A stretch of 64,000 bases of DNA, taken from NCBI RefSeq assembly GCF_000020005.1, contig NC_010718.1, positions 2,438,001 to 2,502,000 of the forward strand. The letters run 5' to 3'. The position numbers were made by a program, and so were the translations under genes. Under the pieces are notes generated by a model, which ran no database searches, was not told where the DNA came from, and saw only the letters and a list, made by a program, of their open reading frames with translations. Position 1 is the stretch's first letter. The number at the start of each line of letters is the position of its first letter. This document shows, piece after piece, positions 1 through 64,000 of the stretch. The DNA is from Natranaerobius thermophilus JW/NM-WN-LF. GTDB taxonomy: Bacteria; Bacillota; Natranaerobiia; Natranaerobiales; Natranaerobiaceae.

Positions 1-445
1 TGGCCCAGTCAGCCATCAAAATATCAACAGTCTCTAAATCCTCATTAATTATCTCCAATTCCTGATCACCAGAAGGAACGAATAAATATTCGCCAGAATA
101 GTCCATTAAAGGAAGAATACCAGACCACATCTTTTCAAATAGGATTTCATCCGTCTCTTCCTGTAAATCTAGATAGTAAATTTCCCAAAGTTCTTGCTCA
201 TCCTCTTCATCGATATACTCTGTGCGCAAACCGGAGTATACAATTTCGTCATCGGAGATAAACTGAGGAGTTTCCCGTCGTGTCAGTTCTATTTCTTCGG
301 ACACCTCTTCAATTTCTTTTCCATTATCATCCTTTTCAGCAGTGTCATTTCCTGTTTGTTCTTCTTCATCATTATTACAACCAGGAATGATAATCAAAGA
401 AAAGCTTAATATCAGTATCATTATCGTTGACTTAACCTTGCTCAT
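1..445 (-). CDS. Lipoprotein, partial (3' end outside window)
   Basis: The reading frame runs on the minus strand from ATG at 445 past the window edge, so the C-terminus is missing. A strong Shine-Dalgarno (TGGAGGTGAT on the minus strand, about 451-460) decides the start. The first 24 residues form a hydrophobic signal with a lipobox-like IIPGC end, so Cys23 is the expected lipidated residue. After it comes an Asp/Glu-rich linker typical of surface lipoproteins. The rest (about 110 residues visible) contains sequence resembling a beta-propeller or surface-binding protein (DDEIVYSG, SGEYLFVPSG), but no family can be named. It follows the VirD4-like gene on the same strand after about 90 bp that hold repeat R1. 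Lipoprotein assignment is solid; function unknown. Confidence 0.75.
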   Translation of the reverse strand, partial: MSKVKSTIMILILSFSLIIIPGCNNDEEEQTGNDTAEKDDNGKEIEEVSEEIELTRRETPQFISDDEIVYSGLRTEYIDEEDEQELWEIYYLDLQEETDEILFEKMWSGILPLMDYSGEYLFVPSGDQELEIINEDLETVDILMADWA

Positions 446-472
446 AATCTATCACCTCCAATATTGCATTTA

Positions 473-526
473 AACCTCTTATGACTAAAGTCACGAGAAA
501 GCGTGACGACTGTTTCAAACTTGACC
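473..526 (+). repeat. Dispersed hairpin repeat R1, copy A
   Basis: This is one of three copies of a roughly 50-bp element. The core ATGACTAAAGTCACGAG is followed by GCGTGACGACTGTTTCAA and then TTGACC. Two mutually exclusive hairpins can form: TGACT-AA-AGTCA, and GTCACG-AGAAAG-CGTGAC (perfect 6-bp arms). The other copies are at 9886-9928 (inverted) and 39216-39270. The layout resembles the structured ends of IS200/IS605-type elements, which is inference. Confidence 0.7.
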
Positions 527-535
527 AATGGCATA

Positions 536-1771
536 CTAATCAATTAAATCTTTTAAAGTTTTAGCCCTGGCTTCCACCGAACGTTCCAAAATCTCTTGTA
601 AGTTGTGAAGTTCTTTTACTTGAGGCATGGGAGTAGTGCGTGTCTCTAATACAATTCTTTGTCTATCTTCATTTAAGGTATACAGAGCAACCTGGCCTAG
701 TTCTAGGGATTCTAACTTTTCTTTATTTAAGTGACTATTAGGGAAGTATTTTGTATCAACAAAGGCCGCATCCTCTTCTTCGAGACGGAAAAAAGCCAAT
801 ACGCGGCAATGTTCTGTCAAGGCGGAGTACTTGTGGAAAATACCTCGGCTTCGCTGAGTCATATTCAGTGAAATTTTGAGCTTTTCACCTGTTTTCAACC
901 ATTCTCTCAGGACATGAGTTTTTAAAACTGAAGGATATGCCGGAAGTTCGTTAAAGTACATGTAGCAAGGTACTAATTCGGTACTAAACTCTTCTCTTAG
1001 CTCAGAGGATACCTTTAACTTTAGCAAGACCAGATCCATCATTACTCTGGAAGCGGTATAGCCCAATTCATCCTGAGGAAGATTGAAAATCAATACCTGT
1101 CCTCTATCCATAACCTTTTTTAAATTAAATGTAGATTTTTGCTCTTTAGAAATCCTCTTAATTAATTCATTGTCCATTAGGTAATTTATTTTCTCTTTTA
1201 ATTCAGAAAATATATCTGGATTATTTTCTTCAATTTTGACTGCTTCCTGATTCCAGAACTCGTGTTCTTCTTGTGACATTTCCTCTTGTAGTGATTCGAT
1301 AGGACTTTTATCGCCTTTAAGAACCTTAAAACCGTCCAGAGTGGTCAGCGAATAAGTTAAGGCCGTATCAGCCAATTGGCTCAAGTATTTGTACACTTCT
1401 TCTGAAAATTCGCCTTCATCTAATCCTTTTTCTATCAAACCTTTGACCAGTATAGGAAAGTAATCTTTGATCAGTTGTCTTTCACGGTCCTTAATTTGAT
1501 TAGTCTGAGAATGCAATTCAAAAATGTTCCAGCCAAGGGGATAAAACTTGTGAGTACAATCAAGATAATAAATATCTCTTCGGTCAACTTTAATATGCTC
1601 TATAACACGACTGGCCAGCGACCCTTGGGTATCAAAGGCTATCACTCCATCGCCACGTTCGATATCATTCAAAATCATGTTTCCCAGCAAGGTGCTTTTA
1701 CCCGTTTTTTTAACACCCAGAGCCAGGAAATGTTCAAACCGATAATCTTCACCGTGAAATAATCTAAACAT
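536..1771 (-). CDS. VirD4/TraG-like P-loop ATPase (orphan)
   Basis: About 411 residues. A Walker A motif lies near the N-terminus (GVKKTGKST), followed by GVIAFDTQG, as in HerA/VirD4/TraG-type DNA-pumping ATPases. A later stretch (GQVLIFNLPQDELG) matches the 'ILIVNLSKGxxG' strand of the TraM-recognition/TraG C-terminal family. The Walker B position reads YMYFNELPAYP, with Asn where Asp is usual before the catalytic Glu. There is no N-terminal membrane anchor, unlike conjugative coupling proteins. ATG at 1771 is preferred over ATG at 1777 because AGGGGGG lies about 7 nt before it, against 1 nt for the upstream codon. No relaxase, VirB4 or mobilisation gene is visible nearby. Its role (DNA translocation, orphan element remnant, or housekeeping) is unknown. 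Confidence 0.7.
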   Translation of the reverse strand: MFRLFHGEDYRFEHFLALGVKKTGKSTLLGNMILNDIERGDGVIAFDTQGSLASRVIEHIKVDRRDIYYLDCTHKFYPLGWNIFELHSQTNQIKDRERQLIKDYFPILVKGLIEKGLDEGEFSEEVYKYLSQLADTALTYSLTTLDGFKVLKGDKSPIESLQEEMSQEEHEFWNQEAVKIEENNPDIFSELKEKINYLMDNELIKRISKEQKSTFNLKKVMDRGQVLIFNLPQDELGYTASRVMMDLVLLKLKVSSELREEFSTELVPCYMYFNELPAYPSVLKTHVLREWLKTGEKLKISLNMTQRSRGIFHKYSALTEHCRVLAFFRLEEEDAAFVDTKYFPNSHLNKEKLESLELGQVALYTLNEDRQRIVLETRTTPMPQVKELHNLQEILERSVEARAKTLKDLID

Positions 1772-1862
1772 AACCATACCCCCCTAATTTTTTATCATCC
1801 ACATAGAACTTATGGTGAATAGCCAGAAAATTATTACTACTATATAAGGTATTCGCCATAAG

Positions 1863-3290
1863 TTACGCCTTTCCTGTCACTTTACTGGAAAAATTTTCAG
1901 AGGAGCTTTCTGTAATTTCTTTGTCCTTCCACTTACCTTCTCGGAATTTTAAGGCAGTCAATACACCTTGAATCACCTGTGTTACAGCTATTCCAATCCA
2001 GATACCCGTTTCTTGAAAACCCAAGCCAAAGGCAAAGAAATATGCGAAGGGCACTCGTAATATCACCCAAGATAGTAAGGAGATATAGAAGGGAACCACG
2101 GTTTCTCCTGCACCGTGCAAAGCATTTGCCAGTATTAAACCCATGGCATGGATTGGCTCCACTACAGCCAGGATTCTGACAAAGCTCGCACCAATCCGCA
2201 CAACTTCCGGATCATCTACAAATAAGCGGATGAACTGGGGAGCAAAGATAAACACTATTAAGGAAAACAGGGCGATGATGCCCATTCCCATGCCAGTACA
2301 CTTCCAACCGCTTTCCTCAGCTCTATCCTTTTGATAAGCTCCCAAATTCATACCAATGATAGTAGCTGCAGATTTACCCACTGCCTGAGCAGGAAACAAG
2401 GCGAAGGCAAAAACCATTAATCCCACACTGTAACCTGAGACCGCATCATTTCCGGCAGCTGTCCTGGCAATCATCCCCAAGACCACTATATTTCCTCCAC
2501 TTCTCGTTATTCCCTGCAGAGCAGCAGGAATTCCGATGCGAAGAATTTGTTTCATCTTATGAGTGCTCAGTTCCATGAATTCCTTCACAGAGGGAATATA
2601 ATAGAAACCCCGGTGTTTTAAAGCATACAGCCCAACAGAAAAAGCAAATACCCTGGATAATAAACTGCCCAGTGCCGCACCGGGCACTCCCAAAGCTGGT
2701 ACTGGGCCGACACCAAAAATCAATAAATAATTTAAAGCTATATTGAGCAAGTTAGTAGCCACATCGATTTGTGTGGGTGTTTTGGTATCACCGGTTCCCT
2801 GGAAAATTGATCGCAGTGTAAAATTTCCTAAGAAAAATAATGAGCCAGCAAAAAAGATCTGTAAATAGCCAGTACCCAGTGTTAATAAATCCCCTTCAGC
2901 ACCTAGTAGATGCATAATTCCTTCAGAAAACACCAGGCCAACTGTGGTAATAATTAAAGAAAATAAGAATAATAGATACAAGGCCTGACCAGTAGCATTA
3001 ACTGCTCCTTTAATATCATTATATCCGTAATACCGGGCTATAGTGGCTGTGGATCCTACGCCTACTGCCATAATGGAAATTCCAATAATTTGAATCACCT
3101 GCCTGGCCATGCCTACAGCACCAACAGCATCGGAACCCAGAGCTCCTACCATCATCATATCTACTGCTCCTACCAAAATCATCATCAAGGACTGAATAAC
3201 CATAGGCCAGGCTAAGAAAAACACAGCTTTATAAAGACTACCTTCTAAAATTAAAAGCCGGCGTTCTTCACCGGACAGCTGTCGCAGCAT
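1863..3290 (-). CDS. MATE family multidrug/Na+ efflux protein
   Basis: 475 residues with about 12 predicted transmembrane helices in two homologous halves. It is a MATE-family antiporter expected to export cationic drugs or metabolites in exchange for Na+ or H+. The N-terminus (ILEGSLYKAVFFLAWPMVIQ) and the repeat 'GAGETVVPFYISLLSWVILRVP' region (partly quoted) are typical of the DinF/NorM-like MATE branch. A paralogue of equal architecture is at 53362-54756. GAGGGATT precedes ATG at 3290. The promoter region holds the perfect palindrome TTTCGT-GAG-ACGAAA (3344-3358) next to a TATAAT box, so dedicated repression is likely. The substrate cannot be read from sequence. Confidence 0.92.
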   Translation of the reverse strand: MLRQLSGEERRLLILEGSLYKAVFFLAWPMVIQSLMMILVGAVDMMMVGALGSDAVGAVGMARQVIQIIGISIMAVGVGSTATIARYYGYNDIKGAVNATGQALYLLFLFSLIITTVGLVFSEGIMHLLGAEGDLLTLGTGYLQIFFAGSLFFLGNFTLRSIFQGTGDTKTPTQIDVATNLLNIALNYLLIFGVGPVPALGVPGAALGSLLSRVFAFSVGLYALKHRGFYYIPSVKEFMELSTHKMKQILRIGIPAALQGITRSGGNIVVLGMIARTAAGNDAVSGYSVGLMVFAFALFPAQAVGKSAATIIGMNLGAYQKDRAEESGWKCTGMGMGIIALFSLIVFIFAPQFIRLFVDDPEVVRIGASFVRILAVVEPIHAMGLILANALHGAGETVVPFYISLLSWVILRVPFAYFFAFGLGFQETGIWIGIAVTQVIQGVLTALKFREGKWKDKEITESSSENFSSKVTGKA

Positions 3291-3337
3291 ATTAATCCCT
3301 CTTTGCTCTCAGTTTTATGTATATATTTATGTATATA

Positions 3338-3358
3338 ATTATATTTCGTGAGACGAAA
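3338..3358 (-). promoter_or_regulatory. Candidate promoter -10 and operator of the MATE gene
   Basis: On the minus strand TATAAT (3343-3338) is directly preceded by the perfect inverted repeat TTTCGT-GAG-ACGAAA (3344-3358), which fills the spacer. The -35 is poor, suggesting activator help or an alternative start. A second oddity is the direct repeat TTATGTATATA at 3315-3325 and 3327-3337 in the leader. Confidence 0.45.
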
Positions 3359-3435
3359 CTATAATTCCTTGAAATAATCATAAAATTCTATTTATTTTTA
3401 ACATACTGATCAGGAAGCTCCAATTCAAAATGTAA

Positions 3436-3468
3436 TAAAAAAAGGACCCCAAATTAATCAGGGCCCTT
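3436..3468 (-). terminator. Rho-independent terminator of the transglycosylase gene
   Basis: On the minus strand AAGGGCCC and GGGTCCTT form an 8-bp stem (one G-U) around an 11-12-nt loop, followed by a run of seven T. It lies 46 bp after the stop codon of the gene at 3514. Confidence 0.85.
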
Positions 3469-3513
3469 ATGCACCTATGTGCCAACATTGTGCTGAGCAT
3501 AGCTTTTTGATGT

Positions 3514-4329
3514 TTATCGATTTAACTCTTCTTCAAATCGTTCAGCTTCTTCCAGGACCCACCTGGAAAAACCACTTTGTGCAGAATTGGTTCGCGCTAT
3601 ATAACTTTGCAAACCACCAGGCCCTCTATTGTATGCAGTCAAGGCCTTGTGAATATCCCCGTCGTACTGGTTTAGGAGATAATTCAACTGAATAGTACCT
3701 AGTTTTATGTTATAGAAAGGATCAAAAAGTTTTTCGTATTCGTAACCAAAGTCATTCTTATCTGCTAAAGCCTGGGCAGTGCCGGGCATTATTTGCATTA
3801 TTCCCACAGCACCAGCATGACTTACGTTTTTAGGGTCAAATCTACTTTCTACTTCAATCAACCCTAATAACAAGCTGATTTCCAGATCCAGGTTCTCAGA
3901 TTGAGTGAGAAGCTTTTCTGCTACCTCTTTGTTCATTGGAGTTATATCGGTAATGTCCTCAGGGGTAACTTCCCTACCCCAGGACCAGTTATCCTCACCC
4001 TTAAACATCCTGATATTTTTATCTTCCTCTGTTTCACTGGCCAATTCACCTGCATTTGCGGAAGCCAGCTGCACAGCACCTGCTTCGGGCTGACCTTCTA
4101 CAAATTCAGTATCACCTGGAATAGTCAGTTCGTATTCCTCACTTAACTGATAATTTAACATTCTTCTGACACGATACAGGTCCAGGCGGCCATCCAAATC
4201 ACTTTCTTCCAGACTAGAGCTAATCACTAAGGATAACTCTTCATCATGCATAACAACATATACTAAACATAATATTAGGCCAAAAATCACCACCAAATAG
4301 ACCATATCTAACGTTGCCGTACTTAACAT
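3514..4329 (-). CDS. Membrane-anchored lytic transglycosylase (SLT/GH23)
   Basis: 271 residues. One N-terminal membrane helix (about residues 8-27) anchors the protein. An acidic linker of about 110 residues follows, then a C-terminal SLT domain (about 140-265). The domain shows the family motifs IEVESRFDP (Glu161 is the expected catalytic acid), AGAVGIMQIMPGTAQ, and ALTAYNRGPGGL. The enzyme should cleave the MurNAc-GlcNAc bond of peptidoglycan to form 1,6-anhydroMurNAc, acting outside the membrane. The start at 4329 is preceded by AAGGGGGGAGAA. It is monocistronic, with its own terminator at 3436-3468. A cell-wall remodelling role fits; a specific partner machine cannot be named. Confidence 0.9.
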   Translation of the reverse strand: MLSTATLDMVYLVVIFGLILCLVYVVMHDEELSLVISSSLEESDLDGRLDLYRVRRMLNYQLSEEYELTIPGDTEFVEGQPEAGAVQLASANAGELASETEEDKNIRMFKGEDNWSWGREVTPEDITDITPMNKEVAEKLLTQSENLDLEISLLLGLIEVESRFDPKNVSHAGAVGIMQIMPGTAQALADKNDFGYEYEKLFDPFYNIKLGTIQLNYLLNQYDGDIHKALTAYNRGPGGLQSYIARTNSAQSGFSRWVLEEAERFEEELNR

Positions 4330-4432
4330 AGGTTCTCCCCCCTTATCTTCCTCGGAAACTCTTCTTTGGACTTACATTAAATTTTTTATGTGTTTTTTTA
4401 ATCAATTTGTCAGAATTATCATTTCTTTAGAA

Positions 4433-4630
4433 TTAACTGTCACTGCCTTTTCTTGGTTTTTCATCTGTCTTTATTTCATCAACAGATATATAGCGGCTGG
4501 CTCCCTCATCTAAAACACATTTCATGCAATTAGAGCATTTAAAATCTTCATTAAGATCACAAATATCACATTCTTCACAAGATCTGCAGATTGATTTGAA
4601 ATCCAGGACGCATACATTCACATCTTTCAT
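4433..4630 (-). CDS. Cysteine-rich mini-protein
   Basis: 65 residues with eight cysteines. They are arranged as Cys7, then Cys15-x2-Cys18-x2-Cys21-x2-Cys24, then Cys32-x2-Cys35-x2-Cys38. The C-terminal 25 residues are charged and Cys-free. Such CxxC ladders normally bind Zn or an Fe-S cluster. A strong AAGGAGGG lies 8 nt before ATG at 4630, which argues the gene is real. No family is recognised. It sits between the transglycosylase and the start of the divergent deacetylase gene and appears to be transcribed alone. Metal binding is inference from the Cys spacing. Confidence 0.7.
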   Translation of the reverse strand: MKDVNVCVLDFKSICRSCEECDICDLNEDFKCSNCMKCVLDEGASRYISVDEIKTDEKPRKGSDS

Positions 4631-4979
4631 TAGGGATCCCTCCTTATTTCACAGGCAAATAACAATTGCCTCAACAGCTGCATTTGAACATTATACCTTA
4701 CTACTTAGTTCCGGGATATTATACCATATCATTTTCAAAACACAATAGGCCTAATTAATTTTTTATGTCGAAATTTATCTAAATTATCCTTCTATATCTT
4801 AAGAAAATCTCCCCTACTAATTAGAATAAATTTGTTATATAATTTAGTATAAGTCCTGAATTTTCAGTAATTGTTACCTTTTGTTATTTTATGTAATTTT
4901 TTAGTATTTCCCATTAACAATATTTTATTCAATTCTAAAGTAAAATATTCAATATTTTTTTGAAGGAGGAGAGTATAAA
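4631..4979. other. AT-rich intergenic region upstream of the deacetylase
   Basis: About 350 bp between divergent genes. It carries the ribosome sites of both neighbours (GGATCCCTCC complement near 4635-4645; GAAGGAGGAG near 4962-4972) and several A/T tracts. No convincing promoter pair, structured RNA or small gene was recognised. Confidence 0.5.
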
Positions 4980-6098
4980 ATGAAATTGCCAAAATTTACG
5001 TTGTTAATCATTACTATGTTAGCACTTCTGACAGTCTCTGCTAATCTAGTAGATCCCCCGATCACAGAAGCTGCCACAAAACAGAGTACTCAGAACCAGG
5101 GAGGCGTGGTTGAACAGATCCACATCGTAGTAGACGACACAGCTTTAGAGACACCAGGTAGATTGCAAAATGGTAGAACTATGGTACCGCTAAGGGGCGT
5201 TTTTGAACAGGTTGGAGCCAGCGTCAACTGGGACAGTGAAGAGGAGATTATCACCATTATCAAAGATTGGGATAGATTAGAATTAAGCCCTGGTACTAAA
5301 AAAGCTGAAAAAAATTATGATGAAATAATAAAATTGGAAGAGGCACCATTCACCAGTAGGGGAACTACCTGGCTCCCCTTGAGAGCCATTGGAGAATTGT
5401 TCGACTTAGATGTAGATTGGGTTAGTGAGCACGATTTAGTAAGGATTAGTACAGGTGAACAAGAAAAAGATATTGGAAAAATTGCTGAAGATTTAAAACC
5501 AATTGAGACAGATCAAAGTGGTAAAGTTGTCTACTTAACCTTCGATGATGGTCCCAGTCATATTACACCTGAAGTTTTGGATATCCTGGACGAGTACAAT
5601 GCCAGGGCAACTTTTTTCGTGATTGGTCAACAGGCGGAAGCCATGCCACATATTATTCGAAGAATCCACAATGAAGGCCATCTAATTGCTAATCACAGTT
5701 ATACCCACGATTATGATAAAGTTTACGATTCTCCCGAATCCTTTGAAGAGGAATTATTAAAAACGGAGGAAGTAATCAAAGATATCACAGGGAAAAGAAC
5801 CACAATATTTCGACCACCGGGTGGAGAACATCCTAATATGACCGATGAAAAAAGAGAAATTCTACAAGAACACGGCTACACCTTATATAACTGGAGTGTG
5901 TCGGCTGGAGATACTGCCACTCCTACGCCAAGCTCTGAAGTTATAAAAAATAATGTACTGGGTGGAGTGCGAGGCAGTAATGGAGCTGTTGTATTGATGC
6001 ACGATTCAGCAAGTAGAGAAAACACTAAAAAAGCCCTCTCAGAAATTCTGAGAGAGCTCAGCTTCGAAGGTTATAGTTTCCCCACCTTACCACAATAA
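4980..6098 (+). CDS. Secreted polysaccharide deacetylase with copper-amine-oxidase-N-like domain
   Basis: 372 residues. A signal peptide (about 1-31) precedes a region (about 45-160) with two GRTMVPLR/TTWLPLRAIGE-type motifs, the 'copper amine oxidase N-terminal' fold found in many clostridial surface proteins. A NodB homology domain follows (about 182-365). Its signatures are visible: TFDDGPS (Asp189, Asp190), NHSYTH (metal ligands His239 and His243), FRPPGG (Arg278), and VVLMHDS (His341). It should remove N-acetyl groups from peptidoglycan or another surface glycan. GAAGGAGGAG precedes the ATG. Its 3' end overlaps the convergent TVP38 gene by 41 bp. The substrate is inferred from the family. 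Confidence 0.92.
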   Translation: MKLPKFTLLIITMLALLTVSANLVDPPITEAATKQSTQNQGGVVEQIHIVVDDTALETPGRLQNGRTMVPLRGVFEQVGASVNWDSEEEIITIIKDWDRLELSPGTKKAEKNYDEIIKLEEAPFTSRGTTWLPLRAIGELFDLDVDWVSEHDLVRISTGEQEKDIGKIAEDLKPIETDQSGKVVYLTFDDGPSHITPEVLDILDEYNARATFFVIGQQAEAMPHIIRRIHNEGHLIANHSYTHDYDKVYDSPESFEEELLKTEEVIKDITGKRTTIFRPPGGEHPNMTDEKREILQEHGYTLYNWSVSAGDTATPTPSSEVIKNNVLGGVRGSNGAVVLMHDSASRENTKKALSEILRELSFEGYSFPTLPQ

Positions 6099-6717
6099 TT
6101 TTTCTCCAGGCCCAAATGGCCAATAAAATCATAATTAAGGACAAGGGGAGCAGATGTAACAGCTCCCCTCCTCTTATTCCGGTACCTGCCGCCATGACCA
6201 CGGTCAAGCCCGGAATAGAACCTACCACTGAACCTGTAATATAGGGAAGATACGAAATACTGCAAACCCCACATGTATAACTTACTAGATCTGCCGGGAA
6301 AATAGGTACCATCCTGACACTGGCTAAGAGGGGCCAACTCCCGCTGTTCAGTGTCATAATAACTTTTTTACTGGCAGGAAATTTACTCTTTAACCATTCA
6401 TGTCCTAGATACTTTCCAAGAAAGTAGGCCAAACTCATATTTAAAAATAATCCTGCAATATTCAACATTAAACCAGTCCAAAAATCAAAATATAGGGAAG
6501 CTAAAAAAACCAAAAGTGACGATGGAAGCAGAGTTAATGGTCTTAGGGTGTGCATTGCCACGAAAATTGCCGGAGCTGCTCCCTGCCACCGAAATAAAAT
6601 TTCTCGCAATTTTTCTGGTGTCAACCCTTCTATTGCAGCAAAGACATAAGCTGCTCCTCCTATGAGTACAATGGATGAGATCATAATTATTCGCTTCAAT
6701 TCAGACACCCTTTTCAC
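6058..6717 (-). CDS. TVP38/TMEM64 (DedA-like) membrane protein
   Basis: 219 residues with five or six hydrophobic segments. It shows the SNARE-associated/TVP38 family pattern: an FLASLYFDFWTGLMLN helix, the GKYLGHEWL motif and the R-M-V-P-I-FP motif in the centre. Family members are thought to act in lipid scrambling or membrane homeostasis; the exact role here is unknown. The start is uncertain. GTG at 6717 has no ribosome site, whereas TTG at 6699 follows AAAAGGGTG at good spacing. The gene overlaps the convergent deacetylase by 41 bp, so antisense effects between the two messages are possible. Confidence 0.85.
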   Translation of the reverse strand: MKRVSELKRIIMISSIVLIGGAAYVFAAIEGLTPEKLREILFRWQGAAPAIFVAMHTLRPLTLLPSSLLVFLASLYFDFWTGLMLNIAGLFLNMSLAYFLGKYLGHEWLKSKFPASKKVIMTLNSGSWPLLASVRMVPIFPADLVSYTCGVCSISYLPYITGSVVGSIPGLTVVMAAGTGIRGGELLHLLPLSLIMILLAIWAWRKIIVVRWGNYNLRS

Positions 6718-6807
6718 ATTAGCTAATTAATTATAATAAACCCTAGATGTACCAAACCTAATCATCTTTAAGTGAAATTGATAATTTATTACAGTTATCA
6801 ACATTCC

Positions 6808-6819
6808 ACTTTAATACAG
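6808..6819 (+). repeat. Short dispersed repeat R3 (ACTTTAATACAG)
   Basis: The 12-mer core ACTTTAATACAG occurs here, at 22876-22887, at 52021-52032, and nearly identically in reverse at 11147-11158. Flanks are similar (CAACATTC before the core here and in the 52-kb copy). All copies lie in intergenic DNA just downstream of minus-strand genes. Confidence 0.5.
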
Positions 6820-6854
6820 CCTTAGTTTAAAACTGCTTTTATATTATATTAATC

Positions 6855-7577
6855 TCAATCGTCGATGCGATAATCTGTTAGCAATTTTTTAATCTGCAAT
6901 TCTCCATTTTCAACTACCTCTTGTTTTACCAGGCCAATTTCGGGCACATATACTCGAGTTTCTTCAACTTGTAAAATTTCTCCTGCCAATTCCACTTCCA
7001 TCTCGTTTTTAACTTCTATACCTTCTTTTTTTCCCAAAGGAAGATCTACTTTGACAGGTTCTCCTTGTTCTAGTTTAGCCCTTCCTCGATAATTTAATTC
7101 TTCTCCTTCCACTGCCATTAATTCTCCTTGCCATTCCCATTCATGACTTTGACCCACGGGGAATTTTACGAGATATTGTTCTGGAACGCGCTGATACTCT
7201 CCTGTAGGCAATTCCATACCATGCCAATAAAGCCCTTCCTTGTCATAAGAATAGTATTCAAAGGTTTCGTGGCTTTGATAATCAAAATGGAGCTGGTAAT
7301 TTTTTTCTTCCCCGTACTCTTCCACTTCTGAAACCCTAATCTCAACTTCATCTCCAGTCCCTTGGCCTTCAGCCTGATAACGCCAAGCTGAGCCTTGGGA
7401 TAATGGCCAAATTTCTCGATCACTATCTAAATCTTCAGATATAATATCAGTAAAATCTCTTTCGGACTCTTCCCCTCCACATTGGCTGAACAATAAATAT
7501 ATTCCAAGGATTACTAGAAGGCCAAATATGAAAATTGTGATTTTCTCTGCTCTGCTTAAAAGGAAAAATGGCCGCAT
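6855..7577 (-). CDS. Membrane-anchored acidic protein, unknown function
   Basis: 240 residues. A hydrophobic N-terminal helix (about 12-33) ends in FSQCGG. That looks like a lipobox but has Gln before Cys, so a plain membrane anchor is as likely as lipidation. The remaining 200 residues are strongly acidic and beta-rich (for example GSAWRYQAEG, ETRVYVPEIGLVKQE), resembling extracellular domains found in other clostridial lipoproteins. ATG at 7577 is favoured because GGGGGA lies 6 nt upstream; GTG at 7580 is directly adjacent. It is divergent from the gene starting at 7675. No family assignment is possible from sequence alone. Confidence 0.75.
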   Translation of the reverse strand: MRPFFLLSRAEKITIFIFGLLVILGIYLLFSQCGGEESERDFTDIISEDLDSDREIWPLSQGSAWRYQAEGQGTGDEVEIRVSEVEEYGEEKNYQLHFDYQSHETFEYYSYDKEGLYWHGMELPTGEYQRVPEQYLVKFPVGQSHEWEWQGELMAVEGEELNYRGRAKLEQGEPVKVDLPLGKKEGIEVKNEMEVELAGEILQVEETRVYVPEIGLVKQEVVENGELQIKKLLTDYRIDD

Positions 7578-7674
7578 CACAGTCCCCCATTTGAGAGAAT
7601 TATTGAAAAAGACTAAAAAAACGGTTCACCAAAACAGAACTTTCATTTATAATATATTAGAGGAGGTGAAAATA

Positions 7675-8022
7675 ATGGACAATATAGCAAATATCTTTAA
7701 TTTTGCTCAAGGAGTATTATTTGACACCACTGTTGGTCCATTTATAGTACTTTTAGGAGCAATATACTTAAGTATGACTATCAAGGATCTGAAGCAAAAA
7801 AAGCGGCTCCAGCACCTCCAGACTCAGGCTACTATTAAAGGACGACAAATTATACGAGGATCTGGAATCAGTATTAAACTTAAATCAACAGATGGTTGGA
7901 AAACTGGTGTTTTTCTAGGAGCAAACCAGGATGGTTTTCTAATTATTAAAACTGAGAATAATTCAAAAATAATGGTAGACCCTAATTATGTCAGTGATAT
8001 TAGGATTTTTGATCCCAATTAA
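7675..8022 (+). CDS. Small membrane-anchored protein, unknown function
   Basis: 115 residues. The start at 7675 follows a perfect AGAGGAGGTGAAAATA ribosome site. An upstream in-frame extension to 7528 is rejected because it lacks one and would run into the divergent neighbour. There is one transmembrane helix (about residues 18-38, VGPFIVLLGAIYLSM), then a basic stretch (KDLKQKKR). A C-terminal small beta-rich domain of about 70 residues (ISIKLKSTDGWKTGVFLG) resembles an SH3-like fold. A strong terminator follows immediately. Function unknown. Confidence 0.75.
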   Translation: MDNIANIFNFAQGVLFDTTVGPFIVLLGAIYLSMTIKDLKQKKRLQHLQTQATIKGRQIIRGSGISIKLKSTDGWKTGVFLGANQDGFLIIKTENNSKIMVDPNYVSDIRIFDPN

Positions 8023-8055
8023 AGCTCCCAGTTCTAGGGGAGCTTTAAATTTTTG
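8021..8055 (+). terminator. Rho-independent terminator
   Basis: AAAGCTCCC and GGGAGCTTT form a 9-bp stem around an 8-nt loop, followed by AAATTTTT. The 5' arm begins within the TAA stop codon of the preceding gene. Confidence 0.9.
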
Positions 8056-8099
8056 CGAAACCGCATTCGCATCAATCAAATTGGTATGGGGGAATTGAA

Positions 8100-8480
8100 T
8101 TGTCACCAAGAAAATTCAATCTAGTCGGTTTAATATTAATCTTTGGTTTTATCTTAACTCTTTTGCTTTCAGTTGAAAGAATTCGCCTTGGAGCCCGACC
8201 GGGACTAGGTCTAATCACTGCTGGACTGTTATTTCCCCTTGTCTTCTTAAGCTATTATCAAGATTATCAATTTATACTTGACCGATTCAAAAATTTCCTG
8301 TTCACCAAAAGTGAAGGGCTGGTAATTAAATACTTTTTTCTTGTTTTTTGCTATCTAGGTATTCTGTTTATCGTAGGTTATGCACTGTACACTAATTTCA
8401 TGTTTTATATTTTTTGGTTTTTAGTGGCTGCACCCGGATTGAGTTTTGGTCTCGTTAAAATGTTAAAAAAATACCTGTAG
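8100..8480 (+). CDS. Small integral membrane protein, unknown
   Basis: 126 residues, of which roughly 80 are in four hydrophobic segments (about 8-24, 36-52, 76-94 and 98-116). Basic residues lie between them, suggesting an all-helical integral membrane protein. Translation most likely starts at TTG 8100, about 8 nt after GGGGGA; the upstream ATG at 8086 is out of frame. It sits between a terminator and the ackA promoter, so it is probably transcribed alone or weakly read into ackA. No family recognised. Confidence 0.6.
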   Translation: MSPRKFNLVGLILIFGFILTLLLSVERIRLGARPGLGLITAGLLFPLVFLSYYQDYQFILDRFKNFLFTKSEGLVIKYFFLVFCYLGILFIVGYALYTNFMFYIFWFLVAAPGLSFGLVKMLKKYL

Positions 8481-8486
8481 TAATTC

Positions 8487-8515
8487 TTGTGTTTTATAGA
8501 AAAAATTAATATAAT
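8487..8515 (+). promoter_or_regulatory. Predicted sigma-A promoter of ackA
   Basis: TTGTGT (8487-8492) and TATAAT (8510-8515) are separated by exactly 17 bp and lie 50 bp before the ackA start. The -10 is a perfect match, the -35 a partial one. Confidence 0.6.
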
Positions 8516-8564
8516 AAAGTGTGGTAGATTTAGTTATACAAATAACATATAAGGGGGATTATTA

Positions 8565-9761
8565 ATGAAAATTTTGGTGATCAACTGCGGCAGTTCGTCG
8601 CTCAAATATCAAGTTTTCAACATGGAAAATGAGGACGTACTAGCCAAAGGCGCTATTGAAAGAATTGGTATTGAAGGGTCCTTTTTGAAGCACGAACCCG
8701 CAGGTGGTGAAGAAGTTAAAATTGAGAAAGATGTCACAGATCACAAGGCTGCTTTCAAAATGGTAGTTGACGCAATTACTGATGAGGGACACGGTGTATT
8801 AAAAGATCTAAAAGAAATAGAAGCTGTAGGTCATCGCGTTGTTCACGGTGGAGAAGAATTCTCCGGTTCTGTAATTATCGACGATGATGTTATGAATGCC
8901 CTGGAAAGCTGCATTAACTTGGCTCCACTTCACAATCCTCCCAACATATATGGTATCGAAGCTTCTAAAGCAAATATGCCAGGTGTTCCTCAAGTTGGAG
9001 TATTTGACACAGCATTTCACCAGACTATGCCTAAAAAGGCATATTTATACGGAATCCCATACGAATACTATGAAAAACACAGTGTACGCAGATACGGTTT
9101 CCATGGAACTTCCCATAAGTATGTAGCCAGCAGAGCTGCAGACATGTTAGGGAAACCTTTGGAAGATTTAAAATTAATCACTTGTCATTTGGGTAACGGA
9201 GCGAGTGTTGCTGCAATTAATAAGGGAGAATCTGTAGACACCAGTATGGGGCTAACTCCCCTTGAAGGACTTGTGATGGGAACTCGATCCGGAAGCATGG
9301 ATCCATCCATTATTAAATTCTTAATGGACAAAGAAGGTCTTTCCATTGACGAAGTCGATAACATCTTGAATAAAAAATCAGGTGTTCTGGGTCTATCTGG
9401 TTTAAGCAATGACTTCAGAGACTTGGAAGAAGCTGCTGCAGAAGGTAATGAAAGAGCTGAAAACACTTTAGAGGTGTTCTATTATACTGTATCAAAATAT
9501 ATCGGTTCTTATCTAGCTGCTTTAAATGGAGCAGATGCTATTATCTTTACTGCTGGTCTAGGTGAAAACTCACCTTCCGTAAGAGAAGCTGTGACAGAAA
9601 ACCTTTCATATGCTGGCATTAAAGTAGACAAGGACAAAAACCAGGTACGCGGTAAAGAAACTGATATCAGTACTGACGACGCATCCACTAGAGTCCTTGT
9701 TGTACCAACTAACGAAGAGCTTATGATCGCAAGGGAAGCTAAGGGACTACTAGGAAAGTAA
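8565..9761 (+). CDS. ackA: Acetate kinase
   Basis: 398 residues, the usual length. It converts acetyl phosphate and ADP to acetate and ATP in the cytoplasm, the energy-yielding step of acetate fermentation. The ASKHA-fold signatures are clear: N-terminal [19 protein letters not shown], the substrate-binding HGTSHKY, HLGNGAS, and TGLGENS near the C-terminus. AAGGGGGA precedes the ATG. It has its own promoter and a strong terminator. No phosphotransacetylase gene is adjacent; the nearest acyl-phosphate partner in the window is the Ptb gene at 59363. The paralogous butyrate kinase is at 60324. Confidence 0.98.
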
Positions 9762-9801
9762 GAGACTACTTAACTTTGATTTATAACGATTAAAACAACT
9801 A

Positions 9802-9848
9802 ACCCCTAGACCTGCTTAAAAGGAAGGCACGGTCTAGGGGTATTTTTA
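9802..9848 (+). terminator. Rho-independent terminator of ackA
   Basis: ACCCCTAGACC and GGTCTAGGGGT form a perfect 11-bp stem with an 18-nt loop, followed by TATTTTTAT. Confidence 0.92.
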
Positions 9849-9885
9849 TAGACAAATTAATTTTATGCCCTATTATCTATAAATT

Positions 9886-9928
9886 TGAAAAGTCATCACG
9901 TACTCGTGACTTTAGTCATGAGAGGTTC
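9886..9928 (-). repeat. Dispersed hairpin repeat R1, copy B
   Basis: Read on the minus strand it is AACCTCTCATGACTAAAG followed by TCACGAGTACGTGATGAC and TTTCAA. It shares the full core of copy A but is inverted and lacks the terminal TTGACC. TCACG-AGTA-CGTGA forms a 5-bp hairpin. It lies just downstream of the cysteine-synthase-like gene. Confidence 0.7.
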
Positions 9929-9965
9929 ACAATTGCATTGCTCTAAACAATCTTCAACACATTCG

Positions 9966-10898
9966 TTAACTAAATAAAGGTGTGCTGAAGTATCTGTCTC
10001 CACTATCAGGTAATACAGTTACAATATTTGCACTAGGTGGTAATTTTTCTGCTATTTTCATAGCTGCAAAAACATTAGTTCCACTAGAGATACCAGAAAA
10101 CAGTCCATCTCTTCTATTTAAGCTTTTGGCAGTTTCAAGAGCTTCTTCGTCGGTAACAGTCAACACTTCATCAATTATATCCTGGTTTAACACCCCTGGT
10201 ATGAAACCATCACCAATCCCCTGCTGAATATGACTAGATATTTCACTCTGGCTTAAAACTGCTGCTTTTTCAGGTTCTACTGCTATTATCTTAACTTCGG
10301 GATATTTCTGTTTTAAGACTTCACCCACACCTGTCAAAGTTCCTCCTGTACCCACTCCCGCCACAAAAGCATCTATTTGTTCACCTGTCTGTTCAATAAT
10401 TTCTTTGGCTGTAGTCAGGCGATGGGCGTTCGGATTGGCTTTGTTTTCAAATTGATTTAAAATAAATACTCTGGAGTCCTGTTCAGCTAATTCTCTTGCC
10501 CGAGATTTACAATTATCAAAGGTTTCCGAAATATTATTTCCATCAGGGCTGATATCAATTTCTGCTCCTAGATTTTCTATCATCTTCCTTCTTTCTGTAC
10601 TCATGCTTTCTGGCATGACAATTTTAGCCCGATAACCCTTAATAGCAGCTACCAGGGCAATACCTATTCCTTGATTCCCACTAGTTGGTTCTACTAAAAT
10701 TGAATTTTCATTTATCTGTCCATTTCTTTCAGCCTCTATTATCATTCCTAAAGCCGTTCTTGTCTTAATACTTCCTCCGGGATTGAAAGCTTCCAATTTA
10801 ACCAGAATATTTCCGTGAGAGTTGTTGGTATTTTGCAGTTCTATCATGGGTGTATTACCGACAAAATCTAAGGGATTATTACTTTTAAAAGTCATCAT
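9966..10898 (-). CDS. PLP-dependent cysteine synthase family enzyme
   Basis: 310 residues. It is a fold-type II PLP enzyme of the O-acetylserine sulfhydrylase/cystathionine beta-synthase family. The PLP lysine lies in NPGGSIKTR, the substrate loop is EPTSGNQGIG (Gln where the textbook loop TSGNTG has Thr), and the phosphate-binding loop is GTGGTLTG. The expected reaction is beta-replacement on O-acetylserine to give cysteine; other beta-replacement or elimination substrates are possible. The start at 10898 follows AAAGGAAGTGGA; an in-frame extension to 10949 lacks a ribosome site. Upstream lies a consensus sigma-54 promoter and an adjacent sigma-54 activator gene, so expression is probably induced by a specific signal rather than serving routine cysteine synthesis. 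Confidence 0.85.
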   Translation of the reverse strand: MMTFKSNNPLDFVGNTPMIELQNTNNSHGNILVKLEAFNPGGSIKTRTALGMIIEAERNGQINENSILVEPTSGNQGIGIALVAAIKGYRAKIVMPESMSTERRKMIENLGAEIDISPDGNNISETFDNCKSRARELAEQDSRVFILNQFENKANPNAHRLTTAKEIIEQTGEQIDAFVAGVGTGGTLTGVGEVLKQKYPEVKIIAVEPEKAAVLSQSEISSHIQQGIGDGFIPGVLNQDIIDEVLTVTDEEALETAKSLNRRDGLFSGISSGTNVFAAMKIAEKLPPSANIVTVLPDSGDRYFSTPLFS

Positions 10899-11023
10899 TC
10901 CACTTCCTTTCTTAATTAATTGTGTTTTAAGCTTCCTATTAAAAGTCACATATCATGATACAAGTCAATATACTTTTTTAAATCGCTAATATTGAGCTTA
11001 TATTTTTTTCATAATCTATTAGT

Positions 11024-11039
11024 TGCAACTTTTATGCCA
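11024..11039 (-). promoter_or_regulatory. Predicted sigma-54 (-24/-12) promoter
   Basis: The minus strand reads TGGCATAAAAGTTGCA. GG (11038-11037) and GC (11026-11025) are separated by exactly 10 bp, the invariant sigma-54 spacing, with TGGCA and TTGCA boxes both intact. Transcription would start near 11013, about 115 nt before the cysteine-synthase-like gene. The adjacent gene encodes a sigma-54 activator. Confidence 0.8.
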
Positions 11040-11080
11040 TCTAATCAACCCCGGAATCATGGAAGAAAATAGAACCATAA

Positions 11081-11137
11081 AAATAAGCCATCTCATCTTG
11101 AGATAAACTGTATCAAACTCAAGCTGAGACGGCTTTT
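11081..11137 (-). terminator. Hairpin terminator of the sigma-54 activator gene, overlapping operator-like repeats
   Basis: Arms at 11087-11102 and 11118-11133 form a 16-position stem with two mismatches. It is flanked by AAAATAA on one side and TTTT on the other, so it could terminate in both directions, chiefly the minus-strand gene at 11230. Each arm also contains a CTCA-N3-TGAG palindrome. Confidence 0.55.
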
Positions 11138-11210
11138 AATAAAGCACTGTATTAAAGGGTGATTTTCAGATTACACAATATTCCCCCTTGTATCTCAATC
11201 TGAGATACAA
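11090..11210. promoter_or_regulatory. Three CTCA-N3-TGAG palindromes: candidate activator binding sites
   Basis: Sites: 11090-11104 (ATCTCA-TCT-TGAGAT), 11118-11128 (CTCA-AGC-TGAG) and 11188-11210 (perfect 10-bp arms TTGTATCTCA/TGAGATACAA around ATC). A half site TGAGA lies at 11221-11225. They are 50-180 bp upstream of the -24/-12 promoter, the usual place for enhancer-like sites of sigma-54 activators. Confidence 0.6.
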
Positions 11211-11229
11211 AAATTCAATTTGAGACTGT

Positions 11230-12999
11230 TTATATCAGGCCGTATTTTTTTAGTTTACGATAAACTGTAGCTCTACTAACACCTAATTTTCCTGCCATGA
11301 GTTGTTTTCCTTGTTCACTGATACCATAGATTTTAACTGCTTTTTCGAAACTCCTTTTTTCTAATTCCTCTAGAGGTAAGATCTCATCATCTCCAACATT
11401 TTTTTGATAATCCTGGGTTTCTAGTAGCTTATCTTTCATATTTTTGGGTAAATCTCCTAAATCTAAATAACCTTTCTCATTAATATTTATAAAATATTCC
11501 GCTACATTTTCCAGTTCTCTCACATTCCCAGGCCAGCTATATTGCTCTAAAAAGCTCATTAATTCCCGTGACAAAGCTGGCTGTTCCCGTTTTAATTTAT
11601 TGGCATATTTATTTAGAAAATGATTAAGAAGTAGTGAAATATCCTCTCGTCGTTCCCTCAGAGCGGGAATAAAAAGAGGTACCACATTCAATCTATAAAA
11701 TAAATCTCTTCTAAACTTGTTTTTTTCAATAAACTCTTCCAAGGGCTGGTGAGTAGCGGCAAGAACCCGCACGTCTATTTTAATAGTTTCAGGGCTTCCT
11801 ATCCTTTCAAAAGTCCCATCTTGCATAACTCTAAGCAGTTTTGTCTGTAAATGTATCGGCATGTCCCCAATCTCATCTAGAAAAATCGTTCCACCTTCAG
11901 CCAATTCAAACTTACCTATTTTCCCGCCTTTTTTAGCTCCTGTAAAAGCACCCGATTCATAACCAAATAATTCACTTTCCAGTAATGTTTCCGGTATAGC
12001 CCCGCAGTGAACGGGAACAAATGGTCCTTTCCACCTAGGACTAGCAGAATGAATTGCCCTGGCATAAAGTTCTTTGCCTGTTCCACTCTCACCTCGGATA
12101 AGTACTGTAGAATCCGTTTGACTAACTTTTTTGGCCTTTTCCTTTAACTCTTTGATATTATTATTTTTAGAAATAATTGCATTGAATGAAAATCCCGCTG
12201 TATTACCACTAACCCTAAAAGCGAGTTTTTCAATCTCTTTAGTGTCCCTGACAGTAGCTACTGCACCTACAACTTTATTATTCATTTTAATAGGTTTCAT
12301 ATTGACCAAACAGTGAATCCCTACTTTAGAAAAGTACTGTTCGTGCCCTAGTTTACTTGTCCCGGTAGTTATTACCCCTTCAAAGGGTAGTTCAGGTACA
12401 ACATTTTCCACATTTTGACCAATAATATCTCCTCTAATATCCAGTAAATCTCGCACAGCATCATTACAAGCAATAACTTCATTATAATCATCAACTGCCA
12501 GAATTCCCTCATAAACAGAATTGACAATGGCGCTTACCTGGGCATAAGCTTTAGTCTTTTCCAGTATGATTTGTTCATTGGAAAAACTATCGGCAAGCAG
12601 TTCAGACATTTTTTTGATAAAGCTTCTATATTTTTCTTCTGCGTAAGTCAGATCTTGTTTTTGTGATTCGGTAAAAGCAGTAATTCCTATAATTGCAATT
12701 ACCTGTCCATTTAAGTTAATTGGCGATAACATATGGGCTTTTTCTTGACACTCCGATTTTTTTGTACATGAATAACAGATTTGATTTTTACCAGGTTTGT
12801 TAATAGTTGTAGCTTGTCTTGATTTAATAGAAAATTCATAACCAGATCCTGGGGGTAACCTCTCCCCTATTCTGTTTTTGTAGCTGCCAGTCCCGGCTAC
12901 CCTAATTAAGTCAGAATCAACAATCGTCACATCCAAAAGAAGTACATCAGAAATCGTTTCAGCTATCTGCTGTACTCCTTTGTTATCAATCTTGGTCAC
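11230..12999 (-). CDS. Sigma-54-dependent transcriptional activator with PAS domain
   Basis: 589 residues from GTG 12999, which follows AGAGGTGGGG at 7 nt; an upstream in-frame extension would overlap the preceding gene. Domains: an N-terminal sensor (about 1-130) with a [10 protein letters not shown] cluster and the segment [16 protein letters not shown]; a PAS-like domain (about 150-255); an AAA+ central domain (about 270-510) with Walker A GESGTGKE, the sigma-54 contact loop GAFTGA, Walker B FLDEIGD and the R-finger region [12 protein letters not shown]; and a C-terminal Fis-type helix-turn-helix ([15 protein letters not shown]). It should hydrolyse ATP to remodel the sigma-54 holoenzyme. 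The predicted target is the neighbouring cysteine-synthase-like gene. The signal is unknown. Confidence 0.93.
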
Positions 13000-13031
13000 T
13001 GGAACACCCCACCTCTTTACAGCAACAAAAA

Positions 13032-13475
13032 TCAAAAGACATCTCCTAATAAGATTATCAATAACGCACTTAATCCCCCTAACAGGATATGCCATGTCAT
13101 ATGCGTTATATTAGTAGTAGGTTCTACTGGATCTTTCCTGGCGATATTCGATCTTAAAATTATCCCGAAAAATAATAACCAAAAAAATAAACCTACTGAC
13201 ACACCCTTAATTAAGTAAAAAGAAGGCGAGGTAAAATAAAGTAAATAACTTACTGTAACTCCTTTAAAACCAGCCAGTATATAATCATTAATAGCACCTA
13301 TAAACAATCCAGCAGAGGTTTTTATATCTTTTTTTTCTACAAAGGCAGATGCCGAAATATGCCATATAAATATTTTATTTATGCCTAACCGATACAAAAA
13401 ATAATCAAGAATATTAATCGGTATATTTGCCACCACTCCCGAAAGTAAACCTAGTGTAAATATGTCATCTATCAT
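13032..13475 (-). CDS. Integral membrane protein, unknown
   Basis: 147 residues with four hydrophobic segments (about 5-25, 60-78, 88-108 and 128-146). It starts with ATG 13475 after AGGAGTG. It ends 32 bp before the sigma-54 activator start on the same strand, so the two are probably co-transcribed. That would make it a candidate for signal uptake or sensing in the same circuit, which is inference from position only. No family recognised. Confidence 0.7.
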
Positions 13476-13566
13476 AAGTACACTCCTATATCTTATATCT
13501 GATAAAGTATGTCTTATCCTCTAGTATAACCACAAAATTCTAGTAACATGTAGTTAATCCATGTAA

Positions 13567-14559
13567 TTAATTCATTGTATCGGCCAGTTTTCGGAAAGAT
13601 GTAAACAACTCTTCAAAAAACTTTTCCCGGTCAACACCTAATCCGACCTTAACATTTCTGGAATCGGGATCTCCCATGACTCCTTTAACTTCCTCTTGAC
13701 CCCGGGAACAAACAGTTCTTCCTAGGGTATATGTTCCCGTAAGTTCTATTCTGACGTCCATGGACCGAGTCGTAAAGATATCAGGATTAATGGCATAAGC
13801 GATGGCACAAGGATCATGAAAAGCCATATCGTAATCTGTTTTCATCTGTCTTTTGAAAAAGTCCATAAATTCTAAAGTTTTCGTAGCAACAGGATGATCC
13901 AACTTTTGTAGTAACTGGCGCTCTTTCTGACCTGGTTTACTCTGTTCTGTCACATCTAAACCTATCATGGCAACTGATAATCCGCTTTCAAACACAATTT
14001 GTGCACTATGGGGGTCAGCAAAAACATTATATTCGGCTGAAGCTGTCCGATTTCCCTGCCCCATGGCTCCTCCCATAACTATTACTTCTGCTATCTGTTC
14101 TTTTATTTCAGGGTATAGCTTAAGGGCCAGAGCTAAATTAGTCATAGGTCCTACAGTGATAACCGTTATCTCACCGGGTCGAGCCATAATTTCTTTTGCC
14201 ATGGCTACAGCCGCGGGAGTACTGGTTGCATCGCTACTTTTTTCCGGTTCCGGAAAATCCACTTCCCCCAGTCCCGACTCACCATGGATCATTTCACCTG
14301 AAACTCTATCCCTGATTAAAGGGGAACTAGCCCCCCTATAAACAGGAACTTCTTCCGCATCTAAAAACTTCAGTAGCTTTTGAGCATTGTGAGTGGTTTT
14401 GTCAATTGATACATTACCAAAAACCGTTGTTATGGCAACAGGTTCTAAAATATCCTGTCTTCCCATGAGAAAAAACAGAGCAATGGCATCGTCCATACCT
14501 GGATCAGTGTCTAAAATTACAGGTTTTCTGTTTCCCGAAATATAGTTTTTTGCTTTCAT
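13567..14559 (-). CDS. Inosine/uridine-preferring nucleoside hydrolase family protein
   Basis: 330 residues. The family signature DTDPGMDDA (about 17-25) supplies the Ca2+-binding aspartates. MGGAMGQGNRTASAEYNVFADP and FHDPCAIAYAI (both partly quoted) match the ribose-binding and catalytic regions. It should split the N-glycosidic bond of ribonucleosides to give free base and ribose for salvage, in the cytoplasm. GGAGGTAATGAAAGAAA precedes ATG 14559. It stands alone between the sigma-54 block and the Lon-like gene. Base specificity cannot be read from sequence. Confidence 0.9.
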   Translation of the reverse strand: MKAKNYISGNRKPVILDTDPGMDDAIALFFLMGRQDILEPVAITTVFGNVSIDKTTHNAQKLLKFLDAEEVPVYRGASSPLIRDRVSGEMIHGESGLGEVDFPEPEKSSDATSTPAAVAMAKEIMARPGEITVITVGPMTNLALALKLYPEIKEQIAEVIVMGGAMGQGNRTASAEYNVFADPHSAQIVFESGLSVAMIGLDVTEQSKPGQKERQLLQKLDHPVATKTLEFMDFFKRQMKTDYDMAFHDPCAIAYAINPDIFTTRSMDVRIELTGTYTLGRTVCSRGQEEVKGVMGDPDSRNVKVGLGVDREKFFEELFTSFRKLADTMN

Positions 14560-14640
14560 TTTCTTTCATTACCTCCATTTCTGTTCTGTTCTGCTCTGCT
14601 GGCAATGTAGATTTAGCATTTTTCTATATGAACTCACTAT

Positions 14641-14712
14641 ATGACTTTGCTATGTGTGGTTTAGCATGTTGTTTAGCATGTGGTTTAGTTGTGCGAATTA
14701 GTGCGAATTAGT
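14641..14712. repeat. Short tandem repeats upstream of the nucleoside hydrolase
   Basis: Imperfect tandem copies of GTTTAGCATGTG occur at about 14658-14688, followed directly by two copies of GTGCGAATTA (about 14692-14711). They continue without a gap into repeat R2. The stretch looks like replication slippage next to a hairpin. Confidence 0.55.
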
Positions 14713-14757
14713 TGATATACTCCCACAGCTAAAGCAGTGGCTTTCTGCTGCTGTTTA
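14712..14757 (+). repeat. Dispersed hairpin repeat R2, copy A
   Basis: TTGATATACTCCCACAG is followed by CTAAAGCAGTGG and CTTTCTGCTGCTGTTT. The hairpin is CCAC-A-GC-TAAA-GC-A-GTGG. The second copy, at 57971-58015, keeps the same outline with changed but still paired bases. It lies just past the stop codon of the Lon-like gene. Confidence 0.7.
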
Positions 14758-14769
14758 TCGTAATATAGT

Positions 14770-17223
14770 TTAGTGTGGTGGTTCTCTATTTTCATCCTGT
14801 TCCTTGTTTTGATCTTGACTAGTTTTAACTACTTGTTTTGATTTTAAATTCTTCCTGAACTCAATCAGTCTATTTTTTACACGCTTATAAACTGTATCTT
14901 CTTCCTCATTTTTATCAAGTAAGCCAGCAGTCATTCCCGATAACAATTCCATACCCTCATCAATGTGAGAAATAGAATAGATGTGGAAATCTCCTCTCTC
15001 ACAAGCTTCAATCACTTCTTCTGATAAGTTAAGATTATTTTCATTCTGTTTCGGAATGATAACACCTTGGGTACCCGTTAATCCTTTTATCTTACAGGTA
15101 GTGAAAAATCCTTCAATCTTTTCAGTGACACCACCTACTGGCTGGATTTCACCTTTTTGATTGACAGAGCCTGTTACGGCCAAATCCTGTCGTAAGGGAA
15201 TTTCACCGGCACTCGACAAGATAGCATATACCTCCGTACTGGAAGCACTATCCCCGTCTATGCCCCCATAAGTTTGTTCACAACACAGGCTAGCAGACAG
15301 GCCTAGCTTTTGATTATATGAAAACAGGCCATTTATCAGGCCGGATAAAATTAGCACTCCTTTGTCGTGAATTTTTCCGCTCAATTTAGCTTCCCGTTCA
15401 ATATTAATAATACCGCGTTCACCGGGGAAGACATTGGCTGTTATCCTGAAGGGTTTTCCAAACATTAAATCCCCTAGATCATAAACTGCCAGTCCGTTGA
15501 CCTGACCTGTCACTTCTCCGGCTGTATCGACCATGATATTTCCTTCATCAATTTGTTCTTGAATTTTTTCTTCAGGTCTGTTGACTCGATACTTTTTCTC
15601 TTGGATTGCTTTTATGACGTGTTCACGGGAAACATCGTCTTCTCCTTCTAGGGCAGCCCAGGTATCCGCTTCAGACATAATTTCTACTATTTCATTAAAC
15701 TTGGTTGATAGTTTCTTTTTATGCCCAGCTAAGCGAGAACTGTACTCTACCACACTGGCTACTCCCGAAGGGGTAAATGATTTAAACTCCTCATCCTGAG
15801 AATGGGAAGCGATAAATGATGCCATTTTCTCTACATTTTCCTGAGTCCTATTCATGGTTGAATCAAAATCTACTTTGATTTTGAATAACTTGGAAAACTC
15901 TTCATCCAGCTGGTATAAAAGCTGATACAATTTTTCATTTCCCACTATGATAACTTTTACATTAAGAGGAATATCTTCCGGTCTGAGAGAAGACATGGCA
16001 ATCATACCTATATGTTCACCCAAATTTTCCAATCTGAGCTGACCTGTATTCAATACTCGTTTTAATAATTCGTAGGTCATGGGAGTTTTAAGAACATCTT
16101 TGGCCTGGAGAATCAAATAACCCCCATTGGCCCTGTGAAAAGCTCCCGGTTTAATCATGTTAAAGTCCGTAACGGCAGTTCCCATTTTATTGACATATTC
16201 CATTTTTCCCAGGAGATTGTAATATGTGGGGTTAGTTTCTACAACTACTGGAGCCCCTTCTTGTTCGCAATTATCCACCAGAAGATTGACCTGATACCGC
16301 TTGGTTATATCCTCCTTTGATGCCTGGGGTTTTAAAAAAGATAGTCCTCCGTCATCTCCATCGTCATCTTTGGAAATGAAATGTTCTACATTTTTAACGA
16401 TATCCTCTTCTACCTCTTCCAGGTATTCTAAAACTTTGTCATTGGATTGATAGCGCTCTTTCATGGGATCCATTAAAGGAGATAGACTTTGATGAGCTGT
16501 TTCATCTTTTAATTTATCCAGTTCATCTTTTAAGTCACGATCTAAATCCTTTAGTTCGCGCATAAGATTCATTACATTTACGTGGAGTTTAGAAGAGTTC
16601 TCTTCAATTTCTCGTTTGGTTTCTGTATCTAATTCGTCAAACTCGTCCTGATTGAGTTCTTTACCATCAACAACAGGGACAGATACTATTCCTGAAGAAG
16701 TGTTTTTAAATCGAAATCCGTATTCTTCACCTTCTTCGTTCAATTTATCAACTAGTTCGCGGCGCTTGGCCTGATAGTCCCTAAAAATTTGTGCACGGCT
16801 TTCTTCATAAGTTTCAGTCTTAAAGGCCTTAGTTAAGGCGTCTCCTACCTCTTCTAGGAGATTTTCCATCCCTTCAACTAAATTGCAGCCTTCACCAGCA
16901 GGTAATTCAAGGGCTCGAGGTGATTCAGGTTCATTAAAGTTATATACATAGCACCAATCAGAAGGTGGATCAAACTTTTTGGCGTAGGTTTCGGTCATGG
17001 CCTTGGCATAACTGGTTTTTCCAGTACCGGTTGGGCCGGACATGTAAAGATTGTAGCCTTGACGGTTAATCTGTAGGCCAAATTCCATAGCCTTTACCGC
17101 CCGGTCTTGACCAATAATGCTTTTTAATGGTTCCAGTTCTTCTGTTGTGTTGAATTCAAACTGAGATTCATCACAATAAGCTTTCAACTGTTCCTTCTTT
17201 AACGGTGCAATTTGTTCTGACAT
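14770..17223 (-). CDS. Lon-like ATP-dependent protease (AAA + S16 domains)
   Basis: About 817 residues. The N-terminal AAA module has Walker A GPTGTGKTS (about 64-72) and a long coiled, charged insertion (about 120-300). The C-terminal domain is a Lon-type S16 protease. The catalytic Ser lies in GIDGDSASS and the Lys in VTEKIEGFF, 43 residues apart, exactly the classical Lon dyad spacing. This is the 'Lon-related, YcbZ-type' class, not housekeeping LonA, which is shorter and has a LAN domain. ATG 17223 is chosen over GTG 17229 because AAGGAG lies 8 nt before it rather than 2. Cytoplasmic quality control is expected; targets unknown. Confidence 0.92.
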   Translation of the reverse strand: MSEQIAPLKKEQLKAYCDESQFEFNTTEELEPLKSIIGQDRAVKAMEFGLQINRQGYNLYMSGPTGTGKTSYAKAMTETYAKKFDPPSDWCYVYNFNEPESPRALELPAGEGCNLVEGMENLLEEVGDALTKAFKTETYEESRAQIFRDYQAKRRELVDKLNEEGEEYGFRFKNTSSGIVSVPVVDGKELNQDEFDELDTETKREIEENSSKLHVNVMNLMRELKDLDRDLKDELDKLKDETAHQSLSPLMDPMKERYQSNDKVLEYLEEVEEDIVKNVEHFISKDDDGDDGGLSFLKPQASKEDITKRYQVNLLVDNCEQEGAPVVVETNPTYYNLLGKMEYVNKMGTAVTDFNMIKPGAFHRANGGYLILQAKDVLKTPMTYELLKRVLNTGQLRLENLGEHIGMIAMSSLRPEDIPLNVKVIIVGNEKLYQLLYQLDEEFSKLFKIKVDFDSTMNRTQENVEKMASFIASHSQDEEFKSFTPSGVASVVEYSSRLAGHKKKLSTKFNEIVEIMSEADTWAALEGEDDVSREHVIKAIQEKKYRVNRPEEKIQEQIDEGNIMVDTAGEVTGQVNGLAVYDLGDLMFGKPFRITANVFPGERGIINIEREAKLSGKIHDKGVLILSGLINGLFSYNQKLGLSASLCCEQTYGGIDGDSASSTEVYAILSSAGEIPLRQDLAVTGSVNQKGEIQPVGGVTEKIEGFFTTCKIKGLTGTQGVIIPKQNENNLNLSEEVIEACERGDFHIYSISHIDEGMELLSGMTAGLLDKNEEEDTVYKRVKNRLIEFRKNLKSKQVVKTSQDQNKEQDENREPPH

Positions 17224-17648
17224 GGTCACGACTCCTTTCTTATTTCTTCTTTACTTAATCACTTTTATTGGGCTCTTTTGGAAAATCAGAACACTTTTAC
17301 TTAACTGATTATAGCTACCTCTTGTATTCTATGATAATATTAACTTCGCTGTAATAGAAAGTAATTCCTGTTTTTATCAAAATCCTTTAACTTTCTCTGT
17401 TAAATTAACAGTATGGTGGGACAATTAGCGTACATAGATTATTATGTTATATTAATGTTGATATTACAATACAAAGGTGTTATTAAATTGCAGTATTGCT
17501 ATTAATTCTGGCATTAGTACTGTTAAAAGAAACTCAAACAATTTATGCTCAGTAAAAAAGGAATAATTGGCAGGAATTATTTTATCCTTCCCGAATATTG
17601 ATTGAGAGAAAATTATTTAGGGGAAAATTATTTAGGGAGGGGAAAGAT
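17224..17648. other. Intergenic region between divergent Lon-like and DUF4438 genes
   Basis: About 425 bp with no convincing gene. It should hold two divergent promoters. A perfect 15-bp tandem duplication of GAAAATTATTTAGGG (17608-17622 and 17623-17637) ends directly in the AGGGAGGGG ribosome site of the DUF4438 gene. The stretch at about 17570-17600 (GGCAGGAATTATTTTATCC, then CGAATATTG) is unusual, but I cannot assign it. Confidence 0.5.
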
Positions 17649-18551
17649 ATGGTGAAAATTAATAAGGATTCATTGGTGAAAATGAGCGTGCAAGGAAACA
17701 TTTCACCTCCAAAAACTGGGCCCTACAGAATTAATACCCATGGTTATGCCAGCACTCTACCTGGTGTAGGGGGCATTACCTACAATGTCAAAGTAGGTAG
17801 TTCTGCCATGGGCTGGGTAGCAGACCACGTTGAGCCGGGAGTTAGTATTAAGGTAAAAGATGAGCAGGATAATAGCGGCCTTCAAACCTTTGCCTGTGTA
17901 GGTAATGAAGCCGTAGTAATCAGTGGATCTGCCAAAGGACGTAAAGGTGTTGTAATTGGTAAGCACGGTGGGATTGAACACGTTATAGTTCAGTTCGATG
18001 ATGATACTCTAGATAAACTAGCTATTGATGATAAAATTGCCATAAAAGCATTCGGTACAGGTTTGAAACTGACGGATCATCCTGATATTAGTATTAAAAA
18101 CTTAGATCCAGATCTACTTGAAAAATTGCCTATTAAGGAAACTTCAGAAGGAATTGAAGTTCCTGTCACTACCAAAATTCCTGCCCATTTGATGGGATCA
18201 GGTATTGGAGCACCAACGACTCATCGAGGGGATTACGATATTACAACTCACGATCCCGAAGCTTACGAAAAATATAATCTTAAGGATCTCAAATTAGGTG
18301 ATCTAGTTCTTTTAGAAGATAGTGATAACGAATTTGGCCGAGAATATCTAAAAGGTGCCCGGTCCATAGGAGTTGTGATTCACAGTGACTGTGTAGTTAC
18401 AGGTCACGGACCAGGAGTAACCACTTTACTTACAAGTAAAAAGCCCGTCATTGAAGGAAGTTTCGATGATAAAGCCAATATTGCCAATTACTTGGATCTT
18501 GAAAAATTAGAAGAAGAAAACAAACAGCAAGACCAAGATAAAGACAAGTAA
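17649..18551 (+). CDS. DUF4438 family protein
   Basis: 300 residues, beta-rich and Gly-rich. The N-terminus (MVKINKDSLVKMSVQGNISPP) through GVGGITYNVKVGSSAMGW and KGRKGVVIGKHGGIEHVIV (each partly quoted) matches the DUF4438 family known from Thermotoga TM1086 and many anaerobes. The family has a solved structure but, as far as I know, no established reaction. The start at 17649 follows GGGAGGGGAAAGAT; an in-frame extension to 17598 is rejected. It ends in an acidic Lys/Glu/Asp tail. A terminator follows. It is divergent from the Lon-like protease and monocistronic. Confidence 0.85.
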   Translation: MVKINKDSLVKMSVQGNISPPKTGPYRINTHGYASTLPGVGGITYNVKVGSSAMGWVADHVEPGVSIKVKDEQDNSGLQTFACVGNEAVVISGSAKGRKGVVIGKHGGIEHVIVQFDDDTLDKLAIDDKIAIKAFGTGLKLTDHPDISIKNLDPDLLEKLPIKETSEGIEVPVTTKIPAHLMGSGIGAPTTHRGDYDITTHDPEAYEKYNLKDLKLGDLVLLEDSDNEFGREYLKGARSIGVVIHSDCVVTGHGPGVTTLLTSKKPVIEGSFDDKANIANYLDLEKLEEENKQQDQDKDK

Positions 18552-18578
18552 CAAACAAAAACGATTAAACATAAATTG

Positions 18579-18620
18579 AGCCTGCCAAACTGTTTTAACA
18601 GATGGCAGGCTTCTTTATTG
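18579..18620 (+). terminator. Rho-independent terminator of the DUF4438 gene
   Basis: AGCCTGCCA and TGGCAGGC(T) form an 8-9-bp stem with a 15-nt loop, followed by TTCTTTATT. Confidence 0.88.
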
Positions 18621-18651
18621 TATTTATTTCCTCTTTAAAATCGTTAAGATA

Positions 18652-20826
18652 TTAAACCTCATAGACCGCAATTCTGTGCTGTAGGAAGGTATTTCGCTCA
18701 TCGGTTTTTTTGTTTGAAATTGCTATCCCAATTGATTTTTTGGTCCCGACCAAAACTACTAGAGATTTAGCTCTAGTAACAGCTGTGTACAGTAGATTTC
18801 TCTGTAACATGATGTAATGCTGTGTTGTCACTGGCAAAACAACCACCGGGTATTCACTTCCCTGACTCTTGTGCACACTAATGCAATAGGCGTGGACTAA
18901 AGCGTCTAGTTCCCTGCCTTCATAGGCTATCTCTTCACCATGCCCATATCTAACGTTAACTACATTTTCTTCCGCATCCACCTTGGTTACAATTCCTGTA
19001 TCTCCATTAAAAACATTCTTTTCATAATCGTTTTTGACCTGCATGACTTTATCCCCTGTTCGATAACAAGCACCACCAAAGTTAATTTCAGCCTTATTTT
19101 TTTGCGGAGGATTGAGAACTTTTTGAAGAGATTGATTCAAATTTTCTACCCCCGTTACTGTCCTTCTCATGGGAGACAGAACCTGAATATCGTTTACAGG
19201 GTGATAACCGTTGTAGTTAGGCAAGCGCTTGGCACACAGTGAAATAATTGTCTTAACAACATCTTCAGGTTCTTCTCTGGGTAAAAAATAAAAGTCCTTT
19301 CCCTTGGCATTCAAAATGGGAAACTTCCCCTCATTTATTCTATGAGCGTTGACCACAACCATACTTTCTCTGGCCTGGCGAAAAACTCTCTTTAACCTGA
19401 CCAAAGGTATCCGTCCTGATTCGATGATATCCTGAAGGACATTGCCAGCCCCAACTGAGGGTAGTTGATCAGTATCCCCTACCAGGACCAGTCGAGTCCC
19501 AGGTGATATTGCCTTTAACAGATTGTTCATTAAAATCGTATCTATCATGGATGCCTCGTCCACAATTAATAGATCACCTTTCAGTGGACGGTCTTGATTG
19601 CGCTGAAATTTCATTCCCTCTTCCTTATCATAGGTAAATTCAAGCAACCGGTGAATAGTTTTAGCTTCATCACCTGTGGCTTCACTCATACGCTTGGCAG
19701 CTCTACCCGTAGGAGCAGCGAGCATAACTTTCTGTCCGGCTTTTTGAAATATATCCATCAAGCACTTGATCACTGTTGTTTTACCTGTACCAGGTCCACC
19801 TGTGACCACCATCAAACCTGTTTCAGGCACCTGCTTTATCACCTGATGCTGTTCCGGAGAAAGAACTAAATTTGCCTGCTCTTCCAAATACTTTTCTGCT
19901 ATTTTCTGGATCCTAGGAAATAGTTCCCTGTCCACTCCATCTTTTAACCTTTTTAATCTACTGGCAATTCCCTGTTCAGCAAAAAAGAAGGGAGCCGGAT
20001 AAATCAGCTCACCTGCTTCAGGGATATTTTCAACCACTATTTCTTTTTCTTCGACTAATTCTTCCAGCACAGAATTTAAATTGACATTCTCTACTTCCAA
20101 TTCCTTTAATGCTTCTATTAATTCTTCTCTTTTCAAAAAAGTATTACCATCTTGAGATTTCTCTTCTAATAGGTAGACTACAGCAGCCTTGGCTCGCTCC
20201 TCGGAGTCTACTGAAACACCCATTTCCCGGGCTATTTTATCAGCAGTTTTAAATCCAATCCCAAAGACCTCTCTAGCAAGTGAATATGGATTTTCAGATA
20301 CCTTTTGAATTGTATTGTCACCGAAACGGCGGTAAATTTTCAGAGCAAAAGCAGGACTTACTCCAAATTCCTGTAAAAATACCATAATATCTTTAATCTG
20401 CTTGTGCTCTTGGAATCCCCTGGATATCTGAGCTGCTTTTTCCTTGCCGATTCCGGGTACTTCCTGTAACTTTTCCGGTGTATTTTCAATAACTTGGAGC
20501 ACTTCTTTACCGAAGTGCTCCACCAGACTTTCCGCTGTTTTGGGGCCAATCCCTTTAATCATCCCCGAACTGAGAAATTTAATTAATCCATCTACTGTTA
20601 CAGGTAATTTTATTTCATAGCTATCAACCTGGAACTGTTTCCCGAATTTTTTATGATCAACATATTCTCCGGAAAGGTCCAAGCGTTCTCCTGGAGTCAA
20701 ATGAGGCATATTGCCTACTATAGTAATTTCATTTCTCGTCTCTTGAGTGACCAGTTTGGCTACTGTAAACATATTTTCCGGATTATGATATGTTACTCGT
20801 TTAATTATCCCCTCGATTTGAGCCAT
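18652..20826 (-). CDS. recD2: RecD2-type ATP-dependent DNA helicase
   Basis: 724 residues. It is a superfamily 1B 5'-3' helicase that, unlike RecD of RecBCD, works without RecB/RecC. The N-terminal OB-like and helix-hairpin-helix region (about 70-200, GMIKGIGPKTAESLV, VPGIGKEKA) is diagnostic of RecD2. Helicase motifs follow: Walker A GGPGTGKTT, LIVDEASMID, LVLVGDTDQLPSVGAG, and C-terminal YCISVHKSQGSEYP. ATG 20826 is chosen because AGAGGGGTGG lies at proper distance; upstream ATGs are too close or lack a site. Its start overlaps the end of the GGDEF gene by 26 bp, implying coupled translation. A role in DNA repair is known for the family. Confidence 0.95.
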   Translation of the reverse strand: MAQIEGIIKRVTYHNPENMFTVAKLVTQETRNEITIVGNMPHLTPGERLDLSGEYVDHKKFGKQFQVDSYEIKLPVTVDGLIKFLSSGMIKGIGPKTAESLVEHFGKEVLQVIENTPEKLQEVPGIGKEKAAQISRGFQEHKQIKDIMVFLQEFGVSPAFALKIYRRFGDNTIQKVSENPYSLAREVFGIGFKTADKIAREMGVSVDSEERAKAAVVYLLEEKSQDGNTFLKREELIEALKELEVENVNLNSVLEELVEEKEIVVENIPEAGELIYPAPFFFAEQGIASRLKRLKDGVDRELFPRIQKIAEKYLEEQANLVLSPEQHQVIKQVPETGLMVVTGGPGTGKTTVIKCLMDIFQKAGQKVMLAAPTGRAAKRMSEATGDEAKTIHRLLEFTYDKEEGMKFQRNQDRPLKGDLLIVDEASMIDTILMNNLLKAISPGTRLVLVGDTDQLPSVGAGNVLQDIIESGRIPLVRLKRVFRQARESMVVVNAHRINEGKFPILNAKGKDFYFLPREEPEDVVKTIISLCAKRLPNYNGYHPVNDIQVLSPMRRTVTGVENLNQSLQKVLNPPQKNKAEINFGGACYRTGDKVMQVKNDYEKNVFNGDTGIVTKVDAEENVVNVRYGHGEEIAYEGRELDALVHAYCISVHKSQGSEYPVVVLPVTTQHYIMLQRNLLYTAVTRAKSLVVLVGTKKSIGIAISNKKTDERNTFLQHRIAVYEV

Positions 20827-22594
20827 TTCCATCCACCCCTCTATTGGGGAATCCCACAATTTTTTTTTCATCGTCCTGTACTGAATGAAGTTCAGTTATT
20901 TTTTTAAACATGCTGACCCTGTTTTTACCTTGCTTTTTGGACCCTAAGTACAGAGCCTGATCAGATTTTCTCATCAAATCCATAGAGCTAGTGCCATCCT
21001 GGGGATATTCAGCCCCACCAATACTGACTGTTAATTTGACTTTGGGAGTTTTCTCATCCCCTGGGAAAGGATAATTTGCTATGGCACTGCGAATTCGCTC
21101 GGCAATTTTTTCCGCTTCTATTCCTCGTGCTCCCAATAATAAAACACTAAACTCCTCTCCACCATAGCGACAAGCAATGTCCCTGTCCCGAATATTATCT
21201 TTTAATAATTTGGATATAATTTCTAAGACTTCATCCCCTGCCGGGTGTCCGAATCTATCATTATAAAGTTTGAAGTCATCAATGTCTATCATCAACATGG
21301 TCAAAGATCGTTCTGGATAATCGTAAATTGCCTGTTCTAGCTGTTTATAAAAGTACCTATAATTATACAAATTGGTCTTCTCGTCAGTCACTGCTAAATC
21401 CTCCACTTTCTGATGATGCAGAGCATTGGAAAGAGCAGAAGCTACCTGAGCAGAAAAAATTTCTGTCAGTTGGATAAGTTCATCCTTTTCCAAATGCTCT
21501 ATAAAATTATTTCTGGTTAAAGACAGAGCCCCAATAATTTTGTTTTGACAAATTAAGGGAGTTACCAGAATTGATTCCTCTTTATCGTATAATCCTTCTG
21601 CACTGGCAGCCTCCTGCCATTCTGGATGATTAATGTTATTGATAAATAAGGGGGTCTTGCGGTGACTAACTTTTCCAGTGATACCCTCACCTTCAGCTAG
21701 GATAATAGTGCGCTCTGGAGATTCCCCGTTAATTAAGGTAAGTTTAAATCCCTGCTTGTCATCGTAAATCCAAATCCCACATTTTTTAGTATCAAACATG
21801 GTTTTACTAGCTCTGGTGATAGCCTGTAAAACATCATCCAGTTCCATACTCTCAATTAAGTTAACAGAAGTTTTTTGTAATGAATGAAGTTCTTGATGAA
21901 ACTGATCAAGCTTTTTGTACAGGCGAAAAATATAACTGTTAAGTCCTAGTGCCATAACCATGACTACAATACCTAAAATACCAATATTATTGTACAACAT
22001 TATCATCAACACAGCTACAGGTAAACTAACTCCGTATGTAACCACATCCCACCCAACGTTTTTTAACACATCTGAAAAGCTGTATTCCCGATAACTTACA
22101 ACAAATTTGATATAAGTGGTTAAAATTGTATGATTAACCGCTAGACTGACCAGTCCATAAATAATTACTGGCAATGGGCCAGTCATTTCACCTAAACCTA
22201 CTACACCTCCAGCCTGCTGATAAGCCAAGCCTGCCACATAAAATGTAACTCCAAACATAGCTCCGTTAAAAAGCGCTACACTTCCTGGTCTATTTGAAAA
22301 AACTGCGGAATGAAAGGCAATTCCCACAGTGGCAATCCAAATAGAAGGATAAAAACCTAATATGACTAATGCCGAAAATACTAGTGCAAAATTAAGAGAT
22401 AGACTAATTCTACCTGCCGGAATTCGAATTCTTTCCATTACTATTGTTAAAGCAAGTAAAACGATAAACTCGTAAGTAAACACATTTTCGCGATAACCGG
22501 CATTGACTAAAGTTATCCATAACAAAGTCAAAAGTACCAGGCTAGAGGCCAGTGCTACCCCTTGATTAAGTCGTTTCTCCAGAATTTTACCCAC
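20801..22594 (-). CDS. Membrane GAF-GGDEF diguanylate cyclase
   Basis: 597 residues. The N-terminal half (about 10-225) has six or so transmembrane helices of a MASE-like sensor. It is followed by a short coiled linker, a GAF domain (about 240-385) and a C-terminal GGDEF domain (about 425-580). The active-site signature is RYGGEEFSVLL, an intact GGEEF, so synthesis of c-di-GMP from two GTP is expected. The preceding DIDDFKLYNDRFGHPAGD is also canonical. The start is uncertain: GTG 22594 sits inside the GGGGGTGGG tract that would serve as ribosome site. It overlaps recD2 by 26 bp. It lies downstream of the Tad pilus locus, so a link between c-di-GMP and pilus use is plausible but unproven. Confidence 0.9.
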   Translation of the reverse strand: MGKILEKRLNQGVALASSLVLLTLLWITLVNAGYRENVFTYEFIVLLALTIVMERIRIPAGRISLSLNFALVFSALVILGFYPSIWIATVGIAFHSAVFSNRPGSVALFNGAMFGVTFYVAGLAYQQAGGVVGLGEMTGPLPVIIYGLVSLAVNHTILTTYIKFVVSYREYSFSDVLKNVGWDVVTYGVSLPVAVLMIMLYNNIGILGIVVMVMALGLNSYIFRLYKKLDQFHQELHSLQKTSVNLIESMELDDVLQAITRASKTMFDTKKCGIWIYDDKQGFKLTLINGESPERTIILAEGEGITGKVSHRKTPLFINNINHPEWQEAASAEGLYDKEESILVTPLICQNKIIGALSLTRNNFIEHLEKDELIQLTEIFSAQVASALSNALHHQKVEDLAVTDEKTNLYNYRYFYKQLEQAIYDYPERSLTMLMIDIDDFKLYNDRFGHPAGDEVLEIISKLLKDNIRDRDIACRYGGEEFSVLLLGARGIEAEKIAERIRSAIANYPFPGDEKTPKVKLTVSIGGAEYPQDGTSSMDLMRKSDQALYLGSKKQGKNRVSMFKKITELHSVQDDEKKIVGFPNRGVDGNGSNRGDN

Positions 22595-22892
22595 CCCCGT
22601 ATTATACCCGAACTTAGAAACTTACTTACTCATTCCCTATCAATCCCTAATATAGCTTTAGGTATGAATATACTATAATTTTTAAAAACCCATTACTTTA
22701 AATCCTTAAATTTTATGATTAATTTGTGAATTTAAATAATATTTTAGATATTATTAATAAAAATCCCTTCAATTTTGGTTAATTTTTTAAATTTTTTACC
22801 ATTTCATTTTATGATATTATGTACCAAATCAAAGTATTTTTACGTGAAATTGAATTTAACAAATATCAATATTCAACTTTAATACAGTAAGC
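22595..22892. other. AT-rich intergenic region with repeat R3
   Basis: About 300 bp, very AT-rich, between the DUF192 gene and the GGDEF gene. It must contain the GGDEF promoter. The R3 core ACTTTAATACAG lies at 22876-22887. No other structured element was recognised. Confidence 0.5.
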
Positions 22893-23234
22893 CTATCTTT
22901 TAATAATCAATCGATCTCCACTGGAGATATCCAATTCATCTAAACTACCACCTCTAAGTTCCACTACCCGGCTGGCTTTAGCCACTTTGGGGGTGATTCT
23001 AAAAGGTGGAACATTTCTTAAATCTTTTATAATGACATTATTACTATCTATGAACAACAAGTCCAAAGGGAAAAATACAAAGAATGTATGAACCTGGTTA
23101 CAGGGCTCTATTATTAAGGCCTCACGGGAAGACATAGATATTTTGCCCATGAGGCCTACAAATCTTTTAGAAAAAGTATCCGCTTTTATTACTTCTGAAG
23201 CTAACACCTGACCTGTTCTCTTTACAATCAACAC
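22893..23234 (-). CDS. DUF192 family protein
   Basis: 113 residues. The DUF192 pattern is clear: FSKRFVGLMG near the N-terminus, IEPCNQVHTFFVFFPLDLLFID (partly quoted) in the centre, and VVELRGGSLDELDISSGD at the end. Members form a small beta-barrel and are often secreted or membrane-anchored, but this copy has no signal peptide. GTG 23234 follows AAGGGGGA by about 10 nt. It is the last gene of the Tad locus on this strand, 100 bp after tadC. DUF192 genes also occur beside tad genes elsewhere, so an accessory pilus role is possible. Confidence 0.85.
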   Translation of the reverse strand: MLIVKRTGQVLASEVIKADTFSKRFVGLMGKISMSSREALIIEPCNQVHTFFVFFPLDLLFIDSNNVIIKDLRNVPPFRITPKVAKASRVVELRGGSLDELDISSGDRLIIKR

Positions 23235-23335
23235 TGACTCATTTTCCCCCTTGGCTTCTAAGTTTCTAATATAAATATAGTATATGATAAATTATAAAAT
23301 TTTATCTAAACAAGTAACTCAAACAGATTATTTAA

Positions 23336-24289
23336 TTAAAAAGTTCCTATTAAATTATCCATAATCCTAAGTGCTGCAGGTCCGAGTAAAATAATAAAAA
23401 TAGTAGGGAAAATAAATAAAATCAGGGGAATCAAGAGCTTGACAGGGGCTTTCATAGCCTGTTCTTCTGCTCTCTGTCTCCTCTTTCTGCGAAACTCTTT
23501 TGATTCCACTTTTAAAACTCGGCTAATACCGACACCCAATTGTTCCGCTTGGATAATAGCATTAATAAAAGTTGATAGATCTTGGAGGTCAATGCGCTCT
23601 TTCAGATCAATCAGGGCTTCTTTACGACTTTTTCCCATACTAATTTCCTGGGTTACTCTTTTTATTTCTACAGCCAGGGGGCCAGTTCCTTCCTCTGCTA
23701 CCTTTTTTAGTGAAGATTCAAAACCTAATCCTGCTTCTACACTAACTGTGAGCAGATCTAAAAATTCTGGAAGGGCTCTTTGAATCTCATTTTTTCTTGT
23801 ATTAACTTTACTGGAAAGCCACAATTTCGGACCTATAAAACCGAGTATAACTAAAACCATTCCGGTCCATACAGGGGTTGAAAGAAAGGTTACAAAAAAT
23901 ACTGCCATTACTAATCCGAGACAAATAATCAAAAAATAGGCAGCTAATAGTTCAGTGGCATTTAAATGTTGGGATAATCCGGCCGATATTATATCCTTCT
24001 TAAAGCCAGTAAAGACTTTATGAGGTAATAGTTTTTCTAGGAAGGCAGTTAACTTATGAAATAAGGGCAAAACCACCCGCCGATGAACAGGAAGGGCTAA
24101 GGCTTTTTGCAGTGGTGTCCTGGGAGTGTGCTCAAAACCTGAACCCGCACTTCCATCTGTTAACTCATTTAACTTAGAAAGCCGATTTTTTGTTTCAATA
24201 CGTTTTCTAAACAAAAATTGATACATATTTAAAAAGATACCTGTCATACAAGCCGTAATAGTGAGATAAAGCATTAGTGTACCTGGCAT
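23336..24289 (-). CDS. tadC: Tad pilus inner-membrane platform protein TadC
   Basis: 317 residues from ATG 24289, 8 nt after AAGGGAG; GTG 24298 overlaps that site and is less likely. It has one N-terminal helix, then three hydrophobic segments around a cytoplasmic type II secretion F domain (about 170-300; ALPEFLDLLTVSVEAGLGFESS, partly quoted, is the family hallmark). TadC pairs with TadB in the membrane platform that transmits movement from the CpaF/TadA ATPase to Flp pilin. It is the penultimate gene of the locus, 32 bp after the tadB remnant. Confidence 0.93.
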   Translation of the reverse strand: MPGTLMLYLTITACMTGIFLNMYQFLFRKRIETKNRLSKLNELTDGSAGSGFEHTPRTPLQKALALPVHRRVVLPLFHKLTAFLEKLLPHKVFTGFKKDIISAGLSQHLNATELLAAYFLIICLGLVMAVFFVTFLSTPVWTGMVLVILGFIGPKLWLSSKVNTRKNEIQRALPEFLDLLTVSVEAGLGFESSLKKVAEEGTGPLAVEIKRVTQEISMGKSRKEALIDLKERIDLQDLSTFINAIIQAEQLGVGISRVLKVESKEFRRKRRQRAEEQAMKAPVKLLIPLILFIFPTIFIILLGPAALRIMDNLIGTF

Positions 24290-24330
24290 AGTATTCACTC
24301 CCTTAACTGGTTAATCCTCAAAACTTTTAC

Positions 24331-25322
24331 TTATACTTCAATATCAACTACCTTTTTAATAAAAAACACTCCTATAATTTGGCTAAATACTCCCATGACG
24401 ACTAGCATTAATCCTATAGGGTCTTGAAACAGGTCCATGATATAGTCTGGATTGACAATGTAAAAAAATATTCCCAAAGCAACAGGTAATAATCCAATAA
24501 TGATTCCCGACAACCTTCCCTGGGCAGTTAAAGTCTTGATTTCACCGTAAATTCTTAGCCGATCCCTGATAGTATCTGCAATAAAACTTCGGCTAGATTA
24601 CCTCCTACCTGGCGTTGTATTAAAATAGCCGTCACAACCAATTCCAAATCTTCTGAGTCAACTCTATCTACCATATTATTCAAAGCTTCATTGGTGGAAA
24701 TCCCCAACTGCATTTCTTTGACCGCATAGGAAAACTCGTCAGAAGCTGGAGTGGCAGTATCCCTTGCAACGGTCTCCATGGCTTTCAACAGGCTGTGACC
24801 AGACCTAATGGCATTGGCCATAGTTGTCAGGACTTCCCCTAATTGTTCATTGAATTGTTTTTGGCGATTTTGCTTCTTCATACGCAGTAATAGTAATGGA
24901 ACATAGACTCCGATAATTACAGCTAAAACCGACAGTATAACTGAAAAACCCAATACTAAAGTTGTTGCACCTAAGGTAAAGCCTGACAAGAGCATAATGA
25001 CAATAAATTCTTCTCCTCGAAGTAAAATACCGCTTTTTATTAGCTCATCATCCAAATGCTCTCTGAAACCCTTGAGCCTATCTATCCTAGTTAGAAATCT
25101 ACCGAGATCGCGCAAGTTTAGACGCAAGTTTCGTTCAGTTGGCCTAATAGGTCCAGTTTCTAACTCATCAATGGCATCTCTGGATGAATCTTGAGTATAA
25201 GCTTCCAATCTTTTCTTAAGATCGCGTTTTGGCTTACTAACTACCAAATAAATATGATAATAGAGTAAAAACACAAACAAAAATATAAGTACCGTATAGA
25301 GCATGAAAGATTCCCCTTTCAT
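24331..25322 (-). pseudogene. tadB: Frameshifted tadB (platform protein)
   Basis: The main frame encodes a TadB-like protein of 255 residues (24555-25322): N-terminal helices, then an F domain ending GGNLAEVLLQ, after which it meets a stop at 24555. The missing C-terminal part continues in the -1 frame: IADTIRDRLRIYGEIKTL, then TAQGRLSGIIIGLLP and a final membrane helix, ending at 24331. This is just what intact TadB has there. The break lies near 24578-24588, where comparison suggests about 7 nt are missing. No classical slippery heptamer is present, so a mutation or sequencing error is more likely than programmed shifting. The start overlaps the cpaF stop (TAATG). Confidence 0.85.
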
Positions 25323-27355
25323 TAGTTCATCTCCATTTTTTCTAAAAAAGCATGAGTAAAGCCCGTTGACTCGTGTTTACCAGTAATTTTATTTTTGGAA
25401 TCCCGACCCTGGCGTTTATAGGTGAATAAGTCTTGCATTGTAATAACATCTCCTTCCATACCCTGAACTTCACTAACTTGCGTTATTTTTCTTGAACCAT
25501 CCTCTAATCGACTCTGCTGGACAACTAAATCAATGGCTGAAGCAATTTGTTCTCTTATTGCCCTGATTGGTAGGTCCATACCTGCCATTAAAACCATAGT
25601 TTCCAGGCGAGACAGCATATCTCTAGGGGAATTGGCGTGACCTGTTGTCAGAGAACCATCATGACCTGTGTTCATGGCTTGGAGCATGTCTAGGGCCTCT
25701 CCTCCCCGGACCTCTCCTACTACAATACGGTCAGGTCTCATGCGCAGGGAATTACGCACCAGTTCTCTCATTGTAATGGCTCCCTTACCTTCCATATTAG
25801 GTGGCTTGGTTTCTAAAGTTACCACATGATCCTGGTGTAGCGTTAATTCGGCAGCATCCTCAATAGTTACAATCCGCTCATCTTGTGGGATAAAAGATGA
25901 CAGTACGTTTAAAGTTGTTGTCTTTCCACTTCCTGTACCACCACTGACTACCACATTCAATCTATTCTTAACACATTTCTTCAAAAAGTCTGAGATTTCA
26001 GTAGTCATAGTTCCAAAACTAATTAAATCCTTGGCTGTTAAGGGATCTTCGGAAAATTTTCTGATAGTAATTACCGGACCTGTCAAAGATAATGGTGGGA
26101 TAATGGCGTTTACCCTAGATCCGTCAGGTAGCCTGGCATCAACCATGGGAGAACTTTCATCTATTCTTCGTCCCAGTGGAGCGACAATTTTTTCAATCAC
26201 ATGAATAACATGCTGTTCATCTCGAAATTTAATATCGGTTAACTTTAATTTGCCATTTTCCTCGACATAAACCTGATCATGTCCATTTACCATTATTTCA
26301 CTAACATTTTCATCTTCAATTAGAGGAGTAATAGGTCCGAATCCCAAAGTTTCGTTTAGGATTTCCGCTTTGATTTTGTCACGATCAGTTGAAGATAAAG
26401 GTTTTTCTTCTTGATCTAATAGATTTTCCACCGTTTCTTCGATTTCTGATTTTAGTTCTAATTCTTCATCCTCTGAGTTAGATTCTTGCAATATATCCTT
26501 GTCAATTTCATCAATTAAAGCCCTATGGAGTCTACTTTTTAGTTCTCTAAAATCGTCCTTATCTTCAACTTGCCCGTTAGCTTTAGCCCTACCATTCTTT
26601 CCAGATTTAGGTTGAGAAGTTGTTTGATTATTCGGTTGATTGCTTTTATTAGAACCCTTGGCTGATTCCATGAGGGCAGCTTCTTGCTTGCGTTTATTCA
26701 GCCTTGATAGTAATGAGGCTTTTCCTCGACCATTTTCATTATTTTCAGTTTCAGTATTTTCTGGTGGTAACACTTCTCCTAATTGAACATCAGCTTTTTG
26801 GTTCCTCGATTCATGCTGACTTTGGTTTTTCTCTTCCATTCCTACTATCCATTTCTGTTTCGGGTCTTGATCATTATCATAAGCACTATCATGAGTATTG
26901 CTATCATCAGTTTGACTTTGATTGTTAACAGTTTCAGTTTTAGTTTCATCTTCATTTTCAACCTTGTCGGTAGTTTCCTGACCTTCGGCTTGTTCACTAT
27001 TATCATGTTCACTTTTTGTCTCCGAGTTTAATTGCTGTTCACTTTCTGTCTCCGAACTAGCTGGCTCCGAACTAACTGGCTGTTCACCTTCTGATTCCAA
27101 GTTCACTTCCTGTTTACCCTCTGCATTTAAGTTCGCTTGTTCAGAAGAATTTAAATTTTCTTCCAACTCTTTTAGTCGCAGCTCTTCGTTTATTTTATCC
27201 TTTAATTTGCTAATATCTTTCATCAATTTTTGGTACTGTTTATATTCCTGTTCAGTTAACTCTCTATTTTCAGTAAATTGCTTATCCCAAATTTCTCTAG
27301 CCTGTTTCAGTAAAGCTGCTTGTCTTTGTCTTAATTTTTCTAGCTTGTTGCTCAT
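25322..27355 (-). CDS. cpaF: CpaF/TadA secretion ATPase with long acidic N-terminal extension
   Basis: 677 residues against about 450 for usual CpaF. Residues 1-65 are a predicted coiled coil. Residues 65-270 are low-complexity, rich in Glu, Ser, Asn and Gln, with repeated SE-S-E blocks. The ATPase core (about 280-660) is intact: [19 protein letters not shown], Walker [12 protein letters not shown] (471-481), the Asp box [10 protein letters not shown], and Walker B/His box [20 protein letters not shown] and TTGHANS. It drives assembly of Flp pili from the cytoplasmic side. The extension is unusual and may dock on CpaE or be an unstructured halophile-type insert; this is inference. Confidence 0.95.
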
Positions 27356-27396
27356 AAAGTCACCCCCCTTATCCCAGATCCGAGACCCACCAAGTT

Positions 27397-28575
27397 TTAT
27401 TCAACCCTTTTTTCATGTTCAATAACCTTATTGGAAAACTTCCTGAATTCACTTACTACACCATTGACAGAAGGCTCTAAAATTACGGGCACGCCCCTGT
27501 TAATAGCCTCTACAATGGGTTTTTCTTTATTAGGCATGCGATAAAATATACCCCGATTCAGTGCGTCCTGTAAGTCTTGCTTCCCCACCTGATAGTACTT
27601 ATCCTCTTTATTGACTACAAGGTTAACTTTGTCTTCAGGATAGCCCAGGTTGTCCATTATATTAATTGAGTTTTTTGCATTTTTTATTGAGGGTAAATCC
27701 AGAGTAGTAACCAAAAATATCTTATGGGACTGATCTAGTGCCGATAAAACATGCCCCGAAAAAGCTGGTGGCGTATCAACTAAAATATATTCATAAGTTT
27801 CCGTCAACACTCTCAGGATTTCTTCCACGTGTTCATCAGATACATATTCTGCTTCTTCAGGGTTTTTAGGTGGGCACAAAAGCTTAACACCCGTTTCCTC
27901 GTGATGAATTAAGACATTCTCCAGGGTTTCACTATCCAGTTCATTAATATTGGAAAGCAGATCTGTGATAGTCTGTTGTGGGGTGATATTGAACATTATG
28001 GGAATATCGCCAAACTGCAGGTCCAAATCAACTATAACAGTCTTTTTATCATGAAATTTGGATAAGCAGCTGGCTAAATTTGCCGCTAAAGTAGTTTTCC
28101 CGGTCCCACCTTTTGCACTAAATACAGAAAAAATCCTGGGCTTGTGCTTGATTCCTGACCTAAGTAGAGCTTCATTCATTTGTTTTTCTCTGACTTCCTC
28201 TTCTTTTTGAACAACTTCCTTAATTGTAGAAATCAATTCATCTCCGGAAAATGGTTTCACCAGGTAATCTCTCGCTCCAGCCCTCATGGCTTTTTTAAAG
28301 TATTCTGCCTCACCTTGTACAGATATAACTATAGGGGCTACCTGAGGGGCTTTTAATGACAAACTTTCGATTGCGCTAATACCGTCAACTAAAGGCATAT
28401 TAATATCTATTAGGATTATGTCCGGTTTCATCTTTTCCGCCATGCTAATAGCCTGTTCGCCATTGGCTGCTTCTCCCACTATTTGAATATCCCGCTCAAA
28501 TCCTAAAAATCGCTTGATATTTTCTCTGGTTTCTGAAATATCATCGGCTATTAAAATATCTATCTTACGTTTCAT
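27397..28575 (-). CDS. cpaE: CpaE/TadZ-like localisation protein (receiver + ParA/MinD ATPase)
   Basis: 392 residues. The N-terminal receiver domain (about 1-122) keeps the phospho-acceptor Asp57 (ILIDINMP), Asp11/Asp12 and Lys107 (LVKPFS), so it may really be phosphorylated; many TadZ receivers have lost these residues. The C-terminal domain is a MinD/ParA-type ATPase with deviant Walker A KGGTGKTT (155-162) and VIVDLDLQFGD. TadZ/CpaE directs the pilus machine to its cell location. AAAGGGAGGGG precedes ATG 28575. It lies 14 bp after cpaB and 41 bp before cpaF in the operon. Confidence 0.92.
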   Translation of the reverse strand: MKRKIDILIADDISETRENIKRFLGFERDIQIVGEAANGEQAISMAEKMKPDIILIDINMPLVDGISAIESLSLKAPQVAPIVISVQGEAEYFKKAMRAGARDYLVKPFSGDELISTIKEVVQKEEEVREKQMNEALLRSGIKHKPRIFSVFSAKGGTGKTTLAANLASCLSKFHDKKTVIVDLDLQFGDIPIMFNITPQQTITDLLSNINELDSETLENVLIHHEETGVKLLCPPKNPEEAEYVSDEHVEEILRVLTETYEYILVDTPPAFSGHVLSALDQSHKIFLVTTLDLPSIKNAKNSINIMDNLGYPEDKVNLVVNKEDKYYQVGKQDLQDALNRGIFYRMPNKEKPIVEAINRGVPVILEPSVNGVVSEFRKFSNKVIEHEKRVE

Positions 28576-28589
28576 TTCTACCCCTCCCT

Positions 28590-29291
28590 TTAATTCTCGG
28601 TAATAGGCTGTAATAGCAACCTGATCACATGTTCTTCTTCAGCATGGGTAAGTTCAGTAGCTTCATTACGATTAACGGCCAGGGTTACAGTTGAAACTTC
28701 TTGGACCAATTCTTGTCTTGAATACAGGATTCTATCACCAACAGCTAAGACTTGTAAGTTATCTAGGATAATTTCTGAACTACTATCTTGGGAAGGCTCT
28801 TGTCCTTCTCTATCTTCTTCATCCTTTGTTGCTACTACATCCACATAATCTCCAGCCTGAATAAAACCGGCAACACCAGAAACTTGATCCACGGCAACTG
28901 ACATAGCCCTCTTGTTTTCAGGTATTACTTCTGATAATTTATTAGCTTCTTCTTCACCAAGAACCCTACTAGACATTAGAACTTCGTGCTCAACCACATC
29001 TTGTTTCAATACTTCTCCAGTTATTTCTTCTTTATCCGTTACAGCTTGAGGATGAGCAGTTTGCTCTGGAACTTTTCTGGTATCTAAATGATCCTGAGTC
29101 AGAATTGTCCCTGTGTCTAAATTGCTTGTAGCCACTACAACAGCTACTTGATCTTCGCCATCTATCTCTCTAGGTCCAGTACCTTCATAAGCTGTTTCTA
29201 GAGAAGAAATGTACTGATGGATAATCAGTACAGTAACAATTGCCAAAATAAGTGATACTAATAGTCCACGGTATTTTTTGAGTTTTTTCAA
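28590..29291 (-). CDS. cpaB: Flp pilus assembly protein CpaB/RcpC
   Basis: 233 residues. There is one N-terminal membrane helix (about 8-26), then an SAF domain (about 48-115, VVVATSNLDTGTILTQDHLD) and the RcpC/CpaB domain (AMSVAVDQVSGVAGFIQAGDYVDVV, partly quoted). In diderms CpaB/RcpC works with the secretin. In Gram-positive loci, which lack a secretin, it probably sits on the outer face of the membrane around the pilus base. The start is TTG 29291 after AAAGGAGTG. It ends 14 bp before cpaE. Confidence 0.92.
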   Translation of the reverse strand: MKKLKKYRGLLVSLILAIVTVLIIHQYISSLETAYEGTGPREIDGEDQVAVVVATSNLDTGTILTQDHLDTRKVPEQTAHPQAVTDKEEITGEVLKQDVVEHEVLMSSRVLGEEEANKLSEVIPENKRAMSVAVDQVSGVAGFIQAGDYVDVVATKDEEDREGQEPSQDSSSEIILDNLQVLAVGDRILYSRQELVQEVSTVTLAVNRNEATELTHAEEEHVIRLLLQPITEN

Positions 29292-29305
29292 TCTACGTCA
29301 CTCCT

Positions 29306-30211
29306 TTATCTGACAAGCTTTGTACCTCTTAGCCCATAATCTTCTAAATCTTCATCAAGCTCTCCATCAGCAACTTTCTCCTGGAAAATTCCTTTATAAA
29401 TTATATGTCCTTCTGGTCCGTCTTCTATATCAGCCAAATAAAATGCTCCAAAACCTACTATTTCTACTTCATTGTCCTCGGGATCAGTCACGATAGGAAT
29501 CACTACCTCCCGCTCATCCTCTTCAAACCTCTCTTCTAAGCCATCTCTAGTTTGTCTGGCCATGTTACCGCGTTCAGTTTCTAAAATGTCCCCGACAAAT
29601 AACATTTCATCGTGTCCTTCTTCCAGTTTTTCTCGATAAACTGAGGCTCCACTATCCTCTTCATCCAGTCTCAATGGTTGGTAATTACCCTCATCGCCCT
29701 GACCGGCCGGAACTTTCAGATCATACATGCCGTAACCTTCAAAGTCTTGTTCGGGTATACCAAGAGGTACAACTCCAGTAAAACCAGCTAAGGGAACGCT
29801 TTTAGCAGCAGCCTGACCTGTAACATCCCCTTCCTGAAAACCCATAACCCGGGCAAAGGAAAACTCCACCTCTTCACTAGCCGTCACTTCGATTTTTTCC
29901 TTTTGTTGAGCATCTTCTGGTAGTAATCTAATTTGATAATCCTCTAGGCCATTTTCCTCTGCTATTTTTTCAGCGGCCTGTCGGGCATAGTCATAATCTT
30001 CTTCCCTGTATTCACCATCATCTCGGTAGGGAAAATTGGAAGCACCGGCCAAAGCACTGGCTTCTGCCGCTGACACCAATCTGGATCTCTCGGCATACAT
30101 AAGTCCCACATCAACTACCAGGGCTGTAAAGGACATTAAAACTGTCAGCATTAAAGCTACAATTACCACAGAACTACCTTCTTCATCTTTCAATAACTTT
30201 ACAATCCACAC
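29306..30211 (-). CDS. tadG: TadG-like pseudopilin/pilus-associated protein
   Basis: 301 residues. An N-terminal class III-type prepilin segment (DEEG followed by SSVVIVALMLTVLMSF) lacks the Glu at +5, as is common for TadG. The motif DVGLMYAERSRLVSAAEASALAGAS (partly quoted) is the Tad family signature. A large, very acidic extracellular part follows (about 60-301). GTG 30211 is about 11 nt after AGGGAG, somewhat long but the only good option. It is a probable minor pilin or tip/anchor protein of the Flp pilus. Confidence 0.88.
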   Translation of the reverse strand: MWIVKLLKDEEGSSVVIVALMLTVLMSFTALVVDVGLMYAERSRLVSAAEASALAGASNFPYRDDGEYREEDYDYARQAAEKIAEENGLEDYQIRLLPEDAQQKEKIEVTASEEVEFSFARVMGFQEGDVTGQAAAKSVPLAGFTGVVPLGIPEQDFEGYGMYDLKVPAGQGDEGNYQPLRLDEEDSGASVYREKLEEGHDEMLFVGDILETERGNMARQTRDGLEERFEEDEREVVIPIVTDPEDNEVEIVGFGAFYLADIEDGPEGHIIYKGIFQEKVADGELDEDLEDYGLRGTKLVR

Positions 30212-30287
30212 CGTGAGTCACTCCCTTCAAAGCACGGTCACACCGCAGCATTCATACCCCTACCCTTTAACTTTACTTTGGATTCTA

Positions 30288-30722
30288 CTACTCTATGCGC
30301 ATGACAGTTCGCGAACTCAAAGATATGTGCCCATCAGAATTAGATATAATAGTAGAGATAATTGGGGTTAATAATTTCTTCTGATATTCCAGCTTAACTT
30401 CCATATCATCACCTCTTCTGATCTCATCGGCTTCAGAATCAGGAGTTAAATTAATTACTAAATTTTCATTGTTTAACGAACTAGAACGATCAATAATTAC
30501 CTCTCTAACTTCATCTTCAAATTCTTCATTATTTGCAGCTATTAATACCCCGTGACGGGCTCCTTCCCTGGAAGCATTATTTAAAGTTAACTGGGCGTGA
30601 AATATACTCCCAAATTCAATAATTCCAAAAACCAGTAAGAGTAGGACGGGCAGGACAAAAGCCAGTTCAACCAAAGCCTGCCCTCTCTCACGGTGCAATA
30701 TTCTATTCATCTGATCCAGCAT
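30288..30722 (-). CDS. tadE: TadE-like pseudopilin
   Basis: 144 residues. The prepilin site is RERG/QALVELAFVLPVLLLL with Gln at +1 and Glu at +5, as in Flp-type pilins processed by the class III peptidase. EFGSIFHAQLTLNNASREGARHG (partly quoted) is the TadE signature. GGAGGGGCAGGAGAA precedes ATG 30722. It lies between the prepilin peptidase and tadG genes. A minor pilin needed for Flp fibre formation is expected. Confidence 0.92.
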   Translation of the reverse strand: MLDQMNRILHRERGQALVELAFVLPVLLLLVFGIIEFGSIFHAQLTLNNASREGARHGVLIAANNEEFEDEVREVIIDRSSSLNNENLVINLTPDSEADEIRRGDDMEVKLEYQKKLLTPIISTIISNSDGHISLSSRTVMRIE

Positions 30723-30740
30723 TTCTCCTGCCCCTCCCCT

Positions 30741-31178
30741 CTATAAGATACTCAGTGATACTAGGGCACCAAAGACTATGGCAATTCCATAAGGAAAAAA
30801 CATTTTTCTTTGCTTCAAAATTAGATAATAATATAAAGCTATCAAGCCGCCGATGATTGCCATGGCCGCTGCAGTATACAGGACGAATTCAACCCCTTTG
30901 ATAGCACCAATGGCTGTTAGCAACTTGACATCACCAGCTCCCATTCCACCTAAGAAAAAAGGTATTAGGAGAAGGGCAAGGCCTACAATAGCTCCCAAGA
31001 AACTAGTATATAAACCGGAAACTCCATTTCCTATAAGACCAGAACACAAACCGATTACTATGGCACTTAATGTTATTTTATTAGGTATTCTAAATTCTTT
31101 AATGTCAAAATAAAGGGCTAATGCCATAACTACAATTAATATAAGATCGATTAATTCCAGATTAAACGGTAAGCTCAT
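30741..31178 (-). CDS. tadV: Class III prepilin peptidase (TadV/CpaA)
   Basis: 145 residues with four to five membrane helices. It is the short A24A peptidase form without the N-methylation domain. The two catalytic aspartates appear in ALYFDIKEFRIPN (Asp24) and GMGAGDVKLL. It should cleave Flp, TadE and possibly TadG leaders after the conserved Gly at the cytoplasmic membrane face. AGGGGGAAGGGC precedes ATG 31178. It lies directly after the two pilin genes. Confidence 0.95.
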   Translation of the reverse strand: MSLPFNLELIDLILIVVMALALYFDIKEFRIPNKITLSAIVIGLCSGLIGNGVSGLYTSFLGAIVGLALLLIPFFLGGMGAGDVKLLTAIGAIKGVEFVLYTAAAMAIIGGLIALYYYLILKQRKMFFPYGIAIVFGALVSLSIL

Positions 31179-31217
31179 TGCCCTTCCCCCTTATTAAAAT
31201 TTAAAACAAATTCAAAT

Positions 31218-31406
31218 CTAATTGCCAATATCACTTAATCTAGCTGACAGTTCTTGATACAAAGCTGTTAGCTCTTCCCCTAAAGTTATGAGCCCCCCAA
31301 TTACTACAATTGCTACCAAAACTATCACCAGTGAGTACTCCACCATACCCTGTCCATCTTCACTTCTGTAAAGTTTCACCATCTTGTTTTCAACTACTTT
31401 CGGCAT
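31218..31406 (-). CDS. flp: Flp-type pilin (second copy)
   Basis: 62 residues. The leader ends at EDG; the mature protein starts QGMVEYSLVIVLVAIVV, with Glu at +5 and Tyr at +6, the class IVb Flp hallmark. A single hydrophobic helix follows and a short C-terminus (about 20 residues). GGAG lies before ATG 31406. It is the downstream member of a pilin pair, 40 bp before tadV. Having two different pilins suggests a major and a minor subunit or alternative fibres. Confidence 0.93.
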   Translation of the reverse strand: MPKVVENKMVKLYRSEDGQGMVEYSLVIVLVAIVVIGGLITLGEELTALYQELSARLSDIGN

Positions 31407-31532
31407 GGCAGGGCTCCTTTCTCAAAGCTTAACAAATATCGCTGAATTTGATATAATAAAATAAGTCATGTTTAACCTACATATAGAAGAATATGCCCTA
31501 CCCTGGACCAGGTAGGGCAACAAATTTTGAAA

Positions 31533-31742
31533 TTAACCATCGTCATTTCCATCTCCACCAAAGTCTTCACCAGTTTCATCTCCAACTTCATCTGTAATGT
31601 GTTCAAAGATACCTGCTACATTGTCTCCTAGAAAGCTCAAAGCTCCAATCACAACTACTGCAACTAATGCTAAAATAAGTCCATATTCAACCATGCCCTG
31701 TCCATCTTCTTCAGTCCATAATCTTTTTAAATGAGTTAGCAT
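31533..31742 (-). CDS. flp: Flp-type pilin (first copy)
   Basis: 69 residues from ATG 31742, 8 nt after GGAGGTG; TTG 31748 is only 2 nt from it and is rejected. The cleavage site is EEDG/QGMVEYGLILALVAVVV. The C-terminus is a distinctive acidic Gly/Asp tail (GDETGEDFGGDGNDDG), unlike the second pilin. Such a tail would be displayed along the fibre and fits a salt-rich setting. It is the first gene of the pilus structural operon, with the promoter expected in 31749-31890. Confidence 0.93.
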   Translation of the reverse strand: MLTHLKRLWTEEDGQGMVEYGLILALVAVVVIGALSFLGDNVAGIFEHITDEVGDETGEDFGGDGNDDG

Positions 31743-31748
31743 GTCCAA

Positions 31749-32064
31749 AGCACCTCCTTTCTTTTAGGATTCTGCAATTTGTGACTCAATCAGTCACATC
31801 AAGTCTCCTGTCCTCAACACTTCTCTAAAATTTGGGGTCTTAATACGGGGGGCTAATCCCTATAAGGTTTGACTACATTCTACACAATAATTAAACCCCC
31901 GCCATCAAGCGGGGGGTCTTATTGTTATCCCTGTAATAGGGCTTAAATATTTTTGTCGATACTCATTGCAAAAGTCCTCATAATAAATCTATTTTCACCT
32001 TAATTTGACTTAGTGCTACATCATTTATGTTACCTATTGTCAAAAATTATATGAGTCCACCGTC
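31749..32064. other. Intergenic region: terminator and flp promoter area
   Basis: About 315 bp. It contains the G/C-rich hairpin at 31893-31917 and, between it and flp, TTGTGACTCAATCAGTCAC-like A/T-rich DNA that should hold the flp promoter. GGGGTCTTAATACGGGGGG at about 31835-31852 partly echoes the terminator arm. No gene is seen. Confidence 0.5.
31893..31917 (-). terminator. G/C-rich hairpin terminator
   Basis: ACCCCCGC and GCGGGGG(G)T form an 8-bp stem with a 6-nt loop. On the minus strand TTTAATTATT follows; on the plus strand CTTATTGTT. It separates the regulatory genes from the flp operon. Confidence 0.7.
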
Positions 32065-32406
32065 CTAGCACTCTAGTACGACTATTCTGCCAGGATCATT
32101 GTCATGAAAGACTTCGTCCAGGGTTCTATCGCCAAGGTACTCTACAAACTCCACACCCGGGAACTCTCTCTGAAGTTGATCCCTGAGCTGATTATCTTGA
32201 TAATTCCAAATCAACACTACCTTGTGAGGTAGACTTTTATAGCCCGGGCATTCTGCCAAAAAGGACCGCAATTCACCTTCGGCTTTGTCAGGATCTGACA
32301 CAAAGACTACAAAGGTCCACGCACGCCGAGAAGTTATATCGCACCATATATTATATATTAAATTTAGAAACCCATAAGCAGCCAAAAACCACAGAACAAA
32401 TTCCAA
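32065..32406 (-). CDS. Small membrane-anchored protein, unknown
   Basis: 113 residues from TTG 32406, which follows GGGGGTGA at good spacing; an in-frame ATG at 32448 has no ribosome site. A hydrophobic N-terminal segment (LEFVLWFLAAYGFLNLIYNIW, partly quoted) would anchor it. The rest is a compact alpha/beta domain (TFVVFVSDPDKAEGELRSFL, KVVLIWNYQD, GRIVVLEC). It lies between the DegU-like regulator and the flp operon on the same strand. No family recognised; a role in the pilus switch is only suggested by position. Confidence 0.6.
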   Translation of the reverse strand: MEFVLWFLAAYGFLNLIYNIWCDITSRRAWTFVVFVSDPDKAEGELRSFLAECPGYKSLPHKVVLIWNYQDNQLRDQLQREFPGVEFVEYLGDRTLDEVFHDNDPGRIVVLEC

Positions 32407-32497
32407 TCTTTCACCCCCAGCGTTTTCTCCTCTTCTTTGATAGTTCATTATATGTTTCTAATATCGCCGGGGTGATAAATCATTTTGATTAAGCTTA

Positions 32498-33184
32498 CTA
32501 AATTTGCACTACACCACATTTTAGAGCAGTTATAACTGCTTGTGTTCGATCTGTTACATCCATTTTCCGTAAAATATTTGATACATGGTTCTTGACTGTC
32601 TTCTCTGATATGTATAGTTCTTTGGATATTTCTTTATTGGTGTATCCCTGGGCCATTAACTCTAAAATCTCTTTCTCCCTACCAGTTAATTCTGATTGCA
32701 CTGCTTCATCGGATTTAATATTTCTGGGAGAATTCTGTGCCAGGCGATTAAATTCGCCAAGGAGCTTGTGGGTAATAGTAGGATGGATAAAAGAATTACC
32801 TTTATTAACTTCCTGAATGGCTTGTACAAGGGTAGGTGTTTCCACATCTTTTAACAAGAACCCTGCAGCTCCCTCTTTGACTATTTCGAAGAGATATTCT
32901 TCATCTTCGTGAATGGTCAGTGCAATCACTTTAGTTTCAGGAGAAACTTCTTTTACGTATTTAGTAGCTTCCACTCCATTTAATAAAGGCATATTAATAT
33001 CCATTAAAATTATATTAGGTTTTAGTAGTTTAACTTTATCTACCACTTCTTCTCCATTTTGTGCTTCACCACATACTGCCAAATCTTCTTCCATGTCGAG
33101 TATTTTTTTAAGTCCTTGCCTAAACAGTGCATGGTCATCAGCTAAAAGAATGCGGATTGTTTTATTTTCATCCATGGTTTTCAT
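32498..33184 (-). CDS. NarL/LuxR-type response regulator (DegU-like)
   Basis: 228 residues. The receiver domain (about 9-125) has acidic pocket DD, phospho-acceptor Asp62 (ILMDINMP) and Lys112 (FLLKDVETP). The C-terminal LuxR helix-turn-helix is at about 163-225 (LTGREKEILELMAQG, NKEISKELYISEKTVKNHVS). It pairs with the DegS-like kinase 27 bp upstream and is the likely regulator of the adjacent Tad operon, by position. A run of nine G lies between its ribosome site and ATG (33188-33196). Confidence 0.93.
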   Translation of the reverse strand: MKTMDENKTIRILLADDHALFRQGLKKILDMEEDLAVCGEAQNGEEVVDKVKLLKPNIILMDINMPLLNGVEATKYVKEVSPETKVIALTIHEDEEYLFEIVKEGAAGFLLKDVETPTLVQAIQEVNKGNSFIHPTITHKLLGEFNRLAQNSPRNIKSDEAVQSELTGREKEILELMAQGYTNKEISKELYISEKTVKNHVSNILRKMDVTDRTQAVITALKCGVVQI

Positions 33185-33211
33185 ATTCCCCCCCCCCTTT
33201 CCTTTAGATAA

Positions 33212-34402
33212 TTAGTTAACAAAGACTGGTACTTTAATAGAAATTTTAGTTCCTTGCTTTGGTTTGGAACTAAAATTAATCTCACCACCGAGGCTTTCTA
33301 CTCTTTCTTTCATATTTGATATACCAAAATGTTCACTATCACTATCATCCTCACTATCTTGCAACTTGTCTTCAGGATTAAAACCTTTACCATCATCGCG
33401 AATAATAATATGAATAGTATCATTGCTAAAATCTGTTTTAACCCAAAAACGCTTAGCCCCTGAATGCTTTTTGATATTATTCAGAGCTTCCTGTACAGTC
33501 CTAAACAAGGCAATTTCAATATACCGGTTCAGGCGTTTTTCTTCTCCAAAAGTTTTTAATTCACCCTCAATATTGCTTTCCTCTTCCACTCCTTGAATCA
33601 ACTTGCGTATGGCAGGTACTAGTCCTAAATCATCCAATGTCATAGGCCTAAGATCAAAAATAATTTTTCTGACATCCTTTAAGTTAGTTCGTACCTGCTG
33701 TTTGAGTTCTCCTAATTCTTCTTTGATTTCATCAGTTCCAGAGTTAGCATCAATCAGTTTTTCACAATATTCTGTTCTGAGCACCATATTAGCTAAGTTC
33801 TGAGCAGGGCCATCGTGTATTTCCCGAGCAACTCTCCTACGTTCTTCCTCTTGAGCTCTGATAATTTTCAGGCCAATAGCTTTTCTCTTTTCCAGGTCTT
33901 CCAAGGTTTCTTGTAATCCGCCCAGCCCCTGAGATAAGTAATTTTCTATTACTCCCATTTGATTAACGATGTTCTCGGCTTTCTCTATGGTTTTTTTCAG
34001 GTTCTTAAGTCTACGTTCAGTACTGTCCCTATGGTTTCTAAGCTGCTGTTCCCGTTCCTTCATTATTGTCAAACGTGCACGCAAATCACTGGCTTGTTCG
34101 TAGGCTTCTTTAATATCTTCTTCAGAATAAGTATCGAAGTGCTTACTGACATCTGCCAAGTGGACTTTGGCCTGATGGCACTTTTTTTCCAGGTTGTCCA
34201 CTTCTTGAATCACTTCTCTGACCTTGTTTTTTATCTCTTTTAGTTCTTGTTGCATCTGATCATATTCAGTTCGAGCCGATTCGGCAATTTCAAAGATTTG
34301 TACTTTACCGTTTTGAATATTGTCGATAGTCTTTTCTAGGATGTCATCTACAACTTTTACATCCACTTTTTCGCTCGGAGCGAAATGGTTGTCATCAGCC
34401 AT
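33212..34402 (-). CDS. DegS-like sensor histidine kinase (cytoplasmic)
   Basis: 396 residues from ATG 34402, 7 nt after CTGGGGGA; GTG 34435 is rejected for lack of a site. It has no transmembrane helix. Residues 20-175 form a long coiled coil typical of the DegS sensor domain. A HisKA_3 region follows with REIHDGPAQNLANMV (His196) and an HATPase domain (NNIKKHSGAKRFWVK, DDGKGFN). It should autophosphorylate and pass the phosphate to the adjacent response regulator. The signal is unknown; cytoplasmic sensing is likely. Confidence 0.92.
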   Translation of the reverse strand: MADDNHFAPSEKVDVKVVDDILEKTIDNIQNGKVQIFEIAESARTEYDQMQQELKEIKNKVREVIQEVDNLEKKCHQAKVHLADVSKHFDTYSEEDIKEAYEQASDLRARLTIMKEREQQLRNHRDSTERRLKNLKKTIEKAENIVNQMGVIENYLSQGLGGLQETLEDLEKRKAIGLKIIRAQEEERRRVAREIHDGPAQNLANMVLRTEYCEKLIDANSGTDEIKEELGELKQQVRTNLKDVRKIIFDLRPMTLDDLGLVPAIRKLIQGVEEESNIEGELKTFGEEKRLNRYIEIALFRTVQEALNNIKKHSGAKRFWVKTDFSNDTIHIIIRDDGKGFNPEDKLQDSEDDSDSEHFGISNMKERVESLGGEINFSSKPKQGTKISIKVPVFVN

Positions 34403-34632
34403 ATCTAAATCCCCCAGTGTGATTAGTTCTGTCACAATTTTAACTAAAAACTATACTCATGCAACAATTTGTTTAATTATGTCTACTCTAGTGCTAATTA
34501 CCTATTCTATAAAAATATAGTAAACTCCTTTGTTGAACTAAAATTTTTCCAAAAATTTAACAATACCTCTTGTTTTAACATAATATATCTATTACCCCCT
34601 GTTAACCCGGAAGGGCATATTGAGGTGATTTT

Positions 34633-35553
34633 ATGAACTGTGATCAAAGGAAAAACTGGATTACTAATCTATGGACAAAAATTGAAGAAAAAGATGGAGA
34701 TTTTTTTTCTCTCATAGGAGTGGATTGTTATCCCTTTTCAGCTACTCCTGAAATAGAATCCTTGGATTCTCTAAGATATCTCTGTACTTTCTCAGATATC
34801 CATCTTAATATGCCTCCTACAACTTTGGCACCTAGAGATGGCCTAATTAAAGAAGTCCACCTGAAACAAGAGTGGGAAGGTAAGATTTCCTTAAAAATTA
34901 TTCTAGAACATCAAACTCCTATCAAGGTGAATATTAACAAAGCTTGTCCTAATCAAATAATTTTAACTTTAGATAGGAATCCTTTAAGGAAAATTATACA
35001 AGACAAATTGATTGTAATAGACCCAGCTCATGGTGGGAATGACAGTGGCAGTATCAGCCCTACATCTCTACAGGAAAAAGAAGTTACTCTAGACCTGGCC
35101 AGAAGAGCTAAGACACTACTCGAAGCATATCAGGGGCAAGTTGTCCTCCTACGCAACCAGGATAAGCAAGTACCCCTTCAAAGAAAAATAAATCAGGTGA
35201 AAAGTATCTCACCTGATTTGCTAATCTCATTACATACGGGAGAGGATCCCATGGGGAGAATAATTGGGCCAAGGACAGGATTTACAGGTATAAGTAGTAA
35301 CAGACAACAAAGGGCTGAACTCATGCAAAGAGCCCTGTTTCAAAAATTAATTTTTCCTAATGGTGGAGTTTTCAAAACCACAGACCCACTAATGCAAATT
35401 CATCCCGATAAAAGTCTCATGGTAGAAATTAGTAACATTACAAGTAGATTAGAAGAAGGGTGGATGAGAGATGATGGTTTTAAAACTATTATGGCTCAAG
35501 GAATTTTTAATGGTATAAAAACCATCCTTAAGAACCAAGACCGATTTTCTTAA
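34633..35553 (+). CDS. N-acetylmuramoyl-L-alanine amidase family protein without signal peptide
   Basis: 306 residues. The C-terminal half (about 133-300) is an Amidase_3 domain. Zn ligands are seen in VIDPAHGG, LQEKEVTLDL (Glu) and ISLHTGED, and the catalytic Glu in MVEISN. The N-terminal part (about 45-125) looks like an AMIN-type beta domain. It lacks any signal peptide or membrane helix, odd for a cell-wall hydrolase. Export by another route, a forespore/mother-cell role, or a cytoplasmic substrate are possible. The ribosome site is TGAGGTGATTTT. It overlaps the convergent SpoVB-like gene by 26 bp. Confidence 0.85.
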   Translation: MNCDQRKNWITNLWTKIEEKDGDFFSLIGVDCYPFSATPEIESLDSLRYLCTFSDIHLNMPPTTLAPRDGLIKEVHLKQEWEGKISLKIILEHQTPIKVNINKACPNQIILTLDRNPLRKIIQDKLIVIDPAHGGNDSGSISPTSLQEKEVTLDLARRAKTLLEAYQGQVVLLRNQDKQVPLQRKINQVKSISPDLLISLHTGEDPMGRIIGPRTGFTGISSNRQQRAELMQRALFQKLIFPNGGVFKTTDPLMQIHPDKSLMVEISNITSRLEEGWMRDDGFKTIMAQGIFNGIKTILKNQDRFS

Positions 35554-37135
35554 TAAAACCTGCTATTCCTGGACCAATCTTAGGGATACTCTCCAAGTCA
35601 TCAGTGGAAATACCGCCACATGTGATTAAAATTATCCCATAACTCACAGCACCAAGTGCCATTCCCATAACAGTGCCTACACTAAAGTTAGGAGCTAAAT
35701 TATCCAAAATGGGCTGAAAATAAGTAATAATGGCTCCCATGGCCACAGCAGATAATAACGGCTTTCTGATTAAACCAAGTTGTGTATTTGACAAGCCTAT
35801 TTTACCTTTAATGTCTTTAAAATTAAATATAGAAGCCACCAAAAACCCGGTACAAGTACCGATAGCCCCACCAATTATTCCAATTTGGGGAATAGCCGTT
35901 AAATAATAATTTATGACTAAATTAACCAAGGCTCCGTAACACAGGTTTTTTACCGGAAGTACCGGATAACCGGTACCCTGCAGAGCTGAAGCACTTACCT
36001 GCTGAAAAGATAGAAAAATTGTTCCCGCTGCCAAAAATCTCAGGGGATCCCCTGCTCCTTCATAGCCAAACAATAATAAAGTTAAGCGCTCGGCCATAAC
36101 AAATAGACCCACTGATGAAGGAATCGAGAAAATAAAGGTCAGTCTGATAGCTTTTCCCAGTTGACTTCTAACCAAATCAAACTTTTTCAGGGCAGTACTC
36201 TCGGCTAATGCTGGGACAAGACTATATCCAAGAGCCAGGGATAAAGTCGTAGGCAAGCTCACCAGCCTAAGGGCCATTCCTGATAAGTAACCGTATAAAT
36301 GGGTGGCTTCTGATGGACTAAAACCCGCTACCTGCAACCTTTGTGGAATTATCATGGCATCTAATGTCTGCATGACAGGCATAACCAGGGCTCCTAAAGA
36401 AACGGGGATGGCTATGGATAGCAGCCGAATAACTAAGGGAACTGAACGGACCAAATTAAGAGTTGACAGGATAGCCTTAAAAAAGTTCAACAATCCCGGA
36501 CCAACACCGTACAGGGGTATTAATAATAACATTATTATTAGACCTGACAACCCACCGGTAACAGCACCAAAGGTAGCTCCTGCTGCTCCATAAGCGATTC
36601 CTCTTTCAACCAAAACATAAGCCAGAGCTAGCATTGTTATTACCCTGACAAATTGCTCCGTAACCTGGGAAATAGCTGTGGCACTCATTATTCTAAGACC
36701 TTGAAAATAGCCGCGAAAAGCTGCCATTAATGACACAATCAAGATGGCCGGAGAAATAGCCCTGAGAGAATAAATTACTCGATAATCTCCGAGAAATCCA
36801 TAACTAATGGGTTCGGCCAAAAAATACATAAGACCGGAAAAGAAAGAACCAGTGATGAATAAAAAAACTAATGAGACCGCAAAAACTCTCAGTCTTTCTT
36901 TTTCTTTACCTTGGGCGATTTGTTCGGAAACTAGCTTGCTAACGGCAATAGGAACACCTGAAACAGCCATTATTAGAAGTAGGCTGTAAATGGGATAGGC
37001 CATTTCGTAAAGGCCCATGCCCTCAGCTTCTATAATCCGAGAAAGGGGTATCCTGTAAAAAGCTCCTAGAAGCTTGCTGACCACCCCGGCTGCCATTAAT
37101 ATGGCGGCACCCTTGGCCAGCCTTTCAGCCATCAT
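35528..37135 (-). CDS. SpoVB/MurJ-family lipid flippase
   Basis: 535 residues with about 14 transmembrane helices of the MVF/polysaccharide-export superfamily. The N-terminus (AKGAAILMAAGVVSKLLGAFYRIPL, partly quoted) is typical of SpoVB/YtgP proteins of endospore formers. It should flip undecaprenyl-linked peptidoglycan precursors, in cortex synthesis or vegetative growth. The start overlaps the end of the upstream cyclodeaminase-like gene by 11 bp, so translation is coupled. Which paralogue it is (SpoVB or YtgP) cannot be settled here. Confidence 0.88.
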   Translation of the reverse strand: MMAERLAKGAAILMAAGVVSKLLGAFYRIPLSRIIEAEGMGLYEMAYPIYSLLLIMAVSGVPIAVSKLVSEQIAQGKEKERLRVFAVSLVFLFITGSFFSGLMYFLAEPISYGFLGDYRVIYSLRAISPAILIVSLMAAFRGYFQGLRIMSATAISQVTEQFVRVITMLALAYVLVERGIAYGAAGATFGAVTGGLSGLIIMLLLIPLYGVGPGLLNFFKAILSTLNLVRSVPLVIRLLSIAIPVSLGALVMPVMQTLDAMIIPQRLQVAGFSPSEATHLYGYLSGMALRLVSLPTTLSLALGYSLVPALAESTALKKFDLVRSQLGKAIRLTFIFSIPSSVGLFVMAERLTLLLFGYEGAGDPLRFLAAGTIFLSFQQVSASALQGTGYPVLPVKNLCYGALVNLVINYYLTAIPQIGIIGGAIGTCTGFLVASIFNFKDIKGKIGLSNTQLGLIRKPLLSAVAMGAIITYFQPILDNLAPNFSVGTVMGMALGAVSYGIILITCGGISTDDLESIPKIGPGIAGFIKKIGLGS

Positions 37136-37718
37136 ATGCTGTCACTTCATTGTGATTAATTTTATCAATTAACTCTTTACTTGTTTGCTCCAGATTAGCA
37201 GCTTCAACTTTTATCATTCGATAGAAGTTCTTATCTTTAATTAGATCCAGATTTTGATGTACATTGATTAGACTACCATAGAGCGCATTTTGTGCATGGT
37301 GCGCACCAGCCATTAAATCCGGCTCAAGGGGATTGTACCCCTGCCCTTTAACTTTTTCAATCACTCTAAGTAGCTCTTTAGCCCTCTGAGCAGTCATAAA
37401 AGGTATTAGGGTTAATTCTTTTGCTGTATCTTCATCTCTGTGTTCGAAATAGCGTTTTACCACCTCTACATCCCGTTCGATGAATCTGCGAAAATCATCA
37501 CCTAAAATTTTGGCCTTTTCCCGGCACTCCTCTAATAAGTAATAATTAGCAGAATTTTTTCTAATAGATTTTTTGCCCATGGAAATATTACAATACATGA
37601 TTACTAAATGAGATCCCATAGCTGCAGAAACAGCAAGGGTGCTCCCTCCGGCAGCCGTTTCATTGTCGGCAGAAATCAATTCCAAGTATTGGTCAATTGT
37701 TTTATTTAACAGTTCCAT
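37125..37718 (-). CDS. Cyclodeaminase/cyclohydrolase (FTCD_C) family protein
   Basis: 197 residues, all-helical. The family pattern is visible: AAGGSTLAVSAAMGSHLVIMYCNIS (partly quoted) near the N-terminus, PFMTAQRAKELL in the middle, and LMAGAHHAQNALYGSLINV (partly quoted). Relatives are formiminotetrahydrofolate cyclodeaminase and clostridial FchA (methenyl-THF cyclohydrolase), which act in one-carbon metabolism. AGGTGGGTGAGGTGA precedes ATG 37718. It is coupled to the SpoVB-like gene by an 11-bp overlap. The reaction is inferred from the family. Confidence 0.85.
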   Translation of the reverse strand: MELLNKTIDQYLELISADNETAAGGSTLAVSAAMGSHLVIMYCNISMGKKSIRKNSANYYLLEECREKAKILGDDFRRFIERDVEVVKRYFEHRDEDTAKELTLIPFMTAQRAKELLRVIEKVKGQGYNPLEPDLMAGAHHAQNALYGSLINVHQNLDLIKDKNFYRMIKVEAANLEQTSKELIDKINHNEVTAYDG

Positions 37719-37770
37719 TCACCTCACCCACCTAAGCAATAGTCCCCTCTCCATTTATAATATGGTCATT

Positions 37771-37800
37771 TATCACTATTAATCACTATTAATCACTATT
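37771..37800. repeat. Triple tandem 10-bp repeat
   Basis: Three head-to-tail copies of (A/T)ATCACTATT lie upstream of the cyclodeaminase gene. They are probably replication slippage; no function is evident. Confidence 0.7.
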
Positions 37801-37886
37801 ATGCAAAAAGTATTGGGATGACTATTTACAATATATTTTTGAACTTAAAAGTTTATGAAAAAATAAAGATAGTTTTTCGTATTAAC

Positions 37887-37929
37887 AAAAAAGGGCTGAA
37901 ACACATTTTGACTGTGCTCAGCCCTTTTT
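37887..37929 (-). terminator. Rho-independent terminator of metK
   Basis: AAAAAAGGGCTGA and TCAGCCCTTTTT form a 12-bp stem with an 18-nt loop. T-runs lie on both strands; it ends 8 bp after the metK stop. Confidence 0.93.
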
Positions 37930-37936
37930 CGTAAAA

Positions 37937-39127
37937 TTAAATCCCGGCTTCTGTTTTTAAGATTTCTGCTTTATCAGTTCGTTCCCAAGGCAACTCAATA
38001 TCAGTTCTTCCCATATGGCCGTAACAGGCTACCTGCCGGTATATTGGTTTTAATAGATTCAAATCCCTGATAATAGCACCGGGCCTGAGATCAAAGTGTT
38101 TATTAACTAGTTCTTCGATCTGGTCTTCTGGAATCTTAGCTGTTCCATAAGTTTCAACCATAACACTGACAGGATTAGCAACACCGATGGCATAAGCTAC
38201 TTGGAGTTCACATTTATCTGCCAGGCCTGCAGCAACTACATTTTTGGCTATATATCTGGCAGCGTAAGCGGCAGAACGATCAACTTTTGTAGGATCTTTG
38301 CCGGAGAATGCACCACCACCGTGGCGTGCAACACCACCATATGTATCTACAATCACCTTTCTACCAGTGGCCCCGGCATCTCCCTGAGGTCCTCCTACAA
38401 CGAAACGCCCCGTGGGATTAATTAAATATTCGGTAGTCTCATCTAAGAATTTAGATGGAATGATTTCTTTTACCACATTATCAATAATTTCTTGTTCCAA
38501 TTGGTCTACCGTCACTTTAGGACTATGCTGGGATGATACTACTACTTTATTCACCCTGTAAGGTTCATTATTTCTGTACTCTACTGTCACCTGACTTTTT
38601 CCGTCTGGACGTAGATAGGGTAAAGTTCCATCTTTTCTGACAGCTGCTAAACGACGAGTAATCTTGTGAGCCAAAGCAATGGGTAAGGGTAGGTACTCTT
38701 CAGTTTCATTAGTAGCATAACCAAACATCATTCCCTGATCCCCGGCACCGATAGCATTAATTTCATCATCGGTGATTTCTTCTTGCCTTTTTTCCAAAGC
38801 TTGATCTACTCCCTGGGCAATATCAGGGGACTGCTCGTCAATGGAAGTTAGCACAGCACAAGTTTCACCATCAAAGCCGTACTTTGCCCTGGTATAACCA
38901 ATATTTTGTACAGTTTCTCTAACCAGTTTAGGAATGTCTACATAACACTTTGTGGTGATTTCACCTGTAACCAGGACCAAACCTGTGGTCACAGTAGTTT
39001 CAGCAGCCACTCTAGCGGATGGATCTTTTTCAAGCATGGCATCTAATATGGCATCGGATATTTGATCGGCAATCTTATCAGGATGGCCTTCGGTAACAGA
39101 TTCCGACGTCACTAATTTTTTGCTCAT
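37937..39127 (-). CDS. metK: S-adenosylmethionine synthetase
   Basis: 396 residues, full length. It makes S-adenosylmethionine from methionine and ATP in the cytoplasm. Signatures: [20 protein letters not shown] (N-terminal, His17), [12 protein letters not shown], and [19 protein letters not shown] (P-loop-like). CAGGAGGTGAGAAATA precedes ATG 39127. I looked for an S-box (SAM-I) riboswitch in the 240 bp upstream and did not see one, although metK often carries one in Firmicutes. It has its own terminator. Confidence 0.98.
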
Positions 39128-39215
39128 TATTTCTCACCTCCTGATTTCCAAAAATCAACAAAGTTATATTTATTCTATAAAATTAACATATTTATGTCAA
39201 TTTTATAGACCATTA

Positions 39216-39270
39216 ACCGCCCATGACTAAGGTCACGAGGATGCATGACGACTGGTTCAAAAAATTGACC
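39216..39270 (+). repeat. Dispersed hairpin repeat R1, copy C
   Basis: The core is CCATGACTAAGGTCACGAG, followed by GATGCATGACGACTGGTTCAA and AAAATTGACC (second part shown in pieces). It shares the TTGACC tail with copy A. A G-U pair replaces one stem pair of the first hairpin. It lies between the divergent metK and dinB genes. Confidence 0.7.
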
Positions 39271-39366
39271 TAAAATGAGAAGGAAATCAATTAATTATGG
39301 TGAATAATATCCAAATACAAGTAATAAATACAGATACTAAAACAATTAGTCTTAGGAGGATAATGC

Positions 39367-40593
39367 ATGACTACCAGTAAATACGACCGTAACAAAAATA
39401 ATTACAGACAGATCCTACATATTGATATGGACGCTTTTTACGCTTCAGTGGAAAAGAGAGACAACCCAGAGCTAGAAGACAAACCCGTTATTATCGGTGG
39501 TAGCCGAAGAGGTGTTGTCTCCACATGCTGTTATAAAGCTAGAAAATACGGCCTTCACTCAGCTATGCCTATGTATCGGGCTCAAAGATTATGCCCCCAT
39601 GGTGTATATCTGAGACCTGATATGGATAAATATCGACGGGTCTCCCAGGAAATAAAAAAAATTTTTCTTGAATTTACTCCACTAGTTGAGCCCTTATCAC
39701 TAGATGAGGCCTTTCTTGACGTAACAGGTTCTCTCAATTTATTTGGTGATGCTGTAAACATTGCAGAGAAAATCCAAACACAGATTAGCGACCAACTTCA
39801 ACTCACCTGTTCCATTGGAGTAGCTACAAATAAATTCATCGCAAAAGTCGCTTCTGATCTTAAAAAACCGGCAGGACTCACTCATGTTCCAACAGGTAAG
39901 GAACAGGACTTTCTAGCACCCCTGCCAGTAGATAAACTTTGGGGAGTGGGTGAAAAAACCACTGCTCGGATAAAAAGCCGGGGCTATCATACAATAGGTG
40001 AACTACAGCAAATGCTTGCAAAGGCTCAAAATATAAACAGCCTGGCCAAATCCTTTAATATCACTGAAGACACCCTGCTTTTAGCCAAGGGATATGACGA
40101 CCGGGAGGTAGTACCAGAAGAACCTCCTAAATCCATCGGGCAGGAAAAAACCTTTGCCCAGGACCTGACTGCGGGGAGTCAGTATAATCAGTTAATTCCC
40201 CATCTACTGAAGTTCTCTGAACAAGTAGGAGCTCGCCTGCGAAAAGCAGGTTACAAAGGGAAAACTGTTACAGTTAAAATTAGGGATTCCAGATTTAAAA
40301 CTTGGACCAAACAGAAAACAGTTCCGGAAACAGATCAAGATAAAGAGATATATGCCCATGCCCAGGAACTGCTTCAAAATATGAATTTAAAACCTAGTGA
40401 TGAAATCAGACTATTAGGAGTAACTGTCAGCAACCTGGTTTCATCTACTCAGCAACAGCTTTCCCTTGATATGTCTAATGAACAGTACGAAAAAGAACAG
40501 CAGCTACAATGGACCCTTGATGAAATGCGAGAAAAATTTGGTGACGATGCTATTCGCCGAGCCCGTCTTATTTTTCCACAAGAGCAAAAGTGA
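39367..40593 (+). CDS. dinB: DNA polymerase IV (Y-family)
   Basis: 408 residues. It is an error-prone translesion polymerase. Catalytic residues are in HIDMDAFYASVE (N-terminal Asp) and LSLDEAFLDVT (Asp-Glu). The steric-gate region, CCYKARKYGLHSAMP, and the helix-hairpin-helix (LWGVGEKTTARIKSRGY) are present. The little-finger domain follows (about 245-360). TAGGAGGATAATGC precedes the ATG. No clear LexA box was seen upstream. It overlaps the convergent fabZ by 26 bp. The C-terminus has no obvious QLxLF clamp motif except QQLSLDM (about 372-378). Confidence 0.96.
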   Translation: MTTSKYDRNKNNYRQILHIDMDAFYASVEKRDNPELEDKPVIIGGSRRGVVSTCCYKARKYGLHSAMPMYRAQRLCPHGVYLRPDMDKYRRVSQEIKKIFLEFTPLVEPLSLDEAFLDVTGSLNLFGDAVNIAEKIQTQISDQLQLTCSIGVATNKFIAKVASDLKKPAGLTHVPTGKEQDFLAPLPVDKLWGVGEKTTARIKSRGYHTIGELQQMLAKAQNINSLAKSFNITEDTLLLAKGYDDREVVPEEPPKSIGQEKTFAQDLTAGSQYNQLIPHLLKFSEQVGARLRKAGYKGKTVTVKIRDSRFKTWTKQKTVPETDQDKEIYAHAQELLQNMNLKPSDEIRLLGVTVSNLVSSTQQQLSLDMSNEQYEKEQQLQWTLDEMREKFGDDAIRRARLIFPQEQK

Positions 40594-40996
40594 GCTGACC
40601 TTGGGCCGCTAGTTCATCTCCTACATATACCTTTCCTTCACCTTTTCCGATACTACCTTTAACCCGGGTTAGCTCAACCTCTATACTGAGCACATCCCCT
40701 GGTTGTACTTGTCTTTTAAATTTAACTTTATCCACACCACCGAAAACGGCAAGTTTTCCTTCGTTTTCTGGAAGGCTCATCAGAGCACAGGCCCCTACCT
40801 GGGCCATGGCTTCTATTTGTAAAACTCCAGGCATCAAAGGACGATCTGGGAAATGTCCCTGTAAAAAAGGTTCGTTAGCAGATACGTTTTTAACACCTTT
40901 AGCCCTATGTCCTGGTTCCAATTCTTCCAATCTATCTACCATTAAGATGGGATAGCGATGGGGAATCAGTTCTTTGATTTCATTAATATCCTTCAA
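40568..40996 (-). CDS. fabZ: 3-hydroxyacyl-[ACP] dehydratase
   Basis: 142 residues, hot-dog fold. The active site is intact: FLQGHFPDRPLMPGVLQIEA with His48 and Glu62. The N-terminal IPHRYPILMVDR is also diagnostic. It dehydrates 3-hydroxyacyl-ACP to trans-2-enoyl-ACP in fatty acid elongation. The start is TTG 40996, 8 nt after AAGGAGG. It is apart from any other fab gene in this window. Its last 26 bp overlap the end of dinB on the other strand. Confidence 0.97.
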   Translation of the reverse strand: MKDINEIKELIPHRYPILMVDRLEELEPGHRAKGVKNVSANEPFLQGHFPDRPLMPGVLQIEAMAQVGACALMSLPENEGKLAVFGGVDKVKFKRQVQPGDVLSIEVELTRVKGSIGKGEGKVYVGDELAAQGQLTFALVEK

Positions 40997-41086
40997 AATA
41001 AAACCTCCTTCGTTCAGATTTAATAATGATGAATAGTTGATTATAAAGCTCTAATACGACTGTTCGAGAGTGTTAGATGTATTCTT

Positions 41087-43546
41087 CTATCTCATATCAT
41101 AGTACAGTCGTGTTAAAAAATATAGTTCTCCCTGACGATCAGGATATTCATATGAAATTTCTCTAATTAACTCTTCTGCATCCCTACGTTCACTGCTATC
41201 TACTTCTTGACCTTCGATCAGCTTGGTTAAAGTCGGTTTAAAATACTCTTCATAGAACTCTTGATCTTCAGATGGCGGTGAAGACTCCATGTCTTCAAGG
41301 GCATATAAATATTCATCTCTAAGATTTGTGTCCCGGTTAAACAGTTTATGAATAGTATCGAAATCTTCAAGTAATACCAGGTTTATTAACAAGATTTCCT
41401 CTTTGTATTGGCGAGGACGATTGGCTAATTCCATGACATGTTGATACGCTTCCCAACTATCATGGGGATTTCCTTCTAATAGATAAGAATGAGCCAGTAG
41501 TTCACCGGCATCAGTCATGATAAACCTTTCTATCTTCTCATCTTTAAATTCTTCGATACTGTCCGAAAAATCCTCCTCAATTAATTCAATTACCTGCTGA
41601 TACTCTCGTTTTTGTAGCAGAGTCATTCCTTGAAAAAATTGTACTCTACTAAGTAGGCGATCATAAATATCCTGATCATCCAGCATATTTTCCAGTTGTT
41701 CTTGGTATTCCAAGGATAGATCTAAATCTTTATTTCTTCCAAAGGGATTGGTTCCATGATGGTATACCCTGGCTAAAGATAATAGGTAATGAATTTCTTC
41801 ATCTTCCTTCAGGTCTTCACGATATTTTTCATAGGAATTCTCTAAACTGTGAATGGCATCTATGTGTTCACGGTTAAACATCATGTCCCTAGTCTCCTGA
41901 AGACCTTGATGCATTTCTATCTCCTCATCAGACACGGAGTATAGAGCCAGACTATCTTCACCGGCATAGTTTCTATAAGCTGTACTATTACTTAGTAAGT
42001 TCCCATCCTCATCATATGCCGACACAATAGGCATAAACTCTCCCCCTGCATAAGGAAGCCCCAATACACTACCGGGTGTAATATGACCTCGGAAGCTGCT
42101 AAAGCCAGGGGCTTGCTGCTGTAATTCCTCTAAGGCTACAGACAGGGAATTGTCTTCTAAACCCCTCATCATATTTCTTGACCTAATTGTCGTAATTTCA
42201 TCCTTTTCATTTCTAAAGACTTCTCCAAATCCAAAATTATAATAAGCAGCCTCTGATACCTCTTCCCATTCCAAATTAAATTTGCCATTAGAAATCTCGG
42301 GTTCTTTTAAGTCTATTGGTTCAGTCAATTTGATTTGATACTCTCTTTCCTCTCTTTGACCATTTTGATCATCTTGACTACTTTGATCGTGCTCAGCTAA
42401 ACCCAATTCCACAAAGGGAGGCACTAGCTCTTGTAAATAAAAGTCCGAAAGTTCCTGGGATTTCCCCTGAATAGCGACTCCATATCTACCAGGGGGGAGA
42501 TTGTCAAATTGAAAATTCCCTTGTTCATCTACTAGGGTTTTAGGAGCTTTATCGATCATTTCAAAGGATCTAACCTGATGATAAGGGCGAATCAAATAGA
42601 CTTCTAGTTCCTGTAATATTTCCTGCTTCGTATCCTGATCAAGGGCCCCGTGGTCCAAGTTCAATTGCCCTTTCAATGTAGAGCCAGTAATTTCATCATC
42701 ACTGTCACCGTCCCCCTGATTTTGGGCCAATAGTTGTTCCAAACCTTCTAGCCTGGCCTTAACAGTTGCTTTATACCTGTACACATTCAAATCTGCCTGA
42801 TATGGATCAGTATCAGTCAGGTGGGCTCGCTCTTCTTTATATTCCTCATGCCAATTCTGCAAAAATTTCAGTTCTGATTCTAACACCGTTGCCGCTTTCT
42901 GATATTTGCCTAAGCTCACCAATCTATCACTATATAATATCCCCAGGTGAGAATCTACCGGGTCTCTTTTTTCATGTTCTAGGGATTTTTCGTATAAGTT
43001 GGCAGCTTCATTGTGATTTTCTTTTTCCAAATAAGTATGAAGAAGTAAAGCATGTCCCTGCAGGGAAAAGCCCTCTCTGGTATCCAAGTATTCTGACCCA
43101 TGATTTACTGCTTCTTCCAGGTCGCCCTCTTTAAGTGCAATCCTAGCTAAGAGGTACGATGCCCTACCCGCTTCATCATGTGAAGGAAAGCTAGACTGCA
43201 ATTCTAATAATAACTCTCGAGCTTCTTTCAGAGGATCCTTTCCTTCCTCTAAAACAGGATCTTTTAAAGCGGCATCTCCTCCCGGGCTACCGCTTCTACC
43301 TGGCATAACAAACAGCTGATCACTAAAAGCCTGATCCTTTAAGAAGCCTGCCCGCCTGTACATGGCTTCTGCCCTTTGTCTGGGAAAGTAATTTATAATT
43401 GTCTGGTAGTAATCTTGTGAATATCCAGGCCGGTTATCAGCCAAAGCATACATAATTTCTCCTGCCATTAAATAACAGGCCAGCAATATAATGACAAATA
43501 AGATAACCCGGCCTGTCTTGATTTTACTAGTGAGATTGAAGTTCAT
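41087..43546 (-). CDS. Large membrane-anchored TPR protein, unknown function
   Basis: 819 residues. One N-terminal membrane helix (about 14-33) is followed by helical TPR-like repeats (about 55-270). A beta domain resembling a carboxypeptidase-regulatory/prealbumin-like fold comes next (about 318-370; LVDEQGNFQFDNLPPGRYGVA, partly quoted). Then a fibronectin-like or sugar-binding beta region (about 395-545) and a second block of TPR-like helices (about 560-800). It is very acidic. Topology would place the bulk outside. I know no protein with this order of parts. ATG 43546 follows AAAGGGGATAAG. It may scaffold an extracellular complex, which is speculation. Confidence 0.75.
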   Translation of the reverse strand: MNFNLTSKIKTGRVILFVIILLACYLMAGEIMYALADNRPGYSQDYYQTIINYFPRQRAEAMYRRAGFLKDQAFSDQLFVMPGRSGSPGGDAALKDPVLEEGKDPLKEARELLLELQSSFPSHDEAGRASYLLARIALKEGDLEEAVNHGSEYLDTREGFSLQGHALLLHTYLEKENHNEAANLYEKSLEHEKRDPVDSHLGILYSDRLVSLGKYQKAATVLESELKFLQNWHEEYKEERAHLTDTDPYQADLNVYRYKATVKARLEGLEQLLAQNQGDGDSDDEITGSTLKGQLNLDHGALDQDTKQEILQELEVYLIRPYHQVRSFEMIDKAPKTLVDEQGNFQFDNLPPGRYGVAIQGKSQELSDFYLQELVPPFVELGLAEHDQSSQDDQNGQREEREYQIKLTEPIDLKEPEISNGKFNLEWEEVSEAAYYNFGFGEVFRNEKDEITTIRSRNMMRGLEDNSLSVALEELQQQAPGFSSFRGHITPGSVLGLPYAGGEFMPIVSAYDEDGNLLSNSTAYRNYAGEDSLALYSVSDEEIEMHQGLQETRDMMFNREHIDAIHSLENSYEKYREDLKEDEEIHYLLSLARVYHHGTNPFGRNKDLDLSLEYQEQLENMLDDQDIYDRLLSRVQFFQGMTLLQKREYQQVIELIEEDFSDSIEEFKDEKIERFIMTDAGELLAHSYLLEGNPHDSWEAYQHVMELANRPRQYKEEILLINLVLLEDFDTIHKLFNRDTNLRDEYLYALEDMESSPPSEDQEFYEEYFKPTLTKLIEGQEVDSSERRDAEELIREISYEYPDRQGELYFLTRLYYDMR

Positions 43547-43598
43547 ATCTTATCCCCTTTCTCCAAGCTGGTTCCAATTAATATCCTCTAGTCCTAGT

Positions 43599-44627
43599 TT
43601 AATAACCTCTAGTCTTATCAACTTCTGTCGGTAGAACATTTCCGCCTAAATAAGCGGTAAGATTCCGCTTAAATAGCTCTACAGCTTTTTTTACATAATC
43701 GGGAGATGCCCCACCCACATGAGGGGTTATGTAGCAGTTATCCAGATTCCATAATGGTGATTCGCCAGGTAGCGGTTCTTGAGAAAACACATCCAGGCCA
43801 GCTCCTGCCAACCAACGTTTTTTAAGAGCTCGATATAGAGCTTGTTCGTCAACTACTTCTCCCCGGGCAACGTTTACCAAGAAAGCTGTTTCTTTCATCT
43901 GTCTCAATTCATGTTCCCCAATCATATTTTTGGTTTTTTCCGTTAGAGGAACTGTTAGTACCAGATAGTCAACTTCCGGCAAAATTTTATCAAGTTCATC
44001 TGAAGAATAAATTTCGTCAACATGAGGAAAAATCCTGGGAGTTTCTTTAGTTGCCAGTACTTTCATATCAAAAGCTTTGGCTTTTCTGGCTATTTCTTCT
44101 CCCAGGGCTCCTAGCCCCAGGATTCCAATAGTCCTATTGGCCAGAGTAGACATTTCCAGGGACTGCCACTGACTGTCCTGTTTCTGATTATGATAATCAA
44201 ACTGGCGCCTGACAAAAGCCAGTAAAAAAGAGAACACATGCTCTGACATTTGTTCCCGGTGAATTCCCCGGGAATTAGTAAGTATTACAGAAGAATCAAT
44301 TACTTCCGGGATTAAAAATTCATCCACACCTGTACTCAAGGCGTGAATCCATTCTAATTTGGTAGCTTTTTGTAGTAATTCTTTGGAGATAAACCGTCCC
44401 CAGGCCACTAATATATCAGTATCTTTAATCTCTTTATCAATTACTTCTTTTTCGGCACTGGCCACCAGCTCTATGGAAGGGAAACTAGCTGTTATATTTT
44501 TATAATGGTGTTCCTTTAAATTTGCGGTAAACAGGATTTTTAAACCTCGTTCTTGTTGTTCATCTTGCTCCCTCAAATTATTTTTCTGTCTGTTCAAGCC
44601 AGAGGCATTATCCTTTGAAAAGGTCAT
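43599..44627 (-). CDS. D-2-hydroxyacid dehydrogenase family protein
   Basis: 342 residues. The Rossmann motif GILGLGALGEEIARKA, catalytic Arg in VNVARGEVVDEQAL, catalytic Glu in GLDVFSQEPLP, and His in YITPHVGG define the NAD(P)-dependent D-isomer 2-hydroxyacid dehydrogenases. The N-terminus is extended by about 25 polar residues. It probably reduces a 2-oxo acid or oxidises a 2-hydroxy acid; glyoxylate, hydroxypyruvate and D-lactate are alternatives. It starts 2 bp after the sfsA stop, with its ribosome site GGGAGGTTGA inside sfsA, so the two are translated together. Confidence 0.9.
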   Translation of the reverse strand: MTFSKDNASGLNRQKNNLREQDEQQERGLKILFTANLKEHHYKNITASFPSIELVASAEKEVIDKEIKDTDILVAWGRFISKELLQKATKLEWIHALSTGVDEFLIPEVIDSSVILTNSRGIHREQMSEHVFSFLLAFVRRQFDYHNQKQDSQWQSLEMSTLANRTIGILGLGALGEEIARKAKAFDMKVLATKETPRIFPHVDEIYSSDELDKILPEVDYLVLTVPLTEKTKNMIGEHELRQMKETAFLVNVARGEVVDEQALYRALKKRWLAGAGLDVFSQEPLPGESPLWNLDNCYITPHVGGASPDYVKKAVELFKRNLTAYLGGNVLPTEVDKTRGY

Positions 44628-44629
44628 TT

Positions 44630-45352
44630 TTATTCAACCTCCCGTTGTGTTGTTACAGGCAGTCGCTGACAATAATTTAAACCTTCAGGAGTCACCTTAA
44701 AAGCGTAGCTTTCAACAGCTACTCCCTGCTCTTGCGCCTGTACCAAAGCTTTCGAAAAAGCTTCATCCATTTCCCAGTTAGGGGCAAAACACAAGGCATC
44801 GTCCCTTTGCACTAAAAAAATAACTGCCGGCTGATAACCTTCCCGCAAAGAATCAGTTAATTCTTCTAGATGTCGCCTCCCTCGATCTGTCGGAGCATCG
44901 GGAAAAAGTGCCAAGTTATTCTGGACAAGTGTTACTGACTTCAATTCAATTAAAATTCTATCACTATTTGTTGACATTAGTTCCATATCAAACCTGCCCC
45001 TACCATAACTGGGTTCACGGCGCAGGAATTCGGCTCCATAAGCTACAGAAGTTTCAGGTAGCAAAGATTTCTTTACCAAAATCTCAAAAAGTTTGTTGGG
45101 AAGTCTGCTATCCACTGAAACCCAGTGTCCTTCATATAGAACCAGGGCTAAATCAAAATCTGTTTTACGCTGTTTCCCCTGCTTTTTCTGCAGTAGAACG
45201 GGCGTTTCAGGCAGTAACAGTTCCTTCATCCTTCCCGAATTGGGTACATGGCATAGCCGACTTTCACCATTAACTTCTACATTACAAACAAACCTGTTCA
45301 ATCTTTTCTGAAATTTTCCTTCTATTAAAGAATCAATAAAATTATAAATCAT
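44630..45352 (-). CDS. sfsA: SfsA family protein
   Basis: 240 residues. The family pattern is complete: FQKRLNRFVCNVEVNG, HVPNSGRMKELL, YGRGRFDMEL, and LIELKSVTLVQ, with FPDAPTDRGRRHLEEL after it. SfsA proteins combine an OB-like part with a PD-(D/E)xK nuclease-like fold (Asp and Glu-x-Lys visible). They were named for effects on sugar fermentation and bind DNA; the true reaction is unsettled. GAGGTG precedes ATG 45352. It forms a pair with the hydroxyacid dehydrogenase gene. Confidence 0.93.
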   Translation of the reverse strand: MIYNFIDSLIEGKFQKRLNRFVCNVEVNGESRLCHVPNSGRMKELLLPETPVLLQKKQGKQRKTDFDLALVLYEGHWVSVDSRLPNKLFEILVKKSLLPETSVAYGAEFLRREPSYGRGRFDMELMSTNSDRILIELKSVTLVQNNLALFPDAPTDRGRRHLEELTDSLREGYQPAVIFLVQRDDALCFAPNWEMDEAFSKALVQAQEQGVAVESYAFKVTPEGLNYCQRLPVTTQREVE

Positions 45353-45520
45353 CCATAGGACACCTCAGTCATTTTAATAAAACTAATTTTAACACATAAC
45401 TATAACATGGTGTTTAAATACGTGATATGTGGTTGAATATGGTTTTTGATATGATCTTGCTGTAAAAGTTGGGTAGTGTCAAGAATTTTGTGTAAAGGGC
45501 GTAGGGCCCTCGGAAAAGTC

Positions 45521-46693
45521 TTAACAGTCGTATCTTAGCTCAAACATTTCTTGTAGCTTGTGCTGGCATTGTTTGAAACCACGAAGTTTTTTATTAGCCC
45601 ATCGAACATTGATGTCCTGAATAGCAAAGAAGATCACTTTTTCGGCAGCCTTTGGGCTAGTTAAACTGTTCATAGTCTTTAGACGTTTTCTAATTTCCTT
45701 AATAGTTCTCTCGATCCAGTTTGTAGTGTAGATAACAGCTCGAATATCAGATGGATAATCCAAGAAAGTTAATAAATTAGGCAAATTCTTTTCCCAGGAA
45801 TCTACAACACGGGGATACCTTGAACCCCATTTTTCTTTAAATTTTTCGAAATGGTGGTGAGCCTCTTCTTTAGAAAAAGACTTATATATAGGCTTTAGGT
45901 CTTCAGCAACTTCATACTGGTCTTTTTTTCTTACGGCATTCAAAGTATTTCTAACCTGGTGAATGACGCACTGCTGGACATCAGCTTTAGGAAACACCTT
46001 CTTGAAAGCATCAGCCAAACCAGGAAGTCCGTCAAACACACCTAGCAATACTTCCTGTACACCACGAGAGTGCAGGTCATTTAATAGTTCTTGCCAACCC
46101 AAGGCGTTTTCTCTACCACCAACGTAGAAACCTAGTATTTCCCTGTACCCCTCTTCATCGACACCACAAGCTATGTAAACAGACTCATTTTCTACTGAAT
46201 CACGCCGCAGCTTGATGTTCATGCCATCCAGGTAGAGAACACTATAACGCTTTTTGAGTGGCCTGTTTTGAAACTCTTGAATATCTTCTAAAGCTACTTC
46301 AGTAATATTACTTACCGTACTAGGCGAATAAGAATCGCCTAAAAGGGTCTCAATGAACTTTGCTACATCACGAGTGCTCATACCTTTTTGGTACATCCTG
46401 ATGATAGCTTCTTCAAGCCAGCAATCACGCTTTTGATACGGTTCTATTAGCTGGGTTTGAAAATCACCATTTCGATCCCTTGGTACATTAAGATCTTCGA
46501 TTTGGCCAAACAAGGTGTCTAGAGAACGTGTGTAATAGCCGTTTCGATAATTCTTTTCGTCTTGCTCTTTTAAAAAGTTTCTAATTTCTTCACGCATGAT
46601 GAGTTCAATTTTTTCTTGAAGAAATTCCTGAACAAAACTTTTCATGATTTCTTCTAGTTGATTTTTTTGCTCGGAATTTGGTACACTACTCAA
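45521..46693 (-). CDS. IS256-family (Mutator-type) transposase
   Basis: 390 residues, full length. The DDE triad is visible: Asp156 (VLYLDGMNIK), Asp221 (GVFDGLPGLADAF) and Glu328 (TTNWIERTIKEIRKRLK). The C/H motif QCVIHQVRNT lies between. The N-terminal DNA-binding helices (about 1-90) bind the ends. Translation starts at TTG 46693. The ribosome site AAAGGAGG lies in one arm of a 13-bp inverted repeat, so it would be buried in transcripts entering from outside. Confidence 0.96.
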   Translation of the reverse strand: MSSVPNSEQKNQLEEIMKSFVQEFLQEKIELIMREEIRNFLKEQDEKNYRNGYYTRSLDTLFGQIEDLNVPRDRNGDFQTQLIEPYQKRDCWLEEAIIRMYQKGMSTRDVAKFIETLLGDSYSPSTVSNITEVALEDIQEFQNRPLKKRYSVLYLDGMNIKLRRDSVENESVYIACGVDEEGYREILGFYVGGRENALGWQELLNDLHSRGVQEVLLGVFDGLPGLADAFKKVFPKADVQQCVIHQVRNTLNAVRKKDQYEVAEDLKPIYKSFSKEEAHHHFEKFKEKWGSRYPRVVDSWEKNLPNLLTFLDYPSDIRAVIYTTNWIERTIKEIRKRLKTMNSLTSPKAAEKVIFFAIQDINVRWANKKLRGFKQCQHKLQEMFELRYDC

Positions 46694-46694
46694 C

Positions 46695-46763
46695 GTAGGG
46701 TATCCTCCTTTCTAGCCGTAAAAACGGCTTGGGTTTTTTCTCCAAATTCCGAGGATACCCTAC
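46695..46763 (-). promoter_or_regulatory. Ribosome-site-sequestering inverted repeat in the IS leader
   Basis: GTAGGGTATCCTC (46695-46707) and GAGGATACCCTAC (46751-46763) are perfect 13-bp arms. Between them the inner hairpin AGCCGT-AAAA-ACGGCT (46714-46729) is followed on the plus strand by GGGTTTTTT, a terminator. A read-in transcript would fold and hide the AAAGGAGGAT site of the transposase. Confidence 0.75.
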
Positions 46764-46882
46764 TTTTTTTGTTTTAGTCAACCTTTACACAAAATATTGT
46801 ACGTCATCAAAAGTTGATTTTATCATTATTGATATTATAGCAAAAAAACACCTTAAAATGAAAATTTTAAATCACTACCGGC

Positions 46883-46893
46883 TATGGTATAAT
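46883..46893 (+). promoter_or_regulatory. Extended -10 promoter of the UPF0173 gene
   Basis: ATGGTATAAT (TGG then TATAAT at 46888-46893) forms an extended -10 box 43 bp before GTG 46936. The -35 is weak. An identical ATGGTATAAT precedes the gene at 56819. Confidence 0.55.
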
Positions 46894-46935
46894 ATTACAG
46901 GGAGTAATTTGCAAATTAACAAAGGAGGGATCCAT

Positions 46936-47604
46936 GTGAAATTAGAATTTATCGGTCACGGTTGTGTACAGTTGTCAGAAGGTGATGACAAAATAATCTT
47001 TGATCCCTTTATCGATGACAATCCAGTAGCTAAAATTTCATCATCCGATGTTTCCCCGAATTACATTCTATTAACACACTATCATGACGATCATAAAGGA
47101 GATGCCCTAGAAATTGCCAAGGATAATGATTCATTACTTATTTCTACGGCTGAAATTGCAGGAGCCGCTGAACAAAAGGGGGTAAAAGCCCATCCTATGC
47201 ACATAGGTGGAACTAAAGAGTTCGATTTCGGTAAAGTTCGGGTAACACCAGCACTACACGGCTCTGGTATTGATGGTGGGTTAGCATGTGGCTTTGTAGT
47301 AGATTTTCATGGAAAGAAAGTTTATCACGCAGGAGATACCGGGCTATTTAGTGATATGAAATTAATATCCGAATTAGAAGAAATAGATATAGCCATCCTT
47401 CCCATAGGTGGAAACTTTACCATGGGAGCCGAGGAAGCTGTCATGGCAACACAATATCTAAAACCAAAGGCAGTCATGCCAGTCCACTATAATACTTGGC
47501 CTTTAATCCCCGCTGATGACGAGCAATTCAAAAAAGATATCCAGGAAAAAACAAATAGCGAATGCTTTGTCCTTGAACCTGGTGACTCTATGGAAATGAA
47601 TTAA
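46936..47604 (+). CDS. UPF0173 metallo-beta-lactamase-fold hydrolase
   Basis: 222 residues from GTG 46936, which follows AAAGGAGGGATCCAT; the frame is open upstream into the insertion sequence but has no start site there. The metal site is clear: THYHDDHKGD (48-53), then HAGDTGLFSDM and PVHYNTWPL. UPF0173 proteins are UlaG-like Zn hydrolases found widely in prokaryotes; the substrate is unknown. It is transcribed from its own extended -10 promoter, and a two-way terminator follows. The neighbouring insertion sequence sits about 125 bp upstream and could alter its expression. Confidence 0.93.
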   Translation: MKLEFIGHGCVQLSEGDDKIIFDPFIDDNPVAKISSSDVSPNYILLTHYHDDHKGDALEIAKDNDSLLISTAEIAGAAEQKGVKAHPMHIGGTKEFDFGKVRVTPALHGSGIDGGLACGFVVDFHGKKVYHAGDTGLFSDMKLISELEEIDIAILPIGGNFTMGAEEAVMATQYLKPKAVMPVHYNTWPLIPADDEQFKKDIQEKTNSECFVLEPGDSMEMN

Positions 47605-47675
47605 CTCTAAATCTACTACCTAACTCTACAATACACCCCATCCAGAAACAGTAAACACATCTCCATGAACACATA

Positions 47676-47726
47676 AAAAACAGCCCTGACCTTGGCTTAA
47701 CAGCTTTGGTTAGGGCTGTTTACTTT
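47676..47726 (+). terminator. Bidirectional terminator
   Basis: AAACAGCCCTGACC and GGTTAGGGCTGTTT form an about 13-bp stem (one G-U) with a 16-nt loop. A-run before and TTTACTTT after. It serves the UPF0173 gene and probably the small gene at 47799 on the other strand. Confidence 0.85.
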
Positions 47727-47798
47727 CTGCAACGAGCTCAAAATATACAGTTAAAAAATAAAAAAAGTCTTGATCAACGCCATCAACGCCATGAGACA

Positions 47799-48002
47799 TT
47801 AACCAGCAGAATCCTTAAAATAATTTTTCGATTTATGTGGAATCACTGGAGATTGTTGATCTCTTTCCAACGCCTCCATTTCCTCATCTAACTCCATAAT
47901 TTTTACAAGTAAATCACTCTTAGCTTCTCCTGTCGCAGACAGGAATTGCTCGTATAGCGCTTCACGTTCCTTTTTAAGTAATTGCCAATGCCTATGTTCC
48001 AT
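47799..48002 (-). CDS. Small coiled-coil protein, unknown
   Basis: 67 residues, highly charged and helical (WQLLKKEREALYEQF, KSDLLVKIMELDEEMEALER), then a short Pro-containing tail. A strong AAGGAGGG lies before ATG 48002. A good promoter lies upstream (48112-48140), and four TTCACT/AGTGAA hexamers cover its start point. The gene therefore looks real and regulated. No family recognised; a dimeric coiled coil is likely. Confidence 0.7.
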   Translation of the reverse strand: MEHRHWQLLKKEREALYEQFLSATGEAKSDLLVKIMELDEEMEALERDQQSPVIPHKSKNYFKDSAG

Positions 48003-48064
48003 GGTCCATCCCTCCTTGAAATTGATTTATATAGACCTTCTAGTTCACTTGTTTGTTCTATGCT

Positions 48065-48140
48065 TTCACTTTTCTATTATAAAGTGAATCGTTTCACTCA
48101 TTTCACTTTCCATTATAACCTTTATTAAGTAGTTTGTAAA
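48065..48140 (-). promoter_or_regulatory. Promoter with clustered TTCACT/AGTGAA operator-like sites
   Basis: On the minus strand TTTACA (48140-48135) and TATAAT (48117-48112) are spaced by 17 bp. Just downstream lie four hexamers: 48102-48107, 48093-48098, 48083-48088 (inverted) and 48065-48070. They make two palindromes, AGTGAA-N4-TTCACT and TTCACTTT-N8-AAAGTGAA. Confidence 0.6.
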
Positions 48141-48273
48141 CAGTTTTTTAAAAATTGTTTGACTTTTTTAAATATTATAACCTATAAAAACTATGTCTAT
48201 ACATAGGCTTTTTTCTGGCTATTTTGAGCACCAATCATTTATGTGAATTATATAACAAGAAAAGCTTAAAAAT

Positions 48274-48350
48274 TGGCAGGGGAGACAGGACTCGAACCCG
48301 CAACCTTCGGCTTTGGAGGCCGCTGCTCTGCCAAATTGAGCTACTCCCCT
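48274..48350 (-). tRNA. tRNA-Trp (anticodon CCA)
   Basis: 77 nt on the minus strand with an encoded 3' GCCA. Acceptor arms AGGGGAG/CTCCCCT pair perfectly. The D stem is GCTC/GAGC, the anticodon loop CTCCAAA carries CCA (Trp), and the T loop is TTCGAGT. A promoter TTGAAA-N17-ATTATA (48439-48411) lies upstream. One anticodon-stem end pair (27-43) is G-A. It is an isolated tRNA gene, not part of a cluster. Confidence 0.93.
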
Positions 48351-48684
48351 ACCTTCTGACAACTATAAGTTGTTCTAAGATCAAGGCAGTTTTTCTCCCC
48401 TGCCGATTTATATAATAACATATTTTTATAAAATTTCAAAGTCCCTTTATATAAAATTTTCTAATTGGATACACCTTAATACACTGGATTTGACTGGAAT
48501 CCTTCTAGACATGTAAAACTAATTCATCCTTAAAAGCTGCAACTGGATCTATGGCCTTGAAGTAATATCTACAGAAGAAGCCGTAAAAAAATCCAAGGTG
48601 AACAATACCGGGCATGGAACTGGGAACAACCCGATAAACTTAAGTTTACCCAGAAACCATGCCCAGGATGTATGAAAATCTAAA
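48351..48684. other. Intergenic region with structured DNA and possible coding relic
   Basis: Contains the tRNA promoter (48411-48439). At 48613-48669 there is a nested inverted repeat: GGGCATGG/CCATGCCC outside, CTGGG/CCCAG inside, and the self-complementary TAAACTTAAGTTTA at the core. One plus-strand frame after 48575 reads YRRSRKKIQGEQYRAWNWEQ and ends with CPGC, without a start, so a decayed gene is possible. The hairpin may terminate the aldehyde oxidoreductase gene, though it lacks a T-run. Confidence 0.4.
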
Positions 48685-50391
48685 TTAAGAAAAATCAGGG
48701 AAATCATCAAATACTCTCTGTAATTCATCTTTATCTATATCGAAACTAGCCCCGGAGTCGGGATTTTCTTCTTTTCTAAAAAACTCAGGTAAATCGTCAT
48801 AGGCTTTTGTAATGCCAGCTTGTTCATTAAACCTTTTTTCCCATGCAAGAACTTTTCGTCCCAATTCCATTAAATCATCTTCTGTAATATCAAAGTCCAG
48901 TCTAGCATTTACCAAGTCAGCTAATAGATGCCTTTTTTTGCCAATTGATGGTGCCAAGAATACACACATGCCCAGAGTATCCATGGCAGCTACAAAGGGT
49001 TGCAAGCTTTTAGAAGCTTCTACCTGGCCTTCCTTTTTAGAATGTTTTAATGGCGCTCTGACAGTATTTCCCGCTGTGTGGTCAGCACCCATTGGGCTGG
49101 TTGCGTAAGTAACCCCTAAACCTTTAATACTACGGGGGTCATAAGCGGGTAAGCCTTGCCCTTTAACGACAGGGACTCGCTTGGCCCCCAATACTTTTCC
49201 AAAAACCTTGGCACCTGAAGCAATTAATCTTCCTAAAAGAGTATTTTCTTGAATTTCATTGAGCATGTCCATAACACTTTCAAAATCACCGAATTCACAT
49301 AATCCTTCTTCCATGGCAACACCCATAGTTGCTCCAAACTCAATGGTATCTACTCCCACATCATTGCACTTATAATTAATCCTGGCTATCTGATCCAGGG
49401 AATCAATTCCCAGGTTTGAGCCCACAAGACCAATGGTTTCATATTCTAAAGGGGCCACTAAGGTATTACCTTCCTCATCGGGGAAAATATTGGAACACCG
49501 AATTACACAGGTATCCATACAGCTATGGGAAGTTTTACCTTCACCACCGCGATTAATAATTTCTTCATACATTTTCTGACCTGAAATATTGTCACTTCCC
49601 TCAAAGCTACCTCTAGAAAAGTTTTTTGTAGGAAGAGCTCCCAAGCCATCGGTCACTTTAACCAGAGCAGAAGTTCCGTATTTGCGATAATTAGCTGTAG
49701 TATCGGCATTTGCTACAATTCTAGAAAAATCTTTGGCCATTTCCTGATATTGCTCTTTTTTGCGTAACGCCAGTTCATCACTTTGTGAATCATCTAAAAC
49801 TATAGCTTTAATTCCTTTTAGTCCCATGACAGCACCCATACCTCCACGTCCGTTAACTCGGCTGGGAGCTTCGTCACAATCAGTATTAGATACACAGGCT
49901 GAAAGTACCCCGTATTCTGCTGCAGGACCAACAGATATTAATCCGGCACCAGGATATTTGTCCAGTAGTTGTTTAGCTGTTTCGTAGTTTCCTAGACCTT
50001 GCAGTTCATCGGCCGCTTCAAAAGAAACACCTTTGTCATTAATCACCATAATCAGCTGATCCTGGGCTTGTCCTTCCAAAATTATTCCTCGATAACCTAG
50101 CCGTGCTAGCCGATCAGCACTGGTGCCACCGGCATTACTTTCCTTGATCCCTCCCGTTAAGGGACTTTTAGCACCAATGGATAAACGCCCACTGCTGGTT
50201 AACTTGGTGCCAGCAAAAATGCCACCTGCTATTACAAGCTTGTTTTCTTCACTTAGGGGGTCAATAGCCGGATCAACTTCCTGTGACAGGATTTTAGCCA
50301 CCATTCCTCTGCCACCTAGAAGTGCATCTTCTCCTGTAATTTCTTCAGTGTTAATCTCTCTCTTCGTCAAGTCTACCCTTAATAATTTCAT
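48685..50391 (-). CDS. Aldehyde:ferredoxin oxidoreductase (tungsten-pterin)
   Basis: 568 residues from ATG 50391, which follows GGGGTGATATTCAC; an in-frame ATG at 50415 lacks a site. The N-terminus (LLRVDLTKREINTEEITGED, then LLGGRGMVAKIL) and RLARLGYRGIILEGQ are typical of the AOR family. The Fe-S cysteines are in SCMDTCVIRC, with another at DTLGMCVFLA. It oxidises aldehydes to acids with ferredoxin reduction, or the reverse, using a tungsten (or molybdenum) bis-pterin. It may process aldehydes from amino-acid fermentation. Downstream of a glutaredoxin-like gene on the same strand. Confidence 0.94.
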   Translation of the reverse strand: MKLLRVDLTKREINTEEITGEDALLGGRGMVAKILSQEVDPAIDPLSEENKLVIAGGIFAGTKLTSSGRLSIGAKSPLTGGIKESNAGGTSADRLARLGYRGIILEGQAQDQLIMVINDKGVSFEAADELQGLGNYETAKQLLDKYPGAGLISVGPAAEYGVLSACVSNTDCDEAPSRVNGRGGMGAVMGLKGIKAIVLDDSQSDELALRKKEQYQEMAKDFSRIVANADTTANYRKYGTSALVKVTDGLGALPTKNFSRGSFEGSDNISGQKMYEEIINRGGEGKTSHSCMDTCVIRCSNIFPDEEGNTLVAPLEYETIGLVGSNLGIDSLDQIARINYKCNDVGVDTIEFGATMGVAMEEGLCEFGDFESVMDMLNEIQENTLLGRLIASGAKVFGKVLGAKRVPVVKGQGLPAYDPRSIKGLGVTYATSPMGADHTAGNTVRAPLKHSKKEGQVEASKSLQPFVAAMDTLGMCVFLAPSIGKKRHLLADLVNARLDFDITEDDLMELGRKVLAWEKRFNEQAGITKAYDDLPEFFRKEENPDSGASFDIDKDELQRVFDDFPDFS

Positions 50392-50463
50392 GTGAATATC
50401 ACCCCTGATTTTCATGATAAATCTATCACAGCTTTTTAATACTAAATAGGTAATTTTACTAAA

Positions 50464-50488
50464 GCTGCAGCCAAGTTAAAGCTGCAGC
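50464..50488 (-). terminator. Possible terminator hairpin at the glutaredoxin stop
   Basis: Two copies of the self-complementary GCTGCAGC (50464-50471, 50481-50488) can pair with each other around a 9-nt loop; TTTAG follows on the minus strand. It overlaps the stop codon. The T-run is short, so confidence is low. Confidence 0.4.
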
Positions 50489-50712
50489 AAACGGTCGTAT
50501 TCTTCCTTATCAAAACCCACTATATAGTCATCACCTATCTTGGCAATAGGTACTACCATCTGCCCTGTTTCTTCAGCCATTCTTTTACGGGCTTCATCAT
50601 CTTGAGATATATCATGTTCCACATAATCCACGCCCTGTTCTTCCAGGTATGATTTCACCTGTTTACACGCCGGGCATGTAGGTGTTGTAAACAGCTCCAC
50701 CTTTTCTGACAC
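50476..50712 (-). CDS. Glutaredoxin-like protein
   Basis: 78 residues, thioredoxin fold. The redox site is TTPTCPACKQ (CPAC), and the cis-Pro region is MVVPIAKIGDDYIVGFDKEEYDRLL (partly quoted). It belongs to the NrdH/glutaredoxin group of small disulphide reductants. It probably transfers electrons to a reductase or repairs disulphides in the cytoplasm. AGGAGG lies just upstream of ATG 50712. It precedes the aldehyde oxidoreductase gene by 84 bp. Confidence 0.93.
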   Translation of the reverse strand: MSEKVELFTTPTCPACKQVKSYLEEQGVDYVEHDISQDDEARKRMAEETGQMVVPIAKIGDDYIVGFDKEEYDRLLQL

Positions 50713-50797
50713 CTAAATTCCTCCTTTTGAAAAGTCATTAGTATCTTAAATTCACAATACTGATTGATACTGATTACATAATATCACATTCTATAGT

Positions 50798-51871
50798 TTA
50801 AACAAAATAAACAATTTCCCCACCGGGAAACAGTTTCTTAATTTCGTCATTGAAAAATCTTTGTAAATCTTCCATATCTTCCTTATGATAGACGTATTTA
50901 CCATATCCAAATTGACCGTATTTAAATCGACGTTTTGATTCGTCCATAGGTAAACCGTGATGAGGAAAAATCTCTTCGATATTTTGTTTGGCTCTTGCAG
51001 TAAACCTGTGTGTTATCAATTCAAAGGGTATTTCACTTTGAGCATCTAATCCAGATTTTAATAATTCTTCCCGCAAATTCTCCAAAAGATGTCTATACTC
51101 TTTGCGATAGCCAGGAGTTAACATTATTGGGGCAATGATAAAACCAATGGGATATCCAGCCCGGTAAACTTTACCAGCAGCTTCTATCCTTTGATACAAA
51201 CCCGGTGTTCCTTGTTCGTATTCTTTTATAACCCGATCAGTATTCAAACTAAACCTTATTCTAGTCTTTTTATTATGTTCTAAGTCCAGGAGTGAATCCA
51301 CATTGGTAAATTTAGTAACAAAACGAAATCTCCCCAGGTCTTCACGGGCAAAAAATTCTATACTTTTTCGCAAATTACCAGTCAAACCCTCGACAGGTAA
51401 TGGATCGGAAGTAGCAGCTCCCTCAAAAACCGTCTCCTCTGGGGCACCTTTATCAATATAATTCTTTGCTTTAGCTAAAATGTCGTCAATATTGACATAA
51501 ACCCTGAGATATGGTTTCTTTCCCAGGGTGGTATTTAAGTAGCAGTACTTGCATAGGCCGGGACAGCTAGTGGACAGTGGCAGCTGATAATGAGCCGAGG
51601 GTTTACAAGTTTGAAAGTCCTTAGATTTTCTAACACCTACTACCAGAGTCCGTTTAGCCTCCCGATAACCCTCCTCCCTGGTATCACCCGGTATTCCAGT
51701 CACCCTTTGATGAGTTTTAATAATTTTAATAGGAACTCCTTCCTTGTCAAACTTTTCCTTGATCCCCTTGCCAATCGGATATTCTAGAGCTCCTTGTTCT
51801 ATATAAACTCTGTTGGGAATGAATTGGGGGATGATACTCTCGGGGTCAACTTTTTTTGTGGGGGTTTTCAT
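50798..51871 (-). CDS. splB: Spore photoproduct lyase (clostridial type)
   Basis: 357 residues. A radical SAM enzyme that splits spore photoproduct (a thymine dimer) back to two thymines during germination. The cluster cysteines are Cys103, Cys107 and Cys110 (STSCPGLCKYCYL). The C-terminal part (FELITHRFTARAKQNIEEIFP, partly quoted, and KYGQFGYGKYVYHKED) is typical. At the position of the H-donor Cys141 of the Bacillus enzyme the sequence reads EGAATSD, with Ala. Cys89 (FQTCKP) is a possible substitute. ACAGGAGGTTATAAACC precedes ATG 51871. Its presence implies a spore-forming lineage. Confidence 0.95.
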   Translation of the reverse strand: MKTPTKKVDPESIIPQFIPNRVYIEQGALEYPIGKGIKEKFDKEGVPIKIIKTHQRVTGIPGDTREEGYREAKRTLVVGVRKSKDFQTCKPSAHYQLPLSTSCPGLCKYCYLNTTLGKKPYLRVYVNIDDILAKAKNYIDKGAPEETVFEGAATSDPLPVEGLTGNLRKSIEFFAREDLGRFRFVTKFTNVDSLLDLEHNKKTRIRFSLNTDRVIKEYEQGTPGLYQRIEAAGKVYRAGYPIGFIIAPIMLTPGYRKEYRHLLENLREELLKSGLDAQSEIPFELITHRFTARAKQNIEEIFPHHGLPMDESKRRFKYGQFGYGKYVYHKEDMEDLQRFFNDEIKKLFPGGEIVYFV

Positions 51872-52020
51872 GGTTTATAACCTCCTGTTTTAATTGACAG
51901 TACATTTCAATTTAGTTTCAATTTGAGTATCTTTATTATTCACAATTATTATCTAACTTAACTATAGAAGCTATTCATCCTGTAGTTTATGTAATAAAAA
52001 TTGGCGCTGGACAACATCCA

Positions 52021-52032
52021 ACTTTAATACAG
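52021..52032 (+). repeat. Short dispersed repeat R3, further copy
   Basis: ACTTTAATACAG, preceded by CAACATCCA as in the copy at 6808. It lies between splB and the gap terminator. Confidence 0.5.
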
Positions 52033-52041
52033 TCTAAAACC

Positions 52042-52085
52042 AAAAAAAAGCCATCCCGGAAGTAAAATTGAATCCGGAATGGCTT
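52042..52085 (-). terminator. Rho-independent terminator of gap
   Basis: On the minus strand AAGCCATTCCGG and CCGGGATGGCTT form a 12-bp stem (one T-G) with a 14-nt loop, followed by eight T. Confidence 0.93.
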
Positions 52086-52109
52086 ACAAACTGACTTATC
52101 TGATGTTTA

Positions 52110-53117
52110 TTAACTGTTGTTTCCAATATATGCGGCTAAGTCAATTACTCGTCGGGCATAAGCCCATTCATTATCATACCAGGCCACAGCTTTAACCATG
52201 TTGTCCTGAACAACCATAGTCGAAATGGCATCTACTACCGCAGATTCAGTACTTCCCTTATAATCCATAGATACTAAGGGTTCATCACTATACCCCAAGA
52301 TGCCATCTAATTCTTCCTCACTAGCCTCTTTAAATTTCTCATTGACTTGATCCCGAGTTACTGTGTCTTTATTTACAGTACAAGCCAAATCAACAATACT
52401 CACAGTAGGTGTGGGAACCCTCATGGCATAACCATCGATTTTTCCTTCTAATTGAGGAAGCACTGAGGACACTGCCTTTGCAGCACCAGTAGTTGTTGGG
52501 ATAATAGATTCAGCCGCCGCTCTTCCTCGACGTAAATCCTTATGTGGTAAATCTAAAAGCTGTTGATCGTTAGTATAAGAGTGGACAGTAGTCATTAAAG
52601 CTTTTTCAATGCCGAAAGCTTCATCAAGCACCTTGACAACTGGAGCTACGCAATTTGTGGTACAACTGGCTTTGGATATAATTCGATGCTCATTGGGATT
52701 ATAATCATTTTCGTTAACTCCCATTACAATTGTAATATCTTCATTTTTGGCTGGTGCAGTAATAATAACTCTATCAGCCCCAGCGTCTAGATGACGTTTA
52801 GCTCCATCCCGATCTCTGAAAATCCCTGTAGCTTCCAAAACTATATCCACATCCAGCTGATCCCAAGGCAATTTTTCAGGTTCCTTTTCATTTAATACTT
52901 TCACCCTATTTCCGTCGACGACAAGTTCATCACCCTCAGTCTTTAATTCCCCTTGGAATGGGCCGTACAGGGAATCGTACTTGAATAAGTGGCTGAGAGT
53001 ATTGATATCTGCCAGGTCATTTACTGCCACTACTTCTACCTGCTTGTTATTCAAACTATTTCGCAGGCAATGACGTCCAATTCTTCCAAAACCATTAATG
53101 GCTACTCTCACAGTCAT
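52110..53117 (-). CDS. gap: Glyceraldehyde-3-phosphate dehydrogenase
   Basis: 335 residues, full length. The nucleotide fold starts INGFGRIGRHCLRNS. The catalytic Cys is in SKASCTTNC and its His partner in TTVHSYTNDQ. VVAVNDLAD places Asp after Asn at the adenosine pocket, as in NAD-specific glycolytic enzymes. It converts glyceraldehyde 3-phosphate, phosphate and NAD+ to 1,3-bisphosphoglycerate. GAGGAGGGATTAAC precedes ATG 53117, with a TATAAT box at 53141-53146. It stands alone, without pgk or tpi. Confidence 0.97.
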   Translation of the reverse strand: MTVRVAINGFGRIGRHCLRNSLNNKQVEVVAVNDLADINTLSHLFKYDSLYGPFQGELKTEGDELVVDGNRVKVLNEKEPEKLPWDQLDVDIVLEATGIFRDRDGAKRHLDAGADRVIITAPAKNEDITIVMGVNENDYNPNEHRIISKASCTTNCVAPVVKVLDEAFGIEKALMTTVHSYTNDQQLLDLPHKDLRRGRAAAESIIPTTTGAAKAVSSVLPQLEGKIDGYAMRVPTPTVSIVDLACTVNKDTVTRDQVNEKFKEASEEELDGILGYSDEPLVSMDYKGSTESAVVDAISTMVVQDNMVKAVAWYDNEWAYARRVIDLAAYIGNNS

Positions 53118-53361
53118 GTTAATCCCTCCTCAAAATTATTATATCCTTACAAAGACTTTTTAATAACTTGCGGGTCAATGTTTGCCCCGTAGTCCAAAAT
53201 TCGACCCTGAGTAGGTAAAAAAAATACCCCGTAGTTTTGTAACTTCTTTACTAGACATCTGTAAACTTATTATAGACCCGAATTTATTTCACTGGTAATT
53301 ATATCAAATTTTCCGAAAAAAAGCCAGGGGTATCATTTTAAGTTATTTATGAGCCGTAAAA

Positions 53362-54756
53362 TCAGGAGCCTGTAGAATAGGCTTTTAATTTGGCCTCTTT
53401 CCAGGTACCTCGCTTAAAAGCTGTTGCTACCAAGACGGCCTGTAGGATAAAGGTAGCATTCATGCTTATCCAGACACCAGTTGACTGAAGGTTTAAAGGA
53501 AAGGCCAAAAGATAAGCCAAGGGAACTCGAATTCCCAACCAAGAAATCACAGTCAAATAAAAGGGCACTAGGGTATAACCCGCTCCTTGCATACCTTTGG
53601 ATAAAATCACACCCAAAGCATGGAAAGGTTCTGCCACGGCAATGATTCTAATAAAAGCAGTGCCGATCTCTATAACTTCAGATTCTTCTGCAAAAAAACT
53701 CATGATTTGAGGAGCAAAAATAAAATTAATCAGGGCAATGGCAGACATTAAAATGCTGCCAACCCTACTTGCAGTCCAACCACATTGCTCCGCCCTTTTA
53801 GGGTTTTCATTACCTAAGTTCATACCAACCATGGTAGTAGTTGCCTGACCTATGGCAATACCCGGCATAATAGCAAATTGATTTACTTTCATACCCACTG
53901 GAAAAGCGGCTGCAGCAAAACCACCGGCTGCAGTCCTTGTGATCATGCTGACAAGAAGTAAAGTACTGATATTGCGGCTCATACCCTGAAAAGCGGTAGG
54001 CATCCCAATACGCAGTATTTCCTTAATTTCCTCGAAAGAAAATTTCAATACATGGCTCAGACGTATTCTGATAGCATAGTGTCCTTTATTTAAAACAACA
54101 ATACCCAGAACTGTACCAACTAACCTGCTGAATGCGCTTGCTACAGCTGCACCAATCACACCCAGTTCTGGGAAAAACCATAATCCGTATATCAAGAAAA
54201 AGTTACCTATCAGATTTATCCCATTAACGGCTATATTAATGTAAAGAGGAGTTCTAGTGTCTCCCAATCCGTGAAAAATTGCTTTACACATAAAGTTTCC
54301 CATGAAGAAAACTATCCCCAGAAAGAACACTTGCATATAAGGAACTCCCAGGGCCATAACTCCTGGTTTGGCTCCCATTAATGTCAGAAGCAAACGAGAA
54401 CTAAGAATCCCAACTGGAGTCATAACAAGGGCAAATAATAATACCAGGGTCATTGCTTGCCCAGCAGCACTTTCTGCATGTTCATAATTTTTCTCGCCTA
54501 GTTTTCGGGCGACAACAGCAACGGCTCCTGCCTGAATAGCCAAAACCATTACCAGGATAATCATAATTACCTGTCGGCCAATGCCCACTGCAGCAATAGC
54601 TTCATGACCCAGGTGATTTACCATGCGCAGATCTGCCATGCCCATGGTCACATGAAGTAGCGACTGCAAGACAATGGGCCAGGCCAAATAACAGACACTG
54701 TGTAAAAGATTGCCCTCTAAAATACGTTCTCTTCTTGTCATGGTAGACTTAGCCAT
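53362..54756 (-). CDS. MATE family efflux protein (second copy)
   Basis: 464 residues with about 12 membrane helices. It is a clear paralogue of the protein at 1863: both start with the ILEGxL motif and LAWPxVxQSL, share GVGRQVIMI-type sequences, and end with a highly similar last helix pair. A cation/drug antiporter is expected. GGGCGGGTT precedes ATG 54756. Its promoter carries the perfect palindrome ATCATGACA-AA-TGTCATGAT between a consensus TTGACA and the -10, so regulation by a MarR- or TetR-type repressor is likely. The repressor gene is not adjacent. Confidence 0.92.
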   Translation of the reverse strand: MAKSTMTRRERILEGNLLHSVCYLAWPIVLQSLLHVTMGMADLRMVNHLGHEAIAAVGIGRQVIMIILVMVLAIQAGAVAVVARKLGEKNYEHAESAAGQAMTLVLLFALVMTPVGILSSRLLLTLMGAKPGVMALGVPYMQVFFLGIVFFMGNFMCKAIFHGLGDTRTPLYINIAVNGINLIGNFFLIYGLWFFPELGVIGAAVASAFSRLVGTVLGIVVLNKGHYAIRIRLSHVLKFSFEEIKEILRIGMPTAFQGMSRNISTLLLVSMITRTAAGGFAAAAFPVGMKVNQFAIMPGIAIGQATTTMVGMNLGNENPKRAEQCGWTASRVGSILMSAIALINFIFAPQIMSFFAEESEVIEIGTAFIRIIAVAEPFHALGVILSKGMQGAGYTLVPFYLTVISWLGIRVPLAYLLAFPLNLQSTGVWISMNATFILQAVLVATAFKRGTWKEAKLKAYSTGS

Positions 54757-54801
54757 ATAGAACCCGCCCGTTTCAAAAAATTATTTCGATATCCTAAATA
54801 T

Positions 54802-54831
54802 ATTTAATCATGACAAATGTCATGATGTCAA
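54802..54831 (-). promoter_or_regulatory. Promoter of second MATE gene with operator in the spacer
   Basis: Minus strand: TTGACA (54831-54826) then, after 18 bp, TTAAAT (54807-54802). The spacer is almost filled by the palindrome ATCATGACA-AA-TGTCATGAT (54807-54826). A protein bound there would block RNA polymerase. Confidence 0.65.
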
Positions 54832-54870
54832 AACAAAATATTACAAAGCTAAAGGTCTGATACCAGATCT

Positions 54871-54898
54871 AAAAAAATAGGCCCCATTTAGGGCCTAT
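54871..54898 (-). terminator. Rho-independent terminator
   Basis: On the minus strand ATAGGCCC and GGGCCTAT form an 8-bp stem with a short loop, followed by seven T. It overlaps the stop codon of the gene at 54895. Confidence 0.9.
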
Positions 54899-56559
54899 AG
54901 ATCAAAGTCTTCCGGATTTTTTCTTAAGTCCAAACCTCTTTTTAAATTAGTTGCTGCCACGTTTAAACTGCGCTTACCAAGCCCAATAAAGAAAGGATGT
55001 TTTTTCAGTGTTTCCAAATCGCCGTCTCCCATCCGCATGATAGCCAGGACAGCAGTTCGATAGACCTTGGCCCTGCCCCGCTTTTTGTTGAAATCGGCAG
55101 CCATTAAGAGGGCTTTCTTGTAATATTCCAAGTTAGGAGCTATTAGCTCTTCAATTATTTTCGAATAGATAGTCTCTACTCCCTCCTGAGTAGCAATAGG
55201 CACGAAAGTCCCGTCTTTTTCCTTTTGCCTCAGGATAAAATCATCCATGAGCTCGTAGATGTAGGGATGATGTAGAAACCATTCTTGGAATTCCGATTGA
55301 TTGTGAAGCTGCCATAAATCTTTTTCCCTTGGCGATTTGCTACCCGCTAGTACTTCTTTAACAATATCGTCTTCCAGATAAGGTGTATAGCTTTCTTCTT
55401 TAAGCCATTCCGGAGTCATGAAGTGACGCCAGAAAGCAAATTCCGGGGGTCGCTGATTACCCTTGATATGATTGGCATAAAGGGCATCACAAAAGATAGA
55501 CCGGGCATAATCAGAGTCTATAGACATGATAGTCCCATCTTCCCGATATTCTTTAATCAGGCCCCTATATTCTTCAATGGACATCTTGTGATATCCCCAG
55601 CAATCTCTAACACCTTCATCCAAGTTGAGCATAAAGTTGACTACTACAACACCTTGGCCACTTTTTCCCCAACGCCTGGCAAAGGTTACTATCCGGTTAC
55701 CATGTCCGTCTATTTGAGAAACGGCACCTTCATAAAATTCCCCAAGTTTAGCCAGTTCTTTATCAAAGAAGGATCTATAATCTATCAGGTCTTCAATTCC
55801 CTTCATGGTCAAACGATTGATTTCTCGATGGATTTCCTGGTGTAAGAACTGTCTGTCCATATCATTTCCCAACTGGCGTAGGGCTGCTTTTCCTTCTGGT
55901 GTTTCCTGCTCTCCCAGGATTTTAACTGCCTTTAAAGCTAGATCCCTTTCATCCAGATAGGCAATGGATTCTAAAAAAGGCACTAGTTCGGTATCTTCTT
56001 CCCTGGCTAAATCTTCCATTAAAGTATCCTGGGTTGCCGGTGATAGTTCTATCATTTCTGATAATACCTGAGGAATAATTTGTGAATTCTCACCTATCTG
56101 CCTAATCAAAGTTTGACGCGCTTCTCGAATAGCTCTTTCCGGGTCATTAAAGACCTCATTGTATGAAAACACTTCGGGGCGAAAACCTAAAAAGTCCATA
56201 ACCTTTAACAAATAATTTTTGTTGCGGTCTGGAATTTGTGGGTCAAATAACATCCCAAATAAATTGTCCCCTAATTCCTGTTTATTTTCCATCATCATTA
56301 ACACTTGACTAAGGACATTGGCTTCTTGAGCTTCTGCTTTTCTGAAGCGTTCAGATATCACTCGATAAACGTGTTCTTCCATTTTATGCATGCGTTTAGC
56401 TACTGCTTGTAACTCCTCCATGTCGTGTTCCTGTTTTAAAAGTTTTTCAATTAATTTATCTACCTCGTGACGGTACATAAAGGTATAGTCAACTTTGTTA
56501 TTGTCTTGGCTAAATTTTTGATCAGTCTCTTGATTCTCAAACTTTCTGTCTCTGTTCAT
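54895..56559 (-). CDS. Large cytoplasmic helical protein, unknown function
   Basis: 554 residues, highly charged, no signal peptide or membrane segment. Residues about 20-260 are helical with a HEAT-like pattern (LVPFLESIAYLDERDLALKA, then VKILGEQETPEGKAAL). Residues about 270-400 form a mixed domain with conserved-looking GQGVVVVNFMLNLDEGVRDCWG (partly quoted). Residues about 400-554 are again helical. GAAGGAGAGGAAGAAACC precedes ATG 56559. It ends in a terminator and stands alone. Similar proteins probably exist in other Clostridia, but I cannot name a family. Confidence 0.7.
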   Translation of the reverse strand: MNRDRKFENQETDQKFSQDNNKVDYTFMYRHEVDKLIEKLLKQEHDMEELQAVAKRMHKMEEHVYRVISERFRKAEAQEANVLSQVLMMMENKQELGDNLFGMLFDPQIPDRNKNYLLKVMDFLGFRPEVFSYNEVFNDPERAIREARQTLIRQIGENSQIIPQVLSEMIELSPATQDTLMEDLAREEDTELVPFLESIAYLDERDLALKAVKILGEQETPEGKAALRQLGNDMDRQFLHQEIHREINRLTMKGIEDLIDYRSFFDKELAKLGEFYEGAVSQIDGHGNRIVTFARRWGKSGQGVVVVNFMLNLDEGVRDCWGYHKMSIEEYRGLIKEYREDGTIMSIDSDYARSIFCDALYANHIKGNQRPPEFAFWRHFMTPEWLKEESYTPYLEDDIVKEVLAGSKSPREKDLWQLHNQSEFQEWFLHHPYIYELMDDFILRQKEKDGTFVPIATQEGVETIYSKIIEELIAPNLEYYKKALLMAADFNKKRGRAKVYRTAVLAIMRMGDGDLETLKKHPFFIGLGKRSLNVAATNLKRGLDLRKNPEDFDL

Positions 56560-56782
56560 GGTTTCTTCCTCTCCTTCATAAAGAATCCTGTACTTTCTTT
56601 ATAGGTAAATTTATTTATCTCCCGTTTTATATTTGTTCCTATCTAAAAAATTATATCATAAATACATAATCAGTAAACAAGGAAATTGACATAAATTTGC
56701 ACTTAAATTCGATAAAAATGACAATGCTTGTCAAATTTTTTGTACTATTACATAAATTGCCGCTTCCATTTCAGACATTTCA

Positions 56783-56791
56783 TGGTATAAT
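56783..56791 (+). promoter_or_regulatory. Extended -10 promoter
   Basis: TGGTATAAT (TATAAT at 56786-56791), 28 bp before the GTG at 56819. The sequence ATGGTATAAT is the same as before the UPF0173 gene. Confidence 0.5.
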
Positions 56792-56818
56792 TATATTGCT
56801 TTAGAGGAGGTGATGCAG

Positions 56819-57838
56819 GTGGATCCAGTAACTCATTTAGTAGTTAACACAGGCATATATACTGCTGTATCTGATAAAGGGCTTTCATTAGATAATCCCG
56901 AACTACTGGTAGCCTCAGTAGGCGCCTTAATTCCCGATGGAGATGCAATTTTTCAAATTTTTGGCCATATTCCTTATCTAAAAAATCACAGGGGAGTAAG
57001 CCATTCAATCCTAGGAGGATTATTTTTATCCGCCCTGACGGCTATGATTTTTAGTTTTATCTTTGCTCATAGTTTCTTTATTCTTTGGGCATATGGAATG
57101 CTGGGAGTTTCCACCCATTTATTTTTGGACTGGTGTAATTCTTACGGAGTCAAGTTGTTTTGGCCCTTGTCATCAAAAATGTATTCCGGTAATCTTCTGG
57201 TTGTAATTGAACCTATACTTGTTGCCCTATCTTTAATAATGATATTTTCATTTTCTTACAGTTATGCCATTGATTTCTCGGGTTACACGGGCCACGCTGC
57301 GTACCCCGGATATGTAATATATTCCAATCTTGGTTGGATAGCCCTAGGCCTTATGGCAGTATACCTGTTTGCCAGGTATATTTCCAGAGTAAATTTCACT
57401 CGTTATCTCAAGGCTAATTTTTCAGCAGGGGACTTGCAGCGCCTAGTAGTATTACCGGCGTCTACCAGTTTATTTCACTGGGATTTTATTGCCGAAACAA
57501 GTCACAGTGTCTATATCGGACAAGCCCCAATATTTAGACGAGTTTTTTGGATAAAAGAGAAACTTTCTAAAAAAATCGAAAAAGAAATGGACAAACTATT
57601 TGTTAATAAGGCATTAAACAGTAAAATCGGAAAATTATTTCGCGAATTTACACCTTATTATCTGGTCAAGCACAAGCGTACTCCTGATGACAAACATTTG
57701 GTGATATTTATAGATTTGCGCTATCACATGGGTAAACGCTTCCTTCATCAGGCAAGTGTCCGGTTTAAAAAGCAGGGTTCTATGGAAGAAGCTTTATTCC
57801 ACCCTTATCATCCGGAACGAAAAATTCCAGTTGATTAA
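56819..57838 (+). CDS. DUF457/YdjM-type membrane-bound metal-dependent hydrolase
   Basis: 339 residues from GTG 56819, 8 nt after AGAGGAGG; ATG 56813 and GTG 56810 are too close to that site. The first half matches the family: DPVTHLVVNTG (His), VGALIPDGDAI, NHRGVSHSILGG, and STHLFLDWCNSYG, which together give the His/Asp metal site within a four- to five-helix membrane domain. The C-terminal 140 residues are soluble (VVLPASTSLFHWDF, VIFIDLRYHMG). The substrate is unknown; the family is often linked to lipid or nucleotide hydrolysis. A strong terminator follows. Confidence 0.88.
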   Translation: MDPVTHLVVNTGIYTAVSDKGLSLDNPELLVASVGALIPDGDAIFQIFGHIPYLKNHRGVSHSILGGLFLSALTAMIFSFIFAHSFFILWAYGMLGVSTHLFLDWCNSYGVKLFWPLSSKMYSGNLLVVIEPILVALSLIMIFSFSYSYAIDFSGYTGHAAYPGYVIYSNLGWIALGLMAVYLFARYISRVNFTRYLKANFSAGDLQRLVVLPASTSLFHWDFIAETSHSVYIGQAPIFRRVFWIKEKLSKKIEKEMDKLFVNKALNSKIGKLFREFTPYYLVKHKRTPDDKHLVIFIDLRYHMGKRFLHQASVRFKKQGSMEEALFHPYHPERKIPVD

Positions 57839-57886
57839 TGATTTGAACTGACCAAAAAAATCTTAACTAATTAACTAATTAACTAT

Positions 57887-57947
57887 AAAAAGCCCCGGGC
57901 TAAGTCTTGATTGTACTCTGTCTAGACTACCAGCCGGGGCTTTTTTT
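57887..57947 (+). terminator. Bidirectional terminator
   Basis: AAAAAGCCCCGG and CCGGGGCTTTTTTT form a perfect 12-bp stem with a 34-nt loop and T-runs on both strands. It serves the gene ending at 57838 and possibly the DUF3048 gene from the other side. Confidence 0.9.
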
Positions 57948-57970
57948 ATAACAGTTATAAGCATTTAACT

Positions 57971-58015
57971 TTGATATATTCCCACAGTCAAACAGTGGGC
58001 TTTCTGCTGCTGTTT
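57971..58015 (+). repeat. Dispersed hairpin repeat R2, copy B
   Basis: TTGATATATTCCCACAG, then TCAAACAGTGGG and CTTTCTGCTGCTGTTT. The hairpin is CCCAC-A-GT-CAA-AC-A-GTGGG. Compared with copy A the inner pairs GC/GC have become GT/AC, a compensatory change, while the flanking A-A mismatch is kept. Confidence 0.7.
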
Positions 58016-58035
58016 TGCATAATACACAGCCATTA

Positions 58036-59229
58036 CTAATAACTAATTTCTGTCCCGTAGGGTACAATATTTATCCAGGTTAAACCAGGACGTAATTCCA
58101 GAGGTTCTTCCGTTTCCGCGTGATAAAATTCGGTGGGTTCGTCGTGGTCATCCTTTTCCCAAGTCAAGGGCACAACTTTACCATCTGCTAGATATTTGGC
58201 CTCTCCTTCTCCTATCATTCCTAGCCTGCGTCTTCCTTGATCGTCTATTACTCTAGAATCCACATATTGGATTATCAGATCCTGAGCAGTAATTTGCTCT
58301 TCATCTGCCTGGTCAACATGGGGGTCTTCATTGATATACCGCTGATAATTTCGATCTTCTTCGTTATACTGATATTCCACAAGATTACCCCTACCGTAAT
58401 TGATTGTTATTTCTTCTGCAGATTCCACCTCTGCTTGACCCGCTTCAGTAGCTATAAAACTGGTTTTTATATCGGTATGGTCCTTTTCGTCATCCTTTTC
58501 TGTAACTGCTATAGCATGATTTATAAATTCTTTGGAAAACTCTTCGTTGTATGTAATAAAATTGTCCCGCTGGCCCTCAGGGCGGTATCCTCTAGATTCG
58601 GCCGCTTCCAATAAATTTTCTATATTTGTATAAGCATTAAAAGGAGCCCGGCGATCCTCTGAGCGCCAAAAATAACTCGCATCACCATATTCATTTAGAG
58701 TAGCAACATTTTTGTCCCTGATTTTGTTCATCACCGGCTGATAGCCCTGGATATGGGCGTACAAAGCATCATGTTCTAGAGCCAAAGTGACGAGATAGTA
58801 CCTAGCCGAGCGAATCGGGCCTATTTTTTCCGAGTGCTGATGTTTGAATACAGCCTGAAGCCTAGTTAGACTACCTTCTGCCGGAGCTTCATACATTATA
58901 CAAGCAGAATTTATCCCGGACTGGGGTCGCTCATTGGCAGTGTTTCCATAGGTTACTGTCACCGGTCGTGACAGCTCCTTTTCTTCGTCTTCCATTTCTC
59001 CTCCACAGTATTCACAACGAGGAACTTCTACAAGTTCCAACTCAGGGTCAGGCTCTTCCTTTTCCTTTTCTTCTTCTTTTTCCGGAATAGATGGTTCTGC
59101 AGCCTCATCGTCACTTAATATGGCATATAAACCGCCGGTAACCAGCAGGACTAAAATCAGCGACGTAATCGCCAGGGGGAGCTTTTTGAGTTTGAGTTTT
59201 TTCTTTTTCCTTTTGTAATTTCGTGCCAT
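58036..59229 (-). CDS. DUF3048 (YerB-like) membrane-anchored protein
   Basis: 397 residues. A basic N-terminus and one membrane helix (about 17-37) precede an acidic linker and a CEYCGG pair. The DUF3048 region begins near 95: NERPQSGINSACIMYEAPAEG (partly quoted), SEKIGPIRSARYYLVTLALE and GYQPVMNKIRDKNV. The second DUF3048 domain is C-terminal (LTWEKDDHDEPTEFY). The family is extracytoplasmic and of unknown function. GGAAGGTGG precedes ATG 59229. It lies 133 bp after ptb and may be the last gene of that operon. Confidence 0.9.
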   Translation of the reverse strand: MARNYKRKKKKLKLKKLPLAITSLILVLLVTGGLYAILSDDEAAEPSIPEKEEEKEKEEPDPELELVEVPRCEYCGGEMEDEEKELSRPVTVTYGNTANERPQSGINSACIMYEAPAEGSLTRLQAVFKHQHSEKIGPIRSARYYLVTLALEHDALYAHIQGYQPVMNKIRDKNVATLNEYGDASYFWRSEDRRAPFNAYTNIENLLEAAESRGYRPEGQRDNFITYNEEFSKEFINHAIAVTEKDDEKDHTDIKTSFIATEAGQAEVESAEEITINYGRGNLVEYQYNEEDRNYQRYINEDPHVDQADEEQITAQDLIIQYVDSRVIDDQGRRRLGMIGEGEAKYLADGKVVPLTWEKDDHDEPTEFYHAETEEPLELRPGLTWINIVPYGTEISY

Positions 59230-59362
59230 TTTTTACCACCTTCCACGTGACTAGCCTGGTACGAAAATTCCCTATAAGAAACTAACAAGGAACTCACACA
59301 TTAAGTAACTTTAAATAACTTTTAGTAACCTTTGTAGACTAGCTTATTTTAGTTAGATTATA

Positions 59363-60277
59363 TTATGCATTCCCCTGGCTGGCAAGAGCCCCTAGTGCCA
59401 TAGATGTCATTTTACTTCTGACACTGTCAGCCCTGGAGGTCAAAACAATGGGCACCTGGGCACCAACAACCATACCTGCCATGGTGCCACCGCCCAAAAA
59501 GGTGATAGATTTGCCTAATAAATTACCACTCTCTATATCAGGAACCAGTAAAATATCGGCTTTTCCGGCAACAGGACTAGTAATCCCTTTGTGTTTGGCT
59601 GCATTTTCATCAATGGCATTGTCCAGTGCCAAAGGACCATCTATCCAGGCACCTTTAATCTGGCTTCTTTCCTGCATTTTTGCAAGATTGGCACCATCAA
59701 TGGTAGCTTCCATTTTCGGATTTACTGTTTCAACAGCTGCCAGGACTGCAACTTTAGGTTCTTTTATCCCCAATGCTCTGACAAATTCCACAGAATTCTT
59801 AATAATCACTTCTTTATCCTCTAAGGCGGGGTTGGGGTTAATACCACCATCAGTCATGAAAAAGACCCGGGGATAAGTTTCAATTTCAAAAGCACCTATA
59901 TGACTTAAAGTTCTACCGGTTCTCAGACCATATTCTTGGTGCAGAACCTCCTTTAAGAAGTCTTTTGTTGATACTAAACCTTTCATTAAGTAGTTGGCAT
60001 CTCCTTGAGACACCTCTTTTACAGCTAACTCCGCTGCATGTCTTGGATTTTTGGCATCTATAACTGAAATAGCCTGAAGCTGATCCATCCCCATCTTTTG
60101 GCGTAATTTTTCAATCTTTTCTCCATCACCCACCAGGGAAAACTCTAAATTTAAATTATCCTTAATGGCTTGTTTAACCGCTTCTAAAACATGTTCATCT
60201 TCGGCTGCAGCCACACTCAATTTAACAGGATTCATTTTTCTGGCACTAGCCAGCAATTCTGAAAAATCCTTGTACAT
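59363..60277 (-). CDS. ptb: Phosphate butyryltransferase
   Basis: 304 residues of the phosphate acetyl/butyryltransferase family. Motifs include NYLMKGLVSTKDFLKEVL, MTDGGINPNP, GWxDGPLALDNAI-like sequence (IDGPLALDNAIDENAAKHKG), and VAGKADILLVPDIESGN. It exchanges CoA for phosphate on butyryl- or branched-chain acyl-CoA, feeding Buk. The size and gene order next to buk separate it from Pta. AAAGGGGGAACACT precedes ATG 60277. It lies 46 bp after buk. Confidence 0.94.
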   Translation of the reverse strand: MYKDFSELLASARKMNPVKLSVAAAEDEHVLEAVKQAIKDNLNLEFSLVGDGEKIEKLRQKMGMDQLQAISVIDAKNPRHAAELAVKEVSQGDANYLMKGLVSTKDFLKEVLHQEYGLRTGRTLSHIGAFEIETYPRVFFMTDGGINPNPALEDKEVIIKNSVEFVRALGIKEPKVAVLAAVETVNPKMEATIDGANLAKMQERSQIKGAWIDGPLALDNAIDENAAKHKGITSPVAGKADILLVPDIESGNLLGKSITFLGGGTMAGMVVGAQVPIVLTSRADSVRSKMTSMALGALASQGNA

Positions 60278-60323
60278 AGTGTTCCCCCTTTACATTCCAG
60301 GATATACTTTTATTTAACTTTTA

Positions 60324-61382
60324 TTAGTAAATATTTGGCTGTTCTTTTCCTGACAGGACTCGATAAGCCCCCAGGGCCAAAGCCTCTAATTCCCGTTCAC
60401 CGGGAACAATTTTCACAGGAGCTATAAAGTCCACTCTTTTCTGAATTTTGCCAATAATGTACTTGGAGTTTGCCATACCACCAGTAATAACTATAGCATC
60501 CACCTGACCTTCCAGAACAGTTGCCATAGCCCCGATTTCCTTACTTATCTGATAAATCATGGCATCTATTACCAGCTTGGCTCGCTCGTCACCACTTTTT
60601 GCCTGTTCTTCCACTTTAGAGACATCCTTTGTCCCCATATAAGAGTAAATTCCGCCTTCTTTGATCACTTTTTTAACCATTTCCTCTTCACTGTAGCGCC
60701 CTGAGTAACAGAGTCTTACTAAATTATAGGCAGGAAGAGTACCAGCTCTTTCTGTAGCGAAGGGGCCTTCATTATTGGCATTGTTTACATCAATCATTTT
60801 TCCATTTTTATGAGGAGCTACTGAAATACCACTGCCCAAGTGACAGACAATCAAATTGACATCAAAATAAGATTTACCCATGTTTTCTGCAACTTCACGA
60901 GCTACAGCTTTCATATTAAGAGCATGGGATTGGCTTATCCTTTCCAGGTCCTTCAAACCCGAAAGGCGGGCTACTTCTTCAAATTCATCCACAGCTACCG
61001 GATCTACTATATAGGCAGGTATATTGAGTTCATCCCTTAAACTGTCAGCCATAATGGCACCCAAATTGGAAGCATGTTCACCGTAACGGGCTTTTTTAAG
61101 ATCGTCAACCATTTTTTCATTAATTTCAAAAGTGCCTCCAGGGACTGGTTTTAACAGTCCTCCCCTGGCAACTACTGCATCTAGCTCATGAAGCTCCCAA
61201 CCTCCTTCTTGGACGGCTTCTTTCACATGACCTAAACGGTATTCGAACTGATCTGCCAATTCTGAAAATTTTTCTAGCTCCTCACTATCATGACGAACAG
61301 TCTTTTCCAGTTTGGATTGCTCCTTTTCATAAAGGGCAATCTTCGTAGAAGTTGATCCCGGATTGATTACTAGTATTTTCAA
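60324..61382 (-). CDS. buk: Butyrate kinase
   Basis: 352 residues from TTG 61382, 7 nt after AAGGAGGG; an in-frame ATG at 61400 lies within that site and is rejected. The ASKHA fold is seen in ILVINPGSTSTKIALYE, ARGGLLKPVPGGTFEIN, CHLGSGISVA, and VITGGMANSK. It converts butyryl or branched-chain acyl phosphate plus ADP to the acid and ATP. It is paralogous to the acetate kinase at 8565. It lies 41 bp after the leucine dehydrogenase gene and before ptb in one transcription unit. Confidence 0.95.
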   Translation of the reverse strand: MKILVINPGSTSTKIALYEKEQSKLEKTVRHDSEELEKFSELADQFEYRLGHVKEAVQEGGWELHELDAVVARGGLLKPVPGGTFEINEKMVDDLKKARYGEHASNLGAIMADSLRDELNIPAYIVDPVAVDEFEEVARLSGLKDLERISQSHALNMKAVAREVAENMGKSYFDVNLIVCHLGSGISVAPHKNGKMIDVNNANNEGPFATERAGTLPAYNLVRLCYSGRYSEEEMVKKVIKEGGIYSYMGTKDVSKVEEQAKSGDERAKLVIDAMIYQISKEIGAMATVLEGQVDAIVITGGMANSKYIIGKIQKRVDFIAPVKIVPGERELEALALGAYRVLSGKEQPNIY

Positions 61383-61423
61383 ATTAACTCCCTCCTTCAA
61401 GCCAAATTTTACCGCTAATTATA

Positions 61424-62500
61424 TTAACCCATGTAATTAGATTGCAATCCTTTAACTGTTGCTATTCGCTCCTCAACCAGTTTATCGGAAGCTTCTTGTG
61501 GAGTGATGTTTTCTTCCCGGGAGATTTTGAATACCTGCAATAAAATATCATAAATACGTTCTGTCTTTTTTCTGATCCTGTCTTTATTATGACCACCAAT
61601 CTCATCCGAAACCTGTATTAGCCCACCAGCATTAACAATATAATCTGGAGCATAAAGAATACCTTTATCAAACAACATGCGGCCATGTTTTTCTTCTTTT
61701 AACTGGTTATTGGCTGCCCCTGCTATAATTGAACATTTTAATTTTTCCACAGTAAAATCATTGATGACAGCTCCCAGAGCATTAGGGCTAAATATATCAC
61801 AGTCAACTTCGTATATCGCATCAGGTTCTACCATTTCGACACTTGAATGTCGCTCTTTGACTTGATTAATATTATCTTTGCTGATGTCAGTGGCAATTAT
61901 ATGAGCTCCTTCTTCCATTAGGAAATCAACCAAATTTTGACCAACCTTACCCAAGCCCTGAATGGCAATTTTCTTTCCTTCTAGATTAACCTGGCCAAAA
62001 TGTTCTTTAACACAGGCTTTAATGCCCATCAAAGTTCCAAAAGCTGTATTTATAGCTGAGTTGCCACTGCCTCCGAACTCTTCAGGTAAACCCACAAAAT
62101 AATCCGATTCGCGATATGAGTGCACAAAATCATCGGGTACTGTTCCAACATCGGTACCGGTATAGTAGCGGCCTTTCATAGTTCCAACAAATCGCCCCAA
62201 GGCCCTAAACATACCTTCAGACTTGTCCTTTTCAGGGTCGCCGATTATAACAGTTTTACCACCACCGTAATCTACTTCGGAAATACTGCACTTATAAGTC
62301 ATCCCTTTGGAAAGGCGTAACACATCGTCTAGAGCTTCTTCCTCGGTTTCGTATGGAAGCATTCTGCAACCACCTAAAGCGGGACCTAGAGTAGTATCAT
62401 GTACTGCAATGATGGCTTTTAACCCGGTAGTCTTGTCGTAATTAAAGATTACCTGCTCATGACCGTGCTTCTCCATCTCTTCAAAAATTTTCACACTCAT
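61424..62500 (-). CDS. Leucine (branched-chain amino acid) dehydrogenase
   Basis: 358 residues, typical for the Glu/Leu/Phe/Val dehydrogenase family. GPALGGCRMLPYETEEEALDD (partly quoted) and SKGMTYKCSISEVDYGGGK carry the catalytic Lys residues. The NAD fold shows IQGLGKVGQNLV. It reversibly deaminates leucine, valine or isoleucine to the 2-oxo acid. ATAAGGAGGTACTCTA precedes ATG 62500. It is first in the dehydrogenase-buk-ptb operon, matching catabolism of branched-chain amino acids to acids with ATP gain. The LysR gene upstream may control it. Confidence 0.95.
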   Translation of the reverse strand: MSVKIFEEMEKHGHEQVIFNYDKTTGLKAIIAVHDTTLGPALGGCRMLPYETEEEALDDVLRLSKGMTYKCSISEVDYGGGKTVIIGDPEKDKSEGMFRALGRFVGTMKGRYYTGTDVGTVPDDFVHSYRESDYFVGLPEEFGGSGNSAINTAFGTLMGIKACVKEHFGQVNLEGKKIAIQGLGKVGQNLVDFLMEEGAHIIATDISKDNINQVKERHSSVEMVEPDAIYEVDCDIFSPNALGAVINDFTVEKLKCSIIAGAANNQLKEEKHGRMLFDKGILYAPDYIVNAGGLIQVSDEIGGHNKDRIRKKTERIYDILLQVFKISREENITPQEASDKLVEERIATVKGLQSNYMG

Positions 62501-62609
62501 TAGAGTACCTCCTTATATTTTGGTAAATATTAGTCCCTTCATGGAAAAGAATACCAAACTTTTTGACTATTTTCCACCTTCACGCTTTTTGGACCAATAA
62601 CAATATTTT

Positions 62610-63536
62610 TTAACAAAAGCAATATTCTTCATTAATCAGTAGTTCAAAAAATTCTCTGTGAAGAAAATCTTTCAATCTGGAAGGATGATATAGAAGTGTG
62701 TAAGGATGATAAAACTCAACCCCTTCTACTACAAGGGAAGATAACGCTTCATAAACCAAATCCTGTTTAAAAGCATTTTTAGGTAGGATGGACAGGCCTT
62801 TTCCAGTTTTAACTGCATTGATAATAGCACAAGAGTTGTTCAACTCCATATTCATATTTAGTCTAGATGGGTCTAAACCTTGATTAGTTAGTGTTTGTTC
62901 AATAGTTTTTCTAATCCCGGAACTTTTTTCTCTCAAAATTAAATCTTGATTAAAAAGTTCTTCTATTGTAATAAAATCCCGCTTGGCCCAGGGGGGTCCA
63001 TAGGGGGCTAGTACATTCAATCTATCGTACAACAACCGCTTAGTTTGAATCCCACTTATTTTGAATTCTTCCCGTAGTTCTTTGTCTACAGGACCTTCAA
63101 TTATTCCCATTCCAACTTTATCTTCCATCACCAAATTGGCTACTTCTTCACTATTAGTTATCTTCATTTTGATGTCATATTGAGGATAACGTTTTTTAAA
63201 GTTAAATATACTACAGGGCAGAGCATGATTACCTATAGTGGAAGAAGCACCAATATATAATTTTTTAGTGCCTTCACCGGCGTGCTCCCTAATTTTATTA
63301 CTCATACTCTTAAATAAACTGGTAAATCTTTTACCTTCTTCATAGAGGGTTTCCCCGGCAGGTGTCAATTTAACCCCTTTAGAAGATCTTTCTACCAGGG
63401 AAACCTGAAAATACTTTTCTAGACAATTAATTTGTGCACTTAGGGCAGGTTGACTAATGTGTAGCTTGTTAGCAGCTTTAGTAATACTGCCTTCTTCCAC
63501 TACGACAAAAAAGGAATCAAAATAATCTAGATTCAT
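62610..63536 (-). CDS. LysR-family transcriptional regulator
   Basis: 308 residues. The N-terminal winged helix (SITKAANKLHISQPALSAQI) is textbook LysR, and the C-terminal periplasmic-binding-like effector domain starts near 90 (KLYIGASSTIGNHALP). It resembles the CysL/CbbR-type subgroup. AGAAGGAGGGGACAT precedes ATG 63536. It lies 109 bp before the leucine dehydrogenase on the same strand, so it may be autogenous and also control the fermentation operon, but this is positional inference. The effector is unknown. Confidence 0.93.
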   Translation of the reverse strand: MNLDYFDSFFVVVEEGSITKAANKLHISQPALSAQINCLEKYFQVSLVERSSKGVKLTPAGETLYEEGKRFTSLFKSMSNKIREHAGEGTKKLYIGASSTIGNHALPCSIFNFKKRYPQYDIKMKITNSEEVANLVMEDKVGMGIIEGPVDKELREEFKISGIQTKRLLYDRLNVLAPYGPPWAKRDFITIEELFNQDLILREKSSGIRKTIEQTLTNQGLDPSRLNMNMELNNSCAIINAVKTGKGLSILPKNAFKQDLVYEALSSLVVEGVEFYHPYTLLYHPSRLKDFLHREFFELLINEEYCFC

Positions 63537-63578
63537 ATGTCCCCTCCTTCTATTCTACTCCTCTCCCATCAGATGAAC

Positions 63579-64000
63579 TTAAACATCAAAGGTCAATTCT
63601 TCCTCTGTAATGTCCTGATAAGGTTCAAAATACTTAATTTCAGTTTTCTCCAGGGATTCTTCCACCAGTTCCTCAAAGTTCAGTTTGCTTATTTCCCTCT
63701 TAGTTTGTTCCAGACTAGGACGAGTTTTAGGATTTTTAGGTAAAAACAATGTACAGCAGTCCTCATAAGGACGGATAGATATATCGTAGGTGCCAATAGT
63801 TTCAGCCTTGCTCATGATCTCTTTTTTATCCAATCCAGCCAGGGGACGCAAAATGGGAAGGTTTACAACATCTTGACTGACTGCATGCATACTTTCAAGG
63901 GTTTGGCTAGCTACCTGCCCAACATTTTCACCCGTGACCACTGTCATTGCTTGTTCTTTCTGAGCCATTCGATTAGCTATATAAAACATGAATCTGCGCA
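63579..64000 (-). CDS. thiI: tRNA 4-thiouridine synthetase ThiI, C-terminal part
   Basis: Only the last 140 codons are in the window; the 5' end lies beyond 64000 (the frame is open to the edge, reading RRFMFYIANRMA). The PP-loop ATPase part shows VTGENVGQVASQTLESM and LPILRPLAGLDKKEIMSKA. The ending SIRPYEDCCTLFLPKNPKTRP is typical of ThiI, without a rhodanese domain. It activates uridine 8 of tRNA for thiolation and can supply sulfur for thiamin. A TAA ends it 42 bp before the LysR start. Confidence 0.92.
   Translation of the reverse strand, partial: RRFMFYIANRMAQKEQAMTVVTGENVGQVASQTLESMHAVSQDVVNLPILRPLAGLDKKEIMSKAETIGTYDISIRPYEDCCTLFLPKNPKTRPSLEQTKREISKLNFEELVEESLEKTEIKYFEPYQDITEEELTFDV

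What the first reader, a model, noticed from the sequence alone, without database searches (positions are those of the whole stretch)
10899..11229. A sigma-54 circuit: -24/-12 promoter, three palindromic upstream sites and the adjacent activator
TGGCATAAAAGTTGC has GG-N10-GC at 11038/11025, a full sigma-54 promoter, facing a cysteine-synthase-like gene. Three CTCA-N3-TGAG palindromes lie 50-180 bp upstream, one with perfect 10-bp arms. The next gene on the same strand encodes a sigma-54 activator with a Fis-type helix-turn-helix. The enzyme carries a TSGNQG loop, so it may act on something other than O-acetylserine. The ligand, the enzyme's substrate and the binding motif all look open.
Basis: partly seen in the sequence, partly recalled or inferred. 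Interest (0 to 1): 0.72.

Follow-up and report, generated by a model that had tools for sequence, protein, structure and literature searches.

The report
Sigma-54 switch for predicted cysteine breakdown
A bacterium, probably Natranaerobius thermophilus, carries a two-gene control circuit in which a sensor protein switches on a neighbouring cysteine-synthase-like enzyme through sigma-54; relatives of the sensor mostly control an unrelated cysteine-destroying enzyme, so this one probably breaks down excess cysteine.

Summary
In the 331-bp gap between an enhancer-binding protein (EBP) gene and a PLP-enzyme gene on the same strand lie an exact sigma-54 promoter (11039-11025) and three CTCA-N3-TGAG palindromes. 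The palindrome is conserved: an unbiased half-site scan beside 109 related EBP genes returns TCTCA-N3-TGAGA (14 loci) and TATCA-N3-TGATA (18), each expected in 0.2 loci or fewer. Of 21 sigma-54 promoters scanned in the host genome, only this one has such sites. The EBP-promoter-enzyme arrangement recurs in one distant Firmicute (G280), whose enzyme is 59% identical. The enzyme belongs to a CysK subfamily marked SIK[T/S/A]R, SGNQG and QGIGDG; the genome has two canonical CysK paralogues. EBPs in the same clade mostly sit beside cysteine desulfidase (CyuA/CdsB, an Fe-S enzyme), which both genomes with the PLP version lack. Best reading: a CdsR-like, amino-acid-responsive circuit in which a PLP enzyme stands in for the Fe-S desulfidase; ligand and substrate (L-cysteine) are inferred. 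Two palindromes also fold into a terminator-like hairpin. Side finding: one HTH residue (Arg versus Ile/Leu/Val) tracks the TCTCA/TATCA choice. New variant of a known kind.

The parts
11230..12999 (-). Sigma-54 enhancer-binding protein (EBP): GAF-fold sensor with C-x2-C-x5-C, PAS, AAA+ with GAFTGA, Fis-type HTH (SRATVYRK). Likely GTG start at 12999 after AGAGGTGG.
   Evidence: Pfam Sigma54_activat 1e-70, AAA_lid_14, PAS, SpoVT_C-like, HTH_8; AlphaFold model of sensor pLDDT 91, GAF-like Foldseek matches; start region
12553..12987 (-). GAF-like sensor domain of the EBP; the three cysteines are conserved in 100 of 109 family members
11233..11310 (-). Fis-type helix-turn-helix [26 protein letters not shown]; its Arg (SRAT) goes with TCTCA-type sites in the family
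11025..11039 (-). -24/-12 sigma-54 promoter TGGCATAAAAGTTGC, predicted +1 near 11013
11188..11210 (.). Distal upstream activator site, TTGTATCTCA-N3-TGAGATACAA, perfect 10-bp arms, centre -186
11216..11228 (.). Degenerate second distal palindrome, centre about -209, 23 bp from the -186 site
   Evidence: sequence; one search counts four sites at 2 mismatches or fewer from TCTCA-N3-TGAGA
11091..11103 (.). Proximal upstream activator site TCTCATCTTGAGA, centre -84
   Evidence: a proximal site at -76 to -115 is common in the family
11117..11129 (.). Third palindrome CTCAAGCTGAG, one mismatch from TCTCA-N3-TGAGA, centre -110
11085..11135 (-). Hairpin formed by the two proximal palindromes plus AAGCC/GGCTT arms, followed by TATTTTTA: likely terminator of the EBP transcript
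   Evidence: -29 kcal/mol; z about -5
9966..10898 (-). Target enzyme: PLP fold-type II, CysK-like, SIKTRTA / TSGNQG / QGIGDG subfamily; predicted cysteine-degrading enzyme

Best explanation
This is a one-component, probably single-target sigma-54 circuit. SHOWN by sequence: the EBP gene, the upstream palindromes, the sigma-54 promoter and the enzyme gene are in the right order and orientation; the palindrome is the conserved motif beside EBPs of this sensor family; and the EBP-promoter-enzyme arrangement recurs in a distant genome. INFERRED: a small amino acid, most likely L-cysteine, binds the GAF-like sensor; the EBP binds TCTCA-N3-TGAGA sites at about -186/-209 and -84/-110, loops to the closed sigma-54 polymerase at 11039-11025 and opens it by ATP hydrolysis; transcription starts near 11013. 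The PLP enzyme then removes surplus cysteine with release of sulfide (beta-elimination, or a serine- or lanthionine-forming reaction as in Fn1055/Fn1220), in place of the [4Fe-4S] cysteine desulfidase CdsB/CyuA that related EBPs control. A hairpin made from the proximal palindromes probably ends the EBP transcript so that the enzyme depends on its own promoter.
For: Promoter and palindromes beyond chance. Unbiased scan of flanks of 109 EBP loci: TCTCA-N3-TGAGA in 14 loci, TATCA-N3-TGATA in 18, expected 0.2 or fewer; 67 sites in 105 kb of flank against 4 in 176 kb of EBP coding sequence. Of 21 sigma-54 promoters scanned in this genome only this one has sites with at most 1 mismatch. Same gene order with sigma-54 promoter in G280, enzyme 59% identical, and its EBP is the best sensor match among 398 genomes. 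The window EBP lies in a supported 11-row clade (SH-aLRT 99): of the nine members without the PLP enzyme, four have cyuA adjacent (L177, L195, L176, L194) and three (L178, L180, L184) have it on the same contig 6-10 kb away. G000 and G280 have no CyuA. Two canonical SVKDR/TSGNTG CysK paralogues elsewhere, one with sulfite-reductase genes, can cover synthesis. C. difficile CdsR/SigL/CdsB: cysteine-induced, UAS at -179..-190 and -200..-211 (PMC5767170), close to -186/-209 here.
Against: Cysteine as ligand and substrate is guilt by association: the wider EBP family also controls diaminopropionate, ornithine, methyltransferase and other genes. CyuA is found in only 26% of sampled genomes, so its absence from two is weak evidence. 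The enzyme scores above the NCBIfam cysteine synthase A cut-off (385 against 351 bits). Only one other genome shares the pairing; the roughly 25 other SGNQG enzymes examined have no EBP and no sigma-54 promoter beside them. The EBP is only 38% identical to the nearest CdsR-type protein with a named host (L005).
Confidence: 0.6

Rival explanations
1. Same sigma-54 circuit, but the enzyme is a beta-replacement synthase (cysteine, lanthionine or another beta-substituted alanine) induced for synthesis or sulfur scavenging, not for cysteine breakdown.
For: TIGR01139 cysteine synthase A above cut-off; full CysK fold and all PLP motifs; Fn1220, annotated as a cysteine synthase, makes lanthionine plus H2S (PMC9600241).
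Against: Two canonical CysK paralogues already exist, one beside sulfite reductase; subfamily-wide changes at the lysine loop (D to T/S/A), substrate loop (T to Q) and QGIGAG to QGIGDG; sister EBPs control catabolic genes.
Confidence: 0.2
2. Same circuit, but ligand and substrate are another amino acid (for example serine, threonine, 2,3-diaminopropionate or O-acylserine).
For: Related EBPs sit beside other PALP-fold enzymes: YgeX/DpaL-type diaminopropionate ammonia-lyase and OrtB; Nie et al. list DioR and OrdR regulons (PMC6615313).
Against: Those EBPs fall in other clades; the window's own clade is dominated by cyuA targets. The enzyme is CysK-like, not YgeX- or OrtB-like.
Confidence: 0.17
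3. Palindromes 11097 and 11123 are only a transcription terminator; the functional activator sites are the distal pair at 11199 and 11222.
For: They pair into a stem of about 17 bp with extra AAGCC/GGCTT arms and a T-rich tail, -26 to -29 kcal/mol, z about -5; the C. difficile UAS lies only at -179 to -211.
Against: A proximal site at -76 to -115 together with a distal one recurs in L088, L195, L213, L233, L242, L245 and L251; in the several loci folded it is not terminator-like.
Confidence: 0.3
4. The promoter match is fortuitous and the enzyme is transcribed by sigma-70.
For: Sigma-70-like hexamers exist on the minus strand at 10982-10955, though such matches are no more frequent than in shuffles.
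Against: Exact sigma-54 consensus with 0 hits for the control pattern genome-wide, conserved upstream sites and conserved neighbour EBP.
Confidence: 0.04

Closest known systems
CdsR/SigL/CdsB circuit of Clostridioides difficile (PMC5767170)
   Same: One-component EBP with PAS, AAA+ GAFTGA and Fis HTH, encoded next to its target; sigma-54 promoter; paired upstream sites about 180-210 bp from the start; family relatives beside cysteine desulfidase genes.
   Different: The target here is a PLP-dependent CysK-like enzyme, not the [4Fe-4S] CdsB. The EBP is a distant relative (38% to the M. mangenotii CdsR-type protein L005) in another clade. Cysteine induction is not shown.
EBP groups of Nie et al. 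2019 in Clostridiales (PMC6615313), e.g. OrdR, DioR, CdsR
   Same: Same architecture class and sigma-54 logic; amino-acid catabolic targets; the paper notes distinct upstream motifs for CdsR, OrdR and DioR.
   Different: None of the 39 listed groups has a CysK-like target; the paper's text does not mention Natranaerobius. The motif logos are in a figure I could not see.
Cysteine synthase CysK (TIGR01139)
   Same: PALP fold type II, Schiff-base lysine, PLP loop GTGGT, about 50% identity to canonical CysK.
   Different: SIKTRTA instead of SVKDRIA, TSGNQG instead of TSGNTG, QGIGDG instead of QGIGAG.
Fn1220 and Fn1055 of Fusobacterium nucleatum (PMC9600241)
   Same: CysK-like PLP enzymes that act on L-cysteine and release H2S.
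   Different: Sequence relationship not tested beyond the shared fold; no sigma-54 control reported in the text read.

Membership tests
Sigma-54-dependent promoter | TGGCAY-N5-TTGC (GG-N10-GC) | tested here: met
Sigma-54-dependent promoter | rpoN in the genome and an EBP in cis | tested here: met
Sigma-54-dependent promoter | Transcript start 12 nt after the GC and loss in an rpoN mutant | not testable with these tools
   needs 5' mapping and a mutant
Bacterial enhancer-binding protein | AAA+ sigma-54 interaction domain with GAFTGA and HTH | tested here: met
CdsR circuit | EBP of the same sensor family next to the target with sigma-54 promoter and paired UAS | tested here: met
CdsR circuit | Target is CdsB/CyuA ([4Fe-4S] cysteine desulfidase) | tested here: not met
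   target is PALP; no CyuA homologue in the genome
CdsR circuit | Induction by cysteine | not testable with these tools
   inferred only
Cysteine synthase A (CysK) | TIGR01139 score above cut-off | tested here: met
   385 against 351 bits
Cysteine synthase A (CysK) | Canonical SVKDR, TSGNTG and QGIGAG motifs | tested here: not met
   SIKTR, TSGNQG, QGIGDG
Cysteine synthase A (CysK) | O-acetylserine sulfhydrylase activity | not testable with these tools
   needs assay
PrdR (NF041552) | Score above curated cut-off | tested here: not met
   423 against 795 bits

The most novel reading that the evidence does not exclude
A cysteine-responsive sigma-54 activator has exchanged its iron-sulfur desulfidase target for an unrelated PLP enzyme of an undescribed CysK subfamily (SIK[T/S]R, SGNQG, QGIGDG). 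In the same EBP family a single recognition-helix residue (Arg versus Ile/Leu/Val in xRATxYRK) sets the upstream site (TCTCA versus TATCA), giving a readable protein-DNA code that predicts regulons.
Probability: 0.45. Interest if true: 0.62.

Novelty: new variant of a known kind. Interest (0 to 1): 0.5.

Why it matters
It gives a testable function to a divergent CysK subfamily that annotation calls cysteine synthase but that may do the opposite. It offers a likely case of non-orthologous replacement inside a conserved regulatory circuit. It also supplies a binding-site motif, with a candidate one-residue specificity code, for a large family of mostly uncharacterised sigma-54 activators in anaerobes, so their targets can be predicted from sequence.

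Tried and rejected
Close relatives: the genome set holds 3 genomes of this order, and neither of the other two has the enzyme at E <= 1e-120, so nucleotide-level footprinting in near relatives was impossible; conservation was tested in distant relatives instead. Third genome copy of TCTCA-N3-TGAGA: inside a glycosyltransferase-like gene, rejected as a regulatory site. Neighbours of other SGNQG enzymes: no consistent partner genes in the four loci read, and no EBP or sigma-54 promoter in the flanks of the rest. Further EBP-enzyme pairs in the class of G280 (154 genomes): none beyond G280. Inferring substrate from the T-to-Q change: the soybean switch to cyanoalanine synthase was made with T81M, S181M and T185S together (PMC5372542), so one changed position is inconclusive. 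CyuA absence as proof: prevalence is only 26%, so it is supporting only. Phylogeny-corrected test of the HTH code: 3 independent pairs on supported branches (5 on the best tree), none discordant, too few for significance. Terminator-only reading of the proximal palindromes: kept as a rival.

Full report
WHAT IS THERE. The window lies in a 3,165,557-bp contig of a 3.19-Mb genome; from memory that size is Natranaerobius thermophilus, which I did not verify. On the minus strand an EBP gene (GTG 12999 to 11230) is followed by a 331-bp gap and a PLP-enzyme gene (ATG 10898 to 9966). The gap holds TGGCATAAAAGTTGC at 11039-11025 and CTCA-N3-TGAG palindromes centred at 11199, 11123 and 11097, plus a degenerate one near 11222. 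The genome has 23 TGGCAYN5TTGCW sites and none of the reversed control. Shuffles of the gap never gave two TCTCA-N3-TGAGA sites (0 of 4000). Genome-wide the pattern occurs three times, twice here and once inside a gene.

THE ACTIVATOR. It has a sigma-54 AAA+ domain with GAFTGA, a PAS domain, a Fis-type HTH and an N-terminal sensor with a weak SpoVT_C match. It is below the PrdR cut-off. An AlphaFold model of the sensor (59-row alignment, pLDDT 91) matches GAF-type folds: SpoVT, free methionine sulfoxide reductase, CodY, NifA. Cys78-x2-Cys81-x5-Cys87 is conserved in 100 of 109 family members, so it is a family trait (metal, Fe-S or redox) and not specific to this ligand.

THE MOTIF IS CONSERVED. 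I collected 109 EBPs of this sensor family, window included, and counted every 5-base half-site palindrome with spacer 0-12 in their flanks. The top two of all were TATCA-N3-TGATA (18 loci) and TCTCA-N3-TGAGA (14 loci), each expected in 0.2 loci or fewer. Perfect TXTCA-N3/4-TGAX'A sites number 67 in 104,719 bp of flank against 4 in 176,162 bp of EBP coding sequence; upstream of sigma-54 promoters they lie at -76 to -273, often one near -200 and one near -90, as here (-186, -84). In the host genome, of 21 sigma-54 promoters scanned, only this one has sites with at most one mismatch, so the regulon is probably one gene.

THE HAIRPIN. The two proximal palindromes pair, with AAGCC/GGCTT extensions, into a stem of about 17 bp followed by TATTTTTA on the minus strand (-26 to -29 kcal/mol, z about -5). 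This is probably the EBP terminator. In the other loci folded, the proximal sites are plain palindromes, so both roles are possible here.

THE ENZYME. Fold-type II PLP, above the cysteine synthase A cut-off, but with SIKTRTA, TSGNQG and QGIGDG in place of SVKDRIA, TSGNTG and QGIGAG. These changes travel together in a subfamily seen in roughly 25 other genomes. Apart from the window, only G280 has a sigma-54 promoter and an EBP upstream. There the enzyme is 59% identical, the EBP 45%, the promoter is TGGCATGGTTCTTGC, and a TGTATCA-N3-TGATACA palindrome lies at -100. That EBP is also the best sensor match among 398 genomes. The host has two canonical CysK genes, one in a cluster with a sulfite-reductase-like gene, so the third copy is unlikely to be the housekeeping synthase.

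WHAT IT PROBABLY DOES. On the tree of 109 EBPs the window falls in an 11-row clade (SH-aLRT 99), grouped with L177 and L195. Adjacent cyuA-type genes occur in L177, L195, L176 and L194, and cyuA lies on the same contig 6-10 kb away in L178, L180 and L184. L185's genome has it on another contig; L255's genome (G316) is not among those with a match. These targets are PF03313 proteins with the GCTEP motif, the family of C. difficile CdsB and of CyuA (PMC5767170, PMC12647591). The two genomes with the PLP enzyme lack CyuA. CyuA occurs in 103 of 398 genomes, so this absence alone is weak. Together: a cysteine-responsive activator whose Fe-S desulfidase has been replaced by a PLP enzyme. CysK-like enzymes acting on cysteine have precedent (Fn1220, Fn1055; PMC9600241). 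In C. difficile, CdsR and SigL drive cysteine-induced cdsB with inverted repeats at -179..-190 and -200..-211, and deletion to -153 abolishes it.

SIDE FINDING. Among loci with one site type, Arg at the second position of xRATxYRK goes with TCTCA (14 of 14) and Ile/Leu/Val with TATCA (16 of 18; Fisher p 5e-7, not corrected for ancestry). Three loci with GRATLYRK also have TCTCA, pointing to Arg and not the neighbouring Ser. Independent pairs on the tree are concordant in direction, 0 discordant, but only 3-5 in number. G280 (L174) and L206 are exceptions.

STATUS OF EACH STEP. Shown by sequence: gene order, promoter, motif conservation, recurrence of the pair. Inferred from family knowledge: looping and ATP-driven opening. 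Inferred from neighbours: cysteine as ligand and substrate (about 0.6). Not tested: transcription, binding, activity.

Noticed in passing
EBP family flanks, e.g. L192, L213, L088, L091, L208: A single HTH residue (Arg versus Ile/Leu/Val in xRATxYRK) tracks the second base of the upstream half-site (TCTCA versus TATCA): a candidate specificity code for Fis-type EBPs.
   Followed up: partly
window 12553-12987 and alignment A3 relatives: C-x2-C-x5-C in the GAF-like sensor is conserved in 100 of 109 family members, whatever their target gene; a metal, Fe-S or redox role is possible.
   Followed up: partly
window 11085-11135: Two activator palindromes double as the stem of a terminator-like hairpin between activator and target gene.
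   Followed up: partly
window 13032-13475 (-): A 147-aa membrane-like ORF just upstream of the EBP has no Pfam or NCBIfam match.
   Followed up: no
G000:C2:1098349-1102411: Three nearly identical sigma-54 promoters (TGGCACGACTTTTGCT twice, TGGCACGGCTTTTGCT once) lie within about 4 kb on one strand, suggesting a multi-promoter sigma-54 locus.
   Followed up: no
L305 (G000:C2:1149500-1157500): Cluster of canonical cysK, a ThiF/MoeB-like E1, a JAB-type peptidase and a sulfite-reductase-like gene: probable sulfur-carrier cysteine synthesis locus.
   Followed up: no
L178, L180, L184: EBPs of the window's clade sit by TRAP-type transporter genes with a cyuA gene further along the same contig; possibly a cysteine or cystine uptake and degradation cluster.
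   Followed up: no
L007, L008, L009, L088, L261, L192, L217: Other PALP-fold catabolic enzymes (YgeX/DpaL-like, OrtB-like) sit beside EBPs of the same sensor family.
   Followed up: partly

Follow-up and report, generated by a model that had tools for sequence, protein, structure and literature searches.

What is the short hairpin repeat that occurs twice in this window (the whole 64,000-nucleotide stretch of the Natranaerobius thermophilus genome analysed here), and how did it reach its two sites? A sequence-only reading had described a pair of copies at 14712 and 57971, and we observed that both are real and start at those positions, though the unit is longer than had been drawn, at 48 nt in each case. 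Copy 1 reads TTGATATACTCCCACAGCTAAAGCAGTGGCTTTCTGCTGCTGTTT from 14712. A 29-mer pattern allowing up to three mismatches finds exactly these two copies in the window against none in 100 shuffles, and the pattern GGCTTTCTGCTGCTGTTT likewise finds exactly the two, against a mean of 0.05 in shuffles. An Rfam scan of the window returned a tRNA alone, with no match at either copy. The features at the two sites are as follows.

14712..14759, minus strand: solo single-hairpin element, copy 1, 48 nt, with left arm GATAAACAGCAGCAG, guide AAAG, hairpin and tail GAGTATATCAA; the best copy, at 81.4 bits
14722..14740, minus strand: hairpin of copy 1, CCAC-T-GC-TTTA-GC-T-GTGG, from the sequence reading and the covariation analyses
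14760..14763, minus strand: target tetranucleotide TTAC (GTAA on the plus strand) in the left flank of copy 1, matching the TTAC of IS608 CL
14770..17229, minus strand: LonB-like protease gene, neighbour of copy 1 (context, outside the element)
57971..58018, minus strand: solo single-hairpin element, copy 2, 48 nt, with a 3-nt loop and GT/AC inner pairs; 65.2 bits
58019..58022, minus strand: TTAT (ATAA on the plus strand), a mutated TTAC target in the left flank of copy 2, from the sequence reading
58036..59229, minus strand: DUF3048 gene, neighbour of copy 2 (context, outside the element)

Two element ends joined at one hairpin

The earlier reading had proposed looking for a partner transposase, and one was found in the same genome, in an element that carries the hairpin of the repeat at both of its ends.

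C2:2673507-2675189, minus strand: full IS200/IS605 element (L044) with tnpA and tnpB

Its tnpA, at C2:2674700-2675056, encodes a Y1 HUH transposase of 133 aa (Y1_Tnp PF01797, 145 bits) that matches the ISHp608 TnpA 2a6m in phmmer at E 3.6e-32, the top match being another Y1 transposase, 2ec2; its tnpB encodes 380 aa with OrfB_IS605 and Cas12f1-like TNB domains. With a slash at the element border, the left end (LE) reads TTAC/GAAAAAACCAAACAGAAAG-CCCACTGCTTTAGCTGTGGG-ATGAATG and the right end (RE) CCAGAAT-CCCACTGCTTTAGCTGTGGG-AGTATGTCAA/, such that the two hairpins are identical direct repeats. All four signals described for IS608 (CL TTAC, GL AAAG, CR TCAA and GR GAAT; PMC5934647) are present, TTAC and AAAG at the left and GAAT and TCAA at the right, giving each end a hairpin, a guide and a cleavage site.

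A typical solo copy reads TTAC/GATAAACAGCAGCAGAAAG-CCCACTGCTTTAGCTGTGGG-AGTATGTCAA, that is, a left-end arm, one copy of the shared hairpin and a right-end arm in 48–49 nt. The outer sequences of both ends (guide AAAG from LE, tail TCAA from RE) are thus joined through a single near-terminal palindrome identical to that of the full element. At this length the solo is too short to code, and it has neither terminal inverted repeats nor a target duplication, the latter being base-exact for one haloarchaeal member (a 49-nt difference after (C/T)TAC) rather than for the window copies. These are the features of a terminal-only PATE; with one hairpin only, the solo departs from the two-hairpin layout of IS200/IS605. 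A MITE with terminal inverted repeats was considered and set aside, the ends being asymmetric and the target unduplicated. The TTGAT at the edge of the repeat had been likened to an IS200/IS605 target motif; the family was well chosen, but TTGAT is the right-end tip (...TCAA) read on the other strand, and the target, TTAC, lies at the opposite edge.

The repeat is almost certainly a fusion of IS200/IS605 ends, and very probably a 48–49-nt non-autonomous IS608-like derivative, a terminal-only fusion that probably spread as a fused unit. We regard as very improbable that it is instead a REP/REPIN-type repeat served by a domesticated TnpA_REP. Such repeats are also small palindromes processed by Y1 enzymes, and a second Y1 gene lies at C2:1089871; however, the GT[AG]G foot that is the REP hallmark is absent (the solo foot is AAAG), both ends of a tnpB-bearing IS in this genome match the repeat, and the copies are singlets with asymmetric arms rather than inverted doublets. 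REPIN singlets are taken to be immobile remnants (PMC3116915).

Copies, fold and setting within the genome

What had been described as a pair is one family with 21 strong copies genome-wide. A 61-nt query gave 22 matches below E 1e-5 in the near-complete, three-contig assembly, of which 20 are solos and two are the ends of the full element. A covariance model (R1) built from 20 solo copies of this genome recovers 21 strong solos (53–81 bits), the left and right ends of the full element (48 and 40 bits) and weaker, partly decayed matches. Two decayed copies (L073, C2:1670771, and L074, C2:787552) comprise one with both arms and most of the hairpin gone and another with the left arm alone. By R1 there are 21 fusions against one LE and one RE and, with three tnpB and three Y1 matches in the whole genome, no graveyard of full copies is apparent. 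According to a simple ORF script, the 21 solos lie between predicted ORFs or overlap predicted ORF ends, a placement that sets aside small ORFs, which may be spurious.

TTAC is exact at 14 of the 21 solos and one base off at the other seven (about 3% expected by chance over the offsets tried), and the TCAA right tip is intact in 13. With seven mutated targets and fairly diverged copies, the activity may be old. The right arm is nearer the RE type in every strong solo. The left arm of every solo is closer to a shared solo arm (0–6 edits) than to the resident LE arm (5–9 edits); the shared arm is a consensus drawn from the same 21 copies, so that the point shown is one arm common to all. Three solos (L003, C2:2412411; L004, C2:2410849; and L251, in the metagenome-assembled genome G066 discussed below) have as guide not AAAG but AAAT, a blend of AAAG on the left and GAAT on the right. 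Just past the right end of the full element (L076, C2:2672406-2672507), a short run of CCCCGCTAAAG-like units sits inside a stretched repeat copy.

The inner pairs of the hairpin are as first read. Those of copy 1 are GC/GC and close a TAAA loop, those of copy 2 are GT/AC and close a CAA loop, and both copies retain the A.A mismatch, which is T.T on the opposite strand. The compensatory change read from them is confined to a single copy (copy 2). When 20 solos of this genome were aligned, there were no two-sided changes, and 18 of 133 cells were unpaired (86.5% paired), no better than shuffles; the non-compensatory changes named beforehand as the outcome that would count against selection on the fold are thus what these copies carry. 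Across lineages the picture differs. An alignment of 27 sequences, to which this genome contributes three and other genomes or viral contigs the remaining 24, has 14 two-sided cells of 214 and a stem covariation score of 0.212 against 0.076 shuffled (0 of 500 shuffles), where only the inner pairs are informative, since 23 of the 24 outside sequences were found by a pattern fixing the outer five pairs. The proposed selection on a folded single strand therefore stands for the family as a whole but not among the copies of this genome. The two window copies alone fold as DNA only slightly better than shuffles (z –1.7 and –1.8).

Both copies lie 3′ of minus-strand genes, as had been noted, with stops at 14770 and 58036. 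This position, together with a weak terminator-like stem predicted on the plus strand at both copies and the report by Delihas of IS605 stem loops kept at the 3′ ends of Borrelia genes (PMC2775950), would suit a host RNA feature, either a transcription terminator or a 3′ mRNA stabiliser downstream of genes. We nonetheless consider this improbable: on the gene strand the hairpin lacks a following T-run, and the weak terminator calls fall on the opposite strand; the stem decays without compensation within the genome; copy 2 adjoins an apparent proper terminator hairpin (57892-57947, by eye); and TTAC/TCAA borders and sites absent in relatives (below) are unexpected for a terminator. The terminator reading was rejected, its weak stem being on the wrong strand. 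The sequence at 57892-57947, where the YdjM-like and DUF3048 genes converge, is a long inverted repeat, rich in GC and carrying a T-run, which by eye reads as bidirectional terminator-like.

Replication offers a further view of the setting. With dnaA at the start of C2 and a GC skew flip between 1.43 and 1.59 Mb (readable in 19 of 20 sampled stretches, of which one departs from the trend), the element sense is the lagging-strand template in 17 of the 21 solos (p 0.007, gene orientation uncontrolled), a bias that fits the insertion on single-stranded lagging template described in the literature on the family. Sixteen of the solos fall within a 0.8-Mb stretch (C2:2243451-3043759) around the full element at 2.67 Mb, an interval chosen after the fact, and the right replichore holds 17 of the 21 (p 0.007).

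Dispersal of a fused unit or deletion of the core

In a relative from the same family but another genus (G001), the flanks of 10 of the 21 solo sites could be located, both window copies among them, and no R1 match of at least 20 bits lies beside those 10 flanks; one of these, a weaker, paralogous locus, has a 22-bit match at another place, and one contig breaks off some 150 nt beyond the gene. At three sites both neighbours are adjacent with no element between: copy 1 (LonB-like protease and nucleoside hydrolase), copy 2 (YdjM-like and DUF3048) and a flagellar locus (L067). These empty sites are not base-exact, the spacers having diverged. The relative's own elements are one solo and one right end behind a broken tnpB.

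A base-exact case comes from Haloarcula at 95% identity, where the filled site in G079 reads ...TATCGTTAC[49 nt]CGGTGACACTCC and the empty site in G165 reads ...TATCGCTAC-CGGTGACACTCC. It emerged from a comparison of 12 haloarchaeal solo sites with 292 genomes, in which junction-spanning relatives exist for one site; one filled site is shared (G067/G279). For the 11 solos of G066, no informative empty site was found among three genomes of its family. The empty sites fit insertion of either a full or a fused element alike.

The fusion recurs well beyond Natranaerobius. A general pattern (LE guide, stem and RE tail), run over genome contigs and viral records, found 25 genome stretches (haloarchaea, Clostridia, Erysipelotrichaceae, Olsenella, Methanomethylophilaceae, Borrarchaeum and others) and 15 viral records, several of which share flanks and so represent fewer independent loci. 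A narrower pattern tied to the left arm of this genome had no match in genome contigs. In 23 of the 40 fusion loci TTAC precedes the guide by 17 or 18 nt, and in six viral records by 12 nt. By tblastn with this TnpA and two TnpBs, tnpA or tnpB was found at none of the 40, a search in which a few loci extend only a little upstream and tnpB types of distant kinds might escape; for comparison, tnpB lies within 130 nt upstream at 26 of 43 true right-end loci. A second model (R2) gave 1–99 matches per genome, plain ends included, in the 23 genomes so found. The Syntrophomonadaceae MAG G066, of soda-lake type, carries 11 solos of 48–49 nt, all after TTAC, in two homogeneous, near-identical subfamilies with unrelated flanks. 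Within a 249-genome sample of the window's phylum at E 1e-8, matches came only from this genome and G001, apart from a single LE-type one in G030, and only here were there several copies; amplification thus appears rare in this phylum.

Several of these loci show variations of their own. Viral contigs L159, L162, L166, L168, L170 and L171 (several longer than 150 kb) have a shorter left arm (TTACGCTGAAC or similar), the guide GAAAG and the target 12 nt upstream. On some contigs a true right end is present as well, in part accompanied by tnpB; examples are 3300037512_000782, 3300028797_000098 and, with a 17-nt arm, 3300005613_000011. In L258 (G066:C79:2957-3011) the sequence in the place of the left arm (ACATTCATCCCAC) resembles the inner arm of a left end in reverse complement; the hairpin looks as though flipped, and TTACGTAA lies at the border.

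How did the solos multiply? We suggest that the LE arm, one hairpin and the RE tail would have been joined when all the sequence separating the identical end hairpins was lost, and that the product may then have been dispersed by TnpA acting in trans, supplied by the resident element or by a lost relative. TnpA would recognise the hairpin where the lagging-strand template is single-stranded, cut behind TTAC and behind TCAA, and insert the strand of about 49 nt behind another TTAC. Dispersal as a fused unit, rather than some 20 separate insertions and deletions, appears the probable course, favoured by a shared left arm unlike the surviving LE, the TTAC flanks and the lack of tnpA/tnpB debris; the evidence speaks strongly for a mobile fused unit but stops short of proof. 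Against it, IS608 chemistry needs a hairpin at each end (PMC7290912) and directs the right cut by a guide of its own, GAAT (PMC5934647); the solo has one hairpin and the left guide only, which would have to fill both roles.

Alternatively, each solo may be the immobile scar of its own full-length IS200/IS605 insertion, the core having been lost by slippage or recombination between the end hairpins, which in the resident element are indeed identical direct repeats. Exactly such core deletion, from 1500 bp to 52 bp, is documented in Haloquadratum (PMC3119063), where it yields the same product and requires no mobility of that product, and it would account for the wide recurrence of the fusion across lineages. 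It would, however, call for some 21 full-length insertions, each followed by a clean deletion, in a genome that holds a single full copy and hardly any tnpA/tnpB remnants; the left arm common to all solos differs from the surviving LE, and G066 carries two subfamilies of near-identical 48–49-nt copies. For these reasons we consider this origin unlikely, if far from negligible, beside dispersal of the fused unit.

If the fused unit did disperse, it may itself be transposable. We give an even chance to a reading in which a TnpA dimer acts on one hairpin, or on two solos in trans, and AAAG serves both TTAC and TCAA, such that the two-hairpin rule is not strict and the 48–49-nt unit multiplied on separate occasions in Natranaerobius-like Firmicutes, haloarchaea and large phages. 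Such single-hairpin units would, if this is correct, be among the smallest mobile elements known.

Relation to known systems

The resident element closely resembles IS608/ISHp608, with a TTAC target, AAAG and GAAT guides, a TCAA tip, the same hairpin at both ends and a TnpA homologous to 2a6m; the solo differs from these in lacking the genes, one hairpin and the GAAT guide. REPINs and REP sequences (PMC3116915) are, like the solos, miniature mobile DNA tied to Y1 transposases, but REPINs are inverted doublets with GTAG-type feet. The free-standing IS605 stem loops of Borrelia (PMC2775950) are also solitary hairpins without a transposase; there, left or right stem loops stand apart and are tied to lipoprotein genes, and the parts of that account drawn on here describe no left/right fusions. 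An ends-only IS605 derivative is known from another haloalkaliphilic bacterium, Halanaerobium hydrogeniformans, but this PATE-like element is 271 nt long, occurs as a single copy and retains its right end in full along with part of tnpB (PMC7290912, section 3.8). In the open-access literature, mostly at the level of abstracts, we found no paper on single-hairpin fusions amplified in bacteria.

The closest relatives are the 52-bp terminal-only PATEs of Haloquadratum walsbyi, HqIRS46 and ISHwa23, whose authors suspect mobility and which include six strain-specific 52-bp ISHwa23 copies; the 2011 paper left the mobility of such fused ends open (PMC3119063). Both kinds of unit consist of IS605-type ends fused via one near-terminal palindrome, in about 50 bp, with no gene and no target duplication. 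The terminal-only fusion itself was thus already known, and what is new here is a bacterial, amplified case. The solos differ in being bacterial, in reaching 21 copies and in sharing a left arm distinct from that of the surviving full element, and the present analysis goes further in identifying IS608-type signals and the TTAC target and in surveying the wide recurrence of the fusion. Taken together, 21 units with an arm absent from the surviving full element, recurrence in phages and across distant phyla, and a single exact empty site make possible a clean test of single-hairpin mobility: if the unit moves, peel-and-paste transposition needs an added single-hairpin mode, and if it is immobile, the hairpin-mediated core deletion documented in Haloquadratum is a general fate of IS200/IS605 elements.
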